Of a stretch of DNA of 64,000 nucleotides, positions 1 through 64,000 are shown one piece after another. The stretch is from Terriglobia bacterium (lineage in GTDB: Bacteria; Acidobacteriota; Terriglobia; Terriglobales; Acidobacteriaceae): the NCBI GenBank assembly GCA_020072585.1, contig JAIQGL010000009.1, positions 62,001 through 126,000 of the forward strand. The letters run 5' to 3'. Numbering within the stretch: position 1 is the stretch's first letter; each line of letters starts with the position of its first letter. The notes below the pieces were generated by a model, which worked only from the letters and a program-made list of their open reading frames with translations, was not told the origin of the DNA and searched no databases. A program made the translations under genes and the position numbers.

Positions 1-252
1 GGCGACATAGCCGAAAATGATTGCCTGAAAGAAAAGGAATTCCTTCCACAAGAAGGGCCCGGTGATGAACACTTTATGCAGCAGCGTCAAGCCGGCCAAC
101 AGCACGAATCCCAGCAGCCGCAAAATGGGGACCTGAACTTCATTGAGGAAGGCGCTACGGCGCGCTTTGTCCCTCTCGAATTCTTCCAGGTCCATATCGA
201 GAGTGGCGGTCAAGGGCCAGTCTGCGGTTTGTGACGTCCAGAGTTTTGTCAT
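1..252 (-). CDS. membrane protein, N-terminal fragment (cut by window edge)
   Basis: An open frame begins with ATG at 252 on the minus strand and runs off the window after 84 codons. The first 40 or so residues are hydrophilic and acidic (LDMDLEEFERDKARR). They are followed by a hydrophobic stretch (LLGFVLLAGLTLL) and a second one near the edge (FLFFQAIIFGYVA), so this is the cytosolic N-terminus and first membrane segments of an integral membrane protein. The family cannot be named from this part. The gene diverges from the ketoacyl synthase at 466. Reading-frame confidence is good, function unknown. Confidence 0.6.
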   Translation of the reverse strand, partial: MTKLWTSQTADWPLTATLDMDLEEFERDKARRSAFLNEVQVPILRLLGFVLLAGLTLLHKVFITGPFLWKEFLFFQAIIFGYVA

Positions 253-465
253 CGCAACAGCATGCTACAAGCAGTCCAGAACCGCCGTGCGTACGGTCAC
301 CAGACGAGCTTTTTGACGCACGGTAAGTACTTATCGGGCACAGATTTAGGAAACCAGAAAGATTCCGGGCCGGGCACAATTTAAGCAAACAATAGCACGT
401 ATTTATGTATGGGTAATATTAAACGCGATCATGGCGGGGGACGCAATCAATTATAGAATCCTTAT

Positions 466-1716
466 ATGCTCAAACGCGCTGTAATAACCGGAATGGGCGT
501 GGTCAGCCCTAACGGCATTGGAAAAACAGCATTCTGCCGCGCCATCCTGGATGGCAAGAGCGGCGTAAAACTTATCACCCGCTTTGATACTTCTGACCTT
601 CCGGTAAAAATCGCCGGTGAAATCCAGGACTTCAACGAACTTGACTGGATTGAGACCCGCGAACGCAAGCATGTCTCACGCTGCGTACCTCTGGCCGTTG
701 CCGCGTCCACTGAGGCGCTGAAAGACTCCGGCCTTGACCCCGAAAAGATGTCGCTCGAAGAAAAACGCCAGATCGGCGTTGTTCTGGGCACCGGCGGCGG
801 GGCGCACGACTTTTCTGACGCGCAGTACCACATGTATTACGCCGGCAAGGTCAAGCAGATCAGTATCTTCAGTATTCCCAGCGGGACCATGGGCACCATG
901 TCCAGCGAGATCAGCATGCGTTTCGGCTTCCGCGGACTGAGCCACGTGGTCACCAGCGGCTGCACCTCATCCACTGACGCCATTGCCTACGCCACTCGCC
1001 AGATCCAGGTCGGCACGCTGCCCATGATGCTCGTTGGCGGCGTTGACTCGCCGCTTGCCTGGGGCATTCTGAAAGGCTTCATGTTCATGCGCATCATGAC
1101 TGAATCCTGGAACCAGGCGCCGGAGCGCGGCTCGCGTCCGTTCAACCTTGACCGTGACGGCTTTGTTCTGGCGGAAGGCTCATGGATGTTCATCCTGGAA
1201 GAATACGAGCATGCCCGCGCCCGGGGCGCCCATATCTATGGTGAGATCGCCGGCTACGGCTCAACCTGTGAGGCCTTTCACCGTGTGCGGCTGGTGGAAG
1301 GCGGTGAAGAACCGGCGCGCGCCATCGGCCTGGCCATGAAGGAAGCCGGCATTTCCGCCAACAACGTTCAATACGTGAATCTGCATGGCACATCAACCCA
1401 GCTGAACGACCGCATTGAAACCGCCGCTCTCAAACTCGCGCTGGGTGACCAGGCGTACAAGGTGCCGATGTCAGCGCTTAAATCCCAGATTGGGCACCCG
1501 CAAGGGGCCTGCGGCGCCGCGGGGATGGCGGCTACGCTCATCGCCATGAAACACAATCAGATCCCGCCCACCATCAACCTGGAGAAGCCTGACCCTGAGT
1601 GCGATCTTGATTACGTGCCGCAACCCGGACGCACCGCGCAGATCGAGCATGCCGTGTGCAACTGCATCGCGTTTGGATCAAAGAATTCTGCGCTGGTGCT
1701 GCGCAAAATAAGCTAG
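466..1716 (+). CDS. beta-ketoacyl-ACP synthase II (FabF-like)
   Basis: This 416-residue protein is a thiolase-fold condensing enzyme that extends acyl chains on ACP from malonyl-ACP in the cytosol. The catalytic triad is visible: Cys166 in SGCTSSTDAIA, His307 in LHGTST and His344 in KSQIGHPQGACGAAG. The length matches FabF (about 410). The cysteine loop is a little unusual (GCTSS rather than ACATS), and no fab gene or acyl carrier protein is next to it. It may therefore be a specialised ketosynthase rather than the main FabF. The ATG has no clear Shine-Dalgarno; a TAGAAT-like -10 at 454-459 lies six bases upstream, so a leaderless message is possible. Confidence 0.85.
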   Translation: MLKRAVITGMGVVSPNGIGKTAFCRAILDGKSGVKLITRFDTSDLPVKIAGEIQDFNELDWIETRERKHVSRCVPLAVAASTEALKDSGLDPEKMSLEEKRQIGVVLGTGGGAHDFSDAQYHMYYAGKVKQISIFSIPSGTMGTMSSEISMRFGFRGLSHVVTSGCTSSTDAIAYATRQIQVGTLPMMLVGGVDSPLAWGILKGFMFMRIMTESWNQAPERGSRPFNLDRDGFVLAEGSWMFILEEYEHARARGAHIYGEIAGYGSTCEAFHRVRLVEGGEEPARAIGLAMKEAGISANNVQYVNLHGTSTQLNDRIETAALKLALGDQAYKVPMSALKSQIGHPQGACGAAGMAATLIAMKHNQIPPTINLEKPDPECDLDYVPQPGRTAQIEHAVCNCIAFGSKNSALVLRKIS

Positions 1717-1768
1717 AAGCAGGTGGCGCAACTTTGCTCTTCGCACAGCGTCTCTACCTTAGGCAACC

Positions 1769-2683
1769 ATGAACTGGAACCCGACCATCATCCGCGTTGC
1801 GGCCAACGGCATCAACTTTGAGGTCGCTACCATGGGCTCGGGCGACCGGCTTGCTCTCTGTCTGCACGGCTTTCCCGAACACGCATATTCCTGGCGATAC
1901 CAGATGCCGATGCTGGCACGGCTTGGCTATCGCGTCTGGGCGCCGAACCTGCGCGGCTACGGCAACACCGACTCTCCGCCGGAAGTTTCCGCTTACAAAC
2001 CGCGCACGCTGGTTGAAGACGTGGCGGCGTTGATCAAAGCCGCCAATCCCAGTGAGACGCTCCTGCTTGCGCATGACTGGGGTGCTGCCCTGGCCTGGCT
2101 GCTTGCCATGGAACAGCCACAGCTCATCAATCGACTGATGATTCTCAACCTTCCTCACCCTGTCTGTTTTGTTCGGGAGCTGAGTCATCTACGCCAGCTG
2201 TCAAAATCCTGGTATATGTTTTTCTTCCAGCTTCCCTGGCTGCCTGAATTCCTGCTGGGCCGCCGCCAGGGCCGTGCCACTTCGGAACTCATCCGCAAGA
2301 CCTCCAGCGAGCCCGCGCGCTTTCCTGATGAAGAGCTGGAGTTCTACCGCGCCAACGCTGCCCGCCCCGGAGGACTCAGGGCCATGATCAACTGGTATCG
2401 GGCGCTGTTTCGCGGACAGCAGGCGCGTCGTTTCTTTAGCCGCGGCATCCCGGTGATCCATGTCCCTACGTTGTTCCTCTGGGGCGACTCCGACATTGCT
2501 CTCAGTCTCCGCACTACCCGCGGCACGGAGAAGTATGTCTCGGACCTGACCTTCCGCGTATTGCCCGGCGTCTCCCACTGGATCCAGCAGGAAGTGCCTG
2601 AAGCCGTGAATGAGATGATTGAAGCGTGGCTTACCGGAAAGCCAGTGCCTGAATATTCCCGGCCCGCCGGCGTATCTCACTGA
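1769..2683 (+). CDS. alpha/beta hydrolase, epoxide-hydrolase-like
   Basis: A 304-residue soluble alpha/beta hydrolase. The oxyanion motif HGFPEH (33-38), nucleophile motif AHDWGAALAW with Asp103, acid Asp242 in WGDSDIAL and catalytic His270 in SHW are all present. An aspartate nucleophile followed by W-G, plus a cap segment with Tyr residues (FYRANAARPGG and INWYRALF), is typical of epoxide hydrolases and relatives such as haloacetate dehalogenases. The likely reaction is opening of an epoxide by water; the substrate is unknown. It follows the ketoacyl synthase by 52 bases in the same direction and may be co-transcribed. Confidence 0.8.
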   Translation: MNWNPTIIRVAANGINFEVATMGSGDRLALCLHGFPEHAYSWRYQMPMLARLGYRVWAPNLRGYGNTDSPPEVSAYKPRTLVEDVAALIKAANPSETLLLAHDWGAALAWLLAMEQPQLINRLMILNLPHPVCFVRELSHLRQLSKSWYMFFFQLPWLPEFLLGRRQGRATSELIRKTSSEPARFPDEELEFYRANAARPGGLRAMINWYRALFRGQQARRFFSRGIPVIHVPTLFLWGDSDIALSLRTTRGTEKYVSDLTFRVLPGVSHWIQQEVPEAVNEMIEAWLTGKPVPEYSRPAGVSH

Positions 2684-2772
2684 ATCTTTTGCCCTGCGGC
2701 GGCACTCAATATGTTCTTGAGCGAGACGCGGGTCTGTTTCCTGCCGCTTGCTTTAGAATGGTTCTTGTACAC

Positions 2773-4737
2773 ATGGCGCAGGAAGAAGAAGTACTGGGTA
2801 AAGCGTATGACAGCCGCCTGATGAAGCGGCTGCTCGGCTATTTAGGCCCCTATAAATGGCAGGTCGTGGTCGCGCTGATCTCCATCGTCCTGAAGGCCGG
2901 CTGTGACGTGCTTGGCCCTTTCCTCACCAAGACCGCCATCGATAAATATCTCTCCTCCGCCAGCGCCCACAATCACACATTTCTGGATGCGTTTCTCAGC
3001 TCCAAGCCGCTGGTCGGAATCGCGCAGCTGGGCTTCTTCTATTTTGCGCTGCTGCTGGTCGGCTTTGGACTGGAATACACGCAGATCTACCTGATGCAGT
3101 GGACCGGCCAGAAGGTAATGTTCGATCTGCGCAGCCAGATCTTCCGCCATTTGCAGCACATGCACATCGGCTTCTATGACAAGAACCCCGTCGGACGGCT
3201 GGTGACGCGCGTCACCACGGACGTGGACGCGCTGAATGAGATGTTTACCTCCGGCGTGGTCGCGATCTTTGAAGATGTCTTCGTGCTGGCCGGGATCTTG
3301 ATCATTATGCTGGGAATGAGCTGGTGGCTCGCGCTCATCACCTTTGCCGTTCTGCCTCTGATCTTCTGGGCCACCATGGTCTTCCGCAAATCGGTGCGCG
3401 ACTCTTACCGGCGTATTCGCACGGCCATTGCCCGAATCAATTCTTACCTGCAAGAGCACGTTACCGGCATGGTGGTGTTGCAGCTTTTCAACCGCGAAAA
3501 GCGCGCCTATCGCAGCTTTGACCGCGTGAACGCTCAGCACATGGACGCCTTCAAAGACGCCATCATGGCTTACGCGCTCTATTATCCGGTGGTGGAAATT
3601 CTCTCCAGCGTTGCCATTGCCATGGTGATCTGGTTCGGCGGGTTCGGCGTGCTGCGCGGCGCAGTGACCATCGGCGTGCTCGTGGCTTTCATGCAGTACG
3701 CGCAGCGCTTCTTCCGTCCGATTCAGGACCTGAGCGATAAATACAACATTCTTCAGGGAGCCATGGCGTCCAGCGAGCGCGTCTTCAAGCTGCTGGATAC
3801 GCCCATTGACATTCTCTCTCCGGCGCTGCCGCAAAAGGCAGTTGGCGCAGGACGCATTGAGTTTGATCACGTATGGTTCGCTTACCGCAAGCTGGAAACC
3901 ACGGACGAGGCCCAGCCAGCAGCGGAAGTTACCAGCAACGGGCATGGCTCTGGTAAACATGGCCCTGGTGAACATGATTCTGGTAACCACGGCCCTGCTG
4001 AAGCAGCGGCCTTTGACTGGATCCTGCGTGATGTCTCTTTCACCATTGAGCCGGGAGAGACCGTGGCCATCGTGGGCCATACTGGCGCGGGCAAGACCAC
4101 GATCATCTCGCTGCTCATGCGCTTTTATGACATTCAACAAGGCGCAATCCGCATTGACGGCGTCGATATCCGCCGAATGGACCTGAACGATCTCCGCCGG
4201 CGCTTTGGCGTGGTGCTGCAAGACCCGTTCCTCTTCAGCGGCAGCATTGAAAATAATATTCGCCTTGGCTCAGACTGGATTACCGACGAACAGATTGAAA
4301 CTGCCGCGGAAAACGTAAACGTCGCCGACTTTATCCGCTCGCTGCCGGAAGGCTTCAAAGCCCCGGTGCTGGAGCGCGGCAGCACCATGAGCACCGGCCA
4401 GAAGCAGCTTATCTCGTTTGCACGCGCGCTGGCGCACGATCCTAAGATCCTGGTGCTGGATGAAGCCACCTCCAGCGTGGACACGGAAACCGAGATCCGC
4501 GTGCGTGAAGCGCTCTCCCGTATGGTGGAAGGCCGGACGTCGGTCATCATCGCGCACCGTCTTTCTACTATTCAGCGCGCTGACAAGATCATTGTGATGC
4601 ACAAGGGCCATGTGCGCGAGATCGGCAGCCACCAGGAATTGCTGAGCAAACGCGGCATCTACTGGAAGCTCTACCAGCTCCAGTACAAAGACCAGGAGCT
4701 GGGTGTGGGCGAGACAAGGGTTGGGGCGGACGACTAA
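2773..4737 (+). CDS. ABC exporter, fused membrane and ATPase domains
   Basis: A half-transporter of about 654 residues. An N-terminal six-helix export domain (about 20-330) is followed by the nucleotide-binding domain. Walker A GHTGAGKTT (435-443), Q-loop LQDPF, signature STGQKQ (from 540), Walker B LVLDE (Asp563/Glu564) and the H-loop His595 are intact. It probably works as a dimer in the inner membrane, like MsbA/MdlB-type lipid or drug exporters. The frame is open upstream to a TTG at 2689, but the ATG at 2773 (MAQEEE) gives the usual short N-terminus; 2758 is an alternative. A His/Gly-rich insert (391-410) sits inside the ATPase domain between the A-loop strand and Walker A. Confidence 0.88.
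   Translation: MAQEEEVLGKAYDSRLMKRLLGYLGPYKWQVVVALISIVLKAGCDVLGPFLTKTAIDKYLSSASAHNHTFLDAFLSSKPLVGIAQLGFFYFALLLVGFGLEYTQIYLMQWTGQKVMFDLRSQIFRHLQHMHIGFYDKNPVGRLVTRVTTDVDALNEMFTSGVVAIFEDVFVLAGILIIMLGMSWWLALITFAVLPLIFWATMVFRKSVRDSYRRIRTAIARINSYLQEHVTGMVVLQLFNREKRAYRSFDRVNAQHMDAFKDAIMAYALYYPVVEILSSVAIAMVIWFGGFGVLRGAVTIGVLVAFMQYAQRFFRPIQDLSDKYNILQGAMASSERVFKLLDTPIDILSPALPQKAVGAGRIEFDHVWFAYRKLETTDEAQPAAEVTSNGHGSGKHGPGEHDSGNHGPAEAAAFDWILRDVSFTIEPGETVAIVGHTGAGKTTIISLLMRFYDIQQGAIRIDGVDIRRMDLNDLRRRFGVVLQDPFLFSGSIENNIRLGSDWITDEQIETAAENVNVADFIRSLPEGFKAPVLERGSTMSTGQKQLISFARALAHDPKILVLDEATSSVDTETEIRVREALSRMVEGRTSVIIAHRLSTIQRADKIIVMHKGHVREIGSHQELLSKRGIYWKLYQLQYKDQELGVGETRVGADD
3943..4002 (+). repeat. four in-frame 15-bp tandem repeats in the ABC exporter gene
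   Basis: Four consecutive 15-base units beginning CAT or CAC and sharing the core GGCTCTGGTAAA encode H-G-S-G-K, H-G-P-G-E, H-D-S-G-N and H-G-P-A-E. They create a flexible loop with one histidine every five residues inside the ATPase domain. Unit length is a multiple of three, so copy-number changes would keep the frame. Confidence 0.85.
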
Positions 4738-4978
4738 GATCGCCGGAATCGCCGACATCGCGCGTCATCGCCGTAATCGGGAAAATCAAAATCTCACCAC
4801 GGAGACACAGAGGCACGGAGAAAACCGAGTACAGCGATTCCCGGCCCCTCCCTACTGCTAATTTTCAAAGAGCGTATCTTTATGTCAAGCGTCAAATAGC
4901 GGTTCCAGGCGCAACTTTTCAGGTTCAATTGAAGTTCAGGACCGGCAACGCCCGAGCGCCGCTAGGCGCGTCTGAGAA

Positions 4979-5036
4979 TAGCCCGGTACGCCGTGCGTCC
5001 GGGCGGCTCTGCGCTCGGACGCTCAAGTGCCGGGTA
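4979..5036 (+). repeat. REP-like palindrome, copy 1
   Basis: The element starts TAGCCCGGTACGCC and ends CAAGTGCCGGGT with an internal GC-rich inverted repeat. The same outer sequences recur at 5573-5614 (reverse), 5788-5844 and inside uvrC at 59860-59914 (reverse). With copy 2 it flanks the REP-associated transposase remnant in opposite orientation. The rest of the gap 4738-5081 holds ATCGCCG-type and GGAGGCACGGAG-type dispersed repeats and no gene. Confidence 0.75.
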
Positions 5037-5081
5037 GCTTGGCCCCAAAAAAGGCAGAGTCCCGTTAGGGACGACTGAGAA

Positions 5082-5515
5082 TCAATCCATAAACACAGCA
5101 TGCCGTCTCAGAAACATCCCCCACTCTTCGCTCACGCTGGTTTTCCTGTGATGCCGTGGCTGGTTCTCGATATAGCGAATTGTCGCGGGCACCTGTGATG
5201 CCCCAATGGTGAACGCTCCGTAACCTTCCTGCCACTCGAAACGCCGGCTCCCGGTCTGCTCGTGCATCCACTTCGATGAACCGGCCTTCACCAGCTGAAT
5301 CGCTTTGGCAAGCGCGATCGTGGGCGGAAGAGACAACAGAATGTGGGAGTGGTCGGCAATGCCGCCGACAGCGAGCGCTTCATGTTGTTGGTTCGCGCGA
5401 TCCCGCCCATGTAAGCCCAGAGCCGCGGCTGGAGCTCTTCAGGAATGCTGGCGATCCGGTTCCTGGTGGCAAAGACGCAATGAAAGAGCAGGCAGGTTCT
5501 TGTGTGGTAGGACAT
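5082..5515 (-). pseudogene. REP-associated tyrosine transposase (Y1/RAYT), frameshifted
   Basis: Two minus-strand frames join into one IS200-like Y1 transposase of about 145 residues. The N-terminal part (MSYHTRTCLLFHCVFATRNR) ends near 5384. After a one-base loss around 5378-5384 the reading continues in another frame with the HUH-type motif GIADHSHILL, and then the catalytic tyrosine region RYIENQPRHHR. All catalytic motifs survive, so only the indel disables it; an assembly error is possible. Such enzymes nick and move REP palindromes, and REP-like copies lie on both sides at 4979 and 5573. Confidence 0.8.
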
Positions 5516-5572
5516 AGGCTGGCGATTTTAATGCTCAGCCGTCCCTTGCGGGACTTTTCTTTTGCTTACACT

Positions 5573-5614
5573 TACCCGGCACTTGAGCGCCAAAGCGCTC
5601 GGCGTGCCGGGCTA
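5573..5614 (-). repeat. REP-like palindrome, copy 2
   Basis: Reverse-complement copy of the TAGCCCGG...AAGTGCCGGGT element with a shorter core (GAGCGCTTTGGCGCTC). It lies 58 bases beyond the transposase start. A smaller companion palindrome, AGTCCCGnnnGGGACGGCTGA, occurs beside each of the three REP copies here (about 5058, 5532 and 5762). The gap 5516-5957 contains only these repeats and the promoter of the next gene. Confidence 0.72.
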
Positions 5615-5787
5615 TTCTCAGTCGCGCCTGCCGGCGCTCTGGCGCAAATCAGCAATCGTCAACAACGCACTACGGCGTCTAACGCATTCTGTAAACGAAA
5701 ACTATGGCTAGAACCTGTGATTTCAGCCGACTAATGGCACAATCTCTCATCCGCGATATTCCAGTCCCGCCAGGGACGGCCTGATAG

Positions 5788-5844
5788 TAGCCCGGTCACG
5801 TTTCCGAGTCCCGGCGAGCCGGGATGAGGAATAAGTGCCGGGTA
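5788..5844 (+). repeat. REP-like palindrome, copy 3
   Basis: Direct-orientation copy with the shared ends TAGCCCGG and TAAGTGCCGGGT and a different palindromic core centred on CCCGGCGAGCCGGG. It lies immediately after the companion palindrome at 5762-5787. Confidence 0.7.
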
Positions 5845-5918
5845 AGCAAAGAAAAGATCCTTCCGCGCTGCCGCAGGCCCGCGCGCAGCACAGCGGAGCG
5901 CGCATGGCAATTTTTATA

Positions 5919-5956
5919 TTGACACGGTTATCTATCTGATACCATATTCGTATCAG
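5919..5956 (+). promoter_or_regulatory. promoter with inverted-repeat operator for the HTH gene
   Basis: TTGACA (5919-5924) is followed after 18 bases by CATATT (5943-5948). A perfect 7-base inverted repeat, CTGATAC (5936-5942) and GTATCAG (5950-5956), straddles the -10. The gene's ATG is at 5958, so transcripts would be nearly leaderless. The arrangement suggests autorepression by the encoded HTH protein. Confidence 0.6.
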
Positions 5957-5957
5957 G

Positions 5958-6266
5958 ATGAATTTTTATTCCACTAGCGAAGCCGCGAAGAGGATAGGCG
6001 TAAGCCTGATTACTCTAAAACGGTATATGGCGGCAAAAAAAATTCCCTTGCCGCCTCCCCGCGTTGGAGGTATGCGCATTCGCCTGTGGACCGAACAGGA
6101 CATCCAGAAAGTCCGCCAGCTCTTGCCCAAGATCGCCAACGGCAGGAAAACGCGGTACAAGAAGAAGCAGTCAGCTAAAACAAAAGCACCGGCAAGAGTG
6201 CCGGTGCCACACAAGTCTCGTAAAACCAAAAAAGAAGTCGCGTACTACCAAACCGCCAAAAGCTAA
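5958..6266 (+). CDS. small MerR/excisionase-type HTH protein
   Basis: A 102-residue protein. Residues 1-55 (STSEAAKRIGVSLITLKRYM, then GGMRIRLWTEQDIQKVRQLL) match the winged-helix fold of MerR and excisionase-like DNA-binding proteins. The C-terminal half is Lys/Arg-rich and disordered. No effector domain is present. It lies in repeat-rich sequence behind a palindromic promoter, so autoregulation is likely. It could be a leftover from a mobile element or a nucleoid-type accessory factor; the target is unknown. Confidence 0.7.
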   Translation: MNFYSTSEAAKRIGVSLITLKRYMAAKKIPLPPPRVGGMRIRLWTEQDIQKVRQLLPKIANGRKTRYKKKQSAKTKAPARVPVPHKSRKTKKEVAYYQTAKS

Positions 6267-6370
6267 CGGCTAAGAGCCAATGGCCAAAAGCTAAAGCTAA
6301 CGGGCAACGTCCGGTGTAGAAGCACCGAACGCGCCCTAACCGCAGTTCACCTGCTGGAGGCAGGCAGACC

Positions 6371-6746
6371 ATGGCTGTTTCTAAAGCTATACGCTCCAAT
6401 CCACCCGCGCAACCACACCCCCAACACGCCCACACCGAACCCGAGACCCCTCGCCCCAACCAACACCAGACCAAAGCCGAGATCTTCGATGTCCTCCGCC
6501 ACCTCAACCGCGGATACGGCATTGCTCTGGCCGCGCTCGACAAACTTGAAACCAAAGCCCGCCAAACCCAAGACCGCGCGCGTATCTTCCCCCCGGGCTC
6601 TGTATGGCTATCGCAGCCGCGCAGAGGCGCTCCGGGCCGAAACCAACCGCGACCTGCTCCGCATCCTTGCCGGACATGAAGACCAGGACGCAGCACGGTT
6701 TGCCATCCCCTTAACCGCCAAGGCCGCAAAGAGCGCAAAGTCATAG
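6371..6746 (+). pseudogene. small protein gene broken at a C6 run
   Basis: A good ribosome site (CTGGAGG) precedes ATG 6371. The first frame encodes a Pro/His-rich start and an amphipathic helix (AEIFDVLRHLNRGYGIALAA). At the six-C run 6589-6594 the protein-like sequence moves to another frame (LYGYRSRAEALRAETNRDLL, then RILAGHEDQDAARF) and stops at 6746. Removing one C gives a single protein of about 125 residues. This may be a real frameshift, slippage or a sequencing error. I do not recognise the family. Confidence 0.5.
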
Positions 6747-6804
6747 GGGAAATGGGCGGCCTCGTGCAACCGCGGAACCGCCCTTTGCCAATTTGCATAA
6801 TCAC

Positions 6805-6852
6805 TTGACAATAGCGAACAAAAAGCGATAAAATTAGCTCAAGATCTTGAGC
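6805..6852 (+). promoter_or_regulatory. promoter followed by a perfect 16-bp palindrome
   Basis: TTGACA (6805-6810) and TAAAAT (6829-6834) are 18 bases apart. The 16-base perfect palindrome GCTCAAGATCTTGAGC (6837-6852) lies where transcription would begin. No convincing gene follows before the mobile element at 7119, so the promoter may have lost its gene to that insertion or may drive a short RNA. Confidence 0.5.
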
Positions 6853-6971
6853 GATCTGAAACAACAGGCTCTTTGAAAATTTGCAATCAGCAGCCAGCAC
6901 TCAGCATTCAGCCCCCAACGATGCTTTGCGACCCTCTGCCGAAGGGTAGTGGCGTTGGGATTGGGATTGGG

Positions 6972-7037
6972 TCACCCAAGGGTGACGCAAGGATCACCCA
7001 AGGGTCGCCCAGGCGTCACGCAAGGACCACGCAAGGG
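6972..7037 (+). repeat. six 11-bp degenerate tandem repeats
   Basis: Six contiguous 11-base units with consensus TCACSCAAGGR can equally be read as three 22-base units. The period is close to one helical turn. The array ends 81 bases before the left end of the mobile element. The remainder of 6853-7118 shows no gene I can support. Confidence 0.7.
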
Positions 7038-7110
7038 TTGATTTGCAATTGGCCCTTTATTTTCAACAGAAGTTCAAAAAAGGCCGGGGTGGGTAGGAAC
7101 AGGAAGTTTA

Positions 7111-7118
7111 CTGAAAGG
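7111..7118. repeat. target-site duplication, left copy
   Basis: CTGAAAGG directly abuts the left inverted repeat; the identical octamer is at 10984-10991. Confidence 0.88.
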
Positions 7119-7140
7119 GGTAATAATATACTTCGCAAAA
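7119..7140 (+). repeat. left inverted repeat of the IS1595 element
   Basis: GGTAATAATATACTT followed by CGCAAAA. It matches the right end except at two bases, and those two bases fall where the right end has its TTGACA hexamer (here TTCGCA). Confidence 0.88.
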
Positions 7141-7175
7141 TGAAATAATTCTTCGGCCTGTTCGCTCTTTTTTCG

Positions 7176-7205
7176 TTGCTTTCAATTCAGGATCAAGGCT
7201 ATAAG
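7176..7205 (+). promoter_or_regulatory. possible promoter of the first passenger gene
   Basis: TTGCTT (7176-7181) and TATAAG (7200-7205) with 18-base spacing, 70 bases before the start codon at 7275. Weak match to the -35 consensus. Confidence 0.35.
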
Positions 7206-7274
7206 CGGGAACGAGACGCGCTCCGGTGTCACCCGCAACGCGCCTCTAACCAAAGCACCTGTATTGGAGGCACG

Positions 7275-7466
7275 ATGGCTAATGACGAGTTTACCAGCCG
7301 GGAAGGGCAGGCAATGTATCGCTTGGTGATACTGCTTACCGGTACGCTCAAGGTCGTTGTTACCCGATTGGAAGAGCTGGCTGGACACAAGGTTCTCAAC
7401 TCTGAATACCTGAAGGAACTCAAGCGATTAACGGACAAGATAGAATCAGAAATCGGCCCGAAGTGA
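7275..7466 (+). CDS. passenger protein, homologue of the resident 50645 gene
   Basis: A 63-residue helical protein starting at ATG 7275 behind TGGAGG. Aligned without gaps to the protein encoded at 50645-50950 it shares about 24 of 60 residues, including FTS near the N-terminus, YR, LL, RL-EL and LT. A homologous pair in the same window shows this is a real protein family of unknown function. A strong terminator follows immediately after the stop. No DNA-binding or catalytic motif is evident; an amphipathic two-helix structure is likely. Confidence 0.75.
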   Translation: MANDEFTSREGQAMYRLVILLTGTLKVVVTRLEELAGHKVLNSEYLKELKRLTDKIESEIGPK

Positions 7467-7489
7467 CCCCGCTGAAAAGCGGGGTTTTT
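7467..7489 (+). terminator. intrinsic terminator
   Basis: CCCCGCT, GAAA loop, AGCGGGG, then five T. It begins at the base after the stop codon of the passenger gene. Confidence 0.85.
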
Positions 7490-7575
7490 ACTTGCACTGC
7501 TATAATTCCAGCTTCAAAACACTAGCCCAATACCCTGCTTCTTCTTTTCCGCAATCTGCTGTGAGGATTTGAAAC

Positions 7576-7920
7576 ATGAGACTGTCTGCCGATGAAGCCA
7601 AAGAGCTACTCAATAAATGGGCCTCAGAAAAAATTCCAGTGAGAGCAGTATTTGTTGCCCGATCTGGGCATGTTGCTTCTGCATTATCGGGAACACTTTG
7701 GGGTGTCCCACCACAACGTGTAGCAGTCAAGTCATTCTCCAATCCAGATGAAGATTTCATGTATTTTCAATTTACGGGTTGTGCGTTCGAGTATGGCGAT
7801 ACCAGGGAAGCCCCTGCCACTTTGCAGGAATATGCAACAGGTAAATATGTGTCAGTGGTAACAGTCCTGCTGCCAGATTCGCTCGAACGTGTTTATTTGT
7901 TTGAGCTAAATAACGACTAG
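7576..7920 (+). CDS. passenger protein of unknown function, 114 aa
   Basis: ATG 7576 follows GAGG with normal spacing. The protein is mixed alpha/beta, acidic, with no signal peptide or membrane helix (for example DFMYFQFTGCAFEYGDT near the middle). The family is not recognised. It ends one base before the end of the converging 55-residue gene and lies inside the IS element, so it is cargo and possibly part of the defence module, though nothing in the sequence proves this. Confidence 0.65.
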   Translation: MRLSADEAKELLNKWASEKIPVRAVFVARSGHVASALSGTLWGVPPQRVAVKSFSNPDEDFMYFQFTGCAFEYGDTREAPATLQEYATGKYVSVVTVLLPDSLERVYLFELNND

Positions 7921-7921
7921 C

Positions 7922-8089
7922 TTATTTTTGTGCGCGCTTCTGTTCCTTCTTGCGTTCCTTCTTGCGCTTGTCCTTGGCTTCTCTCTTCAGCAGATCATCT
8001 TTTGAGACGGTGAATACATGGCGGAGAGCGTTATCAAATCGCTCTGATTCAGTCCTGCCGGGAATGTTTGGCGCTGGTAATGGTTTCAT
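7922..8089 (-). CDS. 55-aa Lys-rich protein coupled to AIPR
   Basis: ATG 8089 lies two bases after the AIPR stop codon, with AGGA inside the end of the AIPR gene, so translation is probably coupled. The protein has an N-terminal amphipathic part (SERFDNALRHVFTVSKDDLL) and a strongly basic tail (KDKRKKERKKEQKRAQK). This pattern is common in short accessory proteins that bind nucleic acid or regulate a neighbour. Its tight placement suggests a partner or inhibitor of the AIPR nuclease, which is an inference. Confidence 0.65.
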   Translation of the reverse strand: MKPLPAPNIPGRTESERFDNALRHVFTVSKDDLLKREAKDKRKKERKKEQKRAQK

Positions 8090-8091
8090 TG

Positions 8092-9852
8092 TTAGGATCC
8101 TGGGTTAGGTTGGGAAAATAGGTTTGGTTGGGCGGTCCCTGCTGCCGTCTTCGCTTCTTCTGAGGAACTCAAATCCTGCTCAAGGATCTTGCATTTTTGT
8201 GCATTCTTGAAAAGATTGGCCAAGTAATCGCTAGGATATCGTTCTTGCAGGGCTTGCGCCAATGCTGGGAGGATCCTGCGGGTCGCCGCCCTGCCCAGAT
8301 CCATGCTTTGCGCCTCAGATACTTTTTGATCGCGGAATTTCTTCACTTCAGGATCCTGAAAAACCAGATGCAATATGAACCTGTTACCGTGAACGGCTAC
8401 ATACCAGCCCCGAGGGTAAGGATCCTTGTTCATCTTATCCAGTTCATCCGATACGGCACGTGAGATCTGTACAGCCAGCCACATATGCCTAGCCGATAGA
8501 TGATTATTAAATAAAGTAGTGTACGGGGCTTTTTTGATGTCTCGCCATAATTGGCCAACCTCACGCTTGGCTTGAACCGCTAGTGTCACATCTCCCTTCG
8601 CACAGGCCAGCGCTATAGTCGCATCCTCAATGTTGCATCCATTTTCCTTCTGTGGATCCGCGTCGCCAGATTTGAAGGCATACTTCTTTCCATCTAGTTC
8701 CATTTCTGTGGCAAGGCGTTGCTGTTCAGTATCTAAAGCAGCAAAATCCCTGTGCTGAATTTCATTCTGAGTATTTGTTGCACGAGTGACATCTACTGCG
8801 AACCCCTCCGGGCAGCTCTCTAAAGAAATCAACCTTACATGAACCGACGCCGGAAGTTTCTGTAAGCCCAGGCCATTGCGTCGCACAGCGGCCTCCCATA
8901 TCACTCCCACAGTTTGAGCACCGTTCACGACACTCACACCCTCGCAATCAAATATGCCGACATCACGCGCATCGCCGTTTAAGAGTGTCTTGTCAACTTT
9001 TGAGCAAAGAATAGTGATGCCATTATTGAAGTACCAAAAGTGATGCGGCTCATTTGTTATAGTGCCACCGATTGCATCGTTGACATCGGTAGATCCTCTG
9101 TAAAACCTTAGATTCCGGCTCAAAAGTGGCTTGCCATGAACAGCCCAATTTGCGATATCAGAGAGACTAACCTGACCGTAATAAGCCCGATATGGAGAAT
9201 CTATTTTCCCCCATTGTCTGAGAGAAACCTGCAATTTTATTTTGTTGCCGGTAGTGGATCCGCTCAGATATGAATAGAGCCTAACGAGGTTCAGCTTTTC
9301 TACGCTAAAGACTTCCGTGTCCCCAACGTTATTTTGCTGTTCGAGGAAATTGTCGAACAACTTCTGGACAGACTCGCTGATTTGATCTGGGCTGCTATAT
9401 GCTAGCGCAAGAACAACCCTCACATCGGATCGCATCAAAAGGTTGGCTCTTAACTCGGCCTCGCGTTTCTTTATCTTGTCATTGAACCCTGAAAAATCGG
9501 CCTTAATGAGTTGCTGAATTCCATGTAGGAATTTTTGACATTCGCCCTCGTCAATTGTCCGGTTCCCATGGCTTGACCACTTGGACTGCACAATATAAAG
9601 GGTTTTTTCGTCAGCAGAAAAATGAACGGCATCAATTCCTTGATCCTGAAAACCATCAGTAACAGCTCGGGCCGCGTGTTCCGGATCCACGTCCGTGAGT
9701 ACAGTAAGGCAATATGCTGCCTGGGCTCGGGTCAGGAATTTTTTACGCTTCTCTTCGGGCTGCGCGAAAACCAGATCGCTAAGATCAATAAGATTCTCAA
9801 ACTGCTTGTCGAGAGCATGTGTTAGCCGTTGTATTGTGAGAATTACTTCCAC
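8092..9852 (-). CDS. AIPR-family abortive-infection phage-resistance protein
   Basis: A 586-residue protein. Residues 60-95 resemble a PD-(D/E)xK nuclease site (DQGIDAVHF with Asp74, then LYIVQSK with Gln89 and Lys91), as in Mrr-like enzymes. The AIPR core has FWYFNNGIT (272-280) and VVNGAQT (308-314), which I recognise as the family's conserved motifs. AIPR proteins are associated with abortive infection and DNA cleavage in phage defence. Start is GTG 9852; spacing to a ribosome site is poor, so the true start could be slightly inside. It follows the transposase by 102 bases on the same strand and precedes the coupled 55-residue gene. Confidence 0.85.
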   Translation of the reverse strand: MEVILTIQRLTHALDKQFENLIDLSDLVFAQPEEKRKKFLTRAQAAYCLTVLTDVDPEHAARAVTDGFQDQGIDAVHFSADEKTLYIVQSKWSSHGNRTIDEGECQKFLHGIQQLIKADFSGFNDKIKKREAELRANLLMRSDVRVVLALAYSSPDQISESVQKLFDNFLEQQNNVGDTEVFSVEKLNLVRLYSYLSGSTTGNKIKLQVSLRQWGKIDSPYRAYYGQVSLSDIANWAVHGKPLLSRNLRFYRGSTDVNDAIGGTITNEPHHFWYFNNGITILCSKVDKTLLNGDARDVGIFDCEGVSVVNGAQTVGVIWEAAVRRNGLGLQKLPASVHVRLISLESCPEGFAVDVTRATNTQNEIQHRDFAALDTEQQRLATEMELDGKKYAFKSGDADPQKENGCNIEDATIALACAKGDVTLAVQAKREVGQLWRDIKKAPYTTLFNNHLSARHMWLAVQISRAVSDELDKMNKDPYPRGWYVAVHGNRFILHLVFQDPEVKKFRDQKVSEAQSMDLGRAATRRILPALAQALQERYPSDYLANLFKNAQKCKILEQDLSSSEEAKTAAGTAQPNLFSQPNPGS

Positions 9853-9954
9853 AGGAAATTTGCCGGGATCCTTTGTGAAGATATTTTATCAGGATCCCGC
9901 ACACCCAAGGCTTATTTCATATTTCTCCGTTTGCCCCGCTTTAAGCGGCCATAA

Positions 9955-10935
9955 TTAGAAGGGATCCGCTTGCCCCTGTCCCTCCTTGCCGGTCAGTTCT
10001 TTATATGTGATCCGCTTTCCCACGATCTGCGAGAGGGCAATGGAGAATCTTTCGCCGTCGTTCAATCTGTTTCCGCGATTATCCTTCCGGTGATTGTAGC
10101 GGAATGCCTGCTCATCCAAATAACGGAACAGATGAAACGGCTCGACTGCTACGTAAGTGCCATTCAAACCGCGTTTCAACAGCGACCAAAAGTTTTCAAT
10201 TCCGTTGGTATGAACACGTCCAGTAACGTACCGTTCCGCGTGGTCTACAAACTGATGCACGTATTCGTCCTTCAAACCCTTGTAGGCTTGCAACTCATCG
10301 CTGTAAAGAAAAGTGCCCAGAGCTACATGCTTGTTGACGTTCTGCCTCAGAGTATCAGTGAAACGGTCGGTAATAATCTCAGTGCGAACGTGTCCACCGC
10401 GCTCGACCATTCCCATTACAAGCACTTTGTCTTTTGCGTTGTTTCCATGGCGAGTGGTGATGCGCCGCGCCTTCACATCCTTGTGCATGTTCCGGGCCTT
10501 GCCGCCGATGAAAGTCTCATCAACTTCGACCTCACTCATGCCGCCGCCGAGCTTCACAAGCGAACCTTGCTGCAAGGCAAGCCGGATCCTGTGATCCATG
10601 AACCATGCCGATTTTTGGGTGACGTTTAGTGCGCGGTGAATTTCGTAAGACGAAACGCCGTTCCTGCAATTAACAACCATCCACATAGCGGTAAGCCACT
10701 TGTCCAGACCCAATGGAGAATCTTCAAAAATGGTCCCGGTCTTGAGCGTGAACTGTGGCGCTTTGTGCTTGTCGCGGCAATGCCAGCGATTGTACTTCTC
10801 CAAAAACAGGACGTTGGCGCTTCCACACTTGGGGCAGGTGACGCCGTTAGGCCAGCGCCGCGCTACCATGTATTCGCGGCAATTGACCGGGCTGGAAAAG
10901 TAAACAATCGCTTCTTGAAGTGTGGTCGGTTCCAT
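9955..10935 (-). CDS. IS1595-family transposase (ISXO2-like)
   Basis: A 326-residue transposase. It has an N-terminal zinc ribbon (CPKCG at 34-38, WHCRDKH near 51-57), a helix-turn-helix region (SYEIHRALNVTQKSAW) and the catalytic core with Asp139 in VEVDET, Asp213 in YSDELQAY, Asn244 in TNGIENFW and Lys254, the DDN-K arrangement of the family. Length is normal and no indel is seen. I chose ATG 10935 rather than the in-frame TTG 10941 because that TTG overlaps the -10 box. Transcription from the promoter in the right inverted repeat would start almost on the ATG. Confidence 0.92.
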   Translation of the reverse strand: MEPTTLQEAIVYFSSPVNCREYMVARRWPNGVTCPKCGSANVLFLEKYNRWHCRDKHKAPQFTLKTGTIFEDSPLGLDKWLTAMWMVVNCRNGVSSYEIHRALNVTQKSAWFMDHRIRLALQQGSLVKLGGGMSEVEVDETFIGGKARNMHKDVKARRITTRHGNNAKDKVLVMGMVERGGHVRTEIITDRFTDTLRQNVNKHVALGTFLYSDELQAYKGLKDEYVHQFVDHAERYVTGRVHTNGIENFWSLLKRGLNGTYVAVEPFHLFRYLDEQAFRYNHRKDNRGNRLNDGERFSIALSQIVGKRITYKELTGKEGQGQADPF

Positions 10936-10941
10936 ACTCAA

Positions 10942-10970
10942 ATCTTAGCGGGAAAGGTCTGTTTTGTCAA
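10942..10970 (-). promoter_or_regulatory. transposase promoter built into the right inverted repeat
   Basis: On the minus strand TTGACA (10970-10965) lies inside the right inverted repeat, and TAAGAT (10947-10942) follows after 17 bases. The transposase ATG is seven bases beyond the -10. Transposase bound to the terminus would occlude the -35. Confidence 0.7.
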
Positions 10971-10983
10971 GTATATTATTACC
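10962..10983 (-). repeat. right inverted repeat of the IS1595 element
   Basis: Reverse complement reads GGTAATAATATACTTGACAA and continues AA. It abuts the target duplication CTGAAAGG at 10984-10991. Confidence 0.88.
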
Positions 10984-11089
10984 CTGAAAGGTAAAATCCG
11001 CAGGAACATAAGTTCGCTACGTTGATTCGCCTGATAGATTCTGGCGAGGGCAGGGTTCCCTCGCGTACGCTCGTGATTGCACAAAAGCC

Positions 11090-12256
11090 ATGAATTTCCT
11101 TCTCTCCGCCGGTGAGGCCTCGGGTGACACCTATGGCGCGCAGCTTGCTGAAGCGCTGCGTCATCATGCGCCTGCGGCGACTTTCTTTGGCATGGGCGGA
11201 GAGAAGATGCAGACCGCCGGATGCGATCTGCTGGTCCATGCGAATGAAGTTGCCGTGGTTGGGCTGGCTGAGGTCGTCACGCACCTGCCGGCCATTCGCC
11301 GCCGCTTTAAGCATCTGGTGGCCGAAGCCGCGCGGCGCAAGCCGGATGCCGCCGTGCTCATCGACTTCCCTGATTTCAACCTGCGGCTGGCGCGCGAGCT
11401 GCACCGGCTGGGCATCCCGGTTTTTTATTTTGTCAGCCCGCAGATATGGGCCTGGCGCACAGGGCGGGTGAAGCAGATCCAGAAATATGTCAGCAAGATG
11501 ATCGTGATCTTCCCTTTCGAGCAGGAGTTCTACCGCCGGCACGGCGTGGAGGTCAGTTATGTGGGCCATCCGCTGGCCTATGCGGCGGCGCCGCAAATTT
11601 CGCGGGAAGAGTTTGCCGCAAAGTATCAGCTCGATCCGCTGAAGCAATGGATCGCGCTGCTGCCCGGCAGCAGGCGGAAGGAACTTGCACTCAACATTGA
11701 GCCGCTGTTCTTTGCCGCGGAGATGCTGCAAGATCAAGGCGGCGACTATCAGTTTGTACTGCCCGTAGCTTCAACGCTCAACAAAGACTGGCTGGCAATC
11801 AAGCTGCATAATCTGTGGGCTTCGCCAATTCAAGTAACACTCACGGAAGACGCCCGCGCCACCATGATGCACGCACGCGCCTCGGTGGTCGCCAGCGGAA
11901 CGGCCACGGTGGAGGCCGCGCTTTCCGGGACGCCGTTCGTTGTGGTCTATCGGCTGTCACCGCTTACATGGATTCTGGGCCGACGCCTGGTACGGCTGGA
12001 CACGTTCGCCATGCCGAACCTGATCGCAGGCAGAAAGATCGTGACCGAGCTGATCCAGAAAGACTTTACGGCTGTAAATGTGGTCCGGGAGTTGAACGCG
12101 ATTATCCCAGAGGGGCCGGCCCGGCAGCAGATGCAGGCTGCACTAAAAATGGTGCAGGAGCGTTTACACGACGGCAAAGATGCGGAACCGCCCGCGCTGC
12201 GCGCTTCGCGGGAGATACTGAGGTTTTTGGGAAACACATCGGCCCTGAGCCGCTAA
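11090..12256 (+). CDS. lpxB: lipid-A-disaccharide synthase
   Basis: A 388-residue family-19 glycosyltransferase that joins UDP-diacylglucosamine and lipid X during lipid A synthesis at the inner face of the inner membrane. Recognisable motifs are SAGEASGD (6-13), YFVSPQIWAW, GHPL and LPGSRRKE; the length matches other LpxB proteins. It implies a lipopolysaccharide outer membrane. No other lpx gene is adjacent. The mobile element ends about 100 bases upstream, so the insertion sits at the edge of the lpxB promoter region and could influence its expression. Confidence 0.93.
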   Translation: MNFLLSAGEASGDTYGAQLAEALRHHAPAATFFGMGGEKMQTAGCDLLVHANEVAVVGLAEVVTHLPAIRRRFKHLVAEAARRKPDAAVLIDFPDFNLRLARELHRLGIPVFYFVSPQIWAWRTGRVKQIQKYVSKMIVIFPFEQEFYRRHGVEVSYVGHPLAYAAAPQISREEFAAKYQLDPLKQWIALLPGSRRKELALNIEPLFFAAEMLQDQGGDYQFVLPVASTLNKDWLAIKLHNLWASPIQVTLTEDARATMMHARASVVASGTATVEAALSGTPFVVVYRLSPLTWILGRRLVRLDTFAMPNLIAGRKIVTELIQKDFTAVNVVRELNAIIPEGPARQQMQAALKMVQERLHDGKDAEPPALRASREILRFLGNTSALSR

Positions 12257-12420
12257 AAATCGGCCTGGCAAGGGGTTTTCTATCCGACAACGGGCCCTGT
12301 CAGCAGCCCGGCACGACACGGACCAGTCCCTGCTGTATGCTTCCAAGTGGTTTAAAGGCAGCTTTTTTGGGAAAATTTACATCTAACCCGAGTACCTTTC
12401 AGAAGCTTGTGGAGAAATAC

Positions 12421-14397
12421 ATGCAAATCGCACGACGACCCCTGCGACGTGCCCTGGTTTTTATTGGCCTGATCGCATGCTTATGCTTCCCGGCCATGGC
12501 GGCTGACCGCAGCCGCATCAAAGCCGAGGACTACGTAATCGACGCGGAGATCGTCCCCAAGACCCACCGCCTCACGGCACATGCCAAGGTCAAATTCACG
12601 GCGGTGGAAGACGTGAATTTCGCCAGCTTTGAACTGCACAACGGCCTCCGCGTGACCAAGGTGACGGATGAAAAAGGCAAACCGCTCACACCCGAGCGCG
12701 TAACCCAGGACAACACAGTCCGCATCAGCTTTCCCGCAACCATGGCCAAGGGCACAAGCGCGACCCTGACTTTTGACTATGAAGGCGCGCTGGCCGGCGC
12801 TGATGACAGCCCGGTGGAAGGGCTGAAGCTGGCCTATATCGGCGAGGACACATCGTATCTTCTTTATCCCGGCCGCTGGTTTCCCGTTACCAATTACGGC
12901 ATTGACCGCTTTACCGCCACCATCAACGTAACCGCCCCGGCGGGGACCACGGTAGTCGGCAGCGGCAGCACTACCGCGATCCGGCCCGCAGCCGCCGGTA
13001 AAACCGTAACTACGTTCAGCTGGCAGAAGCCCAGCTTCCCGGGAACGATCATCGCCGGCAATTTCCAGGAGAGCGCGTTCGGCGGGATAAAAGTTTATTT
13101 CAGCGCCAACAAAAAGCAGTTTGCCCCTGCCTATGCCGACACAGCCAGCAAGGAGCTGGAATTTTTCTCATCGCTCTATGGCCCGGCTCCGGGCGGCGGC
13201 ACTCTCAAGCTTGTGGAACTGCCGGATGACACCGTGCCCATGTGGTGGGCGCCGGAGATCGCCGCGCTGGCCACACGCGACATCAGCGAAAAAACCAACT
13301 ATCGCTTCCTGGCCGATGCCATTGGACACCAGTGGTGGGGCGCAACCGTAAATCCCGCGAGCAAAGACGACTGGTGGCTGATGGATGGCGGCGCACGCGA
13401 CGCCGAGATGCGCTACGTGCAGAACACCGCCGGACAGCAGGCTTTTGAAGATGCCTCGCGCGATATGGCCGTGGGCGCGCTCGCCTATGACACAACGCCG
13501 CTGGGCAGCATCGGCAAGCTGGATACGTTCTCTCCGCAATTCCAGGCCCTGGCTACTGACAAAGGCGGCATGATTTTCCACATGCTGCGCTGGGTCATCG
13601 GTGACGCAGCTTTCGATAAGACCGTAAAAGAGTTCATGACGCAGTACTCCGGCAAACCCGCTTCAGTCGCCGACTTCCAGGCCGTAGCGGAAAAAAATTA
13701 CGGTGACAAGCTGACTGCGTTCTTCGCGCAATGGGTTGACGGCACTGGCGCGCCTGAATTCAAGATGAAGTACACCGTCTATCGCGTGAAGAAGGGCTTC
13801 CGCGTGGTGGGTGAAATTACCCAGGACCTTGACCTGTTCCGTATGCCGCTGGAATTGAAGATCGATACCGATGGGCAGACGGAGATGAAGCGCATTGAAG
13901 TTGTGGGCACGGACTCGGCTTTTTCGATCGAAACCTTCGGCAAGCCGCGCCGCCTGGTGCTGGACCCCAACAACTGGGTGCTCAAGAATTCCGGTGATCT
14001 GCGCGTGCGCGTGGCCATTCGCCGCGGCCAGGAGCTTACAGCGCAGGGCAACCTCTCTGAAGCGCTCACCGAGTTGAACAAAGCGCTGGACGTGAACAAG
14101 AACAGTTCGCTGGCCCACTATCGCATTGCGGACATTTTCTTCATGCAGCGCAACTATCAGTCGGCAGCCAATGAATTCCGCGAGTCGCTCAATGGTGACG
14201 GCGAACCTCGCTGGACCGAGGTCTGGAGCCACATCATGCTGGGCAAGATCTTTGATACCACCGGACAGCGTGAACGCGCGGTCAACGAATACCGCCAGGC
14301 CATCCAGACCGGAGACCCAACGCAGGGCGCTCTGGATGAGGCGCGCAAGTATCTGGAAAAACCTTACGAGCGTGAGCGGCGTCCGAACGGGAATTAG
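12421..14397 (+). CDS. M1-peptidase-like secreted protein without zinc site, TPR tail
   Basis: A 658-residue protein with a signal peptide (LVFIGLIACLCFPAMAA). The N-terminal beta region and catalytic-like domain follow the M1 aminopeptidase plan. However, the HExxH position reads DAIGH (299-303) before QWWG, so the first His and the catalytic Glu are gone, and the third-ligand Glu is replaced in WLMDGGA (Asp322). The GAMEN motif is also absent. Catalysis is therefore unlikely, and a scaffold or binding role is inferred. Residues about 560-640 form TPR-like helices. ATG 12421 follows GTGGAG; a longer in-frame extension over lpxB is not credible. Confidence 0.8.
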   Translation: MQIARRPLRRALVFIGLIACLCFPAMAADRSRIKAEDYVIDAEIVPKTHRLTAHAKVKFTAVEDVNFASFELHNGLRVTKVTDEKGKPLTPERVTQDNTVRISFPATMAKGTSATLTFDYEGALAGADDSPVEGLKLAYIGEDTSYLLYPGRWFPVTNYGIDRFTATINVTAPAGTTVVGSGSTTAIRPAAAGKTVTTFSWQKPSFPGTIIAGNFQESAFGGIKVYFSANKKQFAPAYADTASKELEFFSSLYGPAPGGGTLKLVELPDDTVPMWWAPEIAALATRDISEKTNYRFLADAIGHQWWGATVNPASKDDWWLMDGGARDAEMRYVQNTAGQQAFEDASRDMAVGALAYDTTPLGSIGKLDTFSPQFQALATDKGGMIFHMLRWVIGDAAFDKTVKEFMTQYSGKPASVADFQAVAEKNYGDKLTAFFAQWVDGTGAPEFKMKYTVYRVKKGFRVVGEITQDLDLFRMPLELKIDTDGQTEMKRIEVVGTDSAFSIETFGKPRRLVLDPNNWVLKNSGDLRVRVAIRRGQELTAQGNLSEALTELNKALDVNKNSSLAHYRIADIFFMQRNYQSAANEFRESLNGDGEPRWTEVWSHIMLGKIFDTTGQRERAVNEYRQAIQTGDPTQGALDEARKYLEKPYERERRPNGN

Positions 14398-14420
14398 AAG
14401 CCTTAACTACAAAGGAGCTT

Positions 14421-14547
14421 TTTCTGAAATCTCGAGCGCAGCGAGAGATCGCTATCGCTACGAGATGCAGGAGAACCAACCCGATACTTTTCGAAAGCTA
14501 TAGGGATCCCTCATCCGCAAAAGCGGCGGATTCGGGATTTCAGAAAG
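14421..14547. repeat. paired inverted element (TTCTGAAATC family), copy 1
   Basis: The left arm TTCTGAAATC and following GAGCGCAGCGAGAGATC is mirrored by the right arm ending GATTTCAGAA. Comparable paired elements occur at 29978-30152 and 34212-34391. It lies between two convergent genes, so one role could be bidirectional termination. Confidence 0.65.
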
Positions 14548-14581
14548 AAGTTCCTTCGTGGTCCTTTTGTGGTTTAAGTTT

Positions 14582-14962
14582 CTATTGCAGGCTTTTCAGA
14601 AAGCTTACGAGCTGCCAGCGCTGCTGCTCCGGCAGCCGCGACCATGACGGCATGCCGTTCTTCATGCTGCCGTTTTTCAACAACCATTCCAGTTCACCAG
14701 GCGTGGCTGCGCGAATACGCTCAGAGTGCAGGGTCGGATGTTTGTCCTGCCCCATCGCTTCACCGCCATGGCAGGAAGAGCAATTTTGCCGGAAGAGCTT
14801 TGCGCCAGCTGCTACCGCGTTGGCTTCGCTGTCAAAGGGGTTCTGCCGGTTGCGCGCCTTGTCCGGGACCCTGGTCATCCAGAGCCCATCACCGGCGGAG
14901 GCAAACAGCAACGTAGCTCCCAGCATGATTCCAGCAAGCGGCAATGTTTTCCTCAAAGTCAC
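14582..14962 (-). CDS. secreted c-type cytochrome, monohaem
   Basis: A 126-residue protein with an N-terminal signal segment (LAGIMLGATLLFASA) and one haem site CSSCH (Cys61, Cys64, His65). Met104 in NGMPSW is the probable sixth ligand, and the C-terminus (QRWQLVSFLKSL) forms the usual closing helix of class I cytochromes. It acts as a periplasmic electron carrier. It starts three bases after the end of the upstream outer-membrane gene, so both are one operon. The redox partner is not in the window. Confidence 0.88.
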   Translation of the reverse strand: MTLRKTLPLAGIMLGATLLFASAGDGLWMTRVPDKARNRQNPFDSEANAVAAGAKLFRQNCSSCHGGEAMGQDKHPTLHSERIRAATPGELEWLLKNGSMKNGMPSWSRLPEQQRWQLVSFLKSLQ

Positions 14963-14965
14963 GGT

Positions 14966-15862
14966 TTACCTCCTCTTCAGCCGGGAAAAGAACTGGTCAA
15001 TCTCATACGACACGCCAAAGCGCAGCAGGAAGCCATGGCTGTTGCTGTTGAGTCCCGCAGCGGGCGATAAGCTGAACGTGGGGCCGCTGGGCAGGCGGAA
15101 AGCCATCGTGGGCGCAAGGTAATGCGAAGTGTCATGCAGGCCAAAGGTGTAGCGGTCGCCCAGACCGCCATACAACTCCGCACCCAGGGCAAAATTTTCC
15201 CGGCAGAACCTGCACGCATTTGCGCTTGCTGCCAGGGCCAATGGCCGGCTCACGGCGACGGCGTAACCAAACTCCCACGGGTCGTTCTTGATGTTCTTCT
15301 CGGCGATAAAGTTCTCTGCAACATTCCAGCCCTTGAAGTTGCTGCCCAGAATCAGCTTCAGCTCAACTTCCCTCTTCTTCTCGCTGCGGTCGTTCCGGTC
15401 CAGAAAATCCGCCACGCCGTCATGCCCCACCACTTCCAGCAGCGATTTATTCGCGCCATTGATGTTTTCAAACTCCACGTACAGCACAGGATTGATCCAG
15501 TGCTCTTGTAGCAGAGGACGGAAGCGGTTCTCAAAGCGAAAACCCGCAAACACGCTGCTCTCATTCGCGGTGGTCTGCGAATCCAGGTAGACCTCTGAGG
15601 TCCACCAGGTTTTTACTCCGTACTCAAACTCCACGGAGTTCCCCAGAAAGCTGTTTCCCGCCTGCGGGAATCCGCTCACCGATTTGGTGGCGAATTCCAG
15701 GTTCCCCGGCTCTTCCATGTGGTGGGTATAGGTGACGAAATAGTTTTCCTGGGCGCGGCTACGCTGGAAAAGCGCCAATAAAGACGCCAGGCACAGCAGC
15801 ATGGCAAGGGCTCTGAAACCAGGACAGAACACAGCAGATTCTCCAATCTCCCGGAAATCCAT
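14966..15862 (-). CDS. outer-membrane beta-barrel-like protein upstream of cytochrome c
   Basis: About 298 residues from ATG 15862. The N-terminal hydrophobic signal (LAMLLCLASLLALF) is followed by RAQENYF. The rest alternates aromatic and polar residues with many short strands (VEFEYGVKTWWTSEVYL, VLYVEFENI, GFLLRFGVSYEID), as in outer-membrane barrels. The frame extends to a TTG at 15892, but that codon lies in an AT-rich palindrome (15872-15890) and lacks a ribosome site. It is co-transcribed with the cytochrome c gene, which hints at a role in an oxidase or metal-related electron path. No specific family recognised. Confidence 0.68.
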   Translation of the reverse strand: MDFREIGESAVFCPGFRALAMLLCLASLLALFQRSRAQENYFVTYTHHMEEPGNLEFATKSVSGFPQAGNSFLGNSVEFEYGVKTWWTSEVYLDSQTTANESSVFAGFRFENRFRPLLQEHWINPVLYVEFENINGANKSLLEVVGHDGVADFLDRNDRSEKKREVELKLILGSNFKGWNVAENFIAEKNIKNDPWEFGYAVAVSRPLALAASANACRFCRENFALGAELYGGLGDRYTFGLHDTSHYLAPTMAFRLPSGPTFSLSPAAGLNSNSHGFLLRFGVSYEIDQFFSRLKRR

Positions 15863-16032
15863 TTTGAAAATGAAATTGAATTTCAATTTCAAAATCGAAA
15901 TTAGAGTCTAATCCACCCCCGGTTTTAAGGTCAATGATCCGGATCACACAATTACAGAATCATTACAAATGACGCGAGACAAGTAGTTTGCTGGACAGAT
16001 CCCGACTCCTAAGCTGCTGTTAAGAAATGGGT

Positions 16033-17097
16033 TTATCCCGGTGCTGAAGCGCTGGCGGCCTTCGCGTTGTACTGTTGGTACCGGGAATCCACTGTGGCAA
16101 TTACGTTCCCGGGAGTTTTGCGCCAGGTCTGCTCAAGTTTTTGGTCGAATCCAAACAAGGCCCATGGAACACGCGCCGCCAGATCGCCCAGCAGCTCATT
16201 CACGGCCTTCTCTTTCATCTGCTCTTCCGTACGCTGGCGATGACGGCCCACCAGCACCACCGAATAGGTCTTCCCTGTCGGGATAAAGTTGACGGAGTGC
16301 TTCGTAACCTTCTTGTAGACCCACACCAGATCAGCCACAGGAGAAACCCATGTGCTGAAAAGTTTGCGCCGCACCATCCACTGCGGACTGATCTGAAGCT
16401 TGCCGTAGGTCCGCAACATGGCTGGCTGAAGCTCCGCTTCGATTTGCATTGAAAGCTGCTCCGCGTTCCCGAACGCAGCCAGATTTTTCCATACCGGCGC
16501 AAGCTGCGGCTCTGAGCTGCGGCGCGCTGCTTTGAGGGCGTTCCATGCTGCAAGCGCAAAGAATGGCAATCCAACAATGAGGATGGTGTAGCCATTGTCG
16601 CGATAATCGGCGGCATTCAAGGTAAAGGGCAGCACCATGGCTCTTACGTCCGCCTGTTCCACAGCCAGCGGAGCCAGCAGATCACTGTTGACCTGGTCGG
16701 TTGTAGGCACCAGTTCGCCGGAATACTCCAGCCGTCCCTGGCCCGGAGGCGCTTTCACCAGAAGAATGTTGCCGGCCACTCTTAAAAGAATGTACTCGTC
16801 CTTAATATCTGTGGAAACAACGCGGCCGCTGGCTTTCTCCACGTGCTCCACGATGTCACGATAGCCCGTATTGAAGGACTTGGTGCCCGAAACTTTCACA
16901 AAGTTGCGCCACCGTTGATCAGGAGACTTCAAGGTAGCCAGTTCCGTGGCTGAAATCGGTTCGCATCCCAGCAGAAAGTTGGCGCAATACCGCGAGTTCA
17001 TGGCGACGGTCAAAATCACCAGTGCTGCAATCGCCCCGTTGACTAAAATCAGGTTGCGGTTCGCTCTGCGCGCTTCAGTTTCCACCCATAAAGCCAT
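16033..17097 (-). CDS. membrane-anchored protein of unknown function, 354 aa
   Basis: ATG 17097 (MALWVETEARRANRN) follows GGGGGAAAG, giving 354 residues; a longer frame runs over the divergent gene at 17215 and is rejected. One hydrophobic helix lies near the N-terminus (LVNGAIAALVILTVAM) and a second in the middle (GYTILIVGLPFFALAAW). They flank a soluble domain of about 130 residues that probably faces the periplasm. The cytosolic C-terminal part has no motif I recognise. Function unknown. Confidence 0.65.
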   Translation of the reverse strand: MALWVETEARRANRNLILVNGAIAALVILTVAMNSRYCANFLLGCEPISATELATLKSPDQRWRNFVKVSGTKSFNTGYRDIVEHVEKASGRVVSTDIKDEYILLRVAGNILLVKAPPGQGRLEYSGELVPTTDQVNSDLLAPLAVEQADVRAMVLPFTLNAADYRDNGYTILIVGLPFFALAAWNALKAARRSSEPQLAPVWKNLAAFGNAEQLSMQIEAELQPAMLRTYGKLQISPQWMVRRKLFSTWVSPVADLVWVYKKVTKHSVNFIPTGKTYSVVLVGRHRQRTEEQMKEKAVNELLGDLAARVPWALFGFDQKLEQTWRKTPGNVIATVDSRYQQYNAKAASASAPG

Positions 17098-17214
17098 GGC
17101 TTTCCCCCATTTGGGCCGAAGCTTACCATTGCCGCAGCAGGATGCAAGGACCAATAGGTCCTGAACGTTCGCAGGGAGTAACCCCGAGTGACTGCTCTGG
17201 GTACAATTAATCCG

Positions 17215-17613
17215 ATGGCAAAAGCGAAACTGGCAAAAGCAAAATCGCCCAACCAGCTGTTCCCGCGGATCCGCGAGACCATCCTGAAGATTCCGCGCGG
17301 TCACGTTTCCAGCTATGGTGCTATCGCGCGCGCTGCCGGATTTCCTGGTGGGGCCCGGCAGGTCGTGCGTGTGCTCAATCAATCCCATGGTCTTCCGTGG
17401 CATCGCGTGGTGGCTGCTGGCGGCAGAATTGCGATTCCCGGTGAGGGCGGCCTCGATCAGCGATTTCGTCTGGAAATGGAAGGCGTGAAGTTCAGCGGCA
17501 GAAAAGTCAGAATGGCGGAGTTTGAATTTAAGTTTCCCGGAAGGGCCGCAAAGAAGCAGAAAACCGCCAACGCAAGAGTACGAGCAAATAAATTTGTGCG
17601 TTTTCGCGGCTAA
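17215..17613 (+). CDS. alkyltransferase-like protein (ATL), MGMT fold with Trp in place of Cys
   Basis: A 132-residue protein with the DNA-binding domain of O6-alkylguanine-DNA alkyltransferase (IPRGHVSSYGAIARAAG at about 26-42). The acceptor site reads PWHRVV (61-66) where true alkyltransferases have PCHRVV. Established ATL proteins carry this Cys-to-Trp change; they bind O6-alkylguanine without repairing it and hand the lesion to nucleotide excision repair. uvrC is at 58.9-60.9 kb. ATG 17215 is preferred over GTG 17188: a TACAAT box ends seven bases before it, and the start gives a normal N-terminus. Confidence 0.88.
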   Translation: MAKAKLAKAKSPNQLFPRIRETILKIPRGHVSSYGAIARAAGFPGGARQVVRVLNQSHGLPWHRVVAAGGRIAIPGEGGLDQRFRLEMEGVKFSGRKVRMAEFEFKFPGRAAKKQKTANARVRANKFVRFRG

Positions 17614-17634
17614 AAGTCAGGGTTTGTTACGCAA

Positions 17635-17660
17635 TAAAAAGGCCATCCTCGCGGATGGCC
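17635..17660 (-). terminator. intrinsic terminator of the kinase-like gene
   Basis: GGCCATCC, CGCG loop, GGATGGCC, followed on the minus strand by five T. It lies 22 bases after the minus-strand stop and may also stop the plus-strand ATL transcript. Confidence 0.8.
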
Positions 17661-17681
17661 CCAATCGTTGCACTTGGAGTT

Positions 17682-18704
17682 TTACGCCGCCGCTGGCGAC
17701 ATCGTTCTTTGCGCAGCCTGATGGATAAACTTCTTCATCACATTGGCCCACATAACTTTCTTGCGTACGGCGTTTTCCTTCACCGTGCGGCCCTGGGCAA
17801 ATATTCCCAGCAGCGCTTTCATCTTGAACACGCGCAGAATGGCAGCGTCTGAGTTGCTGACGTTGTAAGCGCTGATGAAATTCTCCTGTATCTGGCCGGT
17901 GATGGTGCGATTGCAGAAAGGATACTTCTCCAGGGCCTCCACCGACGCCAGGAACGTGGCCAGGTCTTCAAACGAATTGCCCCGGCGCTTCATATGCGCG
18001 AAGTCGCAGAACCCTACGCCGTTTTCCGTGACCACAACGTTGAGCGGCGAAAAATCAGAAAGCACGGCCGAACTGGGCAGCGACTTCCGGTTGCGGGCCA
18101 GCGCGGCCTGCGCTCCATTCAGGATCAGGTGGATAGACTCTTCGTCCAACCCTTCTTCCAGGCAATTACGGCAAAGCTTTTCCAGGCTGGCAATCAGAGC
18201 GTTGCTGTCAAAAGGCTCTGGCGCATCTGCGGTGGCTTTGTGGAAGCCCTTCAGCCACTCTCCGGCGCGTTGCGCTACCAGAGCGATGCTGCCGTTATCG
18301 GCAAATCCGGGCAACAGGGCCGCCTTCATGATGATGGACTGCACCGGCAAGCCGGCTACTTTTTCCGTCACCACGGCGCCAAGTTCACTGAAGTCACCCA
18401 GCACGCGGGGCACGCCTTCCAGCTTTTTCCGGGCCGTAAGTGTCTGGTTGACGTATTGGAGATTCGCGTTCTCCTGCCGGGCAACGCTTTTGGCGCTGGC
18501 TCCAGCTTTGGCGGAACGATAGACCTTGATGGCCACCCGCTCACTGCCTCCAGCGAAATCGAGGCCGGCGTCATAAATAAAGTGGTCATTCTTTGGGGTA
18601 TGTCCTACCACCCGTAAACTTCTGAATTCGCCACGTTGGGGATAATGCGTTACCGCTTGATTCCGCAAATCGCTAAGAATCTGCTCCAAAACCGTTTCAG
18701 CCAT
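17682..18704 (-). CDS. protein-kinase-fold (APH-like) protein
   Basis: 340 residues from ATG 18704, preceded by GGGAG. Kinase-like landmarks are VAIKVYR (ATP-binding lysine), VLSDFSPLNVVV (catalytic loop, Asp and Asn kept) and GFCDFAHMKRRG (metal-binding loop, D-F-A). The order and size resemble aminoglycoside/choline or lipopolysaccharide kinases. The phosphate acceptor cannot be deduced and no sugar or lipid genes are adjacent. An upstream in-frame extension to 18845 is Cys/His/Arg-rich and not protein-like. Confidence 0.7.
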   Translation of the reverse strand: MAETVLEQILSDLRNQAVTHYPQRGEFRSLRVVGHTPKNDHFIYDAGLDFAGGSERVAIKVYRSAKAGASAKSVARQENANLQYVNQTLTARKKLEGVPRVLGDFSELGAVVTEKVAGLPVQSIIMKAALLPGFADNGSIALVAQRAGEWLKGFHKATADAPEPFDSNALIASLEKLCRNCLEEGLDEESIHLILNGAQAALARNRKSLPSSAVLSDFSPLNVVVTENGVGFCDFAHMKRRGNSFEDLATFLASVEALEKYPFCNRTITGQIQENFISAYNVSNSDAAILRVFKMKALLGIFAQGRTVKENAVRKKVMWANVMKKFIHQAAQRTMSPAAA

Positions 18705-19042
18705 CAGTACTCCCTGGGATAGTTTTCTTACCGGGCACGTTTTGGCAACGTGGCCTGGAAGTTTTTGTTCATGTGTGTGTTGGTTTCGACAAAAAATAAA
18801 CCGACGAAACGGCAGGCACCTTTGTGAGTGCACTTTGAGTGCCATCGCCGCCAGAGTGACATGCCTGTAAGTGGCTGATTATGAATGGATTGCAAGGAGC
18901 AGCGTAACGCGACTGAGGGGCTTGAGCACCGGCGTACCTACATTCGGAATGAATAGGGGCATAAAACCCAGTTCGAGCACATTTCCCTCTCAGAGAGGCG
19001 AAGAACTCTCGTCAAGAGTTAAGGTCCGGCACTTAATAGAGT
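18705..19042. other. intergenic region, no gene supported
   Basis: 338 bases between a minus-strand start and the end of another minus-strand gene. It contains a short hairpin AACTCT-CGTCA-AGAGTT near 19000-19020. An open plus-strand frame (18871-19098) has composition unlike its neighbours and no ribosome site, and I do not accept it. Confidence 0.5.
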
Positions 19043-19633
19043 TTAATAGAAAAGATACTTTCTCCACTTTGTGTCAGAGCGCCCAATCATCCGCATGATG
19101 TGGCGGCTGGTATGGAGCGTAAAAGGACGCGGCTCCTTCATCAGCTTCATTTCAGTTTCACCCAGAAGATGGTTGCCCTTTCTGCGGTTGCAGGGATGGC
19201 AGCAGGCAACAAGGTTCTCCCATGTGGATGACCCTCCGCGGGAGCGCGGAATTACGTGATCGAGCGTGAGATCGCCGGACGACAAGAGCACGCCACAGTA
19301 CTGGCAGGTGTTGCGGTCGCGCAAAAGGATGTTCTTGCGGGAGAGCGCGCGGGTCTGATGTGGAATGCGACGGTACTCCAGCAACCGAATCACTGACGGC
19401 ACGCGCATCGCCAGGCGCGCAGCGTGCAGGAAGTGTCCGTTCTCTTCTTCCGGCATCGCCAGCCCCTTCAGTACCAGAACAATGGCGCGGCGCGCGGCGC
19501 AGATGTTGATGGGCTCATACGAGGCATTCAACACCAGAACCGGAGTCTGCATTATCAGGCTCTTGCGCGGCTTGGCCGGCTGTGGCGCAGGCTCGCCGTG
19601 GTGGCGCTTGTTTCGTCTGTCCCGTTCATGCAT
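19043..19633 (-). CDS. HNH endonuclease
   Basis: A 196-residue protein. The conserved N-terminal strand [17 protein letters not shown] starts at residue 28. The HNH fold then shows CQYCG (Cys110, Cys113), [13 protein letters not shown] (Asp125, His126), TWENLVACC (Asn140) and CHPCNRRKG (Cys145, Cys148), a zinc-stabilised beta-beta-alpha nuclease site. This is a widespread stand-alone bacterial HNH type, not obviously linked to a phage or intron here. The start could be ATG 19633 or the internal ATG at 19552. Confidence 0.85.
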
Positions 19634-19688
19634 GGCCCTGTGTTCCTCCGTGGTAGTGGGTCAGTTTCATCCCACTGTCCGTATCAAA

Positions 19689-19738
19689 CGTCTAGCGATT
19701 CGTTTGCGAATCGCGTGCCTTTCAGGCAGACGTTCCTC
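19689..19738 (+). repeat. 50-bp dispersed palindromic repeat, copy 1
   Basis: CGTCTAGCGATTCG, TTTG loop region, CGAATCGC, then a second small palindrome GCCTTTCAGGC and GTTCCTC. A homologous copy lies on the opposite strand at 39897-39945. This copy overlaps the last codons and stop of comF. Confidence 0.78.
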
Positions 19739-20717
19739 GCGCCAGCGAGGGACCCTCTCGATAAACTGCCCCAAGGCCTACCTCTTTGGTGGCCCGCGCT
19801 ACCGTGGCCACAAAAACCTCTTTGGCGCCTGCCCGGCGCAGTACTCTGGCGCACTCACCTGCGGTTGTGCCCGTGGTCATCACGTCATCCACAATCAGGA
19901 TGCTGCGGCCCTTGATCTTCTCCGGCCTGACTACGGCAAAAGCGCCGCGAACGTTGGCACGCCGCTGGTGCCGCGTGAGCCCTGTCTGTGACACAGTATC
20001 CCGCGTGCGGACCAGAATAGCTGTCTCCAATTGGATGCTGCTGGCAGACTGGAAGTGCAAAAAAGCCCGCGCGATTGCCTCAGCCTGGTTGAAACCGCGC
20101 TCTTGCCGTCTGCCTGACCACAACGGAACCGGAATCACCACCAGCGAATCCGGAAGCGCCATTCCCGTAACAACATCGTGGAGAAGCCGTCCCAGCAGCT
20201 TTCCAGCCGGCCTGGTTCCCTGGTACTTGAAGAGATGGATCAGTTCACGCAGAGCGCCTGCATAACCGCCATAGGCTGCCGCGCGATGGAATTGCGGTTG
20301 AACGCGGCGGCAGATCCCGCACAGTGGACCGTCTTCACTCTCCGTAAAGCTGCTGAATAGTTTCTCGCCGCACAAGCGGCACAACAGCCCCTCCAGAGGG
20401 ACAATTTGCGCCAGACACTTGCCACAAACAGGAAGAGTGGAAATGGTTGTAAGAGGAGAACGGCAGATACGGCAATCGGAAGGAAACAGAACCGCAAACA
20501 GGCTCTGTGCGGCTGATTTAATCGCAACCTGAACCGCATCGCGCGAAACGAGCGCGCGCTGGTGAGATATCCGAGCCCGGCTTAGGTCTCCACTACTGAA
20601 GACGACCCTCCTCAAAAACCGCTTAGAAGGATGTACTTGATCTAAAGTATAGCCGTGTTGCTGGCTGGAAGCAACGAAAGGAATGTGAAAAGATCGCCAA
20701 ATCACCATATTCGGCAT
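19722..20717 (-). CDS. comF: ComF-family phosphoribosyltransferase-like protein
   Basis: A 331-residue protein with a double zinc ribbon (CRICRSP, CGKCLAQI, CRLCGEK, CGICRRV at about 82-137). A phosphoribosyltransferase domain follows, with the PRPP loop SILIVDDVMTTGTT near residue 290 and RANVRGAF. ComF proteins work in DNA uptake and transformation. The N-terminal 70 residues before the first ribbon are unusually long, and no alternative ATG/GTG/TTG start exists downstream before the domain, so the start is uncertain. The C-terminus (LARGTSA) is encoded by a dispersed repeat. Reading and motif order are otherwise clear. Confidence 0.85.
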   Translation of the reverse strand: MPNMVIWRSFHIPFVASSQQHGYTLDQVHPSKRFLRRVVFSSGDLSRARISHQRALVSRDAVQVAIKSAAQSLFAVLFPSDCRICRSPLTTISTLPVCGKCLAQIVPLEGLLCRLCGEKLFSSFTESEDGPLCGICRRVQPQFHRAAAYGGYAGALRELIHLFKYQGTRPAGKLLGRLLHDVVTGMALPDSLVVIPVPLWSGRRQERGFNQAEAIARAFLHFQSASSIQLETAILVRTRDTVSQTGLTRHQRRANVRGAFAVVRPEKIKGRSILIVDDVMTTGTTAGECARVLRRAGAKEVFVATVARATKEVGLGAVYREGPSLARGTSA

Positions 20718-20856
20718 GGGCTGCCCCGGCTTTCAAGAGCTGCGGGGCTCGTATGAACAGACCAGAAGCTTAGTCTGACGGTTGACTACAGCGTTACCTG
20801 CGGCAAATTACCGTATTTGTAACAGACCCTGCCAATGTGCTACCTTGCCTCGATTT

Positions 20857-20888
20857 CATCGTTGCTTAACAACATCGTTGCTTAACAA
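20857..20888. promoter_or_regulatory. two tandem 16-bp repeats upstream of the OPT gene
   Basis: CATCGTTGCTTAACAA occurs twice head-to-tail, ending 14 bases before the GTG start. Each unit holds the near-palindrome GTTGCTTAACAAC. It could be a paired operator or a leader element, and abuts the ribosome site GGGAGG (20893-20898). Confidence 0.5.
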
Positions 20889-20902
20889 CTTAGGGAGGAC
20901 CT

Positions 20903-23134
20903 GTGGCCGAAACCGTACCAGCGAAAGTTGATGAACCTAAATTTCAGCCCTACGTGCCGGCGGAAGAGGTGCGGCCGGAATTTACCATCCGCGCCGTGGT
21001 GCTCGGTGGGTTCTTCGGGTTGTTGTTTGGCGCGGTCACGGTCTACGTGGGCTTGCGCGCCGGATTGACCGTGGCGGCATCGATTCCCATCGCAGTACTC
21101 TCCATTAGTATCCTGCGCGCGTTTGGCAAGGCCAGCATTCTGGAAAACAACATTGTCCAGACCACCGGGTCGGCTGGTGAATCGGTGGCTGGAGGTGTCA
21201 TCTTTACTTTGCCCGCGCTGATCTTCCTGGGCTTCGGGTTGGACTACTGGCGTATCACGCTGCTGGCGCTGATCGGCGGCTGCCTGGGCGTCTGCTTCAT
21301 GATCCCATTGCGCCGCCAGTTGATCGTAAAAGAGCACGGCAACCTGCTCTATCCCGAAGGCACAGCCTGTGCCGATGTGCTGGTGGCCGGCGACAAAGGT
21401 GGATCATTCGCCAGCCGGGTCTTTGCCGGCCTGGGCTTCGGCGCCTTATACACCTTCTTCCAGAATGAAAACATGTTTGCTGCCTGGCCCAGCACGCCCA
21501 CATACAATCCAGACTGGCTGAAGGGCAGCTCGTTCCGGGCCAACACGACGACCGAATACCTTGGAGTGGGCTACATCATCGGCCCGCGCATTGCCGGCGT
21601 AATTTTTTCCGGGGGCGTCTTCGCCTGGCTGGTCGTGATGCCGGCCATCAAATTCTTCGGATCACACCTTACCGGCAATCTCTATCCCGGCACCAAGCTC
21701 ATTGCGGACATGTCGCCGGACGATCTCTGGCGGCAATACATCCGGCCCATGGGAGCCGGCGCCGTGGCCGCGGCCGGCTTGATCACTTTGCTGAAAACTC
21801 TGCCCACGATCATCGGCGCGATACGCGCGGGGGCTAAAGATCTGGCCGCTGGATCTGCGGGTGTACTGAGCCTGCGCCGCACCGAGCGCGATCTTCCATT
21901 GAAATGGGCCTTGATCGGCGCTGGCAGCCTCATGATCATCATGTGGGGAATGCTCACGTTCTTCCCTGTGACGGGAGCCAATACTTCAGTCTTGAATAAC
22001 TTTTTTGCCGCGCTGCTGGTCGTGGTTTTCGGGTTCCTTTTCGTCACAGTCTCTTCGCGCATCACCGGATTGATTGGCACTTCTTCCAACCCCATTTCCG
22101 GCATGGCCATTGCCACTTTGATGGCGACCTGCGCCGTCTTTCTTGTAATGGGATGGACGGCTTCAGCGTTCTTTGCTCTAGCCATCACGATTGGCGGCGT
22201 GGTCTGCATTGCTTCCGCCAATGCAGGCAACACATCACAGGATTTGAAGACTGGCTTTCTGGTGGGCGCAACCCCCTCCAAGCAACAACTCGCGCTGGTA
22301 GTGGGCGTAATGGTCTCTGTGTTTGCGATTGGCGCCACCCTCATCGGTATGGACCGAGGATTGGAGCAATTCCGGGCCGTTAATATTCCCGTCGATATCA
22401 ACAACCTGAAGCCGGGTGTAACAGTAGACAACAACACCAAGTTTGGGCGCACTACTGTGAAGATGGCGGCTGACAAGTCAGGCGGCGCGACCCGAGAACA
22501 GTCTGTTGCAGGCATGATCCAGATCAACGCACTCAACTCGCCGGACGTGCCGGACGGCAACTACCTGTATAACCCGCAGTCAGGAAAAATTGAGATCCAG
22601 TGGGTCCACGGAATCGGCAGTGACAAGGCGGCTGCCCCGCAAGCCCGGCTCATGGCCACGGTCATCAACGGCATTCTCACGCGTAAGCTGCCCTGGGGCC
22701 TTATCCTATTGGGAGTGTTTTTGGTAATCGCGGTGGAACTGCTGGGCATCCGCTCACTTTCCTTCGCCGTTGGTTTTTACATCCCCATGGCAACCACGCT
22801 CGCCATCTTTTGTGGTGGCGTTGTGCGCTGGCTGGTGGAAAAAGCTGCTGAACGTGCCGGAGAAAAAGCGGAAGAAAGCGACGTAAGCCCTGGCTCGCTC
22901 TACGCCAGCGGACTCATTGCCGCGGGTGGAATCGTGGGACTGCTCGGCATCGCAGTCAAATTGATGGAGACACAGGGATGGCTCCCCGAGAACTCGATTG
23001 CCTGGGGCACCAAGCTTTCGTTCATGGGCGACCATCCGGTGTTTGCCAATATCTTTGGCGTGATCATGTTTGGCCTGCTGGCGTTCTCATTGTTCTACTT
23101 CGCCCGCAAGCCGTTGGGAGTGGAAAAGAAATAA
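20903..23134 (+). CDS. OPT-family oligopeptide transporter
   Basis: A 743-residue multi-pass inner-membrane protein. The N-terminal region (EFTIRAVVLGGFFGLLFGAV, then YVGLRAGLTVAASIP) and NNIVQTTGSAGESVAGG are recognisable OPT-family hallmarks; at least 14 hydrophobic helices follow. A soluble insert of about 120 residues sits between helices around 480-600. OPT proteins import small peptides or metal chelates driven by protons. GTG 20903 is chosen because it follows GGGAGG at the right distance. Transcription may be controlled by the tandem repeats just upstream. Confidence 0.88.
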   Translation: MAETVPAKVDEPKFQPYVPAEEVRPEFTIRAVVLGGFFGLLFGAVTVYVGLRAGLTVAASIPIAVLSISILRAFGKASILENNIVQTTGSAGESVAGGVIFTLPALIFLGFGLDYWRITLLALIGGCLGVCFMIPLRRQLIVKEHGNLLYPEGTACADVLVAGDKGGSFASRVFAGLGFGALYTFFQNENMFAAWPSTPTYNPDWLKGSSFRANTTTEYLGVGYIIGPRIAGVIFSGGVFAWLVVMPAIKFFGSHLTGNLYPGTKLIADMSPDDLWRQYIRPMGAGAVAAAGLITLLKTLPTIIGAIRAGAKDLAAGSAGVLSLRRTERDLPLKWALIGAGSLMIIMWGMLTFFPVTGANTSVLNNFFAALLVVVFGFLFVTVSSRITGLIGTSSNPISGMAIATLMATCAVFLVMGWTASAFFALAITIGGVVCIASANAGNTSQDLKTGFLVGATPSKQQLALVVGVMVSVFAIGATLIGMDRGLEQFRAVNIPVDINNLKPGVTVDNNTKFGRTTVKMAADKSGGATREQSVAGMIQINALNSPDVPDGNYLYNPQSGKIEIQWVHGIGSDKAAAPQARLMATVINGILTRKLPWGLILLGVFLVIAVELLGIRSLSFAVGFYIPMATTLAIFCGGVVRWLVEKAAERAGEKAEESDVSPGSLYASGLIAAGGIVGLLGIAVKLMETQGWLPENSIAWGTKLSFMGDHPVFANIFGVIMFGLLAFSLFYFARKPLGVEKK

Positions 23135-23136
23135 GT

Positions 23137-23210
23137 CTCACCGCAAAGGGTGCGAAGGGGCGCAATGCAGTTTCTAACTTTGTGCCCTTTGCGTCCCTTC
23201 GCGGTAAGTT
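23137..23210 (+). repeat. long imperfect inverted repeat after the OPT gene
   Basis: Two arms of about 30 bases built from CACCGCAAAGGG and GCCCTTTGCG-type sequence face each other just after the stop codon. This is one of several dispersed GC-rich repeats in the window and may act as a terminator or mRNA 3-prime stabiliser. Confidence 0.45.
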
Positions 23211-23257
23211 GCTTTGTCCCGTGCTAACATTCCCGGCACCCGTCCGTCTTTTCGCCT

Positions 23258-24175
23258 ATGCCCAAAACTTTCCGCTGTCAGACCTTCTCCGCGCTGGTCC
23301 TCTGCCTGTTCATGACTTGTTGCGTGTCGCCACTGAGCGCGCAGGCCGGCAAACCCGCTTCTGTCGCGACGCCCACACCCGCCCAGCAGCCGGAAAGCAA
23401 TAAGCGCGTCCAGGACGTGAAGTTTTTCAGCAAGACGTTGCAGCGGGAAATGCCGTATCGCGTGGTTCTGCCCAAAGACTACTTCATGAGCGAAATCCGC
23501 TATCCCGTCTTATATCTGCTGCATGGCTACACCGGGCACTATCGTAGTTTTGAGGCGCACTCAAATCTCACGCGCTATCTCGACCGTTATCAGTTGATCG
23601 TGGTCTCGGTGGAAGGCGAGAATTCTTGGTTCGTGAATTCTGCGACCAATGCAAAAGAGAAATGGGAAGACTATTTTCTGCATGACGTGATCAGTGACGC
23701 GCAGGAGCGCTTCCGTATCAACGGCGGCGACGCCCGCGCCATTGCCGGCATCTCTTCCGGCGGCTACGCGGCCATCAACCTCGCGCTCCAAAACCCCGGG
23801 CTCTTCTTTTTTGCCGGAAGCCTGAGCGGGTCACTCGACGCCGCCCGCAACCCCGAGTATGACAAGTTCCCCGGCTTTGCCGAAGTCTTTGGTCCTGCCG
23901 GCAACAAGACGCACACAGACAACGATCCTTTTCATCTGGCGGAAAAGGCTGAGCCGCAGCACACCAGCTTCCTCTTTATGGCCTGCGGCACCGATGACGA
24001 TACCATCAACAGCCAGCATCAGTTTGCCGACCTGCTACGCAAGCGCCACATCGCCTACGAGGCCATCGAATTTCCCGGCGAGCACGAATGGACCTTCTGG
24101 GAGGCCGTGCTGCCCGCCATGCTGCGCTCGCTCGCCCGCCGCATGCCCGACGTGGTAGGCGTGGACCTGAGATAG
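23258..24175 (+). CDS. secreted esterase, alpha/beta hydrolase (esterase D type)
   Basis: A 305-residue protein with a signal peptide (FSALVLCLFMTCCVSPLSA). The hydrolase domain has YPVLYLLHGYTG, the nucleophile elbow AGISSGGYAA and the histidine region GEHEWTFW near the C-terminus. This is the pattern of S-formylglutathione hydrolase/mycolyl-esterase relatives that cleave small acyl esters. Export suggests an extracytoplasmic carbohydrate or acyl ester substrate. It is followed 42 bases later by another secreted hydrolase gene. Confidence 0.82.
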   Translation: MPKTFRCQTFSALVLCLFMTCCVSPLSAQAGKPASVATPTPAQQPESNKRVQDVKFFSKTLQREMPYRVVLPKDYFMSEIRYPVLYLLHGYTGHYRSFEAHSNLTRYLDRYQLIVVSVEGENSWFVNSATNAKEKWEDYFLHDVISDAQERFRINGGDARAIAGISSGGYAAINLALQNPGLFFFAGSLSGSLDAARNPEYDKFPGFAEVFGPAGNKTHTDNDPFHLAEKAEPQHTSFLFMACGTDDDTINSQHQFADLLRKRHIAYEAIEFPGEHEWTFWEAVLPAMLRSLARRMPDVVGVDLR

Positions 24176-24217
24176 TAGCCGCGGAAGCTGGGTGCGACTG
24201 GCGTACACTAAATCGTT

Positions 24218-25508
24218 ATGAAAGCCGCTTCCCTTCTCTTCGTGGCTCTGCTGTGTCTGCCCGCAGCGGCGCAAACGCCCTCGCCCGCGCGCGTGAACGG
24301 CCAGCGCATCAACGATCACCGGATTGCCCTCTCAAATTTCGGCGCCAATCCGCGGGGCGGTGTGAGCCGCGTGGCTTACTCTGAAGCCGACCTCAAAGGA
24401 CGCGCGTACGCCATGGCGCTGATGCAAGAAGCCGGGCTCGACGTCCACATCGACGCCGCAGGAAACATCGTCGGCACGCGCGCCGGAAGCGACGCCTCGC
24501 TCAAGCCACTGCTGATCGGCTCCCACATCGACTCTGTCCCCATGGGCGGCAACTATGACGGCGACGTTGGCTCGCTCTCAGCCATCGAAGTGACGCAGAC
24601 ACTCAAGGAAAAGCGGGTCACGCTACGCCATCCGCTTGAGGTCATCATTTTTCAGAATGAAGAAGGCGGGACCATCGGCAGTCAGGCGCTGGGCGAAGGG
24701 CTGGATGAGAAGCGGCTGAACCTGGTCTCGCAGAGCGGCAAAACCATCCGCGAGGGCACGCGTGTTGTCGGCGGCAATCCAGATCAGCTGGCTTCCGCGC
24801 AAAGAAAGCCTGGCAGCATTGCCGGTTACTTTGAGCTGCACATCGAACAGGGTGGCAGCCTGGAGCGGGAAAAGATCAATATCGGCGTGGTGGAAGGGAT
24901 CGTCGGAATTCTGCATTCTGACGTCACGATTGAAGGCTTTGCCAACCATGCCGGCACCACGCCCATGGACCAGCGCCGCGATGCACTGCTCTCCGCCGCG
25001 CGCTTCATCGAGAAGGTAAACCAGATTGTCACCGGCGTTCCCGGCCGCCAGGTCGGCACCGTGGGCTGGATCAAGGCGGAGCCCGGCGCTTACAACGTGA
25101 TTCCGGGCAAGGTCGTTCTTGGTCTTGAGCTGCGCGACCTGGACGAAAAAAAAATTCACCGGCCTTTTCACCCAGATCCAGACTGCGGCTGAGGACCTGG
25201 GCAAGCTGAACCAGACGCGTTTCAGCTTTACCGACCCGGTGACCAGCCACCCTGCGCTGACCGATAAAAGTTTTCAGAAGCTGATCGATGACACCGCCAA
25301 GTCGCTTGGCTTTTCGACCAAAGTGATGCCGAGCGGCGCCGGACACGACGCACAGGAGATCGCCCGGATCGGCCCTGTGGGCATGATCTTCATCCCCAGC
25401 ATCGGCGGCATCAGCCATTCTCCTAAAGAGTTCTCGCGCCCGCAGGACATTGAGAACGGCGCCAACGTGCTGCTGCAAACCGTGCTGGCGTTTGACAAAG
25501 CACATTGA
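24218..25508 (+). pseudogene. secreted M20-type amidohydrolase, frameshifted at an A9 run
   Basis: With a one-base correction the two frames make a protein of about 429 residues like AllC/hydantoinase M20 enzymes. It has a signal peptide, GSHIDSVPMGG with NYDGDVGSLS, FQNEEGGTIGSQ, FELHIEQG and, in the second frame, SGAGHDAQEIAR and IGGISHSPKEF. These include the expected zinc ligands and dimer-domain residues. The break is at nine consecutive A (25146-25154) where eight would keep the frame. A homopolymer of this kind can be a sequencing error, true inactivation or a site of transcriptional slippage. Both halves are well preserved, so decay would be very recent. Confidence 0.75.
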
Positions 25509-25532
25509 AGCCCACGCAGATCGAACACCCTT

Positions 25533-25703
25533 TCACCGCGGAGGCGCGGAGACGCGGAGAAAACACTTGAGCCGCAGATTTACGCTCATAACGCTGATGG
25601 AAGAATTGCCCCCACTCTGATTAGCAAACCTTGGTCGCCCGAGAATTCATCTGCGCTCATCTGCGGCAACAGGCGTCTTTCCTCTCCTCCGCGTCTCCGC
25701 GGT
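25533..25703. repeat. cluster of dispersed GGAGGCGCGGAG and CGCAGAT repeats
   Basis: CACCGCGGAGGCGCGGAGAC (25536 region), a GCCGCAGATTTACGC-type unit, its reverse ATCTGCGCTCATCTGCGG, and CTCCGCGTCTCCGCGG (25688-25702) are packed between two genes. Related units occur at about 4796, 37141, 50537, 51140, 51186, 54032 and 54073. The last unit ends just before the -10 of yggS. Confidence 0.65.
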
Positions 25704-25733
25704 GATCCTTGTTTTTCCCCTATAATTCTCACG

Positions 25734-26444
25734 ATGTCCACCGCTGACAACATTGCCGCCATCGGCGAACGCATTGCCCGGGCCGCCGCGCGCGTAGGCC
25801 GCAACCCAGGCTCGGTCATGCTGATGGCTGTGAGCAAAACGGTGGAACCGGAGCGCATCCGGCAGGCTTATGCAGCGGGTATTCGCGTCTTCGGTGAAAA
25901 CCGCGTGCAGGAGTTCGGCGAAAAAGCCGCGGCGCTCAGCGACCTTAAAGACGCTGAATGGCATCTGATCGGCCATCTGCAGAGCAATAAAGCCAAGAAG
26001 GCGGTCGAGCTATTTCAGGCGGTCGATTCCGTGGACTCACTGCGGCTGGCGGAACGGCTGAACCAGGCTGTGGAGCACACAGAAAAAAAGCTCTCCGTGC
26101 TGATCGAGATCAAAGTCGGAGAAGAAGAGAGCAAAGCCGGCATTCCGGCGGATTCACCTGAACTGGACAATCTGCTCCGGGCCGCTCCACGGCTTGAACA
26201 TCTCCAGATTCGCGGGCTGATGGCTGTGCCTCCATTCACTGAAGACCCGGAAGGTGCTCGGCCATATTTCAGGCTGCTGCGGGACCTGCGCGACACGATA
26301 GCTGCGCGCAAGCTGTCTGGGGTCCCGATGGACGTGCTTTCCATGGGCATGTCGCATGACTTTGAAGTTGCCATTGAAGAAGGCTCGACCTGCGTGCGCG
26401 TGGGCTCTGCCATCTTTGGCTCCAGACCAAAGCCTACCGCATGA
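25734..26444 (+). CDS. yggS: YggS-family PLP-binding homeostasis protein
   Basis: A 236-residue single-domain barrel protein like PROSC/YggS. Lys35 in MAVSKT is the PLP lysine; FGENRVQEF, WHLIGHLQSNK and LSMGMSHDFEVAIEEGSTCVRVG are family signatures. It keeps free pyridoxal phosphate in balance rather than catalysing a metabolic step. TATAAT at 25721-25726 ends seven bases before ATG, so the message may be leaderless. The stop overlaps the next start by four bases (ATGA), pairing it with yggU as in many bacteria. Confidence 0.93.
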   Translation: MSTADNIAAIGERIARAAARVGRNPGSVMLMAVSKTVEPERIRQAYAAGIRVFGENRVQEFGEKAAALSDLKDAEWHLIGHLQSNKAKKAVELFQAVDSVDSLRLAERLNQAVEHTEKKLSVLIEIKVGEEESKAGIPADSPELDNLLRAAPRLEHLQIRGLMAVPPFTEDPEGARPYFRLLRDLRDTIAARKLSGVPMDVLSMGMSHDFEVAIEEGSTCVRVGSAIFGSRPKPTA

Positions 26445-26740
26445 TTGCCATCCAGGAGTCCGCAAAGGGAATCACGTTTGCCATAAAAGTCCACCCTCGC
26501 GCCCGCAAGAACGCCATCACCGGCGTGATAGGCGACGCGCTCAAATTGGCGCTGACGGCGCCTCCCGTTGAGGGCAAAGCCAACCAGGCGGTCATTGAGT
26601 TCTTTGCGGATTTGTTTGCAATTCCACGATCCTCCGTTACCATAGCCAGCGGTGAAACCAGCCGAAATAAAGTGGTGCGAATTGCGGGCGTGAGCAAAGC
26701 GCAGGCCGAACAGCGGCTGTCTGGAAATTTGAAACCGTAA
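26441..26740 (+). CDS. yggU: DUF167 (YggU) family protein
   Basis: A 99-residue alpha/beta protein. The signature VHPRARKNAITGVIGDALKL and TAPPVEGKANQAVIEFFADL defines the YggU/DUF167 family, of unknown biochemical role, often beside yggS. It overlaps yggS by four bases, so translation is coupled. The gene ends in a run of ATTCAAATTTGAAA-type palindrome. Confidence 0.92.
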   Translation: MIAIQESAKGITFAIKVHPRARKNAITGVIGDALKLALTAPPVEGKANQAVIEFFADLFAIPRSSVTIASGETSRNKVVRIAGVSKAQAEQRLSGNLKP

Positions 26741-26775
26741 TTCAAATTTGAAAACTTGCCCGACGAGGTGACATC

Positions 26776-28056
26776 TTGTCCTTTTCGCAGCGATTGAGCG
26801 AGATCAAAACCGGCTTTGAGCGGCCTTTCTGGGTCGCCAACATAACGGAGTTATTTGAGCGGCTTTCGTATTACGCTGCGTTCGCTTCTCTTGCTCGCTA
26901 CCTGCATGAAGCGTTGAAGTTTCCCGTGCAAGAGGCCAGTAGCTTGACTGGTCTCTTCGGCGGGCTGGTCTGGTTCCTTGCGGCGTTCGGCGGCACGGTT
27001 GCCGACCGTCTGGGCTTCCGTCGCGCGCTCTCACTGGCCTATCTGATCCTGAGCTGCTCATACTTCCTGCTCGGGTCGCTCGCTGCGCCTTGGCTCGGAC
27101 CGGTCCGTGATCACATTCCCCTCGGGCTTCTTGTGGGTTTTGTTCTGGCTCTGCCGGCTTTGGGGGTTGCGCTGGTGAAACCTGCGGTCGTCGGGACCAC
27201 GGCGCGTGCTTCGAAGGAAAATGTTCGTTCCATTGGTTACTCGATCTACTACACGCTGGTGAATATCGGCGGCGCAGCCGGACCCTATGTGGCTTCCTGG
27301 GTCCACCGCCACATGAGCGTGGAAAATGTCTTTCGCGTTGCCGCGGCCAGCGTGTTCCTGATGTTCTTTGGCGTGCTGATTTTCTTCCGCGAACCCAAGC
27401 GCGCAGACGAAGTTCACTCCACCAGCCTGGGGCAGTCACTGCAGAATTTCGGGACCGTGCTGGGGAACCCGCGATTCATGCTCTTCCTGCTGATCTTTTC
27501 CGGATATTGGATCGTTTACTGGCAGGAGTTCATCATTCTGCCGCTCTACGTTCACGACTATATCGATCCTAAAGCCGATACCGAAATCATGTTGATCACC
27601 GGGCCGCTACTGGTAATCGCTTTCACCATGCTGCTGAATCTGGCAATGCAGAAGGTGGCGCCGTTCCGCGCGATTACGCTGGGAACGCTTATCTCCGCCG
27701 TGGCGTGGATCATTTTGGTTATTCATCCTACAGTCCTGATGGCTTACATAACACTCGGCGTCGTCGCCCTGGGTGAAATCATCCAGTCGCCGCGTTATTA
27801 CGAATACATTTCACGGCTGGCCCCGCCGGGACAGCAGGGCACCTACATGGGTTTTGCGTTTTTGCCAATCGGCATTGGGTCTCTCATCGCAGGCTGGTTC
27901 GGCGGAAAGCTGATCCACTACTTCGGTGAAGTCAAACATCGTCCGGAACAGATGTGGTGGGCTGTGACAGCCGTAGGAGTACTGACTGCTCTGCTGCTCT
28001 GGATCTATGACAAGACGGTGATGCCAGCGGAAGTGCCTGCAAACGCTGCGTCTTAG
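26776..28056 (+). CDS. POT/PTR-like MFS transporter
   Basis: A 426-residue major-facilitator protein with about 12 helices. NITELFERLSYYAAFASLAR matches the ExxER-YY helix of proton-dependent oligopeptide transporters, and GGTVADRLGFRRAL is the MFS loop 2-3 motif. It probably imports di- or tripeptides; the following gene is a proline-peptide hydrolase, which would fit peptide use. Start is TTG 26776, preceded by GAGGTGAC. It lies 35 bases after yggU. Confidence 0.82.
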   Translation: MSFSQRLSEIKTGFERPFWVANITELFERLSYYAAFASLARYLHEALKFPVQEASSLTGLFGGLVWFLAAFGGTVADRLGFRRALSLAYLILSCSYFLLGSLAAPWLGPVRDHIPLGLLVGFVLALPALGVALVKPAVVGTTARASKENVRSIGYSIYYTLVNIGGAAGPYVASWVHRHMSVENVFRVAAASVFLMFFGVLIFFREPKRADEVHSTSLGQSLQNFGTVLGNPRFMLFLLIFSGYWIVYWQEFIILPLYVHDYIDPKADTEIMLITGPLLVIAFTMLLNLAMQKVAPFRAITLGTLISAVAWIILVIHPTVLMAYITLGVVALGEIIQSPRYYEYISRLAPPGQQGTYMGFAFLPIGIGSLIAGWFGGKLIHYFGEVKHRPEQMWWAVTAVGVLTALLLWIYDKTVMPAEVPANAAS

Positions 28057-28186
28057 ACAAAGCGGCTGAATACAGCCAGGGCACGATGTCACGGTTTCTA
28101 AGTAAACCTCACTGTATTGTCACAGTAGGGATTCCCTCGCTACGCTCGGGACTTCGGAAAAATGTGGTTAAATAGAAGAACCACTT

Positions 28187-29350
28187 ATGGATTTGAAAGC
28201 CATTCAGTCTGCCTTGCACGAGCGCAATCTCGATGCCTGGCTATTTTACGACCACCATCACCGCGATCCCATTGCCTACAAGGTCCTTGGACTGCCGGAA
28301 AACCTGATGGTGACCCGCCGCTGGTTTTACATTGTCCCGCGCGAAGGCGAGCCCATGAAGCTGGTGCATCGCATTGAGGCCGGCCATCTGGATTCAGTCC
28401 CCGGCAGCAAGCGAGAATACTCCTCCTGGCGCGAATTATGGGACAACCTTCAGGCCATGCTGGTCCGCCTGCGCACCGTGGCCATGCAATATTCGCCTAA
28501 CAACCTGATCCCCTATATTGGGCTGGTGGACGCCGGCACCGTGGAGCTGATCCGCAGCTTTGGCAAAGAGATTGTCAGCTCCGGCGACCTGGTGGCACGC
28601 TTTGAAGCCGCCTGGAGTGAAGAGCAGATCGCCAGCCACTTTGCCGCGCGCGATGCCATTGACGCCATCGTCCCTGAATGTTTCAAAGAGATTGGCCGTC
28701 GCGCCCGTAAAGGCGGCGCCACGGAGTACCAGATGCAGCAATGGCTGGCAGAGGCTTTCAAGCGGGAAAACCTGATCACGGAAGATCTGCCGATTGTGGC
28801 GGTAAACGCCAACAGCGGCAACCCGCACTACGGGCCCAGCGCACAGGGTTCTGCGGCCATCAAGCCGGGCGACCACGTTTTGCTCGACATCTGGGCCAAG
28901 AAGAACACGCCCAACGCCGTTTATTACGACATTACCTGGACCGGCGTCATCGGCACACCATCAGAAAAGCAGGTTGAGATTTTCAACATTGTCAGCGGCG
29001 CGCGCGATGCCGGGGTCAGAAAAGTTGTTGAGGCCTTCGCCGGTAAGCGCCGCATTGCCGGCTGGGAAGTGGACCAGGCAACGCGCGAACACATCACCAA
29101 CGCGGGCTACGCGCAATACTTCACGCACCGCACCGGACATTCCATCGGCGTGAACGTGCATGGCAACGGCGCCAACATGGACAACCTGGAAACCAAGGAC
29201 GACCGCGAGATCATCCCTAACACCTGTTTCTCCATTGAGCCGGGCATTTATCTGCCTGAGTTCGGCGTGCGCAGCGAGGTAAACGTACTTACGCGCAATG
29301 GCGCCGCCGAAGTAACGGGTAAAATACAGAACGAACTGGTCCTTATTTGA
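28187..29350 (+). CDS. M24 metallopeptidase (Xaa-Pro aminopeptidase-like)
   Basis: A 387-residue pita-bread peptidase with an N-terminal creatinase-like domain (1-160). The catalytic half shows HVLLDIWAKKN with YYDITWTG (metal aspartates), HRTGHSIGVNVHG (metal His and flanking His), and the glutamates in SIEPGIYLP and GVRSEVN. Such enzymes release N-terminal residues before proline in the cytosol using two metal ions. It lies downstream of a peptide transporter and overlaps the next gene by one base. Confidence 0.88.
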   Translation: MDLKAIQSALHERNLDAWLFYDHHHRDPIAYKVLGLPENLMVTRRWFYIVPREGEPMKLVHRIEAGHLDSVPGSKREYSSWRELWDNLQAMLVRLRTVAMQYSPNNLIPYIGLVDAGTVELIRSFGKEIVSSGDLVARFEAAWSEEQIASHFAARDAIDAIVPECFKEIGRRARKGGATEYQMQQWLAEAFKRENLITEDLPIVAVNANSGNPHYGPSAQGSAAIKPGDHVLLDIWAKKNTPNAVYYDITWTGVIGTPSEKQVEIFNIVSGARDAGVRKVVEAFAGKRRIAGWEVDQATREHITNAGYAQYFTHRTGHSIGVNVHGNGANMDNLETKDDREIIPNTCFSIEPGIYLPEFGVRSEVNVLTRNGAAEVTGKIQNELVLI

Positions 29351-29775
29351 TGGCGAAAACAGAGACAACCACACCGGACGCACAACCAACTGCCGCAGCG
29401 GTTCCATTCACGCCCATCATCGCCCTGGCTCCGGCCATCGGCTGGCTTATTCCCGGCGCCGGCCACATGATCCAGAAGCGATGGATACGCGGCCTGTTGC
29501 TCATGGGCGCTGTAGCCGGCATGTTCGCTTTCGGCGTGGCCATGCAGGGCAAGGTTTACAAATCCAACACCGGCGACCTCCTGGACATTCTGGGATTCAT
29601 CGGCGATCTGGGCGCCGGGGCGTTCTATTTTCTGGCGCGGATCTTTGAATGGGGCGGCACCTCCATCAGCGCCGCCAATGCCGATTATGGGACCAAATTC
29701 ATTGTGGTAGCGGGTCTCTTGAATGTCATGGCCGCCGTGGACGCATATCACATCGCCATTGGGAAAAAACAATGA
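29350..29775 (+). CDS. small membrane protein (DUF6677-like)
   Basis: 141 residues from ATG 29350, which shares a base with the upstream stop (TGATG). After a polar Thr/Ala-rich start come several hydrophobic stretches: IIALAPAIGWLIPGAGHMIQ, then RGLLLMGAVAGMFAFGVAM, and AGAFYFLARIFEW. GAGHMIQKRWIRGLLL resembles the TM2/DUF5683-type motif with an inward Gly-His loop. Function unknown. The tight chain peptidase-membrane protein-membrane protein suggests one operon. Confidence 0.72.
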   Translation: MAKTETTTPDAQPTAAAVPFTPIIALAPAIGWLIPGAGHMIQKRWIRGLLLMGAVAGMFAFGVAMQGKVYKSNTGDLLDILGFIGDLGAGAFYFLARIFEWGGTSISAANADYGTKFIVVAGLLNVMAAVDAYHIAIGKKQ

Positions 29776-29960
29776 TGCTGGCACTGCAACTCTCTCACTT
29801 CAGCGCGGCAGCTTTGTTCGCGTTCTTTTTCTCCATTGTGTTCGGCATCACGCAGCGCAATACCCGCGAAGAGATGATCCGGTACGGAGCCTACTGCTTT
29901 GCCATGGCCATGGGTGGCCTGTTTGTTGCGGGCTGGCTGATGTGGCTCTTGCACCATTAG
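29772..29960 (+). CDS. 62-aa two-helix membrane protein
   Basis: Starts in an ATGA overlap with the previous gene. Two hydrophobic helices (AALFAFFFSIVFGIT and YCFAMAMGGLFVAGWLMWLL) flank a charged loop (QRNTREEMIRYG). No family recognised. It is the last gene of the operon and is followed by the paired inverted element. Confidence 0.7.
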   Translation: MMLALQLSHFSAAALFAFFFSIVFGITQRNTREEMIRYGAYCFAMAMGGLFVAGWLMWLLHH

Positions 29961-29977
29961 AAATTGGTAATTAACTT

Positions 29978-30152
29978 CTTCTGAAATCCCGAGCGTAGCG
30001 AGGGATCCCTATACTTCTAAATACTGTTGACTGAGGCGTGATAATGCGCTTCCCTACGAATTGCCGTAGCGCTTCTCGGTTGGTATAGGTTTTGGGATCT
30101 TCTCATCTGAGCTTCTTCTGGTTATAGGGCTCCCTCGCTTCGCTCGGGATTT
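29978..30152. repeat. paired inverted element (TTCTGAAATC family), copy 2
   Basis: The left arm reads CTTCTGAAATCCCGAGCGTA then GCGAGGGATCCCTAT; the right arm is ATAGGG, CTCCCTCGCTTCGCTCGGGA and TTT. About 110 bases of unrelated sequence separate the arms. It occupies the whole gap between two convergent genes. Single arms of this family are near 28124-28150 and 57707-57737. Confidence 0.68.
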
Positions 30153-30164
30153 ATAAACATAAGA

Positions 30165-30995
30165 TTATTTTGGTTCCGATCCCCCGCCCTTGGCCTCTCC
30201 CTTGTAAATCATGCGGGTCTTCACGCCAAAGCGTTTGTAGTTCGAATATTTCACAATCTCGCGCACGCGCACATCGCCACTTTTAAAGTGGAGAAAGTCA
30301 TCGGCGCGCGTGTAGGTGGGAAACCAATATTTCCCGTCCACCTGTTCGCGATAGGTCACGAATCTGGGGGACAGGTTTTCATTGTCTTTCTTGTGTATGT
30401 CCGGCACGTTTTTGCCGCAGGTTTTTACGATCTGAAAATCGCGGTTGTCCACCCAGATACGGCCCTGGAAAAAGCGCGGCCCGCCATCTTTCTCAACTTT
30501 CTTAGGCGCAATGTCGAATACGTATGTATCTAGCTCATCCACGCGCTGCTGTCCGGCATAGAGGATGTTGTATTGACCCAGGTCCTGCGTCGTCAGCACA
30601 AAGGGCAGGCGGTTGCGGAAATCGTCATAGTCTTCCTTGGTGATGCCGATGCGCGTGAGCGAGTTCTGGGGCGCATACGTGACTTTCTCAACACGCTGGC
30701 CTTTATCGTCATACAGAATGTCAGTGGTTTCGCGGAATTCGCCGTCGACCGTGTCACCGTCAAGCGTCTGCACAACAACTTCCTGCGTGTAGGTATAGTG
30801 GTTACGAGCGTCCCTAAAAACGCCTTCCTGTCCGGCAAATTTCTGAATAATGTCCTGCGCCTGAATGCTCTGTGGCTGGGCCGTATTGAGCGGACCATTG
30901 CCGGCATCACAGTTGGTTTGCGCCACCAATGCTCCCGGCAACAGCAAGGCGAGAACCGGCGTACACACGGCAAGCGTGAGCTTTGGATACCTCAT
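30165..30995 (-). CDS. secreted protein, LolA/outer-membrane lipoprotein-sorting-like, paralogue A
   Basis: 276 residues with a signal peptide (VCTPVLALLLPGALVAQ) and mature start TNCDAGNGPLNTAQPQ. It is all-beta with repeated aromatic strands (NHYTYTQEVVVQTLDG, YWFPTYTRADDFLHF) and a C-terminal IVKYSNYKRFGVKTRMIY, like the unclosed barrels of lipoprotein-sorting proteins. Two cysteines (TNCD and KTCGK) may form a disulfide. It is a clear tandem duplicate of 31137-31988 on the same strand. Ligand unknown. Confidence 0.72.
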   Translation of the reverse strand: MRYPKLTLAVCTPVLALLLPGALVAQTNCDAGNGPLNTAQPQSIQAQDIIQKFAGQEGVFRDARNHYTYTQEVVVQTLDGDTVDGEFRETTDILYDDKGQRVEKVTYAPQNSLTRIGITKEDYDDFRNRLPFVLTTQDLGQYNILYAGQQRVDELDTYVFDIAPKKVEKDGGPRFFQGRIWVDNRDFQIVKTCGKNVPDIHKKDNENLSPRFVTYREQVDGKYWFPTYTRADDFLHFKSGDVRVREIVKYSNYKRFGVKTRMIYKGEAKGGGSEPK

Positions 30996-31081
30996 GGGTG
31001 CTTCCCTCGGGTTTCTTTGCGGTTAGATGCGAAGGAATGCGAACGGGTAACCTGAGGCAAGATGCTTAACAAATAAAAACG

Positions 31082-31110
31082 AAAAAGGCCAACCCGGTAA
31101 AGGGATGGCC
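31082..31110 (-). terminator. intrinsic terminator after paralogue B
   Basis: On the minus strand GGCCATCCCTT, loop, GGGTTGGCC and then TTTTT. It separates the two paralogous genes, which are therefore probably transcribed separately. Confidence 0.75.
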
Positions 31111-31136
31111 CGCTGGAACTAAGTACCGCGACAGCT

Positions 31137-31988
31137 TTATGGCTTTTTGTCGGGCGTTTTAGGATCTTCCTTCGCTTCGCCTTTGAAGATGATCTTTGTT
31201 TTTGATCCAAAGCGCTTGTAATTTGTGAGCTTGATGATCTCGCGCATGTGAATATCGCCGTTCCGGAAATGCAGCGTGTCATCGGCCTTGATATACGTTG
31301 GGAACCAGTACTGGCCGTCAATCTGTTCGCGATAGGTCACAAACTTTGGAGAGAGGTTTTCTTCAATGTTCTTCTTCTTTTTTGTATTGGCGATCGCCTC
31401 CGGTACGGTCTTGCCGCAGCTTTTCACGATCTGGAGATCGTGGTTGTCAACCCATATCCGCCCCTGGAAATAACGCTGGCCTTTCACAATCGTCTTGGGA
31501 GCAATGTCGAAAACATATGTGTCAATTTCGTCCTGGCGCTGCTGCCCCACATAAAGCAGGTTGTAGTCCGGCAGATCAGAGGTGGTCATGATGAATGCCA
31601 TCTTGTTGCGAAAATCCTCATAATCTTCCCGGCTCAGGACCAGCTGTTTCAGGGAATTCTGCGGCGCGAAGGTCACATTTTCCATGCGGCCGCCTTTATC
31701 GTCATACGTAATGTCCTGCACCAGACGGAATTCACCGGTGACGGTATTGCCATCGAGCTCCTGGACGGTAATATCCTGCGTATAGATATAGTTGTTGCGC
31801 GCCTGGCGGAAAATTTCTTCGCGAGCGGCAAATTTCTGGATGATCTCCTGCGTGGTCATCCCCTGTGGCTGTGCGGTATTGAGCGGGCCAGCGCCTTCAT
31901 CACAATTGGTATCGGCAAGCAGAGCAGCAGGCATCAGCAACAAAATAGAGATAAGAGCAGCGCGCAGGCCAGCCTTCAAAAGATTCAT
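31137..31988 (-). CDS. secreted protein, LolA-like, paralogue B
   Basis: 283 residues. It has the same layout as its neighbour at 30165: signal peptide (AALISILLLMPAALLA), TNCDEGAGPLNTAQPQ, NNYIYTQDITVQELDG, RYFQGRIWVDNHDLQIV, KSCGKTVP and KLTNYKRFGSKTKIIF. Identity over the mature region appears to be above half. The C-terminus is Lys/Asp-rich. A terminator follows. Role unknown; a periplasmic lipid or lipoprotein carrier is one possibility. Confidence 0.72.
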   Translation of the reverse strand: MNLLKAGLRAALISILLLMPAALLADTNCDEGAGPLNTAQPQGMTTQEIIQKFAAREEIFRQARNNYIYTQDITVQELDGNTVTGEFRLVQDITYDDKGGRMENVTFAPQNSLKQLVLSREDYEDFRNKMAFIMTTSDLPDYNLLYVGQQRQDEIDTYVFDIAPKTIVKGQRYFQGRIWVDNHDLQIVKSCGKTVPEAIANTKKKKNIEENLSPKFVTYREQIDGQYWFPTYIKADDTLHFRNGDIHMREIIKLTNYKRFGSKTKIIFKGEAKEDPKTPDKKP

Positions 31989-32118
31989 GGACCTTCCTTC
32001 AAAATAAGTTCTTGAACCCGGGCACTTGAGAGCACTTGTCGCCCGGCAAGTTCATCATCTGCATACTGGCCTCAAACCCCAAAAGGCTTTACACTGGCGT
32101 TTCTTCTGAGGAGGCCGG

Positions 32119-34203
32119 ATGCGCCGTTTCACGCTCTCACTTGTCCCAGTCTTGATCATTTTACTCATCGGAGGGGCTTTTGTTCAGCTTTCCGCCCAGC
32201 CTGCGGCCAAAAAGCCCTTTACGTTTGAGGACATGATGGCACTCAAGCGGGTCAGCGGCCCGGTCATCTCCCCTGACGGGAACTGGGTATTGTTTGCCGC
32301 GGTGGATGTTGATCTGAAGGAAAACAAACGGGCGTCTCACCTCTGGGTGGTCCCCCTGGCCGGCGGTGAAGCCCGTCAACTTCCTTCCACTCCGTCCGGC
32401 GAGAGCGGCGGCCGGTGGTCGCCCGATGGCAAGAGCTATCTCTACATGACCTCTCTGGAAGGCGGCTCCCAAGTCTGGGTCAACGCATTTAACCCGGCTT
32501 CTGGAATGCCGAGCGGTGTCCCCCGAAAGGTCACCAGCATATCCACTGAGGCCGATGGCGCTATCTGGTCACCGGACGGCAAGAGCATTGTATTTATCTC
32601 TGAGGTGTATCCCGGCTGCGCGGATGATGCCTGCAACAAATCCAATGACGCGACGCGGACCAACTCCAAAGTAAAAGCCATGGTCTTTGATCATCTGCTC
32701 TTTCGCCATTGGAACCATTACAGCAGTTCCAAGCGGAGCCATCTGTTTATTGTTCCGGTGGAAGGCGGCGCAGCCAAAGACCTAACGCCGGGCGATCATG
32801 ACGTGCCGCCGTTCAGCCTGGGCGGACAGGACGCTTATGCCATCTCTCCGGATGGAAAAGAGCTGGCTTTTACCAGCAACTGGGACGAGGTGGGCGCGAC
32901 CAGCACGAATAACGATATCTTTGTAGTACCGCTCAGTGGCGGCGACCCGAAAAAACTCTCGACCAGCCCCGGCAGTGATTCCACGCCGCTCTATTCACCC
33001 GATGGCAAATGGCTGGCTTGGCGCATGCAAAAACGCGCCGGCTATGAAAGCGACCGATTTCGCCTTGTGGTGTATGACCGCAAGTCAGGCGAGATGAAGA
33101 ACCTGACAGAAGACTTTGATCAATGGGTGGAGACAATTGCATGGTCGCCTGATTCAAAGTCTGTCTATTTCACTTCGGAAAACAAAGGTGAAGCGCCAAT
33201 CTATCAGCTTGATATTCAGGCCGCTCCTGCCGGGCCAAGCCATATCCACGAAATTACCCGCGGCGTGGACGATGACCTGAGCGTGACACCGGATGGCAAA
33301 ACCCTGGTCTTTACGCGCCTATCAGCGCAGGCGCCGAACGAGGTTTACAAGCTGGACCTCGCCAGCAAGAAAGACGCGCAGCTCAGCCACATGAATGACG
33401 CCGTGCTGGGCGCCGTCGCCATGCAACCGGTGGAGTCTTTTTGGTTTGCCGGAGCGGGCGGAACCAAAGTCCAGGGGTTTCTGGTCAAACCGCCCAACTT
33501 CGACAAAGAGAAAAAGTATCCAGTAAAGTTTCTGATTCATGGCGGCCCGCAGGGGCAGTGGGGCGATGAGTGGTCTTACCGCTGGAATGCCGAGCTTTTC
33601 GCCGCGGATGGCTATGTGGTCATCATGGTAAATCTGCGCGGCAGCACCGGCTATGGCCAGGCATTTGTGGATGGCGTGAACAAAGACTGGGGCGGCAAGC
33701 CTTACATCGATCTGATGAACGGGCTTGATTACGCGGAGAAGACATTCCCGTTCATCGACAAGAGCCGCGAGTGCGCTCTGGGGGCCAGCTATGGCGGCTA
33801 CATGATCAACTGGGTGCTTGGCCACACCACGCGCTTCAAATGCCTGGTCTCACATGACGGAATGTTCAATACGGAAGCCGCCTATGGCACCACGGAAGAG
33901 TTGTGGTTTCCCGAGTGGGAGTTTGGGGACACCGTCTGGGCGAACCGCGAAGCTTATCGCAAATGGTCACCACATCTTTTTGCCACGCAGTTCAAAACAC
34001 CGACTCTGGTGGTCCACGGGCAGCTCGACTACCGGCTTGACGTCTCAGAGGGCTTTCAACTCTTTACCACGCTGCAACGGCTGAAGGTGCCATCCAAAAT
34101 GCTCTACTTCCCTGACGAAGGACACTGGGTGCTCAAGCCGCAAAACAGCCAGCTCTGGTACAAGACCGTGAATGGCTGGGTGGACTCGTACCTGAAGAGA
34201 TGA
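32119..34203 (+). CDS. S9-family prolyl oligopeptidase, secreted
   Basis: A 694-residue protein with a signal peptide (LVPVLIILLIGGAFVQL). A seven-bladed propeller (residues about 45-430, repeated SPDGK motifs) is followed by the hydrolase domain. The triad is Ser557 in GASYGGYM, Asp637 in GQLDYRLD and His669 in DEGHW. This arrangement matches acylaminoacyl or dipeptidyl peptidases of family S9C. It would act on short peptides in the periplasm. GAGGAGGCCGG before ATG 32119 gives a strong ribosome site. Confidence 0.92.
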   Translation: MRRFTLSLVPVLIILLIGGAFVQLSAQPAAKKPFTFEDMMALKRVSGPVISPDGNWVLFAAVDVDLKENKRASHLWVVPLAGGEARQLPSTPSGESGGRWSPDGKSYLYMTSLEGGSQVWVNAFNPASGMPSGVPRKVTSISTEADGAIWSPDGKSIVFISEVYPGCADDACNKSNDATRTNSKVKAMVFDHLLFRHWNHYSSSKRSHLFIVPVEGGAAKDLTPGDHDVPPFSLGGQDAYAISPDGKELAFTSNWDEVGATSTNNDIFVVPLSGGDPKKLSTSPGSDSTPLYSPDGKWLAWRMQKRAGYESDRFRLVVYDRKSGEMKNLTEDFDQWVETIAWSPDSKSVYFTSENKGEAPIYQLDIQAAPAGPSHIHEITRGVDDDLSVTPDGKTLVFTRLSAQAPNEVYKLDLASKKDAQLSHMNDAVLGAVAMQPVESFWFAGAGGTKVQGFLVKPPNFDKEKKYPVKFLIHGGPQGQWGDEWSYRWNAELFAADGYVVIMVNLRGSTGYGQAFVDGVNKDWGGKPYIDLMNGLDYAEKTFPFIDKSRECALGASYGGYMINWVLGHTTRFKCLVSHDGMFNTEAAYGTTEELWFPEWEFGDTVWANREAYRKWSPHLFATQFKTPTLVVHGQLDYRLDVSEGFQLFTTLQRLKVPSKMLYFPDEGHWVLKPQNSQLWYKTVNGWVDSYLKR

Positions 34204-34211
34204 GTACGCTT

Positions 34212-34391
34212 TTCTGAAATCCCGAACCCGCGACGGGTGAGGGATCCCTATGGCTATGCAGTACGTTTAAGGAATAAAAGCACGTCTACGAACGCACACG
34301 AGATCATTAAGTCGTGCTCGGGGTGCCGATTGGCGCTCATTCAGATTCACGTTGCTATAGGGCCCCCTCGCTTCGCTTCGGGGTTTCAGAA
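34212..34391. repeat. paired inverted element (TTCTGAAATC family), copy 3
   Basis: Left arm TTCTGAAATCCCGAACCCGC through GGGATCCCTAT; right arm ATAGGG, CCCCCTCGCTTCGCTTCGGG and GTTTCAGAA. Spacing between arms is about 105 bases, similar to copy 2. It lies in the gap between the S9 peptidase and the next gene. Confidence 0.68.
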
Positions 34392-34437
34392 AGCTGCACT
34401 CGGGATTTTCAGGAAGAACGAATGCTACAATCCAACC

Positions 34438-35130
34438 GTGTTGAGACATGCCCTGACAATCCTATTTTTGCTGGCGGCAGCCTGCATGGCCCAGCAGAAC
34501 CAGACGCCCGCCCCGCAACAGCCGGACGGCAAGCCGCAAGTGAAAGTGAACTACCTGAACGTCTGTACGCCAGGAACGGACGAACAGGCTGTGATCAATG
34601 GCGCGCTGACAGCGGTCCAGCCTAAACCAACGTTCAGCTCTGACTTTGAGATTTCCCGCGGCCGCACCACGCTGAAGGACGCACCCGACGCAAGGTACGT
34701 ACGCCTGCGCCGCGATTTTGCGCCAGAGTCTCCGTTGCTGACCGCGCAGTATTCCATGAGCACGGACTCCACCAATACCATTGAGATTCTGGTGCTGCGC
34801 CCGCGCGATCCGAAGGATTTTCTTGAGGTGGTGATGGAAAACCGCGTTACGGCGGGCGCGGCGGCGCCGCTTGCCGTTCTGCAAGTGGATACGCCGACCT
34901 CACGCGTAAGGATAGAGAGGCTCAACAAGAGCTCCGCCGTGCTGGCCCGCTGTCCGGAAGTTGACCAAAGCGCCTACGATCCAATGTTCCACCAGGCCTC
35001 CGATATCATGGCGCAATATCGTGCGGCCCTGGGGCTGCGCACCGCTTTCCGCTCTGACATTGCCTGGCTCAGCCCGGCGCCCAAAGCCGCCGGCGCGCCC
35101 AAGCGTAAAACGAAGGCCCCAAAGCACTGA
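34438..35130 (+). CDS. secreted protein of unknown function, 230 aa
   Basis: A hydrophobic signal (LTILFLLAAACMAQQ) begins right after GTG 34438 (or TTG 34441), which I prefer to the open extension through the repeat to 34237. The mature part starts Gln/Pro-rich, then has a compact domain with two cysteines (LNVCTPG and LARCPEV) and ends in a Lys/Ala-rich tail. No motif recognised. It is 16 bases upstream of the thioredoxin-reductase gene and may share its transcript. Confidence 0.65.
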   Translation: MLRHALTILFLLAAACMAQQNQTPAPQQPDGKPQVKVNYLNVCTPGTDEQAVINGALTAVQPKPTFSSDFEISRGRTTLKDAPDARYVRLRRDFAPESPLLTAQYSMSTDSTNTIEILVLRPRDPKDFLEVVMENRVTAGAAAPLAVLQVDTPTSRVRIERLNKSSAVLARCPEVDQSAYDPMFHQASDIMAQYRAALGLRTAFRSDIAWLSPAPKAAGAPKRKTKAPKH

Positions 35131-35146
35131 AACTAAATCGAAGGTC

Positions 35147-36103
35147 ATGAATCTAATGGATGCCATGGAAAATTCCATTCGCGATACTGTAATCCTGGGG
35201 ACCGGTTGCGCCGGCCTGACTGCGGCGATCTATGCGGCACGCGCCGGCCTGAAACCTCTGGTGATTGAAGGCCACCATCCGGGTGGCCAGCTCTCACTCA
35301 CCACGCTGGTGGAGAACTTTCCCGGATTTCCTGAAGGCATCCAGGGCCCGGAATTGATTGACAACATGCGCAAGCAGGCGGAGCGCTTCGGCGCCGAGTA
35401 CATGCGCGGGCATCTGGTCAAGGCCGACTTCAACGAGCGGCCGTTCAAGCTTGATTTTGGCGGAGACCAAACCGTTCTTGCGCGCACGCTGATTATTGCC
35501 AGCGGCGCTTCTGCCCGCTGGCTGGGACTGCCCAACGAACAGGCCCTGATCGGCCATGGTGTGTCGTCGTGCGCCACCTGCGATGGTTTTTTTTTTAAAG
35601 GGAAGCCCATTACCGTGATCGGCGGCGGCGACTCCGCGATGGAAGAAGCCTTGTTTCTCAGCCGCTTTGCCACCAAGGTCACCCTGATTCACCGCCGTGA
35701 CCATTTCCGCGCTTCCAAGATCATGCTGGACCGCGCGCGCAAACACGAGAAGATCGAGTTCCTTACTGATACAGCAGTGGATGACGTGTATGACGCCAGC
35801 CAAAAAGAAGTGACCGCATTAAAGCTCCGCAACGTGAAGACCGGCAAGGTCTGGGACTTCCCTACCAGCGCCATGTTCCTGGGCATTGGGCACGAACCAA
35901 ATGCCAAAATGTTCAACGGCCAGCTGGATATGGACCAGGATGGCTATCTCAAAACGCATGATTTCGTTATGACGCGCGTGCCCGGCGTCTTTGCCTGCGG
36001 CGACGTGCAGGACCGCCGCTATCGCCAGGCAATTACGGCGGCCGGATCAGGTTGTGCCGCGGCAATAGAAGTGGAGAAGTTTCTGGAAGAGCACGGAAGA
36101 TGA
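35147..36103 (+). CDS. trxB: thioredoxin-disulfide reductase
   Basis: 318 residues from ATG 35147, preceded by GAAGG. The FAD-binding loop is modified (LGTGCAGLTAAIYAARAG), the active disulfide is CATC (Cys142, Cys145), the NADPH loop is VIGGGDSAMEEALFLSR and the second FAD motif is GVFACGDVQDRRYRQAITAAGSG. It transfers electrons from NADPH to thioredoxin in the cytosol. A long AT palindrome follows the stop codon. All key residues are present. Confidence 0.93.
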   Translation: MNLMDAMENSIRDTVILGTGCAGLTAAIYAARAGLKPLVIEGHHPGGQLSLTTLVENFPGFPEGIQGPELIDNMRKQAERFGAEYMRGHLVKADFNERPFKLDFGGDQTVLARTLIIASGASARWLGLPNEQALIGHGVSSCATCDGFFFKGKPITVIGGGDSAMEEALFLSRFATKVTLIHRRDHFRASKIMLDRARKHEKIEFLTDTAVDDVYDASQKEVTALKLRNVKTGKVWDFPTSAMFLGIGHEPNAKMFNGQLDMDQDGYLKTHDFVMTRVPGVFACGDVQDRRYRQAITAAGSGCAAAIEVEKFLEEHGR

Positions 36104-36116
36104 AAAGATTTAAAAA

Positions 36117-36136
36117 TTGAAATTTATAAATTTCAA
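36117..36136. terminator. AT-rich perfect palindrome after trxB
   Basis: TTGAAATTTATAAATTTCAA is a 20-base perfect palindrome, extended by TTTAAAA and TTTTAAA arms. Similar AAATTTGAA-type palindromes follow yggU (about 26728-26755) and lie at 15872-15890. Termination is plausible but the stem is AT-only. Confidence 0.4.
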
Positions 36137-36216
36137 ATTTTAAATCTCATGTGCGCTTGTGTTACAAAATGTAGTCTTCCTTTTATGCCTTCACCTAGCT
36201 TAATCCAGGAGCGCCC

Positions 36217-37134
36217 TTGTTAAGGGCCGCATTCATTTCCCTGTCAGAAAGCAAGTCTCTGCGCTCGGCGGCGGAGAAAACGTGGATTGGGCAGCGGCTC
36301 TCACGCCGCTTTGTTGCCGGGACCACCATTGATGACGCGCTCGCGGCCACGCAGGCCATGAACAAGTTGGGGCTGAGCGTAAGCGTGGACAACCTGGGCG
36401 AAAACGTTACCAACGCCGATGAGGCCCGGCACAGCGCGCAACTCTATCATCAGATGCTGGACCAGATACAGGCCAAGAAACTCAACGCCAACGTAAGCCT
36501 TAAGCTCACGCACATGGGGCTGGACGTGGATGAGAGCATGGCGTATGAGATCGCTTCCGGCGTAGTGCAGCATGCGGCGAGGATCGATAACTTTGTGCGC
36601 ATTGACATGGAAGGCTCGCCCTACACGCAGCGGACGCTCGACTTCGTCCATCGCCTGCACCGCCAGCCGGAGAATGCGGGGCACGTGGGCGCGGTGATCC
36701 AGGCATATCTCTTTCGCAGCGAAAAGGACGTGGAGGCGCTTCTGGCGGAGGGCATCCGCATACGGCTGTGCAAGGGGGCGTATAAGGAGTCGCCGGAAAT
36801 TTCATTTGAGAAGAAAGCGGACTCGGACGCCAACTACGTGAAGCTGATGAAGCTGCTGCTCAAAAGCGGCGTCTACCACGGGATCGCCACCCACGATGAG
36901 AACATGATCCGCGCAACGATTGATTTCGCGCAAAAGGAAAAGATCGCAGCCTCGGCGTTTGAATTCCAGATGCTCCACGGAGTGCGGCGGGACTTGCAGT
37001 TGAAGCTGGTAAAAGAAGGCTGGCGTTGCCGCGTCTATATTCCGTTCGGAACGGAGTGGTATCCCTACCTGATGCGCCGTCTGGCGGAGCGTCCGGCAAA
37101 CGCGATTTTTATTTTGAAGAATCTGTTCCGGTAG
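36217..37134 (+). CDS. proline dehydrogenase
   Basis: A 305-residue monofunctional FAD enzyme oxidising proline to pyrroline-5-carboxylate. Motifs are KLTHMGLDVD, RIDMEGSPYTQ, RLCKGAYKE, FEFQMLHGVR and YIPFGTEWYPYLMRRLAERP, all typical of the PutA/ProDH barrel. Length fits stand-alone bacterial enzymes. Start is TTG 36217 with AGGAG before it. The second-step dehydrogenase is not in the window. It could help use proline released by the peptidases nearby. Confidence 0.92.
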   Translation: MLRAAFISLSESKSLRSAAEKTWIGQRLSRRFVAGTTIDDALAATQAMNKLGLSVSVDNLGENVTNADEARHSAQLYHQMLDQIQAKKLNANVSLKLTHMGLDVDESMAYEIASGVVQHAARIDNFVRIDMEGSPYTQRTLDFVHRLHRQPENAGHVGAVIQAYLFRSEKDVEALLAEGIRIRLCKGAYKESPEISFEKKADSDANYVKLMKLLLKSGVYHGIATHDENMIRATIDFAQKEKIAASAFEFQMLHGVRRDLQLKLVKEGWRCRVYIPFGTEWYPYLMRRLAERPANAIFILKNLFR

Positions 37135-37344
37135 GGAAAAACTGTCGCCACAGATTTGCGCAGAAGAGCGCAGATGGGATTAGCCGCGAATCAACGCGAA
37201 AAATGCGAATGAACTCTGCAAAGAAGGCGCAAGGTCCCTCGGGTCCTACTCACGCGCTGATGACAGCGCGCGTTCGCTGACGGACCACTCGGGATGACGA
37301 TGTGTTTTAACAAGCTGTTGTTTAGCAGATTGTCGCAACAACCC
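37135..37344. repeat. intergenic dispersed repeats
   Basis: Contains a GCCACAGATTTGCGCAGAAG-type unit, and a unit running GCAAGGTCCCTCGGGTCC, GCGCTGATGACAGCGCGCG and CTCGGGATGACGA. The second resembles the core of the MITE-like element at 40507. No gene. Confidence 0.6.
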
Positions 37345-38538
37345 CTATTTTTTTTTCAATTCTTCCAAGGAGTATTTTGTTCCGCGCCAGGTCACGGCGC
37401 CATCGCGCAGTGTGCGATAGGCCGAGCGCACCACGGCAATGTCAAAAACCAGAGCGCTTACCGGGCAGGTTAGAAACAGCAGCGGAGAGCTGGCCATGTA
37501 GCGGCCAGTAAAGACGTAAGCCAGGGCAATCATGGCCACGGCAAAGGCAAAACCTGCACGCGCCCAGCCCGGAGCAAGCAGAAGTCCCAGGAAGGGACAG
37601 ACGCAGAGAAAGAATGTGATGACGCAGACTGCCAGAACCAATGGAACGCTGAACTGGAGAAAGGCAAACAGATTCTTCTCCAGGTTGCCGACCACGCCAG
37701 CTGCGCCTACGGCCCAGCGAAGGCTGACAAGGTCAGGGCCAAAGACCACGTCCTGCCGCAGACCCGCTTTTTTGATCGATTCGCCCAGCTTGATGTCGTC
37801 CACCACTTCAAGCCGCAGCTTTTCATAGGTGCCAATCGCCTCGTAAGCAGAGCGCCGGATCAGGTTGAAAGCGCCCACGCCGATGTGGTCGCGCGCTTTG
37901 GGATCGCGTATCTTCCAGGGCCGCATGGCAAAGCTGGCCATGACCTGCGGAAAAGCAATCATCATGCGCTCACCCAGGCTTTTCATGTGTGCTGTGGGAA
38001 AGAGCACCAGGTGGTCGACGCCGGTTTTTATGGCGTAGTGCATGGCACGGTGCAAAGAATCAGGCCGAAAGACGCAGTCAGCGTCAGTAAATAAAAGCCA
38101 CTCACTGCTTCCCTGCTGCGCGGCGCCTCCCCGTGCGGCGTTTCCTTGTGCACCCAGCCACATGGCATGCAGTTTGCCCAGCCAGCCGGAAGGCAGTTCT
38201 TTCACATGCACCACACGAAGCCTGCCCTGGGCAGAAGGTTCCGCGGCAAGCCGGTCCATGATCTGGCCGGTCTGGTCCGTGGAGCGGTCGTTAACCGCAA
38301 CCACTTCGTATTGCGGATAGTCCAGTCCTACAAGGGAGCGCAGGGCAGGCTCGATCTCAGCTTCTTCATTGCGCGCGGGAACCACGATTGCGAGCGAGGG
38401 CATCGCTGCTCCCGCCGGGACGTCCCACTCCGCGCCAGTGAGGTCCGCGATCTCAGTGAAGTGCAGCGCCAATTGCAGAACAGGGGCCAGCCAGATTGCA
38501 GCCAGAAGCAATCCGGAAATCCAGTAGAACCAGATCAT
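37345..38538 (-). CDS. family-2 glycosyltransferase, HpnB-like
   Basis: A 397-residue membrane glycosyltransferase. An N-terminal helix (WISGLLLAAIWLAPVL) precedes the GT-A domain with VVPARNEEAEIEP, VAVNDRSTDQTG, PSGWLGKLHAMW and the metal motif FTDADCVF. Three or so helices close the C-terminus. The P-S-G-W-L-G-K-x-H-A-M motif is characteristic of hopanoid-associated HpnB-type enzymes. The substrate is not proven. It overlaps the upstream MFS gene by four bases (ATGA), so both are one operon. hpnJ is 17 kb away. Confidence 0.82.
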   Translation of the reverse strand: MIWFYWISGLLLAAIWLAPVLQLALHFTEIADLTGAEWDVPAGAAMPSLAIVVPARNEEAEIEPALRSLVGLDYPQYEVVAVNDRSTDQTGQIMDRLAAEPSAQGRLRVVHVKELPSGWLGKLHAMWLGAQGNAARGGAAQQGSSEWLLFTDADCVFRPDSLHRAMHYAIKTGVDHLVLFPTAHMKSLGERMMIAFPQVMASFAMRPWKIRDPKARDHIGVGAFNLIRRSAYEAIGTYEKLRLEVVDDIKLGESIKKAGLRQDVVFGPDLVSLRWAVGAAGVVGNLEKNLFAFLQFSVPLVLAVCVITFFLCVCPFLGLLLAPGWARAGFAFAVAMIALAYVFTGRYMASSPLLFLTCPVSALVFDIAVVRSAYRTLRDGAVTWRGTKYSLEELKKK

Positions 38539-39788
38539 GCGGGCGTCGCCTTGATGTCATCGGGTTGCAAGCGCTCCGGAGATTTAAAGCGTGGGGCAAA
38601 TCTGGCTCCAAAGAGCAGGATGACGCCGGAAATCCCGGCCGCAATAAAGGCCACCCAGAAAGCAATCTGCAAAGAGCCGGTTTTATCAGAGATTCTGCCG
38701 ATCAAAGTGGGCGAAAAAGCGTCGCCCAGCAGATGAATGATAAACACGTTGACGGCCAGCGCCGTGGAGCGGATGCTGGCGCTCACGGAGTTGACCAGCG
38801 CGGCGTTGGTGGGGCCCGTCCCGATCAGAATAAAGAAAACCGCGGCAAAGATGGCGAGGAACATCAGTTTGCCGCCAACGTAAATCGCGGCCACCATGAA
38901 AGGCACAGCAATCAGCATGGCAACGCCGGAAAACGAGTAATAGGCGCCGAAGTAGCGTTTAAGCAGACGGTCGCCGATCCAGCCACCCAGCAGCGTGGCC
39001 CCAATGCCGTTGATGATTACGATAACGCTGAAATCGATGTTCGCCGTTTTGACATCCAGTCCGCGCAGGCGCTGAAGGAACGTTGGAATCCAGACCTGCA
39101 TGCCGCCGATGGCGAAGGTATACATGGCCATGGCGAAAGTGGCGGTCAGAAAAGCGCCATTGCGGATGAGGCCGCCAAGCAGCTTCCATGCGTCTACCGG
39201 AGCATGCTCTTCATGCTGGCCACGCGGAGGCTCGGGGAGCATCCAGAGCAAAAAGGCGAGAAGAAAACCAGGGATTCCAGCAGCCATGAACGGCACGCGC
39301 CAGCTCCCGAAGTAATGCGCGAGGTAGCCGCCGACAAAATAGCCTGCGGCGCTGCCCACCGGCAAGCCCAGAAAAAAGATGGACAGCATGCGTCCGCGCT
39401 TGAACGGCGGGAATGAGTCGGCAATCAGCGTGGGAGCAATGGTGGCATAGCTGGCTTCACCAATCCCCACAAGCGCATGGCGGAAGAGCAACTGGTTATA
39501 GTCATGCACAAACCAGGTCAGGAAGGTGAAGCCGCTCCAGATGAGAATGCCGAAAACTACGATGTTTTTACGGGGAAAACGGTCCCCCATCCAGCCCACC
39601 AGCGGCGCGGCAAACATGTAGGTAAAAAAGAAAGCGCTGGTGAGCACGCCGATTTTTGCATCGCTCACCAGGAATTCTTTTTTTACGTCAGACTGCACCG
39701 CAAAGAGCACATTGCGGTCAATGTAATTGAGGATGTTCAGTCCGGTAAGAACCGCCAGCAAGAGGCGGGGATGGAGTTTTGGCGGCAT
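38535..39788 (-). CDS. MFS transporter, spinster-like
   Basis: 417 residues, 12 helices. LNILNYIDRNVLF, GDRFPRKNIV, GIGEASYATIAPTLIADSFP and GLPVGSAAGYFVGG match the spinster (Spns) branch of the major facilitators. It couples translationally to the HpnB-like glycosyltransferase, so it may export or flip the glycosylated product; this is an inference from context. Spns proteins in eukaryotes carry lysolipids or sphingoid lipids. Confidence 0.8.
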   Translation of the reverse strand: MPPKLHPRLLLAVLTGLNILNYIDRNVLFAVQSDVKKEFLVSDAKIGVLTSAFFFTYMFAAPLVGWMGDRFPRKNIVVFGILIWSGFTFLTWFVHDYNQLLFRHALVGIGEASYATIAPTLIADSFPPFKRGRMLSIFFLGLPVGSAAGYFVGGYLAHYFGSWRVPFMAAGIPGFLLAFLLWMLPEPPRGQHEEHAPVDAWKLLGGLIRNGAFLTATFAMAMYTFAIGGMQVWIPTFLQRLRGLDVKTANIDFSVIVIINGIGATLLGGWIGDRLLKRYFGAYYSFSGVAMLIAVPFMVAAIYVGGKLMFLAIFAAVFFILIGTGPTNAALVNSVSASIRSTALAVNVFIIHLLGDAFSPTLIGRISDKTGSLQIAFWVAFIAAGISGVILLFGARFAPRFKSPERLQPDDIKATPA

Positions 39789-39896
39789 GGATGGAGGGAT
39801 TATACCGATACTCCGACCCGGTCATGGGGTCGGTTTGGTTCATATGGCCGGGTGTGCATGCAAGGCTTCATCGCTATCGCGATGAACCTCTACCTA

Positions 39897-39945
39897 GAGG
39901 AACATCTGCCTAGAGGCCCACGATTCGCAAGCGAATCGCTAGACG
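39897..39945 (-). repeat. 50-bp dispersed palindromic repeat, copy 2
   Basis: The minus-strand sequence CGTCTAGCGATTCGCTTGCG continues through GGGCCTCTAGGC to GTTCCTC and aligns over its whole length with 19689-19738. It is flanked by a second palindrome (TCGCTATCGCGATGA near 39870). Confidence 0.75.
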
Positions 39946-39982
39946 CTGATACAGGTAGCGGGTTAGTTACTAACTTGAACTG

Positions 39983-40381
39983 CTACTTCTTTGGCCGGGG
40001 CCAGCGCGCTTCCACCGTGGTGCCGATCCCGCCACGGGGACGAAATACACCCTTCACCACCGCCCACTTTGGCTTGCACGCCCGCGCCACATCTTCCAGC
40101 ACCTGGTTGACAATGTTCTCCTGAAAGATGCCCAGGTTGCGATAGTGCAGCAGGTATTCCTTGAGTGACTTCAGCTCCAGGCAAAGTTTGCCGGGCATGT
40201 AGCGGATTTCCAGCGTGCCAAAGTCGGGCAGGCCGGTTTTTGGGCAGACAGACGTAAACTCCGGCACGTCAATGACGATTTCATAGGCGGGAAACTGGTT
40301 GGGCCAGGTATCGATTCCAGGGAAATCGTGGTCAAGCCCGGATTTTGCGTGGTCGTCTGTGTAGCCTGTACGATGTGACAT
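39983..40381 (-). CDS. queF: preQ0 reductase (7-cyano-7-deazaguanine reductase)
   Basis: 132 residues from ATG 40381, the usual size of the single-domain QueF. Signatures are FTSVCPKTGLPDFGTLEIRY (catalytic Cys), CLELKSLKEYLLHYRN and IFQENIVNQVLEDV. It reduces preQ0 to preQ1 with NADPH in queuosine tRNA modification. No other que gene is adjacent. The frame is open upstream to 40660, but that part runs through the MITE-like element and is not conserved-looking. Confidence 0.93.
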   Translation of the reverse strand: MSHRTGYTDDHAKSGLDHDFPGIDTWPNQFPAYEIVIDVPEFTSVCPKTGLPDFGTLEIRYMPGKLCLELKSLKEYLLHYRNLGIFQENIVNQVLEDVARACKPKWAVVKGVFRPRGGIGTTVEARWPRPKK

Positions 40382-40506
40382 CCGCTCTATTGTAACAATG
40401 GTTTTTTTGCGGGGCGTAACCGCAGGGACGGGACGATCATCTAAGATAGAATCACCGGCGGAACAAATTTGGAATTTACTTTTGGCCCGGAACGAAGGCT
40501 TGCCAT

Positions 40507-40636
40507 GGTAGTGGTACAGTTTGACCTTTTGGGTAAACGCAAGGTCCCTCACCCCTACTCGCGCGCTGATAAAAGCGCGCGCTCGCTGACGGGGGTTCGG
40601 GATGACGATTTTTTTGTTCCAAAATGTACCACTACC
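40507..40636. mobile_element. 130-bp MITE-like element with 12-bp inverted ends
   Basis: GGTAGTGGTACA (40507-40518) and TGTACCACTACC (40625-40636) are perfect inverted ends. The flanks GCTTGCCAT (40498-40506) and GCTTGCCGT (40637-40645) look like a 9-base target duplication with one change. The interior has the hairpin GCGCGCTGATAAAAGCGCGC. It encodes nothing and sits in the divergent promoter region between queF and the efflux adaptor. The full 40382-40716 gap holds no gene. Confidence 0.72.
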
Positions 40637-40716
40637 GCTTGCCGTGGATTTCTGTGCCAATACGGCGAGCTTGGATATACTTAAAAGTTTGATTGTCGTT
40701 TGATCTTCTTCCAGAG

Positions 40717-41967
40717 ATGGCGAGACAAAGGCAAAATATCGGCAGGGGCCGCAAGCGCCTGTTGGCTGTAGTGGTCCTTGTGGTGATCGCGGTGGTGCTT
40801 TTCACGGGCATCAACCGTCGTCGTGGCAGCACGCCTGTGCGGGCGGAAAAAGTAGTGCGCCAGGAGATTGCCAGCGTAATCTCCACCAACGGCAAGATTG
40901 AGCCGGTCAACAGCTTTGAGGCGCATGCGCCCGCGCCCGCCTCGGTGAACAAAGTCCTTGTGGCTGAAGGCGACCGGGTAAAAGCCGGCCAGCTTCTGGT
41001 GCGCCTTGATGACGCCGAGGCACGCGCCCAGGCTGCGCGCGCCATGGCACAATTGCGGTCAGCGGAAGCCGCGCTGCATGCCATCAAGGCCGGCGGGACG
41101 CAGGAAGAGCTGCTGACCGCCCGCTCTGATCTGACCAAGGCACAGGCAGAGCGCGACGATGCGCAACGCAACCTGCAAGCCGTACAGAAGCTGCGCCAGA
41201 ACGGGGCCGCGTCGCCCGCCGAGGTGGAAGCGGCGGAAAACCGCCAAAAGAGGGCGGAGGCTGACGTCCAGCTGCTGCAATCCAAGGTGAGCGGGCGGTT
41301 CTCTTCACCCGAAGTTGCCAAGGTGGAAGCGGCAGCGGCGGAAGCGCGCGCCGCCTACGCCGCGGCGCAAGAACTGCTGCATCATTCCAACGTAACCGCG
41401 CCTTTTGCCGGAACGGTCTACCAGCTGCCGGTCAAGGCCGGTTCGTTTGTGAATGGCGGAGACTTGCTGGTGCAGGTAGCGAACCTGGAAAAGGTCCGGG
41501 TGCGAGCATTCGTGGATGAACCGGAAATCGGCCGCCTGGCCAAGGGCCAGCAGGTTGAGATCCGCTGGGACGCCACTCCGGGACGGACATGGGAAGGCAC
41601 ACTCACACGCATACCCACTTCAGTGACCATGGTGGGAACGCGCACCGTGGGTGAAATTACATCTGAGATCGACAACACAGACCGCAAGCTGCTGCCCAAC
41701 GTGAATGTAAACGTAAGCATTATCTCGGCGCGGCATGACGGCGCTCTCACGGTTTCACGCGAGGCCGTGCACGATCTTGACGGCAAGCGCTATATCTACA
41801 TCATTGCCGAGGACAAGGTGCAGGCGCAGGAGGTCCAGACAGGGCTTTCCAGCCTGACGCGCGTGGAAGTGGTAAGAGGAATTACAGAAGGGACGCTGAT
41901 CGCGCTGGGCGCCATCAACGCGCAGCCGTTGCGCAGCGGCATGGAAGTAAAGGTGGTTGAGCGTTGA
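40717..41967 (+). CDS. HlyD/RND-type membrane-fusion adaptor
   Basis: 416 residues from ATG 40717. A single N-terminal anchor (LLAVVVLVVIAVVLF) precedes a lipoyl-like half (VLVAEGDRVKAGQLLVRLDD), a long coiled coil (about 90-190, Ala/Glu/Arg-rich), the second lipoyl half (VTAPFAGTVYQLPVKAGSFV) and beta-barrel domains. It would link an inner-membrane pump with TolC. An in-frame TTG at 40693 is less likely. It is the first gene of an adaptor-TPR-TolC operon that lacks a pump gene. Confidence 0.88.
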   Translation: MARQRQNIGRGRKRLLAVVVLVVIAVVLFTGINRRRGSTPVRAEKVVRQEIASVISTNGKIEPVNSFEAHAPAPASVNKVLVAEGDRVKAGQLLVRLDDAEARAQAARAMAQLRSAEAALHAIKAGGTQEELLTARSDLTKAQAERDDAQRNLQAVQKLRQNGAASPAEVEAAENRQKRAEADVQLLQSKVSGRFSSPEVAKVEAAAAEARAAYAAAQELLHHSNVTAPFAGTVYQLPVKAGSFVNGGDLLVQVANLEKVRVRAFVDEPEIGRLAKGQQVEIRWDATPGRTWEGTLTRIPTSVTMVGTRTVGEITSEIDNTDRKLLPNVNVNVSIISARHDGALTVSREAVHDLDGKRYIYIIAEDKVQAQEVQTGLSSLTRVEVVRGITEGTLIALGAINAQPLRSGMEVKVVER

Positions 41968-42923
41968 GAATCCTGTACCGGGTAGCAGCCTTGTTATGTC
42001 TGGCGATTGGCGCTGTAGCCGGAGCAGACACCGATCCCGCAGTCCTGCTGAAAGCCGGCAAAGCCGACGAAGCGCTGCACACGCTGAATGCCACCATCGC
42101 CCGCGATCCCAAGGATGCGCGAGCGTACCATCTGCTTTCCCGCGTTTACTTCGGTCTTGAACAGTGGGACAACTCCATCCGCATGGCGGAAAAAGCCGTT
42201 GCCATGGAACCGCAGAACAGCTCCTATCACCTCTGGCTGGCGCGCGCCATGGGACGAAAAGCGGAAGATGCCAACCCATTTACAGCTTTTGGCCTGGCAC
42301 GCAAGGTAAAAACCGAATTCGAACGCGCCGTGGCGCTTAATGCTGATAATCTGCCGGCCCGCGCTGACCTGAGCGAGTTCTATCTGGAAGCTCCCGGCTT
42401 TCTGGGCGGCGATAAGAGCAAAGCGAAACAACAAGCGGACTACATTGCCAAGCACGATCCCGCCCTGGCCAGCTACATCTATGCGCGCGTGGAAGAAAAA
42501 CAGGGCGGCAGGCAAGCGGAAGAACAATACAAGAAAGCAGTTGCCGAAAGCAGCAATCCGGCCCATTACTGGGTGGAGCTGGCACACTTTTACCGGCGCA
42601 CAGGAAGGCTCCAGGAGATGGAAGCAGCCATAAGCCAGGCGCTGGCCACAACGCATCCGGGTGAAGTGGCAGAATTTGACTCAGCCGCTCTGCTGCTGCA
42701 CGCGGGCCGCAACTTTGCCGGCGCAACGCAGATGCTGCGCCATTACGTTGCCCAGGAAGACCTGTCCGAGGACGGGCCTGCGTTCCGGGCACGCTACCTT
42801 CTGGGAGTCCTGCTGGAAAAACAAGGCAAAAAGAAGGAAGCGGCGGCGGAGTTCCAGGCGGCCATGGACATGGCCTCAGAGTACAAGCCGGCACGGGATG
42901 CACTGGCGCGCGTTTCCCGATAG
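41964..42923 (+). CDS. secreted TPR protein in the efflux operon
   Basis: 319 residues. TTG 41964 overlaps the previous stop (TTGA). A signal sequence (LLCLAIGAVAGADT) is followed by helical repeats, e.g. ARAYHLLSRVYFGLEQWDNS and ARYLLGVLLEKQGKKKEAAA, typical of tetratricopeptide repeats. It is probably periplasmic and may hold the adaptor and TolC together or handle a substrate protein. No catalytic motif. Confidence 0.78.
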   Translation: MRILYRVAALLCLAIGAVAGADTDPAVLLKAGKADEALHTLNATIARDPKDARAYHLLSRVYFGLEQWDNSIRMAEKAVAMEPQNSSYHLWLARAMGRKAEDANPFTAFGLARKVKTEFERAVALNADNLPARADLSEFYLEAPGFLGGDKSKAKQQADYIAKHDPALASYIYARVEEKQGGRQAEEQYKKAVAESSNPAHYWVELAHFYRRTGRLQEMEAAISQALATTHPGEVAEFDSAALLLHAGRNFAGATQMLRHYVAQEDLSEDGPAFRARYLLGVLLEKQGKKKEAAAEFQAAMDMASEYKPARDALARVSR

Positions 42924-42971
42924 AATCACGTCTTTCCTACCAATCCATACAAAAAATCGTGCAGGTGAAAA

Positions 42972-44297
42972 ATGAAATTGCATGCCCGTGTCATTCTGGT
43001 TGCAGCCTGGATCCTGGCGCTTCCGGCAACTCTGCTCGCGCAAGACTCGTCGTCCGGCAAAGACAAGCCGCTCGCATTTCACGCTGCCATTGAACTGGCG
43101 ATCAAGAACAGCGCGACCACCGGACTGGCCCAGGCTGACCTGCAGCGCGCACGGGCCACCGTCTCACAGACGCGCGATGTGTTTCTGCCGCAGGCGGTAG
43201 TCGGTTCAGGTCTTGGCGCGTCGTATGGGTTCCCGCTCAGCCTGGAAGGCGCTGCGCCCTCGGTCTTCAACGTCAATTTCCAGGGGGCGTTACTGAACAC
43301 GGCACAGCGCAGCTTTATCAAAGCGGCAAAAAGTGACGTTGATGTCACAACAGCGCAGAATGCCGACCGTCGCAATGACGTGATCATGGAGACGGCGCTG
43401 GATTACGTGCAGCTGGATCTGCTGGAGTCGTCACTTTCCATTCAGCGCGAGCAGCAACAAGGCGCGCAGAAATTCCAGGACATTGTGGCCCAACGCGTAC
43501 AGGCAGGATTAGACAGCCAGGTGGATGCTACGCGGGCCAAGCTCGTGGGCGCCAGGACGCGGCTGGACATCGCACAGACACAGGCCGCTGCCGACCAGCT
43601 GCGCATGCGCCTCTCCCAGCTTACTGGGCTTCCCGCAGCGTCCATCCAGACGTCCACTGAATCCATTCCGGAGATGCCGGGCGTGGCCCAGGACCAGGAC
43701 TTGCCGGGTGAAGCGCTCAAAAATAATCCCGCGGTGAAAGTGGCGGACGCAGCGGCCCAGGCAAAAGAATTCCGCGCGCAGGCGGAGCACAGGCAGTTAT
43801 ATCCGGTGGTGGATTTTGTGGGACAGTACGCCGTGCTGGCACGCTTTAACAACTACGACCAGTTCTTCCAGAAATTTCAGCGGCACAATGTGACGGCCGG
43901 CGTGGCCATCCGATTTCCGTTTTTCAATCCTGTACAGCGGGCCGCCGCTGAAGCAGCGAAAGCAGATGCCGCCAAATCACGGAAAGAAGCGCAGACCGTG
44001 AAGGAGCAGGTAAGCACGGAAACGCTCAAGCTGCAACGGTCGGTGCAGCAGCTGGCCGCGGCACGCGAGGTAGCGCAACTAGAGCACCAACTGGCCCAGT
44101 CTGACATTGAGGCCACGCATGCAAAGATTGAAAGCGGGGCCGCCAGCGTGAAAGAAGAAGAAAACGCGCGTGTGGTTGAGCACCAGCGTTACACCGCATA
44201 TCTGAATTCCAGCTTTGAGCTGGACCGTGCGCAGATCCAGCTCATGCGCCAGATAGGCCAACTGGAAGCATGGGCACTGGGGCCGGCACGGCGGTAA
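42972..44297 (+). CDS. TolC-family outer-membrane efflux protein
   Basis: 441 residues with a signal peptide (VAAWILALPATLLAQ). Two OEP repeats of long helices are visible (FHAAIELAIKNSATTGLAQA at the start of each half-type pattern, LPGEALKNNPAVKVADAAAQ midway), with extended coiled-coil stretches and a short barrel region. It forms the trimeric outer-membrane channel for efflux or secretion. It is 48 bases after the TPR gene; AGGTG precedes the ATG. Confidence 0.88.
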   Translation: MKLHARVILVAAWILALPATLLAQDSSSGKDKPLAFHAAIELAIKNSATTGLAQADLQRARATVSQTRDVFLPQAVVGSGLGASYGFPLSLEGAAPSVFNVNFQGALLNTAQRSFIKAAKSDVDVTTAQNADRRNDVIMETALDYVQLDLLESSLSIQREQQQGAQKFQDIVAQRVQAGLDSQVDATRAKLVGARTRLDIAQTQAAADQLRMRLSQLTGLPAASIQTSTESIPEMPGVAQDQDLPGEALKNNPAVKVADAAAQAKEFRAQAEHRQLYPVVDFVGQYAVLARFNNYDQFFQKFQRHNVTAGVAIRFPFFNPVQRAAAEAAKADAAKSRKEAQTVKEQVSTETLKLQRSVQQLAAAREVAQLEHQLAQSDIEATHAKIESGAASVKEEENARVVEHQRYTAYLNSSFELDRAQIQLMRQIGQLEAWALGPARR

Positions 44298-44347
44298 AAG
44301 CGGTGCGGCCCGTTGCATTGTCTGCTGCCGTGTCTTCTGTTGCCCAG

Positions 44348-44566
44348 CTAGGGCGCCATTATTCCCGTGTGGCGCAGAGCAAGCCAAGCCAGGACGGAAC
44401 CAACAAACATTACTGCCAGTGTGAGCGCGATGGCTCCTGCAATAAATACGGGAAGAAGCGGATGCGGGTCCACGAGCTCTTTTTCCGGCACTTGAGGTTC
44501 CGGCGTAACGGTAACCAGCTCAAGCTTTTTGGGTTGTTCAATTCTTTCCAATACAGCGCTGCTCAT
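44348..44566 (-). CDS. 72-aa single-pass membrane protein
   Basis: ATG 44566 follows TTGGAGGCACC, a strong ribosome site. The N-terminal 38 residues are polar (Glu/Pro/Lys/Val); residues about 39-66 (LLPVFIAGAIALTLAVMFVG) form one membrane helix, ending ALRHTGIMAP. No family known. Convergent to the tolC gene. Confidence 0.72.
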   Translation of the reverse strand: MSSAVLERIEQPKKLELVTVTPEPQVPEKELVDPHPLLPVFIAGAIALTLAVMFVGSVLAWLALRHTGIMAP

Positions 44567-44648
44567 GGTGCCTCCAATGAGGCAAATCTAGCGTGAGCAT
44601 GGGCAGGCGCGCTGTGACGGCAGTCACACATTGGGTGTGACGTGGAGC

Positions 44649-45137
44649 TTATCTTTTAGCGGGTGGTTTTAGCGCGACGGTTTTGCCAGCCAGAGACGCA
44701 CCGCCTTCAAGCACCAGAAAACGGACGCGCCCGCTGGCAATGGAGCGGCCCGCAGCGTCAGTCACCGTGGCTTCCCAGACCTGGGTGCGGCGGCCGCGCA
44801 TGAGCGGTCGCGCGGTGGCACGCAGCTTCCCTTCCCGCACCGCGTTTAGAAATGAAGTGTGGTTCTCCAGGCCAACCACGGACTGGCCTCGCGCCATGGC
44901 CGCCAGCGCCGCACCGAGTGAGGTAATGGCTTCAATCAATCCGGCATGTACGCCACCGTGCACGATGCCATACGGCTGATGATGGTGAGCGCCGATCTCC
45001 ATTTCAGCAATGACCTCATCGGCCGTGGCGTGAATGAAATGAATACCCATGGCGGCATCCCAGCCGCTGTTTGCAGAGTTAAGTGCCGCGGCAAAGTTGC
45101 CGTCAGGCGTGGCTGTCAAGCCAGGTCGATTGGTCAT
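44649..45137 (-). CDS. PaaI-type hotdog thioesterase
   Basis: 162 residues. HHHQPYGIVHGGVHAGLIEA followed by ITSLGAAL is the conserved helix and catalytic loop of PaaI/YbgC-like acyl-CoA thioesterases, and VGLENHTSFLNAVREGKLRA is the companion strand region. It hydrolyses acyl- or aryl-CoA thioesters in the cytosol; the substrate is unknown. Monocistronic in appearance. Confidence 0.85.
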   Translation of the reverse strand: MTNRPGLTATPDGNFAAALNSANSGWDAAMGIHFIHATADEVIAEMEIGAHHHQPYGIVHGGVHAGLIEAITSLGAALAAMARGQSVVGLENHTSFLNAVREGKLRATARPLMRGRRTQVWEATVTDAAGRSIASGRVRFLVLEGGASLAGKTVALKPPAKR

Positions 45138-45189
45138 AAGTAAAGTATTTTAGCGCGGGCCTCCGCAGCGGCCATGAGCATACAGCCTT

Positions 45190-45242
45190 TGGTAATGGTA
45201 CAGTTTGACTTTTTGGGTAACTCAAGGTTCCTCACCCCTACT
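45190..45242 (+). repeat. left half of a MITE-like element
   Basis: GGTAATGGTACAGTTTGACT, then TTTTGGGTAA and AAGGTTCCTCACCCCTACTC align with the left 53 bases of the element at 40507. No matching right end is found before the next gene, so this copy is truncated or diverged. The rest of 45138-45422 holds no gene. Confidence 0.6.
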
Positions 45243-45422
45243 CCCACCCCAAACGCGCAACAGCGGCGCGATTTGGGGACCCCGGACTCGCACGCTGATA
45301 CCGCCCCATCGCGCCGGCGGAGGTCTGATTCCGGCAAGCTTGCGCCGCTCAATGCATGAAACTGCGATGGCGGCGAGCTCCCAAGCGGAGCATTCCCGCC
45401 GCAATTCATTCGAGCTTCTTCT

Positions 45423-45971
45423 TTAGGATTTCTTCTTTCCAGCCTTGCTGCGCACTCTTTTGTACTTCAACGATACAAGGCCTTTAGAGAAGCTTTTGTT
45501 CTCGATCAGAGCGAAGTTCCGCTGAGGGAAGCCGCCGGGGAATAGCGGGATGCCCGCACCAAGCAAAACCGGGACTATGCCGAGATGGATTTCATCGACC
45601 AGATCAGCTTTCAGGAAGTCGCGGCCGAGTTCGCCGCCGCCCATCAGCCAGATGTTCTTACCTTTTTGCTTGCGCAAGCGATCCATGAGTGCTTTTGGAT
45701 TCCCCTTCACAAACGTCATGCCATCGCGCTCACCCGGCGGCAAGGTGCGGGAAAAAACATAGTTCCTGATTTTTGCGCCCATGCCACCCTCGCCCATGGC
45801 TTTGGTTATGTCATAAGTCTTCCGGCCCATGATGGCGGTATCCAGGGAGGAGTGAAAGGCGGCAAAGTCCGCCATGAAATCGCCGGGCATAAAAAGGAAG
45901 TCGAATGAACCATCAGGACGGGCAATGTAGCCGTCAAGACTGATGCCGAGAGCCATGATGACTTTGCGCAT
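45423..45971 (-). CDS. dihydrofolate-reductase-fold (RibD C-terminal) protein
   Basis: 182 residues. KVIMALGISLDGYIARPDG, AIMGRKTYDITKAMG and NIWLMGGGELGRDFLKADLV followed by DEIHLGIVPVLLG are the strand and NADPH-binding motifs of the stand-alone RibD_C family. These reductases are widespread with mostly unknown substrates. The C-terminus is Lys/Arg-rich. No riboflavin gene is nearby. Confidence 0.85.
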   Translation of the reverse strand: MRKVIMALGISLDGYIARPDGSFDFLFMPGDFMADFAAFHSSLDTAIMGRKTYDITKAMGEGGMGAKIRNYVFSRTLPPGERDGMTFVKGNPKALMDRLRKQKGKNIWLMGGGELGRDFLKADLVDEIHLGIVPVLLGAGIPLFPGGFPQRNFALIENKSFSKGLVSLKYKRVRSKAGKKKS

Positions 45972-46016
45972 GGAGAGAGATTGTAGCCAAAGATCGCAAG
46001 CGGCGCACTAGGCTGG

Positions 46017-46646
46017 CTATTCCAGGTAGCAAACGCCAAAGGACTGATCGCCGCACTCCAGACAGCGACCCTGCAACTGGCTGGCTGCAATGACCATGGG
46101 ATATCCGCAACCGTTGCATGGCTCCCAGAGTGAAATGTCCTCCGCGGCAAAGCCATAGCGCGAGCGCAGGATCTGTTCGAGCTCTGACACGATCTTCCGG
46201 CACTCTTCGGCGGTCAGGCGCTCGTGCTGTGCCGCCCAGGTTTTACGATCAGCGAAATCAGGAAACTTTGGCGCCTCACCCCAGCGCACTGAGGCATCCG
46301 TGGCATTACGGCTGCGGCCAAGCAGGTGCATATGGACACGCCGGTGCACAGGGGCAGTCTTTGGTCCACGCGGCTCAGCTTCAAAATTCAGCGCCCAGTT
46401 CCCGGCCTCCCAATAGTTGAGACAGCCGCTTTCAAGCTGGGGCAGCGCCTTGAGCATTGCCTGGCCCGCGGCGGCCACCAGAAACGACCACTGCGTCAGC
46501 TCTGCCGGAGTGAGTTCGGCACGCTCCCAGACCTCACGCGGAGGGTTCACCAGCAGGTTCCCTCCGTTTTCGCGGCCCACCAGCACCGATCCCTTGTCAG
46601 GCAGCGCCAGATGTCCTCCGCGGCAGGTAAACAGTACTCGGGCCAA
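46017..46646 (-). CDS. HIT-like protein with C-terminal zinc ribbon
   Basis: 209 residues; TTG 46646 follows AGGAG. The first two thirds resemble a HIT-fold nucleotide hydrolase or transferase: NYWEAGNWALNFEAEPRGP and then HRRVHMHLLGRS. The triad pattern is incomplete (R-V-H-M-H-L-L instead of H-x-H-x-H-x-x). The last 40 residues carry two Cys pairs (CNGCG and CLECGD), a zinc ribbon. The combination is unusual and the assignment tentative. Confidence 0.55.
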   Translation of the reverse strand: MARVLFTCRGGHLALPDKGSVLVGRENGGNLLVNPPREVWERAELTPAELTQWSFLVAAAGQAMLKALPQLESGCLNYWEAGNWALNFEAEPRGPKTAPVHRRVHMHLLGRSRNATDASVRWGEAPKFPDFADRKTWAAQHERLTAEECRKIVSELEQILRSRYGFAAEDISLWEPCNGCGYPMVIAASQLQGRCLECGDQSFGVCYLE

Positions 46647-46798
46647 GTGAGTGCTCCTGCATTAGTGTCTGTCATACAGCCAACGGCATGCAAACAATTG
46701 CCACCTGCAAAGTACAAGCAGCAGCTCTGTTATCTGAGTGGAGTGACTGCAACTCGCAGTTGTATGGCGGCATCTTTTTCAGAGAGGAAGGCTACCAT

Positions 46799-47413
46799 AT
46801 GAAACGCACCATGCTATTTACTGCTCTGCTTGCGCTCCTGACTGCGGCCGGGAGCAATGCAAAAGCCCAGACGACACTGCCCTCAGGCACCGAGATCAAG
46901 GTTAGAACAGACACATCCATTCCGGCCAAACCAGCGGCCAACGCAAAGTACACCGCCACCGTAAGCAAAGACGTGAAGGGCGGTTCCGGCGCCATTCTTA
47001 TTCCCCGCGGATCGCGCGCGCGCCTGGTGGCCATTCCGTCTGAAGACGGCAAGGACACAACTCTGGATCTGCGCTCCGTCACCATTAACAACAAATCCTA
47101 TCTGCTGGAGGCGGCAGGACAATCCAGCGGCGGCGCACCCGGCGGACTCGGCGCGAACAAGCGCACAGGAATGTACGTGGGCGGCGGCGCAGCGATAGGC
47201 GCAGTGCTGGGCGCATTGCTTGGCGGCGGTAAGGGAGCGGCCATCGGCGCGCTGGTTGGCGGCGCGGGCGGCGCGGGCGCACAGGTCTATACCGGCAGGA
47301 AGAAAGACCTTCCGGCCGAGACAGAGCTTAGCTATAAGCTTGCCCAGGAAGTGACGATGACGCCGATCGCGAGACGTGCTCCAGCGGGGGTGGCGAATCC
47401 GAGACAGAAATAA
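46799..47413 (+). CDS. secreted glycine-zipper protein
   Basis: 204 residues from ATG 46799, behind GAGGAAGG. A signal peptide (MLFTALLALLTAAGSNAKA) precedes a beta domain with IPRGSRARLVAI, then a Gly/Ala-rich zipper (GGGAAIGAVLGALLGGGKGA followed by AIGALVGGAGGAG) that would insert in or span a membrane. The tail is polar. Such proteins sit in the outer membrane or envelope. Function unknown. Confidence 0.75.
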   Translation: MKRTMLFTALLALLTAAGSNAKAQTTLPSGTEIKVRTDTSIPAKPAANAKYTATVSKDVKGGSGAILIPRGSRARLVAIPSEDGKDTTLDLRSVTINNKSYLLEAAGQSSGGAPGGLGANKRTGMYVGGGAAIGAVLGALLGGGKGAAIGALVGGAGGAGAQVYTGRKKDLPAETELSYKLAQEVTMTPIARRAPAGVANPRQK

Positions 47414-47612
47414 AGCGGCGATAACAATCTGATCTGGTCCCGGCCCGCTAATGAGAGCGGCCGGGATTTCTTTACCAACGTTGACCTCGCCGGAGTTACT
47501 TAAGGTCGGCAAGATCTGTTCGGGCCATCGCGCTCTTGCCCCAAGTGAAGCTATACTCTTTGCCATATTTCTCCCCCGTAGTTCACATCACAGCAAGATC
47601 TTTGGAGGCGAC

Positions 47613-48851
47613 ATGAAAGCCCGTGTGGCACATGCCCGCGCGATCTGGCTCGTTGCATTCATTCTGGCGGCAGCTACTGCGTTGGCTGCACAAACACAGG
47701 CCTTTGATATCGTTTCCTACCAGCCGCTTGCGGGATGGACCCCGGAGCAGAGCGGGGACCATATCGCCTTCACCGCGATTGACAACGCGGCGCGGACCTT
47801 CGTGATGCTGGCGGTATACAGCAGCGCGCCAGCCGCAGGCGACGCGGAAAAAGACTTTGCCTCTGAATGGAAAGAAGTGGTGCAGAAAAGTTTTTCTGCC
47901 GGAGCTGCCCCGCAATCCACGGCGGGCCGCACGCGCGGCGGGTTGCATTACAGAGAAGGCGGGGCGCAAGCCAAGCAGCAGAACGGCCAATCGGCATACA
48001 TCCGGTTGCTGGCTTTCTCGGAGGGCAAGCGCCGGTTCTCAGTGATGCTCATCGCAACGAATCAAAACGCCCTGGAAAAACAGCAGGCAGCCACCCAGTC
48101 TTTCCTGGACAACCTGAAGCTTGCGGCGCCAGGCACGGCTTCGGCCCCGTCGCCTGCTTCAGCCAGCGCTGCAAGCAGCGGCCCGGGCACCGCGCCGCGC
48201 TCCGGCAAAGGTATCACTGGAGTCTGGATGGGATTCAAGACCTATACCGGCGACTATGAGCCGCATCCCCGCTGGTACACATTCTATGAAGACGGCCAGA
48301 TCTTCGAGGACATTCCGCGCTCAGGTTTTGCCGGATTTAGCCGAGAGGAGAGCAAAGCAGATCCACATCAGCACGACTACTGGGGGACGTACAACTTTTC
48401 GAATGGCTCCGGCGCCATCAACAAGCCAGGAGTCCGCTATCCTGAGACGCTGCTGAGCGAGGGCGCGGGCAAACTCAAGATTGACAGCGCCCACTTTTAT
48501 CTCTGCCACCCCATGGACGGCCTTCGCCTGCAAGGCGCGTGGAGCAGCATGGCCAATCCCAACGATCCCGATCTGGACCGCTGGCCGGCAGGGCAGCGGC
48601 CGATATTCCGTTTCACCAGCGATGGTAAGTTCGCCGACGAGGGCGTGTTCGCGACGTTCCTCAAGTCAGGCGACCCGCGACAAGATGCGGCCGGCACAGG
48701 AACTTATGAGATTCGCGATTACACGCTGGTCCTGCACTTCTCTGACGGCCGTATGAAGCAGTTGGCCATCACGGGGATGTTGGGCGGCGATCCGGCCACG
48801 TCCAATGACATGTTGTTCATCGCGCGCAGCGTGTTCCGCAAGAGAAAATAA
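47613..48851 (+). CDS. secreted protein of unknown function, 412 aa
   Basis: ATG 47613 is preceded by TTGGAGGCGAC. The signal peptide is AIWLVAFILAAATALAAQ. The first domain (about 30-180) resembles lipocalin-like or LpqN-type folds only loosely. A Ser/Pro/Ala linker (190-210) leads to a second beta-rich domain with many aromatic residues (YTGDYEPHPRWYTFYEDGQI). No catalytic motif seen. A longer upstream frame to 47451 lacks support. Confidence 0.68.
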   Translation: MKARVAHARAIWLVAFILAAATALAAQTQAFDIVSYQPLAGWTPEQSGDHIAFTAIDNAARTFVMLAVYSSAPAAGDAEKDFASEWKEVVQKSFSAGAAPQSTAGRTRGGLHYREGGAQAKQQNGQSAYIRLLAFSEGKRRFSVMLIATNQNALEKQQAATQSFLDNLKLAAPGTASAPSPASASAASSGPGTAPRSGKGITGVWMGFKTYTGDYEPHPRWYTFYEDGQIFEDIPRSGFAGFSREESKADPHQHDYWGTYNFSNGSGAINKPGVRYPETLLSEGAGKLKIDSAHFYLCHPMDGLRLQGAWSSMANPNDPDLDRWPAGQRPIFRFTSDGKFADEGVFATFLKSGDPRQDAAGTGTYEIRDYTLVLHFSDGRMKQLAITGMLGGDPATSNDMLFIARSVFRKRK

Positions 48852-48921
48852 ATAAATGACGCCCGATTGATTTCCCGATTGATTACAGGGGCGTAACGGA
48901 AGCGGCGCGTAAGATGGAGGA

Positions 48922-49476
48922 ATGAAACTCGCCGAACTGATGCCGCGGTATGACGTAAGGGCCGCTTACTCAATGCGCATCAACGCGCCACCGCAGCGGG
49001 TTTGGGAGGAGATCATGAATGCCGACTTCTCAGACCTGCCCGTCGCGCGCCGCCTGATGGCCTTGCGCACATTCGGCCGGCGCAAACATCCAGCAGGCGA
49101 GCCGCGGACCCTGGGGAAGATAGGCTCGCGCGGAGCGGGCGGATTTCTGGAAATCGCACGCGTGCCGGAACAGGAAATCGTGCTGGCCATCGTTGGCCGC
49201 TTCTGGCGTCCTGACGCGCCGGTACTGCGCGATTGGAAGCCGGAAGAGTTTTCTGCTATCGCGCCGCAGGGCATGGCCAAGGCAGGCTGGAATTTTTATC
49301 TTGTCCCCGCTGAAGGCGCTACCGAACTCAGCACGGAGACCCGTGTGCAATGTTGCGGCCAGAGCGCGCGCTTCAAGTTTCGGCTCTACTGGACTCTGAT
49401 TGGATTTTTCTCCGGCTGGATTCGCAAAGAGATGCTGCGGATGATAAAGCGCAGCAGCGAACGGCCTTTGGCCTAG
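48922..49476 (+). CDS. SRPBCC-like (START-fold) protein
   Basis: 184 residues, no signal peptide. AAYSMRINAPPQRVWEEIMN at the N-terminus and the C-terminal helix (WTLIGFFSGWIRKEMLRMIK) match the helix-grip plan of polyketide-cyclase or SRPBCC proteins that bind hydrophobic ligands. GGAGG overlaps the start region. The ligand is unknown. Confidence 0.65.
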   Translation: MKLAELMPRYDVRAAYSMRINAPPQRVWEEIMNADFSDLPVARRLMALRTFGRRKHPAGEPRTLGKIGSRGAGGFLEIARVPEQEIVLAIVGRFWRPDAPVLRDWKPEEFSAIAPQGMAKAGWNFYLVPAEGATELSTETRVQCCGQSARFKFRLYWTLIGFFSGWIRKEMLRMIKRSSERPLA

Positions 49477-49694
49477 TCTGAAGCTCCACAGATTTTTTTG
49501 CGGATTCGCACCAGGGGAACCTTAGGTTCCCGAGTGGCCGCTCGCGCCCGCTTTCTCCTCTGATTTTCCGCAGCTCTCAAAATTCCAGAGCTGCCCGTTA
49601 AAAAACGGGCCACACCTGCGGCGCTTTGTCTCATCTAGATAGGAGGAACCTAAAAAAACAATCCAATACAAATCACACAGGGGGATTGAACAGC
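49477..49694 (+). promoter_or_regulatory. hairpin-rich leader upstream of the 56-aa gene
   Basis: Three hairpins occur in a row: GGGAACC/GGTTCCC (about 49515-49531), AGCTCT/AGAGCT (49572-49592) and GCCCGTT/AACGGGC (49593-49610). An orphan GGAGG follows near 49642. None is followed by a T run, so they look more like a structured leader or small RNA than terminators. Confidence 0.4.
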
Positions 49695-49865
49695 ATGGAA
49701 GACCGCAACAAGATGGACCAGCAGAGCAACCGCCCGAGCCGCGTCCAAGAGACAGGAAAGAAACCGGCGCAGGGTGCGAAGGACATCAACCGCCAGCAGC
49801 ATGGCAAAGTGCAGCAAGGCCAGCCGGGCAACATACAGAAAGACAAGGAAAAGAAATCCGCCTAG
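49695..49865 (+). CDS. 56-aa hydrophilic Gln/Lys-rich protein
   Basis: ATG 49695 follows AGGGGG by ten bases. The protein (MEDRNKMDQQSNRPSR at the start) has no hydrophobic segment and is probably disordered, like small stress-response proteins. It lies just upstream of a DUF892 protein, a family induced by stress in other bacteria. Function unknown. Confidence 0.6.
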   Translation: MEDRNKMDQQSNRPSRVQETGKKPAQGAKDINRQQHGKVQQGQPGNIQKDKEKKSA

Positions 49866-49970
49866 CCAACATGCGTGAGGCCTGGAGATCGTTCGTCGCG
49901 AACACCGCTGACACGATGAGACAAATCAACCAATATCCAACCAAAGCGGAACCAAAAAGGAGAACTACCG

Positions 49971-50468
49971 ATGGACATGGAATCCTTGAAAGACCTTTTT
50001 ATTGAAGAGTTGAAAGACCTTTATTCGGCGGAAAACCAGATACTGAAAGCGCTGCCCAAGATGATCAGGAAGGCAACTTCACCTGAGTTGAAGAGCGGCT
50101 TTGAGCAGCACCTGAAAGAAACCGAGGTACAGGTGGAGCGGCTGGAAAAGATTTTCCAGGAACTTGAGCAGAGTCCCAAGGGCAAGAAGTGCAAAGGTAT
50201 GGAAGGCGTGATTGCCGACGGGAAAGAGCTGATGGAAGAAGAAGCCGAGCCCGAGGTGATGGATGCAGGCTTGATTGGAGCCGCGCAGCACGTGGAGCAC
50301 TATGAGATAGCCGGCTACGGATGCGTGAGAACGTATGCCGAATTGCTGGGCTACCATGATTTTGCCAAACTGCTCCAGAAAACCCTGGATGAAGAAAGAG
50401 CTACTGACGAGAAACTGACGGAGCTGGCACGCAACATCAACGTGGAAGCGGCAAGAACAGCAGCCTAG
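49971..50468 (+). CDS. DUF892 (YciE/YciF-like) ferritin-fold protein
   Basis: 165 residues. SLKDLFIEELKDLYSAENQI, EQHLKETEVQVERLEKIFQE, AQHVEHYEIAGYGCVRTYAE and LDEERATDEKLTELARNI are the four-helix motifs with carboxylate/His metal ligands of the family. Members form ferritin-like bundles linked to stress responses. AAGGAGAA precedes ATG. A terminator follows at 50488. Confidence 0.9.
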   Translation: MDMESLKDLFIEELKDLYSAENQILKALPKMIRKATSPELKSGFEQHLKETEVQVERLEKIFQELEQSPKGKKCKGMEGVIADGKELMEEEAEPEVMDAGLIGAAQHVEHYEIAGYGCVRTYAELLGYHDFAKLLQKTLDEERATDEKLTELARNINVEAARTAA

Positions 50469-50487
50469 TTGCCGCGGCAGGATGCAA

Positions 50488-50522
50488 AACCTTGTGTCTC
50501 ATTGAGGGGCACAAGGTTTTTT
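50488..50522 (+). terminator. intrinsic terminator of the DUF892 gene
   Basis: AAACCTTGTG, loop, CACAAGG and then six T, 20 bases after the stop codon. Confidence 0.85.
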
Positions 50523-50601
50523 GCGCAGTCAAAACCTACCACAGAGGCACGGAGGCACGGAGAACAGCAAAAAGTAGGGCAGAAAGCTTACCGGGAATAA
50601 A

Positions 50602-50633
50602 AACCCGCCTGCCCAGGCTGGTCTAGGCGGGTT
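50602..50633 (-). terminator. intrinsic terminator of the 50645 gene
   Basis: On the minus strand AACCCGCC, a 16-base loop, GGCGGGTTTTTATT. It lies directly after the minus-strand stop codon. Confidence 0.8.
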
Positions 50634-50644
50634 GCGGGCTGAAT

Positions 50645-50950
50645 TTAGTGTTTTCGTCGCTGTTTGGGGAGTGGCGTTTTGAGCCGCTTTTCAATGGCAA
50701 CGCGAACTTTGCCGAAGGTCCCCCAATCGTCCAGCTCAGCCGTATGGAGCGGGGAGAGCAGGACCGTGTTGATTTCAACCTGAACTTCCTGGGTGAGTCC
50801 CCGCAGTTCTGCAAGGTCTTTGCGGTTGAAGACGCTGATTTCCGATAGTTCGTCGAGCCGTTGAATCACGAAGTGGAAGGAGCGGTTGAGCAGGAACATG
50901 GAGCGGTAAAGGTCCATTCGTTCCGCGCTGGTAAAATTCAGATCAGCCAA
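50645..50950 (-). CDS. helical protein, resident homologue of the IS passenger
   Basis: 101 residues starting at TTG 50950 (MADLNFTSAERMDLYR), five bases after GGAGG. The start is supported because it aligns with the N-terminus of the IS passenger at 7275 (MANDEFTSREGQAMYR), with about 40 per cent identity over 60 residues. An ATG at 50962 is in frame but lacks a ribosome site and overlaps the GGAGG. The extra C-terminal 40 residues are basic. Function unknown. Confidence 0.7.
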   Translation of the reverse strand: MADLNFTSAERMDLYRSMFLLNRSFHFVIQRLDELSEISVFNRKDLAELRGLTQEVQVEINTVLLSPLHTAELDDWGTFGKVRVAIEKRLKTPLPKQRRKH

Positions 50951-50980
50951 GTTTGCCTCCATTGAAGGTAGATTTGGTCA

Positions 50981-51023
50981 GGACGCGTTCGGTGTTCATA
51001 GCACCGGGCGCGTCCGTCTTTTT
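50981..51023. other. strong hairpin in the 5-prime region of the 50645 gene
   Basis: GGACGCG-TCGGTG pairs with CACCGG-CGCGTCC (50981-51015) and five T follow on the plus strand. Read on the minus strand it is a leader hairpin 31 bases upstream of the start; on the plus strand it looks like a terminator. The rest of 50963-51353 holds CGCAGAT and GGAGGCGCGGAG dispersed repeats and no gene. Confidence 0.6.
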
Positions 51024-51353
51024 ATGTAATGGATTTGGTGGAGAGATGCAACGAAAAAAGAGCGAAGTTTGAAGAAACGAACAATGTAAAGCGCGTGATG
51101 AATAATGTGAAGCGAATGCTTTAGATTGTGAAGTGGAAGAGTTCGCCGCAGATTACGCAGATGGGCGCAGATGAGGAAAAATCTTCACCGCGGAGGCGCG
51201 GAGAATGGCGATGGGGTTTTATAAGATAAGGCGGAGGTGGATTTCTGCTGGACGCAAAGCATAGAATCTCAGGAACCTAAAGGCTGCCAATTAAGGCAGC
51301 CCGGACCTAGATATTCAAGAAGTGAAACAAGGCACAGAAAGGCGGCCATATTC

Positions 51354-51695
51354 GTGGCTGAGGAAAAACCATCTTTTCTCCAAATACTCGCGGGTAGGTC
51401 TTCAGCGGGAACTGGTTTACTTTTTGATCCATTTCTGATCACTGATCGCGTCTACAAAGACCAGCAACTAAATCTAGACGGATACACTTTTAAAAACTGC
51501 GCTTTTATCAACTGCCATCTTGCTATTTCCAATGCTAATTTTAGCTTGGACAAATGCTATTTCCAGAACAGCCGCGTGTTCTTATCTGGAAATGCTTTGA
51601 AGACGGTTAAGCTCACGGCGCTCTTTGCAAGAATGGAGATTCCTGACAGCATGCGTGCTCAGCTAGACCCAGATAACGCGGTGACAATTATATGA
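51354..51695 (+). CDS. 113-aa protein with pentapeptide-like repeats
   Basis: GTG 51354 follows AAAGGCGG. After a short hydrophobic start, residues 40-85 (LDGYTFKNCAFINCHLAISN, then ANFSLDKCYFQNSRVFLSG) have the spacing of a right-handed beta-helix built from pentapeptide-like repeats. It overlaps the next gene by four bases. Composition is more AT-rich than the flanking genes. No function can be assigned. Confidence 0.6.
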   Translation: MAEEKPSFLQILAGRSSAGTGLLFDPFLITDRVYKDQQLNLDGYTFKNCAFINCHLAISNANFSLDKCYFQNSRVFLSGNALKTVKLTALFARMEIPDSMRAQLDPDNAVTII

Positions 51696-52273
51696 GCTGG
51701 CTGGCTACTTTAACTAAATCTGTATCGGCGAAAATTGAAGGCAAAAACGTGGCCGTTGCAATCCTTGTTGGCTTCAGTGCTTTCGCTGTATGGATAGGAC
51801 TTGGCTCATATGCCGGACATCCAATCCTGTCGACCGTGCTCACCGTCACCGGCCTTGCTATCGTAGTAGTTGTTACTGTAGCGCTCTTGCTGATAAAACC
51901 GCAGCCATCAGAAATTAGCGAAAAGGCACTCGTAATAAAACGTGATTTGTTCTGGGCTGAGGGCATGCAAACTTCTCAGGAGATTGTGGAGATTCTGAGA
52001 GAAGCTCATAATATTCGAGATCTTCCGGAACCAGTCGCTATCGTAAAAGGATCCGCAACAAACCCTGCTGATTATCATCCAATTTCATCAGCGGACGCCG
52101 CACAGTTAGTGCGCACTGACCATGATCAAATTAATCAGATGCTTTCTCAAGAGGGAGCAAGAATAATTGGATCCATTTCAGCATCAAGGATGGCCGCGTT
52201 GAGATCCGGAAAGGATGCCTCCGCCCTTTCCACGACGGCAAGCGCTGCTCATGATAAGGATGTTAAGGGCTAA
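51692..52273 (+). CDS. 193-aa two-helix membrane protein
   Basis: Starts in an ATGA overlap with the previous gene. Two adjacent helices (NVAVAILVGFSAFAVWIGLG and VLTVTGLAIVVVVTVALLL) are followed by a 120-residue cytosolic region containing HNIRDLPEPVAIVKGSATNP and a Ser/Ala-rich tail. The pair 51354-52273 is AT-richer than its surroundings and has no recognised homologue, which suggests recent transfer. Confidence 0.65.
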   Translation: MSWLATLTKSVSAKIEGKNVAVAILVGFSAFAVWIGLGSYAGHPILSTVLTVTGLAIVVVVTVALLLIKPQPSEISEKALVIKRDLFWAEGMQTSQEIVEILREAHNIRDLPEPVAIVKGSATNPADYHPISSADAAQLVRTDHDQINQMLSQEGARIIGSISASRMAALRSGKDASALSTTASAAHDKDVKG

Positions 52274-52318
52274 ATGGGTGATGCCATTCTCCAAAGGGAA
52301 TAATTCTGCGTTTTTCTC

Positions 52319-52347
52319 TTGATTTTCTCCCCATGTTCGCTTAAGAT
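52319..52347 (+). promoter_or_regulatory. promoter of the candidate structured RNA
   Basis: TTGATT (52319-52324), 17-base spacer, TAAGAT (52342-52347). The predicted start, seven bases on, coincides with the first base of stem 1 of the structured region. Confidence 0.55.
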
Positions 52348-52353
52348 GAGGGT

Positions 52354-52761
52354 GGTTTCAGACGGGAGCGGCGCCGGCTGAAACGTGTCCTGCCAAGCCG
52401 ATGGCAAGAAGAGCGGAGACCCGACCGGGAATCCCAAAAAGGCCTGCAACTTTGTGAGTGCTGAGGGGCATTCGTGACGTCCCCAGATACCACACCCCGG
52501 ACGTTATACGTGTATCTAAAACAGCCATTAGTTATTAGCCTTTAGCGGTTAGCCTTGTGTTTTAGCTGTACGCACGATTCCAACCCCGAAAAATGTGCTA
52601 ATCAACCAGATATAAAACCGTCTGGACCGCGCTCCCTTTTGATCAGAATAGGCAACATTGCCCACGAATCAAAAGCCACAGCCGAGGGCGGCTGTGCCAC
52701 ACGAATATGTAAGCCATAAAAATTTGGAAATCAGAGCCACCCCAATACGGGTGGCTTTTTT
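52354..52761 (+). ncRNA. candidate structured RNA or long leader, about 408 nt
   Basis: Between a promoter (52319-52347) and an intrinsic terminator (52736-52761) there is no credible gene. The 5-prime part folds into consecutive stems: GTTTCAG/CTGAAAC (52355-52361 with 52378-52384), TGCCA/TGGCA (52391-52395 with 52402-52406), GGGG/CCCC (52465-52468 with 52481-52484) and AGATAC/GTATCT (52485-52490 with 52512-52517). It resembles none of the common riboswitches, RNase P RNA, tmRNA or 6S RNA that I could compare by eye. It may be an independent RNA or an attenuated leader of the nuclease gene at 52774. Confidence 0.5.
52736..52761 (+). terminator. intrinsic terminator just before the nuclease ribosome site
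   Basis: GCCACCC, CAATAC loop, GGGTGGC, then six T. The ribosome site GGAG (52765-52768) starts four bases later, so transcripts from upstream would need read-through to express the nuclease gene. Confidence 0.85.
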
Positions 52762-52773
52762 ATTGGAGCGAAC

Positions 52774-53592
52774 ATGACAAAGGAAGAGGTAGTGGCCGCA
52801 ATCCAGGAATGCACGGCGAGGCTGGGACATGTCCCCAGCTTTCCCGAGCTACAACAGATGAAGGTAAGCAAACGCGCCGTGCGGACGAATTTTGGCACGT
52901 ATACGGGCGCGCTACGGGCCTGCGGGCTGGAACGCCGCGGGTCAGGCTATGAGGTGAGCCAAAAGTCGCTGTTCCTGGACTGGGCGGGACTGGTCCGCAA
53001 ACTGGGCAAGGTACCGACCATAACCGATTACGAACTTCACGGAGAATACAGCGTGACACCGCTGATGCGGTGTTATGGAAGCTGGAAGCAGCTGCCGGAA
53101 GGGATGTGGGAGTACGCCAAAAAAGAGGGACTGGAAAGCGAGTGGGAAGATGTTCTGAACATGGTTACCCTGCACCTGGAGCCGGGAAAGGTGGATGGAC
53201 GGAGGTCGGCGGCAACGACCTGTCCCACGTTCAAGCCCAGGCGGCTGGCGGACCAACCAATTTACGGTTCGCCTTTGATGCACGACGTGCTGTGCCATGC
53301 CCCGACGAACGAACAGGGCGTGATTTTTCTGTTTGGCGCGATGGCGCGGGAGCTGGGCTTTAAGGTGTTACGCATACAGACGGAGTTTCCCGACTGCGAG
53401 GCGATGTGGCAGGTGGAGCCGGGACGGTGGCAGAGAGTACGCATTGAATTTGAATACGAGAGCCGGAATTTCCTGGCACATTTTCATCCGGCGGAGAATT
53501 GCGACCTGATCGTGTGCTGGGAGCATAACTGGCAGAATTGCCCGATTGAGGTGCTGGAGTTGAAGACGATGCTGATCAGCACTGGTCGCTGA
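52774..53592 (+). CDS. homing-endonuclease-associated-repeat protein with VSR-like C-terminus
   Basis: 272 residues. Two N-terminal HNH-associated DNA-binding repeats are seen (AIQECTARLGHVPSFPELQQ ending in CGLERRG, and LVRKLGKVPTITDYELHG). The C-terminal domain has RVRIEFEYESRNFLAHFHPA and CDLIVCWEHNWQNCP, a PD-(D/E)xK/VSR-like core. This is a predicted sequence-specific DNA-binding nuclease, seen as a stand-alone gene in many genomes. It sits directly downstream of the terminator-ended candidate RNA. Confidence 0.78.
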   Translation: MTKEEVVAAIQECTARLGHVPSFPELQQMKVSKRAVRTNFGTYTGALRACGLERRGSGYEVSQKSLFLDWAGLVRKLGKVPTITDYELHGEYSVTPLMRCYGSWKQLPEGMWEYAKKEGLESEWEDVLNMVTLHLEPGKVDGRRSAATTCPTFKPRRLADQPIYGSPLMHDVLCHAPTNEQGVIFLFGAMARELGFKVLRIQTEFPDCEAMWQVEPGRWQRVRIEFEYESRNFLAHFHPAENCDLIVCWEHNWQNCPIEVLELKTMLISTGR

Positions 53593-53718
53593 TCGGAAAA
53601 CCTGAAATGCCACCCCTTCCGGTGCTCGATACCCTTATTACACTTACCCACCCTTCTGGCTCGCATACGCTTGCCTTTAGGGTGGGCTCAATCATTCCGC
53701 CCTGTCGGGCTCAGCAGA

Positions 53719-53874
53719 CTAGGGCTTGGCTTTGGCAGCGGCTTTTGCCGCGGGTTTAGCGGCTGGCTTAGCAGCAGCGGGCGTTTGCAAAGACGCGCGA
53801 AGCGCCCGGTTTCTTTCCCGCTTGGCGGCTTGTGATCGGTTGCGCGTGTTTTCGCGGGCATTGAGCTTTGGCAT
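53719..53874 (-). CDS. 51-aa basic Ala/Lys-rich protein
   Basis: ATG 53874 follows GAGAGG. The protein starts MPKLNARENTRNRSQAAKRE and ends in Ala-Lys-Pro repeats (AAAKPAAKPAAKAAAKAKP), like small histone-H1-type nucleoid proteins. Longer starts (53919, 53994) run into the neighbouring repeat. Function inferred only from composition. Confidence 0.5.
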   Translation of the reverse strand: MPKLNARENTRNRSQAAKRERNRALRASLQTPAAAKPAAKPAAKAAAKAKP

Positions 53875-53929
53875 TGGTAGGCCTCTCGATGGAATGTTCT
53901 TCAAAGTATCTGCTTCCATCCTACGCTCT

Positions 53930-54125
53930 AGAATTGCCAAAATCGCCGAAATTGCCAAAATTGACAATTTGAAAAGCTGCGGGACCGCCGGCATCGCCGA
54001 GATCGGGCGACATCGAGACGAAGACCTTTTTGCCGCAGATTTGCGCAGATGAGCGCAGATGGGAACAAAACCTACTACGGAGGCACGGAAAAAAGCTTTG
54101 AAACACGGAGGAAAGGAATCGCCGA
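53930..54125. repeat. cluster of dispersed repeats
   Basis: Contains AAATCGCCGAAATTGCC-type units, GCCGCAGATTTGCGCAGATG and ACTACGGAGGCACGGAA units, then GCCGAGATCACGCGTGATCGG. The same families appear at 4738-4826 and 25533-25703. The stretch 53875-54239 has no supported gene. Confidence 0.6.
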
Positions 54126-54239
54126 GATCACGCGTGATCGGAAGAGAAACCTCGCAGGCGAGGGCTTCTCAGCTCATGCAAGCCAAAACCGGGCTTGCAC
54201 GGGGCCCGACGCCTGCGCTCCACAGTCATTACTACTGTG

Positions 54240-54869
54240 TCACTTGACCACCGCTCCGCTCTTTGCGCTTACGTAGACTGCGTAGCCGGACTTCTGGTCG
54301 CCCCAGTGGACAAGCCACACAGGACCGTCAAAGCGTGAGGCGTTGCCCATGGCCAGCGAAGGCTCTTTGCCGGGATGCCGTTTTACCCAGTCGGCGGCCT
54401 GCGCCAGCGCCGTCTGGTAGGCGCCGTCGGAGTCAACGCTGAAATCGGCGGTATCAAAGGGCATCGCGCTCTGCGTGGGACCGCTCCATGGCAGCGCGCG
54501 GCCAACACTCACGCCTTTGGCAATGTCCGGATCCTGCGCGGCAACGGCGTAGGTAAAGGTGCGGGCCTCATGCTTGCGCGGCGAGCCGAAAGTGGCGGTC
54601 CACATGGCGGCTTTGCCGGATTCATTCTTTACGCCGGCGACGGTCTTGCTTTCCAGCGTGAGCGGCACCTTGTCAGTGGCCCACGCGTGCGCCGATTTGT
54701 ACATCTCCCAGAAAGCGGTCTTGCCGGAAACGGGACCGGCGGGAACAGAGGCTTTTGCGGCTTCGGCCTCGCCTTTGGGCGACGCCTTGGGAGGCTGGGA
54801 ACAGGAGGTGAAAAGCAGAATGCACGCAAGCACGGCTGCGGCCATCAAGCGATTGCTCGACATAGGCAC
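54240..54869 (-). CDS. lipoprotein, paralogue of 63081
   Basis: 209 residues. The lipobox is LLFTSCSQ (Cys23), followed by an Ala/Lys/Glu linker. The body has FWEMYKSAHAWATDKVPLTL, KAAMWTATFGSPRKHEARTF and a C-terminal strand pair ending VYVSAKSGAVVK, the shape of a PepSY-like end. It shares this plan with the lipoprotein at 63081-63710. Probably anchored in the outer membrane or on the periplasmic face; role unknown. Confidence 0.7.
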   Translation of the reverse strand: MPMSSNRLMAAAVLACILLFTSCSQPPKASPKGEAEAAKASVPAGPVSGKTAFWEMYKSAHAWATDKVPLTLESKTVAGVKNESGKAAMWTATFGSPRKHEARTFTYAVAAQDPDIAKGVSVGRALPWSGPTQSAMPFDTADFSVDSDGAYQTALAQAADWVKRHPGKEPSLAMGNASRFDGPVWLVHWGDQKSGYAVYVSAKSGAVVK

Positions 54870-55203
54870 CTACATTTCTGTCACCGCGCGGCGCGTATAT
54901 GAAGATTCTATGCCTGCTTATATGGGGATAGACAAGCACAAAATGAATTGCGGAAACACATGTCGGCATCGGTTGATTGACGGATTCGCGGGCGAGGCCG
55001 ACTTGCGCGCCGAGCCCTAATGTGGCAGGAGCAGAAGGATGATGGCTATCGCGGCAAAAATTAAGCGACTTGGAGCGCAGCGACCGAATCAAAGGTCTTG
55101 CCGCCCAATGCGCCTTTCGACCATTGGCCTGCCGCTTGTAACCGCTTGGATTCTCTGCCCTTTAGCGCGGGGGAAAGGATGCTAATATAAACCAAGGACA
55201 GAC

Positions 55204-56697
55204 ATGCCTTTAAAAACATTATTCCTGAATCCTCCGTCGTTTGAGAATTTTGACGGTGGCGCCAGCTCACGCTGGCCTGCCACACGCGAGATTGAATCCT
55301 ACTGGTATCCGGTATGGCTGGCGTATCCGGCCGGGATGCTGGAGGGCTCACGCCTGCTGGACGCGCCACCTCACCATGTGAGCGCGGAAGAGACCATTGA
55401 ACTGGGCAAACAATATGAGTTCCTGGTGCTCTTTACATCGACGCCCGGATTCCCCGGCGACATCAAGCTGGTCACCAAGATGAAGGAAGCGAACCCCAAG
55501 CTGAAGATCGCGTTTGTGGGACCGCATGTGACCACGCTGCCGGAGCGCTCATTGAATGACTGCGCGGCCATCGACTTTGTCTGCCGCCGCGAGTTTGATT
55601 ACTCCGTGGTGGAGTACGCCAACGGCAAGCCGCTGAGCGAGATCATTGGAATATCGTACCGGGACGCGCATGGGAAAGTGGTCCATAACGCCGACCGTCC
55701 GGATGTGATGGACCTGGATTCATTGCCGGATGTGACCGACGTTTACTATCGCGACATGGACGTGCGCCGGTATAACGTGCCGTTTCTGCTTTATCCGTTT
55801 GTGGCGCTGTACACCACACGCGGCTGCCCGGCGCAATGCACTTTCTGCCTGTGGCCCCAGACGCTGAGCGGACATCCGTGGAGAAAGCGGTCAACGGACG
55901 CGGTGGCGCGCGAGATGGCCAAAGCAAAAGAATACTGGCCTTACGTGAAGGAATATTTCTTTGACGATGACACGTTCAACATCCAGAAGGCGCGCACGGT
56001 TGAGCTGTGCGGCAAGCTGAAGCCGCTGAACCTGACGTGGAGCTGCACGTCGCGCGTGACCACGGACTACGAGACGCTGAAAGCCCAGAAAGAAGCGGGC
56101 TGTAGGCTGCTGATCGTCGGGTATGAATCGGGCGATCCGCAGATTCTGAAGAACATCAAGAAGGGCGCAACCGTCGAGCGCGCACGCCAGTTCACCAAAG
56201 ACACCAAGAAGCTGGGGCTCAAGGTGCACGGAGACTTCATTCTGGGGCTGCCGGGCGAGAGCCGCGAATCGATCCGCCGCACCATTGACTTCGCCAAAGA
56301 GCTGGACGTGGAGACGATCCAGGTGTCGATTGCGCACGCTTATCCTGGCACAGAGATGTATGACTTTGCCAAGAAGAATGGATTTATCGTCGGCACGGAG
56401 CGGATGGTTGACGACGGCGGGCACCAGGTGGCGCAGATTGAATATCCAGGTCTTCCGCGCGAGCACGTAATGGAGATGGTGCACAAGTTTTACGACGAAT
56501 ATTATTTCCGTCCGAAGGCCGTCTTCCGCATTGTTCGCAAGGCCGTGTTTAACGGCGAAGAGCGCAAGCGGCTGTACAAGGAAGCCAAGTCATTCATGAA
56601 GCTGCGCGCCGCGCGTAACAAAGCTACCAAAGAGCTGGTGGCCGCAAAGCAGACCGCCAGTGACAAACAGCGCAGGGCTGAAGTCGCCGGAGACTAG
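55204..56697 (+). CDS. hpnJ: hopanoid radical SAM protein HpnJ
   Basis: 497 residues. The N-terminal B12-binding-like domain opens with LFLNPPSFENFDGGASSRWP, a motif I recognise from HpnJ. The radical-SAM cluster is C208-x3-C212-x2-C215 (GCPAQCTFC), with FFDDDTFN and GDFILGLPGESRES downstream. HpnJ makes the cyclitol ether head group of bacteriohopanetetrol at the membrane. AAGGA precedes ATG. It leads a short cluster with a 33-residue membrane protein and two EamA half-transporters. Confidence 0.85.
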   Translation: MPLKTLFLNPPSFENFDGGASSRWPATREIESYWYPVWLAYPAGMLEGSRLLDAPPHHVSAEETIELGKQYEFLVLFTSTPGFPGDIKLVTKMKEANPKLKIAFVGPHVTTLPERSLNDCAAIDFVCRREFDYSVVEYANGKPLSEIIGISYRDAHGKVVHNADRPDVMDLDSLPDVTDVYYRDMDVRRYNVPFLLYPFVALYTTRGCPAQCTFCLWPQTLSGHPWRKRSTDAVAREMAKAKEYWPYVKEYFFDDDTFNIQKARTVELCGKLKPLNLTWSCTSRVTTDYETLKAQKEAGCRLLIVGYESGDPQILKNIKKGATVERARQFTKDTKKLGLKVHGDFILGLPGESRESIRRTIDFAKELDVETIQVSIAHAYPGTEMYDFAKKNGFIVGTERMVDDGGHQVAQIEYPGLPREHVMEMVHKFYDEYYFRPKAVFRIVRKAVFNGEERKRLYKEAKSFMKLRAARNKATKELVAAKQTASDKQRRAEVAGD

Positions 56698-56744
56698 AAG
56701 CTGATCTCCTGCTTGCCCGAAGGGTCTTTTACGCGAGGAATGTT

Positions 56745-56846
56745 ATGCAGGGAAAAGAAAAAACCGGCAAAGCAGAGCTCATCGGGTATGGAATCGGATT
56801 GGCCGCTTTTATTGTGGCTGTGCTGTGGAAGTTCCTGGTGAAATAG
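56745..56846 (+). CDS. 33-aa single-helix membrane protein
   Basis: GAGGAA precedes ATG 56745. The sequence is a polar head (MQGKEKTGKAELIG) and one hydrophobic helix (GIGLAAFIVAVLWKFLV) ending in Lys. It lies between hpnJ and the EamA pair in the same direction, spaced like an operon member. Small proteins like this often stabilise membrane enzymes. Confidence 0.55.
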   Translation: MQGKEKTGKAELIGYGIGLAAFIVAVLWKFLVK

Positions 56847-56909
56847 CAAACGTTCGATGGAAATCCAGAGTACCCGCTATCGCGCGGGCGGCAGGCGGAC
56901 CTCCGAGTG

Positions 56910-57335
56910 ATGCTCAAAAAACTCTTTATCTATCTGGCCATCGCCTGCTGCAACGGCGCCGGTGACGTGCTGCTGAAACGCGGCATGGATGAGCTGGGCG
57001 AAATCCATCTCAACAACCCCGCGCACATCTTCAGCGCGTTTCTGAATCCATGGATTGTCGTGGGCATTCTGTTTCTTGCTGGATTTTTCTACTCTTACCT
57101 TACCGCGCTCTCCTGGGCCGACCTTACTTACGTTCTGCCTGCAACCGCGTTCGGCTACGTGGTGACCGCATTTCTTTCGCGGTTTTTTTTGCATGAAGCC
57201 GTCAGCCCATGGCGATGGGCCGGCGTCCTGCTGATTACCGGCGGCGTGGGGCTGGTAGCGCGTGGGCCATCCTTAACGGAGCGCCGCGACACAAACCAAC
57301 TGGCCGCGCAGAAGGAGCAGCATGAGCTCGCTTAA
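56910..57335 (+). CDS. EamA-type half-transporter, subunit 1
   Basis: 141 residues, four helices, size of a small multidrug-resistance or ArnE/ArnF-like subunit. LYLAIACCNGAGDVLLKRGM-type start, ALSWADLTYVLPATAFGYVV and FLHEAVSPWRWAGVLLITGG are EamA motifs. ATG 56910 is preceded by a weak site. Overlaps the next gene by 14 bases; the pair probably forms a heterodimer that moves a lipid-linked substrate. Confidence 0.78.
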   Translation: MLKKLFIYLAIACCNGAGDVLLKRGMDELGEIHLNNPAHIFSAFLNPWIVVGILFLAGFFYSYLTALSWADLTYVLPATAFGYVVTAFLSRFFLHEAVSPWRWAGVLLITGGVGLVARGPSLTERRDTNQLAAQKEQHELA

Positions 57336-57702
57336 GCTATGGATCGCCATCGGAATGCTGGTAATGGCATCGAGCGCCGGTGACGTGATGCTCTCCGCGG
57401 CGATGAAGCGCATCGGCGACCTCGAAGAGATTCGCGCGAAGAAGGGCCTGCTGGCCGTGGTGGGACATGTGGTCCGGGAAAAGCTTTTTCTGCTCGGACT
57501 CTGCTGCCTGATCTTCAGCTTTTTCTGCCTGCTCACGGCGCTCTCCTGGGGAGACGCCAGCCTGGTGGCGCCGGCGTCGGCTTCCCTCACCTATATCTGC
57601 TCGGCCATTCTGGCCAAGTTCCTGCTGCATGAGAATGTCGACCGCCGTCGCTGGCTCTCCGCCGCACTGGTCTGCATCGGCGTAATTTTGCTGGTAAAGT
57701 AG
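57322..57702 (+). CDS. EamA-type half-transporter, subunit 2
   Basis: 126 residues, four helices, with GDVMLSAAMKRIGDLEEIRA, LCCLIFSFFCLLTALSWGDA and FLLHENVDRRRWLSAALVCI, closely parallel to the upstream subunit. GGAG precedes ATG 57322. Downstream of hpnJ it is a good candidate for transporting a hopanoid or its sugar donor, by inference. Confidence 0.78.
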   Translation: MSSLKLWIAIGMLVMASSAGDVMLSAAMKRIGDLEEIRAKKGLLAVVGHVVREKLFLLGLCCLIFSFFCLLTALSWGDASLVAPASASLTYICSAILAKFLLHENVDRRRWLSAALVCIGVILLVK

Positions 57703-57757
57703 CCTTCATCCCTCGCGAAGCGAGGGATCCCTATCGCGTGCCGCGCCAACTCCAGGC

Positions 57758-58363
57758 TCATTGTTCGGCCAGAAAATCTTCCAGCAATCGGTGAAACACT
57801 GCCGCCGTTGGCCTCCAGTCACCCTGCATCGCCTTGGCTCCTGCTTGTCCGTAACTTGCATTCGGCCTCGGACGCAACCGGATAAATGGCGGCAAACCAT
57901 AACGCAACGCCAGGCTGTTGGCCCACAGCCGCGCCGTTCGGCCGTTACCATTGGCAAAAGGATGGATCCTCACCCACTCGGAATGCACCCAGGCACAGAG
58001 ATCGATAATGGCTGCTAATTGATCGGCATCCGGCGCTTTCCCAAAGGGCAGCACAGCATCTAGCTCTGCCACCAGCGTCTGAAGCTTTGCTTCAAACTGC
58101 TTCAACGCCTCGCCCACATCCGCTGGATCAACGCCGTAATTCGTGTCCACCCGCACGTTCACGTTTTCCAGTCCAGGTTCGCCGCGAAACGTGCCGACAA
58201 ATCGTGCTTCCTGCACTTCGAGGTTTCTCATGGCAATGGCTTGCCATTGCCTCGCCGCTTCTACGGTAGGCTTGTCGCGCTGTTTCGCAGCCGCAGCAAT
58301 CTCTTCCAGAATTTGTGCGAGATTTGACCTTAGCTGCGGACTGTCTTTGTCCCAGTCAGGCAC
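57758..58363 (-). CDS. Fic-domain AMPylase (toxin-like)
   Basis: 201 residues. The complete Fic motif HPFANGNGRTAR (134-145) provides the catalytic His and the anion-binding loop used to transfer AMP from ATP to a target protein. No inhibitory (S/T)xxxE(G/N) helix is evident in the protein itself. Its start overlaps the end of the upstream ribbon-helix-helix gene by eight bases, the organisation of a toxin-antitoxin operon. Whether it is toxic is inferred. Confidence 0.85.
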   Translation of the reverse strand: MPDWDKDSPQLRSNLAQILEEIAAAAKQRDKPTVEAARQWQAIAMRNLEVQEARFVGTFRGEPGLENVNVRVDTNYGVDPADVGEALKQFEAKLQTLVAELDAVLPFGKAPDADQLAAIIDLCAWVHSEWVRIHPFANGNGRTARLWANSLALRYGLPPFIRLRPRPNASYGQAGAKAMQGDWRPTAAVFHRLLEDFLAEQ

Positions 58364-58700
58364 CTAGAATGTCTCTGATCTTGCTTTGAACCGGGCCAGC
58401 CGTCTTGGTTTCTTTCGGCTTAGCTTCCACTATCTCACCCTCAAGCGGATCATCCAGAGTGGCTTCTGACTCCACAAATTCAGCCATTGCCTTCCGGAAA
58501 CCCGGGTCCCTCTTGCGATAGGCGCGGAGACTTGCCAGGTTCGCTTCCAGGCTGCGCTCTTTTCGTCCCCGCTGGCGAAGATACCCCTTGATGGCCTCAT
58601 TCAAGAGCTGATTCATCGGGCGTCCCTCAATCCGGCTAAGGTTCTCCAGCGCAACCCGTTCCTCGGCATCGATTCTCAGGGTAAAAGCGGTTCGACTCAT
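58356..58700 (-). CDS. ribbon-helix-helix antitoxin-like protein
   Basis: 114 residues. The N-terminal AFTLRIDAEERVALENLSRI and MNQLLNEAIKGYLRQRG form a ribbon-helix-helix DNA-binding domain; the acidic/Lys-rich C-terminal half is probably disordered and could bind the Fic protein. A perfect 10-base inverted repeat overlaps its promoter, as for autoregulated antitoxins. It is the first gene of the pair. Confidence 0.8.
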   Translation of the reverse strand: MSRTAFTLRIDAEERVALENLSRIEGRPMNQLLNEAIKGYLRQRGRKERSLEANLASLRAYRKRDPGFRKAMAEFVESEATLDDPLEGEIVEAKPKETKTAGPVQSKIRDILGA

Positions 58701-58706
58701 GACAAC

Positions 58707-58755
58707 AGCTTATCGCGTAAAACATGTGATGTCAATATAGCGTTTTGACATCACA
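58707..58755 (-). promoter_or_regulatory. promoter and operator of the Fic/RHH operon
   Basis: TGTGATGTCA (58725-58734) and TGACATCACA (58746-58755) are perfect inverted arms 11 bases apart. On the minus strand TTGACA (58735-58730) lies in one arm and TAAGCT (58712-58707) follows after 17 bases. Binding of the ribbon-helix-helix protein would block RNA polymerase. Confidence 0.7.
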
Positions 58756-58872
58756 TTATCGCTGCCTACCGAATCCCTTCTCGTCCAATAGTAGTCTTAC
58801 GGAAACAGCCGCCATCGGGCTGCAAAAAAAGGAAAGACAAGTGGAACTCTTGTCGCGCAAAAAGAAGTTGGC

Positions 58873-60915
58873 TCACGAAGCTTCCGTCGTCTTTTGAAAA
58901 TGCCTCAAGACTGCCTCGGTCTGGCTCTTCGTCAGCACCGCGCCCAGCGCTGCTGCGTCAGCCTGTTGGACGGCGCGGACGCTGCCGAAATGCTGGATCA
59001 GTCGCTGCCGCGTACGCTCGCCGACGCCGGGGATTTCCAGCAGTTCGGATTTGCGGTCACGCATCTGGCGGCGCTTGCGATGGAAGGTGACGGCGAAGCG
59101 GTGGGATTCGTCGCGCACCATCTGGACCAGGTGCAGCACGGGCGAGTGGCGGTCGAGCACCACGGGATCGTCTTCCTGGCCGAAGACGAAGATGATCTCC
59201 TCTTTCTTGGCGATGGCGGCCAGAGGCTGGTTGGTGATGCCCAGCTCTTCCAGCGCCTGAGCGGCGGCGTGAAGCTGGCCAAGTCCTCCATCGACCAGGA
59301 CCAGGCTGGGGAAGGGCTTGTTTTCGTCGCGCAGGCGCTTGTAGCGGCGGGTGATGACCTCACGCATGGAGGCGAAATCGTCCACGCCGGTGACGGTGCG
59401 CACGATGAACTTGCGATAGGCATTTTTGTTCATGGCGCCGTCTTCCCAGACCACCATGGAGGCAACGGTCTCCGCGCCCTGTATGTGCGAGATGTCAAAG
59501 CACTCAATGCGCTTGGGGATGTCGGGCAGGCTGAGCGCATCTTGCAGCGCCTCCTGCACGGCTTTGGCTTGCGGCTTCATCACGCGGAAGCGCTGGACGA
59601 ATGACTGCTGGGCGTTCTGCGCGGCCAGGTCGATGAGTGAGCGTTTTTCTCCGCGCTGTGGGACAAGGATCTCGACGCGGCTGCCGCGTTTTTCCGAGAG
59701 CAGCTCTTCGAGCTCGGCGCGGTCTTCAAAGTCGACGGGCGAGAGGATGTCTCGGGGAACGTATTGCTGGTCGATATAGACCTGTTTCATCAGGGCGGAG
59801 AAGAATTCTCCGGGGTGGAAGGAGGAGACAGGGGCTAAAGCCCTTTTTTCCTCTAAATCACCCGGCACTTGGACCTCGGCTCGCAAGCTCGCCTCGGACC
59901 GGCGTACCGGGCTATTTTCATTCGCCGCTAACGCGGCTGGAGATTCATCATGGTGAATTGCAGATGGCTCGGAATTCTCGGCTGGTAAGGGATCGAGATG
60001 TATCGTAGGTTCTCGGAAACCCTCTGCTGATGTGGGAGCGATGGCAACTTCCGGCAGCTCTTCCCAGAAGAACTCGCGCCGGTCAAGAATTTTGCCGCCA
60101 CGGAGGTGAAAGACGTTGACGGCGAGCATGTCATTCTCATAGTGGTAGCCGAAGACGTCCTGATCGTCACCTTCGGCGGCCGCCATGCGCTGTTTCTCCT
60201 GGAGCTGGGCGACGGTGGAGAGCATGTCACGGTATCGGGCGGCGCGTTCGTATTCCTGGTTGGTCGCGGCTTCTTCCATGCGCTGGCGCAGAGACTTTGC
60301 CAGATCGGTCTGCCGGCCTTCCAGCAGAAGCTGCACATCATGCACGGCCTCCTGATACGCCTGCGGCGTAGTCAGGTCCTGCACGCAGGGCCCCAGACAG
60401 CGCTTGATGTAGTACTGCAGGCAGGGCCGCAGATGGTATCGGGTGAGATCGACCTTGCAGGAAGGCACGAGGAAGCTGCGGTGGATGAGATCGACGATGC
60501 GGTAAGCGAGGTTGCCGGGAAAATAGGGGCCGTAGTAATTGCTGCCATCTTTCCGCAGGCGGCGTGTTACATAGACCCGGGGATAGCGCTCACCCAGAGT
60601 GAGTTTGATGTAAGGATAGGTTTTATCGTCACGAAGGAGGATGTTGAAACGCGGCTTCTTCTGCTTGATCAGGTTATTTTCAAGGGCCAGCGCTTCTTTA
60701 TTGTTGGCGACAACGATGTAATCGACGTCCACGGCTTCGCGCAGCAGGCTTCCGGTTTTGGCGTTGGCTTCACCCACGCCCTCCTGGAAGTATGAGCGGA
60801 CGCGGGCACGCAGGTTCTTAGCCTTGCCTACATAAATGACCTCACCTTCGGCGTTTTTATATAGGTAAACTCCGGGCTGGAGGGGCAGGGTCCGGATTTT
60901 CTGTATCAGATCCAT
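58873..60915 (-). CDS. uvrC: excinuclease ABC subunit C
   Basis: 680 residues. The GIY-YIG nuclease (GVYLYKNAEGEVIYVGKAKN), the UvrB-binding UVR-like helices, the endonuclease-V-like half and a C-terminal helix-hairpin-helix pair (IPGVGERTRQRLIQHFGSVR) are present. It makes both incisions in nucleotide excision repair. It is about 70 residues longer than usual because of an insert at 288-365 between FFWEEL and FHPGEFFSALMKQ. Part of the insert (333-353) is encoded by a REP-like palindrome. The frame remains open through it. Confidence 0.93.
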   Translation of the reverse strand: MDLIQKIRTLPLQPGVYLYKNAEGEVIYVGKAKNLRARVRSYFQEGVGEANAKTGSLLREAVDVDYIVVANNKEALALENNLIKQKKPRFNILLRDDKTYPYIKLTLGERYPRVYVTRRLRKDGSNYYGPYFPGNLAYRIVDLIHRSFLVPSCKVDLTRYHLRPCLQYYIKRCLGPCVQDLTTPQAYQEAVHDVQLLLEGRQTDLAKSLRQRMEEAATNQEYERAARYRDMLSTVAQLQEKQRMAAAEGDDQDVFGYHYENDMLAVNVFHLRGGKILDRREFFWEELPEVAIAPTSAEGFREPTIHLDPLPAENSEPSAIHHDESPAALAANENSPVRRSEASLRAEVQVPGDLEEKRALAPVSSFHPGEFFSALMKQVYIDQQYVPRDILSPVDFEDRAELEELLSEKRGSRVEILVPQRGEKRSLIDLAAQNAQQSFVQRFRVMKPQAKAVQEALQDALSLPDIPKRIECFDISHIQGAETVASMVVWEDGAMNKNAYRKFIVRTVTGVDDFASMREVITRRYKRLRDENKPFPSLVLVDGGLGQLHAAAQALEELGITNQPLAAIAKKEEIIFVFGQEDDPVVLDRHSPVLHLVQMVRDESHRFAVTFHRKRRQMRDRKSELLEIPGVGERTRQRLIQHFGSVRAVQQADAAALGAVLTKSQTEAVLRHFQKTTEAS
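59860..59914 (-). repeat. REP-like palindrome inside uvrC
   Basis: Minus-strand sequence TAGCCCGGTACGCCGGTCCG, inverted repeat CCGAGGCGAGC/GCTCGCCTCGG type core, CCAAGTGCCGGGT. Same family as the copies at 4979, 5573 and 5788. It is translated in frame as NSPVRRSEASLRAEVQVPG. A GGGCTTTAGCCC hairpin unit lies next to it at 59834-59845. Confidence 0.8.
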
Positions 60916-61158
60916 TGGGGAAAGCTGAGGCTAACTACCTAGATTCTTCCCATAAGGCGCTAGGTGCGTAAAAATTCTACGGTCAGGCACTTGGAACAGT
61001 CTGGGAAGAGCCTTAGAATAGGATTCAACCTGTTGATTATAAAACATTTAGTGTAAAATTGTCTTGTACGCGGCATTGGCATGCCAGTTGCTCTTCTTTA
61101 GAGTGACTTTATAAGGCGGCATCACCCTGCGCCGCGTGGGTCTTAAGGAGCTTTCCCC

Positions 61159-61893
61159 ATGAATTTGAAATCGAGCCTTTTGGTTCTGCTGGCCGGCACA
61201 TCGATGATGATCGGCACGGGCTGCACAACAAAGAATTATGTGCGCAAGCAGACCCAGCCAATCGTCGAGAAATCCAACGAACTTGATGCCAGAACAGCCA
61301 AGAACAACGCCGCTATTCACGATGTTGATTCTCGCGCAACAGCAGGTATTGCAGGCGCCACCGCCAAGGCCGGCGAAGCCGACCAGAAAGCGCTGGACGC
61401 CCGTGGCCGCGCAGATCAGGCCCAGACACTGGCCAACCAGGCCAATACCCGCGTTGACGCTCTGGCCAACCAGGTTGCCAATCTGGATAACTATCGCCCC
61501 GTGGCAGAGACCTCAGTACACTTTGCTTTCAACAAGGCTGATCTGACCCCGAAAGCAAAGACCGCCCTGGACCAGTTGCTGGCTGAAATCCCCAACACCA
61601 AAGGCTATCTGGTGGTGGTGGAAGGCGGCACTGATTCCGTTGGTCCAGCCAACTATAATTACAAGCTGAGCGAGCGTCGCGCTGATTCCGTGGTGCAGTA
61701 TCTCTCGTCCAAGAGCATTCCAGCGCACAAGATTTATTTGATCGGCTTGGGCAAGGACAAGTACGCCGCTGAAAACAACACGGCTGACGGACGCGCGAAG
61801 AACCGCCGCGTGGAAGTGCGTTTGATGACGAACGTGGCCGGTACGGAAACACCAAGCTCTGCGCAGAGTACCGCTCCCAACCCGAGCCGGTAG
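61159..61893 (+). CDS. OmpA/Pal-like peptidoglycan-binding lipoprotein
   Basis: 244 residues. Lipobox IGTGCTTK (Cys22), then a long Ala/Asp/Gln-rich coiled coil (35-110), then the OmpA domain with VHFAFNKADLTPKAKTALDQ, GGTDSVGPANYNYKLSERRA and NRRVEVRLM. Asp and Arg residues for peptidoglycan binding are kept. It anchors the outer membrane to the wall. TAAGGAG precedes ATG; a terminator follows. Confidence 0.9.
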   Translation: MNLKSSLLVLLAGTSMMIGTGCTTKNYVRKQTQPIVEKSNELDARTAKNNAAIHDVDSRATAGIAGATAKAGEADQKALDARGRADQAQTLANQANTRVDALANQVANLDNYRPVAETSVHFAFNKADLTPKAKTALDQLLAEIPNTKGYLVVVEGGTDSVGPANYNYKLSERRADSVVQYLSSKSIPAHKIYLIGLGKDKYAAENNTADGRAKNRRVEVRLMTNVAGTETPSSAQSTAPNPSR

Positions 61894-61925
61894 TCTCACC
61901 TCCCCCGGGACACTTGCGCAGACAG

Positions 61926-61953
61926 AGGCCGCCAGATTTCTGGCGGCCTTTAA
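61926..61953 (+). terminator. intrinsic terminator after the OmpA gene
   Basis: AGGCCGCCAG, ATTT loop, CTGGCGGCCT, then TTTAAATTTTG. Confidence 0.85.
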
Positions 61954-62043
61954 ATTTTGTTTAACGCCAGCCGCTGCGGGCGCAAGTTCTCAGATTTGGG
62001 GCGATCTTCATAATAGGCGGTCTTCCCCATAGAATAATTGGAT

Positions 62044-63045
62044 ATGAAGTCCCGTTCTCATATTTTTGCCGCATTCCTCCTGGTCGGGCTCATGAGCCTA
62101 CTGATGCCCGCGCCGCGCGCCGCAGCCCAGAATAGCCCTGACGATCAGCCTCATATCCAGCCGCGCACCACGCCGACGCCTACGCCAACTCCTCGCGCCA
62201 GCCAGCCGTCACAGAAGCCGCAGGACGGCTATGAACGTCCGCCGTTTCCCGGTGACGCGTCTCCGACGCGGCCGAACGATCCTTCGCCCAAGGCGCATGA
62301 CGACAAGTATGAACGGCCTCCTTTCCCCGGTGATGCGCCTGGAACCAGTCCGACAGGCGCCAGCGCCACGGGCGAGAGTTCCAGCCGGGATTCGCTGATC
62401 GACTTGAACAGCCGCGCGGAAAAGGAAGAACCAGCGACTAAGGAAGATGAGTCCGTCCTGCAGCCCTGGGACCCGCACAAGGCCGCCAAAGACGTTGAGG
62501 TTGGGCAGTGGTACCTGAAGCTGAAGAACTATCGCGCGGCGCTGGAGCGCTTTAATCACGCGCTGACCTACAAGCCGAACGATGCCGAGGCCATCTACGG
62601 TCTGGCGATCACGCAGGAAAAACTTGACCTGCTCTCGCTGGCCGACCAGAACTATCGCAAGTATCTGGAGATCCTGCCTAACGGTCCCAAGGCCAAGGAG
62701 GCCGAGGAGGGGTTGAAGCGCATTGGGCCGCATGTGGCCATGCGCAAATCCGGAGACTCCAACGCCGACCCAGTGAAGCTCGCGGCGCACGATATTGACG
62801 TAGGTGAGACCTACCTTACCGGCAATCACTTTGATGCCGCGCGTGAACGCTTTGAAGACGCCTTGCGGCTCACGCCGGACAATCCGCTCGTATGGTTCCG
62901 GCTGGCCCAGGCTCTGCAAGGCATGCAAAGGCTCGACCCCGCGCGGCTCTACTACAAAAAATATCTTGAGGCTCAGCCCAAAGGAAAATTCGCCGGCAAC
63001 GCCAAAAAAGCGATCGGGCAAATTGATTGGGTCCTGGGAAAATAG
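62044..63045 (+). CDS. secreted TPR protein with Pro-rich N-terminus
   Basis: 333 residues from ATG 62044 (an in-frame TTG lies six bases before). Signal peptide AAFLLVGLMSLLMPAPRAAA, then a Thr/Pro-rich linker with the decapeptide YERPPFPGDA occurring twice, 33 residues apart. Two TPR blocks follow (about 155-225 and 245-320; WYLKLKNYRAALERFNHALT, ETYLTGNHFDAARERFEDAL). It is a likely periplasmic scaffold. No catalytic motif. Confidence 0.78.
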   Translation: MKSRSHIFAAFLLVGLMSLLMPAPRAAAQNSPDDQPHIQPRTTPTPTPTPRASQPSQKPQDGYERPPFPGDASPTRPNDPSPKAHDDKYERPPFPGDAPGTSPTGASATGESSSRDSLIDLNSRAEKEEPATKEDESVLQPWDPHKAAKDVEVGQWYLKLKNYRAALERFNHALTYKPNDAEAIYGLAITQEKLDLLSLADQNYRKYLEILPNGPKAKEAEEGLKRIGPHVAMRKSGDSNADPVKLAAHDIDVGETYLTGNHFDAARERFEDALRLTPDNPLVWFRLAQALQGMQRLDPARLYYKKYLEAQPKGKFAGNAKKAIGQIDWVLGK

Positions 63046-63080
63046 CCCTGCTGAAAAAAATAGCCCTGCTCGGAAAGCAG

Positions 63081-63710
63081 CTACTCTTTGCGCAGAAATG
63101 TTCCTGAACTGGCGTCCACCAGCACAGTGAGCTTGCCGGTTGATTCGCTGCCGCCATAGATCACATGCCAGCGCAGCTGGTTCGATTGCATGTCCCAGTC
63201 CAGCCGATACCCGACGGAGACTTTGGGATCTTTTTCTATCACCTGTTTGCCGCCATGCTGCTGTGCCACTTCAAAAGCCTGGTCCGTATCTATCTTGAGG
63301 TAATTCAGGTCAAACGAACGCGCCGCACGGTTTGCCGGATTGTACGTGTCTTCCACTCCGTGGTTCACGCCGCGCGGTCCGTCTTCGGTGGCCATCCCAG
63401 CCCAGGTAAACGGCTCCGCTTTTTGCCGCGAAGGAGACGCAAACAGCGCGCGCCAGAAGTTCGCTTTGCCATCATGGCCGTTGCTGTCTTTCAGGTTCGT
63501 GGATTCCAAACGGACCGGCTGAGCGTCCGGCGACCAGAAGCGCGCAGGCGCAAGCATCTTTTGCAGTGCGAATCGTCCGGTCTCAAACTGGACGGCCGTC
63601 TGCTGGCTCTCTTTGCCTGCCGGAGCTTTCGTGGGCTCAGAGTTGCACCCCAGGCACAAAGCTGCCAAGGCAAGGACCGCGGGCAATCCGATTTTCTTTA
63701 TCAATTTCAT
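63081..63710 (-). CDS. lipoprotein, paralogue of 54240
   Basis: 209 residues from ATG 63710 (MKLIKKIGLPAVLALAALCL), lipobox LCLGCNSE (Cys22). Core KANFWRALFASPSRQKAEPF and C-terminal VLVDASSGTFLRKE match the plan of the lipoprotein at 54240-54869. A PepSY-like end is suspected. An ATG at 63734 in frame would add a non-signal extension and is less likely. Confidence 0.7.
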   Translation of the reverse strand: MKLIKKIGLPAVLALAALCLGCNSEPTKAPAGKESQQTAVQFETGRFALQKMLAPARFWSPDAQPVRLESTNLKDSNGHDGKANFWRALFASPSRQKAEPFTWAGMATEDGPRGVNHGVEDTYNPANRAARSFDLNYLKIDTDQAFEVAQQHGGKQVIEKDPKVSVGYRLDWDMQSNQLRWHVIYGGSESTGKLTVLVDASSGTFLRKE

Positions 63711-63803
63711 GTTGGCTGGTGTGGTCAGGATCACTCCATTCTAGACGGATAAAGCGAAGGAATGGATGTACGAAGGTGCATGTATCGCGCTGATACCAGC
63801 GTA

Positions 63804-64000
63804 TTACTCGCTGGACAGCCCCGCCTTGCGCGCCTGCTCCTGCAGGTCCGCGAGCTTCTGCTGGGCGGCATCCAGGGCCTGTTTTTTGGCGTCGATCTCT
63901 GCTTGCTCTTTGCGGGAATCTTCCGCAAATTTGGCCTGGTCGCGCAACATGGTGCCTGCATCGGCATAAAAGGCGGCAGCACGAAGCCGCGACTCACGCT
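63804..64000 (-). CDS. C-terminal fragment of a coiled-coil protein (cut by window edge)
   Basis: The minus-strand frame enters at the window edge and stops at TAA (63806-63804), giving 65 residues. RLRAAAFYADAGTMLRDQAK, then DAKKQALDAAQQKLADLQEQ and ARKAGLSSE, is a continuous charged heptad-like coiled coil. The remainder lies outside the window; no function can be given. Confidence 0.65.
   Translation of the reverse strand, partial: RESRLRAAAFYADAGTMLRDQAKFAEDSRKEQAEIDAKKQALDAAQQKLADLQEQARKAGLSSE

What the first reader, a model, noticed from the sequence alone, without database searches (positions are those of the whole stretch)
7111..10991. Intact IS1595-family element carrying an abortive-infection (AIPR) cargo
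Seen: 22-bp inverted ends, perfect 8-bp duplication CTGAAAGG, full transposase, and between them an AIPR gene and three small genes. Known: IS1595 elements duplicate 8 bp and several members carry passenger genes; AIPR proteins act in phage abortive infection. Inferred: this is a minimal transposable defence island of 3.9 kb moved by one simple transposase. The combination of IS1595 ends with AIPR plus a coupled Lys-rich gene and two unknown genes may be undescribed.
Basis: partly seen in the sequence, partly recalled or inferred. Interest (0 to 1): 0.85.

Follow-up and report, generated by a model that had tools for sequence, protein, structure and literature searches.

The report
Cargo transposon family with Lys-rich gene
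The window holds one intact-looking member of a large family of small soil-bacterial transposons that carry changing passenger genes, often of kinds used against viruses, together with the same tiny lysine-rich gene, which may be an unrecognised working part of the transposon.

Summary
At 7111-10991 lies an IS1595-family element (3865 bp, ends 20/22, perfect 8-bp TSD) with an open transposase, an AIPR gene and three small genes; it is single-copy in its genome. It is one of 112 related elements that I delimited (transposase at least 45% identical; the named ones are mostly Acidobacteriota). Of these, 109 have perfect TSDs, and none is shorter than 1.7 kb, so no plain IS form was seen. Cargo is diverse (64 clusters in 94 elements) and includes many defence- or toxin-type genes. 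It is in 110 of 112 elements, in 117 of 128 transposase copies taken regardless of ends, and in 0 of 8 more distant IS1595 elements. It usually sits directly downstream of cargo, but in 18 of 112 no such cargo was found, so it seems to belong to the element rather than to one cargo. The AIPR N-terminus models as a PD-(D/E)XK-like nuclease. Passenger-bearing IS1595 elements are known; I found no description of this clade in the papers searched. Function is untested.

The parts
7111..7118 (.). target-site duplication, left copy (CTGAAAGG)
   Evidence: sequence
7119..7140 (+). left terminal inverted repeat GGTAATAATATACTTCGCAAAA
   Evidence: matches the family end GGYAATAATATACTTGAC
7205..7274 (+). 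structured 5' leader of the 63-aa gene, a diverged copy of a leader repeated in this genome
7275..7466 (+). 63-aa ORF of unknown function (ATG inside the longer ORF listed); similar short ORFs follow the same leader elsewhere in the genus
7576..7920 (+). 114-aa ORF, no match above a cut-off
7922..8089 (-). 55-aa Lys-rich protein, hallmark gene of the transposon clade
8092..9852 (-). AIPR (PF10592; PADLOC AbiU 8e-31): modelled PD-(D/E)XK-like domain (about residues 16-204) plus a region (218-363) weakly like ParB-N/SspE
9955..10941 (-). IS1595-family DDE transposase with zinc ribbon (start TTG 10941 or in-frame ATG 10935)
10962..10983 (-). right terminal inverted repeat (GGTAATAATATACTTGACAAAA on the - strand)
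10984..10991 (.). target-site duplication, right copy (CTGAAAGG)
   Evidence: sequence

Best explanation
The window holds a complete transposon of an IS1595-family clade, known here mainly from Acidobacteriota, whose conserved parts are the inverted ends, the DDE transposase and a small Lys-rich protein; the remaining genes are exchangeable cargo. Shown: it inserted with an 8-bp duplication; relatives with the same kind of ends carry different cargo; nearly every copy keeps the Lys-rich gene. Inferred: the transposase binds the ends and makes 8-bp staggered insertions; the Lys-rich protein (a short conserved stretch followed by a basic tail, by sequence only; no structure was predicted) binds nucleic acid and assists or restrains transposition; the AIPR is a PD-(D/E)XK-type nuclease with a ParB/Srx-like sensor region that cuts invading DNA or kills the infected cell, so the element pays its host through phage defence.
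For: Perfect TSD and matching ends. 112 unique elements, 109 with perfect TSDs (a TSD with at most one mismatch was a search criterion, so see the controls). The second element of the same genome interrupts an ORF whose joined flanks read through. Lys-rich ORF: 110 of 112 elements at E<0.01; 117 of 128 close transposase copies with >=4 kb downstream, regardless of ends; 51 of 53 in the second set with an HMM trained on the first, 43 of 53 with the 14-sequence seed HMM, two of the 53 being duplicates of first-set elements; 0 of 8 distant elements. It accompanies many cargo types, and 18 of 112 have no same-strand cargo ORF found upstream. Lys-rich and transposase distances correlate (Mantel r 0.356; largest of 999 permutations 0.119). 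Defence-type cargo. AIPR fold: FokI Z 9.0 (145 aligned, rmsd 3.4), MspJI 7.6, HamA of Hachiman 7.5, with invariant D70 and Q89 and near-invariant G72 and D74.
Against: No expression, transposition or phage data. The Lys-rich gene is directly downstream of cargo in 94 of 112 elements, is joined in frame to it in at least two, and is kept in a transposase-less copy (L165), which also fits a cargo partner. Foldseek gave no PDB match at E<=0.001 for the AIPR model; the nuclease call rests on a second-look aligner and motifs, unrelated RNA-polymerase chains follow at Z 5.7, and PMC3506569 (passages) assigns AIPR an N-terminal HEPN domain instead. K91 is not kept in all 21 aligned AIPRs. Seven of ten cargo proteins given singly to PADLOC had no match, and no background was scored. 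No empty site was found for the window element itself.
Confidence: 0.6

Rival explanations
1. The Lys-rich protein is the partner of the cargo gene (antitoxin, assembly factor or translationally coupled regulator) rather than of the transposase; cargo and Lys-rich gene travel as one cassette.
For: Same-strand cargo ORF upstream in 94 of 112; the Lys-rich gene is codirectional with the transposase in 24 and convergent in 88, with about 11 changes on the transposase tree; in-frame joins with a DUF3800-like protein in L088 and an adenine-methylase-like protein in L090 (family names by eye and cluster); L165 has ends, a DUF3800-like gene (by eye) and the Lys-rich gene but no transposase nearby; a small residual similarity of Lys-rich proteins that share a cargo cluster (p 0.008 of 500 permutations).
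Against: One small protein would have to serve 64 BLAST clusters of cargo (fewer superfamilies, since DUF3800-like proteins split into several); in 18 of 112 no upstream same-strand cargo was found, and in L215, L222, L224, L228 and L240 the gene follows the transposase with an opposing ORF beyond it; correlation with the transposase.
Confidence: 0.27
2. The cargo is ordinary accessory genes, not defence; the element is a generic transporter IS.
For: Many cargo ORFs have no defence match (7 of 10 singly tested), and some look like membrane or secreted proteins by eye.
Against: Recurrent defence- or toxin-type families: DUF3800 in 8 of 76 and 9 of 88 proteins; a HEPN-like cluster in 13 elements; methylases, a type IIG enzyme, AIPR, GmrSD, SLFN/AlbA, AAA_21, Panacea. 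No background set was scored, so enrichment is not quantified.
Confidence: 0.22
3. The Lys-rich ORF is not a protein gene but a by-product of a constrained DNA or RNA segment next to the transposase 3' end.
For: Short, low complexity, often ending within a few bases of the transposase stop.
Against: A protein HMM finds it at different places in the element, in both orientations and far from the transposase. In the first set, of 975 kb searched (185 kb in elements), the one hit at E<0.001 outside the element in question belongs to a neighbouring element.
Confidence: 0.05
4. The ends and octamers are coincidental and the genes are resident.
For: None found.
Confidence: 0.01

Closest known systems
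Transporter IS (tIS) of the IS1595 family, e.g. tISCpe8 and MTnSag1/tISSag10 (named in passages of PMC5704250; Siguier 2009 seen only as a cited reference)
   Same: IS1595-type DDE transposase, boundaries of DDE elements, passenger genes
   Different: Those are described there as mobilisable elements, one of them a lincomycin-resistance element; here a whole clade carries cargo and a near-universal small Lys-rich gene. I did not search for relaxases
Tn7-like transposons with defence cargo (PMC8649781, start of abstract in the listing)
   Same: Transposons with highly variable cargo including defence systems
   Different: Here a single DDE transposase plus one tiny gene, median length about 2.5 kb; Tn7 genes were not searched for
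Tn3-family toxin-antitoxin pairs proposed to be integral to the transposition module (PMC7157771, abstract and outline)
   Same: Small non-transposase genes kept with the element, possibly regulating transposition
   Different: Here a single small basic protein without a recognised toxin partner, and another transposase family
AIPR / AbiU abortive-infection proteins (PF10592; PADLOC AbiU)
   Same: AIPR domain above cut-off; other elements' AIPRs L114 and L208 match PADLOC AbiU at 1.5e-139 and 6.5e-155
   Different: Window protein matches AbiU more weakly (8e-31); its N-terminus models as FokI-like; no restriction-modification gene was seen beside it in the element

Membership tests
IS1595-family element | DDE_Tnp_IS1595 plus zinc ribbon transposase | tested here: met
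   PF12762 135.5 bits (cut-off 27), PF12760 38.3 (25.4), NF033547 174 (75); two D columns kept in 112 of 112, and E and K of the HTNGIENFWSLLK motif in 111 and 110 of 112 (catalytic assignment recalled)
IS1595-family element | terminal inverted repeats and 8-bp target duplication (recalled as typical of the family) | tested here: met
IS1595-family element | transposition activity | not testable with these tools
   sequence only
Transporter IS (tIS) | passenger genes between the ends of an IS-like element | tested here: met
   AIPR and other ORFs inside 7119-10983
AIPR family (PF10592) | domain score above Pfam gathering cut-off | tested here: met
   116.2 bits against 25
AIPR/AbiU abortive-infection system | phage resistance by abortive infection | not testable with these tools
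   no phage assay
MZA system (MzaE) | NCBIfam MzaE equivalog cut-off | tested here: not met
   42.7 bits against 1050
PD-(D/E)XK nucleases (AIPR N-terminus) | restriction-endonuclease-like fold | tested here: inconclusive
   VIA-align Z 9.0 to FokI (145 aligned, rmsd 3.4), 7.6 MspJI (139, rmsd 5.2), 7.5 HamA (161, rmsd 4.0); Foldseek nothing at E<=0.001
HEPN (most frequent cargo cluster, not in the window) | R-x4-6-H motif (recalled) and HEPN fold | tested here: inconclusive
   R238 and H243 invariant in 13 aligned proteins; RnlA Z 11.0 (138 aligned, rmsd 3.1), titled HEPN proteins 2hsb 9.8 and 1wol 8.6; but designed helical bundles score as high on the other half, and Foldseek gave nothing at E<=0.001

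The most novel reading that the evidence does not exclude
The Lys-rich protein is an unrecognised second core component of a cargo-obligate transposon clade: a small nucleic-acid-binding factor that couples transposition to cargo (for example by controlling when the transposase acts or by protecting the cargo transcript), making these elements dedicated vehicles for single defence genes outside classical defence islands.
Probability: 0.4. Interest if true: 0.78.

Novelty: new variant of a known kind. Interest (0 to 1): 0.62.

Why it matters
If right, the shared ends and the Lys-rich gene give a simple handle for finding many single-operon mobile cassettes, a good share with unknown genes that are candidates for new anti-phage or toxin systems in poorly studied soil bacteria. 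It also raises a testable question: why does a one-transposase element keep an extra tiny basic protein in nearly every copy?

Tried and rejected
Rejected: that the Lys-rich gene is specific to AIPR (110 of 112 elements). Rejected: that the octamers are chance.

Led nowhere: an empty site at the window locus. The right flank (an ORF that looks like lpxB, name recalled) is found in 8 of 9 same-genus genomes counting the own, but the left flank matches many places in the genus and did not align beside it. PDB sequence searches gave no match for AIPR (E<=1) and one at E 0.73 for the Lys-rich profile. Rfam at gathering thresholds gave no match in the window and four loci. On plasmids 49 records held transposase relatives, none at 60% or more, the 15 listed at most 39%. 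In viral contigs 10 loci matched; 5 held elements with perfect TSD and the Lys-rich gene (L332, L333, L334, L335, L338), but PHROG matches of ten flanking proteins (methylases, a helicase, HNH, a ParB-like protein; five without annotated function or match) do not prove phage origin. The phylum-wide Lys-rich search found 8 of 247 genomes, all in the window's family; no more than 26 candidates per genome were scored, and G034, which has a weak copy (L126), was missed, so it may undercount. For the AIPR model no chain titled HEPN appeared among the 50 VIA rows; that is no evidence against. Literature: searches for IS1595 with passenger gene, Acidobacteri, anti-phage, lysine-rich, and passenger/accessory/small ORF, for DUF3800 with transposase, for defence cargo, for AIPR, and for Acidobacteri with defense systems showed no listed title or abstract start describing this clade; two lists were cut (15 of 40, 10 of 92). 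I read passages of four papers and one abstract and outline. PMC2753038 is not held.

Rows dropped: first-set elements were kept if the TSD was perfect, length under 7 kb and end score at least 16, plus two with one TSD mismatch; the second set was kept at end score at least 16. In the first set 79 of 101 transposase hits gave some pair, and 69 were kept; in the second set 53 were kept and 28 hits failed, many near contig ends. Two duplicates were removed. For Pfam and PADLOC I gave 76 first-set ORFs, chosen by hand from the 106 and others, and all 88 second-set ORFs; the family tables show only the first 25 families (of 36, 96, 35 and 271). Four in-frame joins were called automatically (L062, L088, L089, L090); only L088 and L090 were looked at.
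Full report
What is there. The sequence at 7111-10991 is a complete IS1595-family element of 3865 bp between perfect 8-bp duplications CTGAAAGG. Its ends are identical over 15 bp and match 20 of 22 and 20 of 24. Transposase and AIPR pass curated cut-offs. In reading order on the minus strand come transposase, AIPR and the 55-aa Lys-rich ORF, which starts 2 nt after the AIPR stop. Two small ORFs of 63 and 114 aa run the other way. The only full-length copy in the genome is this one.

A second element in the same genome. The same kind of ends occurs at C31:163298 (two mismatches) and C41:1661. Both outer flanks carry CAGCAATG, and the joined flanks read through as one 423-codon ORF that looks like a SWIM-type transposase (name by eye). 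The two contigs are paired by inference: both break inside the element, so its middle is not seen. The C31 part carries a different cargo (90, 218 and 290 aa, the last HNH-like by eye) and again a Lys-rich ORF, here 62 aa.

A family of cargo transposons. The transposase has relatives at E<=0.001 in 96 of 150 genomes of the same family. I fetched 100 regions, most around close copies, and, as a second set with names, 80 loci from genome contigs. Searching for paired ends with an 8-bp duplication gave 69 kept elements in the first set, 61 with a transposase at least 45% identical to the window's and 8 more distant, and 53 in the second. After removal of two duplicates there are 112 close elements, 109 with perfect TSDs. 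Because a TSD with at most one mismatch was required, I add two controls. Of 29 loci whose far end was found by motif alone, 24 had a perfect TSD, one had one mismatch and four none (counted). Octamers of different elements match in 28 of 12,432 pairings. Lengths run from 1727 to 6983 bp, median about 2.5 kb, none below 1500, so every delimited copy carries DNA beyond the transposase; the copies that could not be delimited are not covered by this. The named hosts are mostly Acidobacteriota, with a few assemblies labelled Deltaproteobacteria, Candidatus Binatus, Dehalococcoidia, Chthoniobacterales and Armatimonadetes; most are MAGs, so binning errors are possible.

The Lys-rich gene is the hallmark. 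An HMM from 14 sequences found it in 35 of the first 38 elements. After iteration on the first set it is in 61 of 61 close elements (57 at E<0.001, four at 0.0012-0.0029) and 0 of 8 distant ones, and in 51 of 53 elements of the second set (43 of 53 with the seed HMM). Over the union it is 110 of 112 at E<0.01. Without regard to ends, 117 of 128 close transposase copies with at least 4 kb of downstream sequence have it within 6.5 kb (146 of 169 over all copies). Of the 11 misses, three loci have a hit elsewhere (L076, L233, L241), four are borderline (E 0.015-0.062) and four have none or weaker (L072, L118, L139, L214). In the 2.16 Mb examined, 142 of 145 hits at E<0.001 lie within 6.5 kb downstream of a close transposase and the other three are those just named; as the loci were fetched for their transposases, the fairer control is that in the first set 185 of 975 kb is element and only one hit lay outside the element in question, in the neighbouring element of L109. 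The core is F-x9-V followed by S or P and K or H, then a basic tail. The PDB profile search gave one match at E 0.73.

Core gene or cargo partner? For a cargo partner: in 94 of 112 a same-strand cargo ORF of at least 90 aa lies upstream (median 3.5 nt from its stop to the HMM core); the gene is convergent with the transposase in 88 and codirectional in 24, with about 11 changes on a FastTree transposase tree; L058 and L080 have Lys-rich proteins nearest to the codirectional type but transposases nearest to the convergent type; L088 and L090 read through from cargo into the Lys-rich sequence; L165 has ends 1487 bp apart with 7 of 8 TSD bases, a DUF3800-like gene (by eye) and the Lys-rich gene, but no transposase in the 3.1-kb locus. 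For a core gene: it accompanies 64 cargo clusters; in 18 of 112 no such cargo was found upstream, and in L215, L222, L224, L228 and L240 it follows the transposase with an opposing ORF beyond it; its distances track those of the transposase (110 elements, Mantel r 0.356, permutation maximum 0.119). A small residual effect of shared cargo also exists (p 0.008). I favour a core accessory or regulatory role, with a cargo partner as the main rival.

Cargo. 94 upstream cargo proteins fall into 64 single-linkage BLAST clusters. Pfam in 76 hand-chosen proteins of the first set: DUF3800 8, AIPR 2, RelA_SpoT 2, PIN 2, and single MmeI-type, D12 methylase, Panacea, DUF4411, IrrE-like and SLFN/AlbA hits among the 25 families shown of 36. 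In 88 proteins of the second set: DUF3800 9, C5 methylase 2, HNH 2, DUF6932 2, and single EcoRI methylase, Vsr, GmrSD, AAA_21, RhuM, AIPR, SLFN/AlbA and Panacea hits among 25 shown of 35. Of ten cargo proteins given singly to PADLOC three matched. The largest cluster has 12 members, 13 with L206 aligned; no Pfam family other than DUF3800 was matched by more than two proteins in either set, so none covers it. Its invariant R238-x4-H243 and a helical model whose C-terminal half aligns to RnlA at Z 11.0 and to titled HEPN proteins at 8.6-9.8 suggest a HEPN ribonuclease; helical models score high easily. No background was scored, so 'defence-rich' is a description, not a measured enrichment.

The window's cargo. 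AIPR relatives occur in other members: L114 and L208 inside delimited elements; L252 (with one stop codon inside) with transposase, end-like motifs and the Lys-rich ORF; L273 with transposase and the Lys-rich ORF; L249 and L271 with the Lys-rich ORF. L250 and L251 (43 and 41%) show neither a close transposase nor the Lys-rich ORF in their loci of about 1.5 kb to each side, so AIPR also lives elsewhere. The model of the window AIPR (mean pLDDT 85.3, pTM 0.71) aligns over residues 16-204 with FokI (Z 9.0), MspJI (7.6) and HamA (7.5), ahead of unrelated rows at 5.7, and weakly over 218-363 with ParB-N (4.8) and SspE (4.5); Foldseek alone was not significant. Invariant D70 and Q89 and near-invariant G72 and D74 fit a PD-(D/E)XK variant, by inference. 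PMC3506569 (passages) links AbiU1/AIPR to RM systems and assigns an N-terminal HEPN domain, which this model does not suggest.

Comparison. Passenger-bearing IS1595 elements are known (tISCpe8, MTnSag1; passages of PMC5704250). Tn7-like elements carry diverse defence cargo (PMC8649781, listing), and Tn3 elements carry toxin-antitoxin pairs thought to belong to the transposition module (PMC7157771, abstract). The present clade works like a miniature of these but has its own ends and its own small gene. I therefore call it a new variant of a known kind.

Noticed in passing
window 6305-6372 and 7205-7277; L280-L307 and others: A structured 5' leader (CGGGCAGCGCCCGGTG-loop-CACCGAACGCGCCCTAACC...GGAGGC..ATGGCT) directly before short ORFs: exact core 39 times in the window's genome (reversed control 0), 1-4 times in five of eight same-genus relatives, 0 in four genomes of the same order; ten-pair consensus with a few compensatory changes over 36 sequences; no Rfam match in the window and four loci. 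A GCCT/AGGC pairing, not in the computed consensus, could hide the ribosome-binding site. Possibly an undescribed regulatory RNA.
   Followed up: partly
window 7205-7277, L095 and C31:163298 onward: Three same-genus IS1595 elements carry this leader plus a short gene near the end far from the transposase (L095's ends lack a confirmed TSD); a 90-aa relative of the C31 gene is also in a distant IS1595 element of the same genome (L092, by eye).
   Followed up: partly
window 8095-10589: GGATCC occurs 11 times in the element against 12 in the other 60 kb; shuffles of the 6.9-kb locus give 1.7 on average, at most 8. No other of the 61 close first-set elements has five or more.
   Followed up: partly
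L165, 563-2050: Copy without transposase but with both ends, 7 of 8 TSD bases, a DUF3800-like gene and the Lys-rich gene.
   Followed up: partly
L091, L092, L109, L143, L145-L148: Eight distant IS1595 elements (transposase 33-38% identical) in the same family of hosts also carry extra ORFs but no Lys-rich gene.
   Followed up: partly
window about 5763-5905 and 6926-7093: Left flank holds repeats of about 140-170 bp found in many places in the genus; also 11-nt direct repeats at 6969-7034.
   Followed up: no
L332, L333, L334, L335, L338: Members with perfect TSD and Lys-rich gene on contigs classed as viral; phage origin of the contigs not shown.
   Followed up: partly
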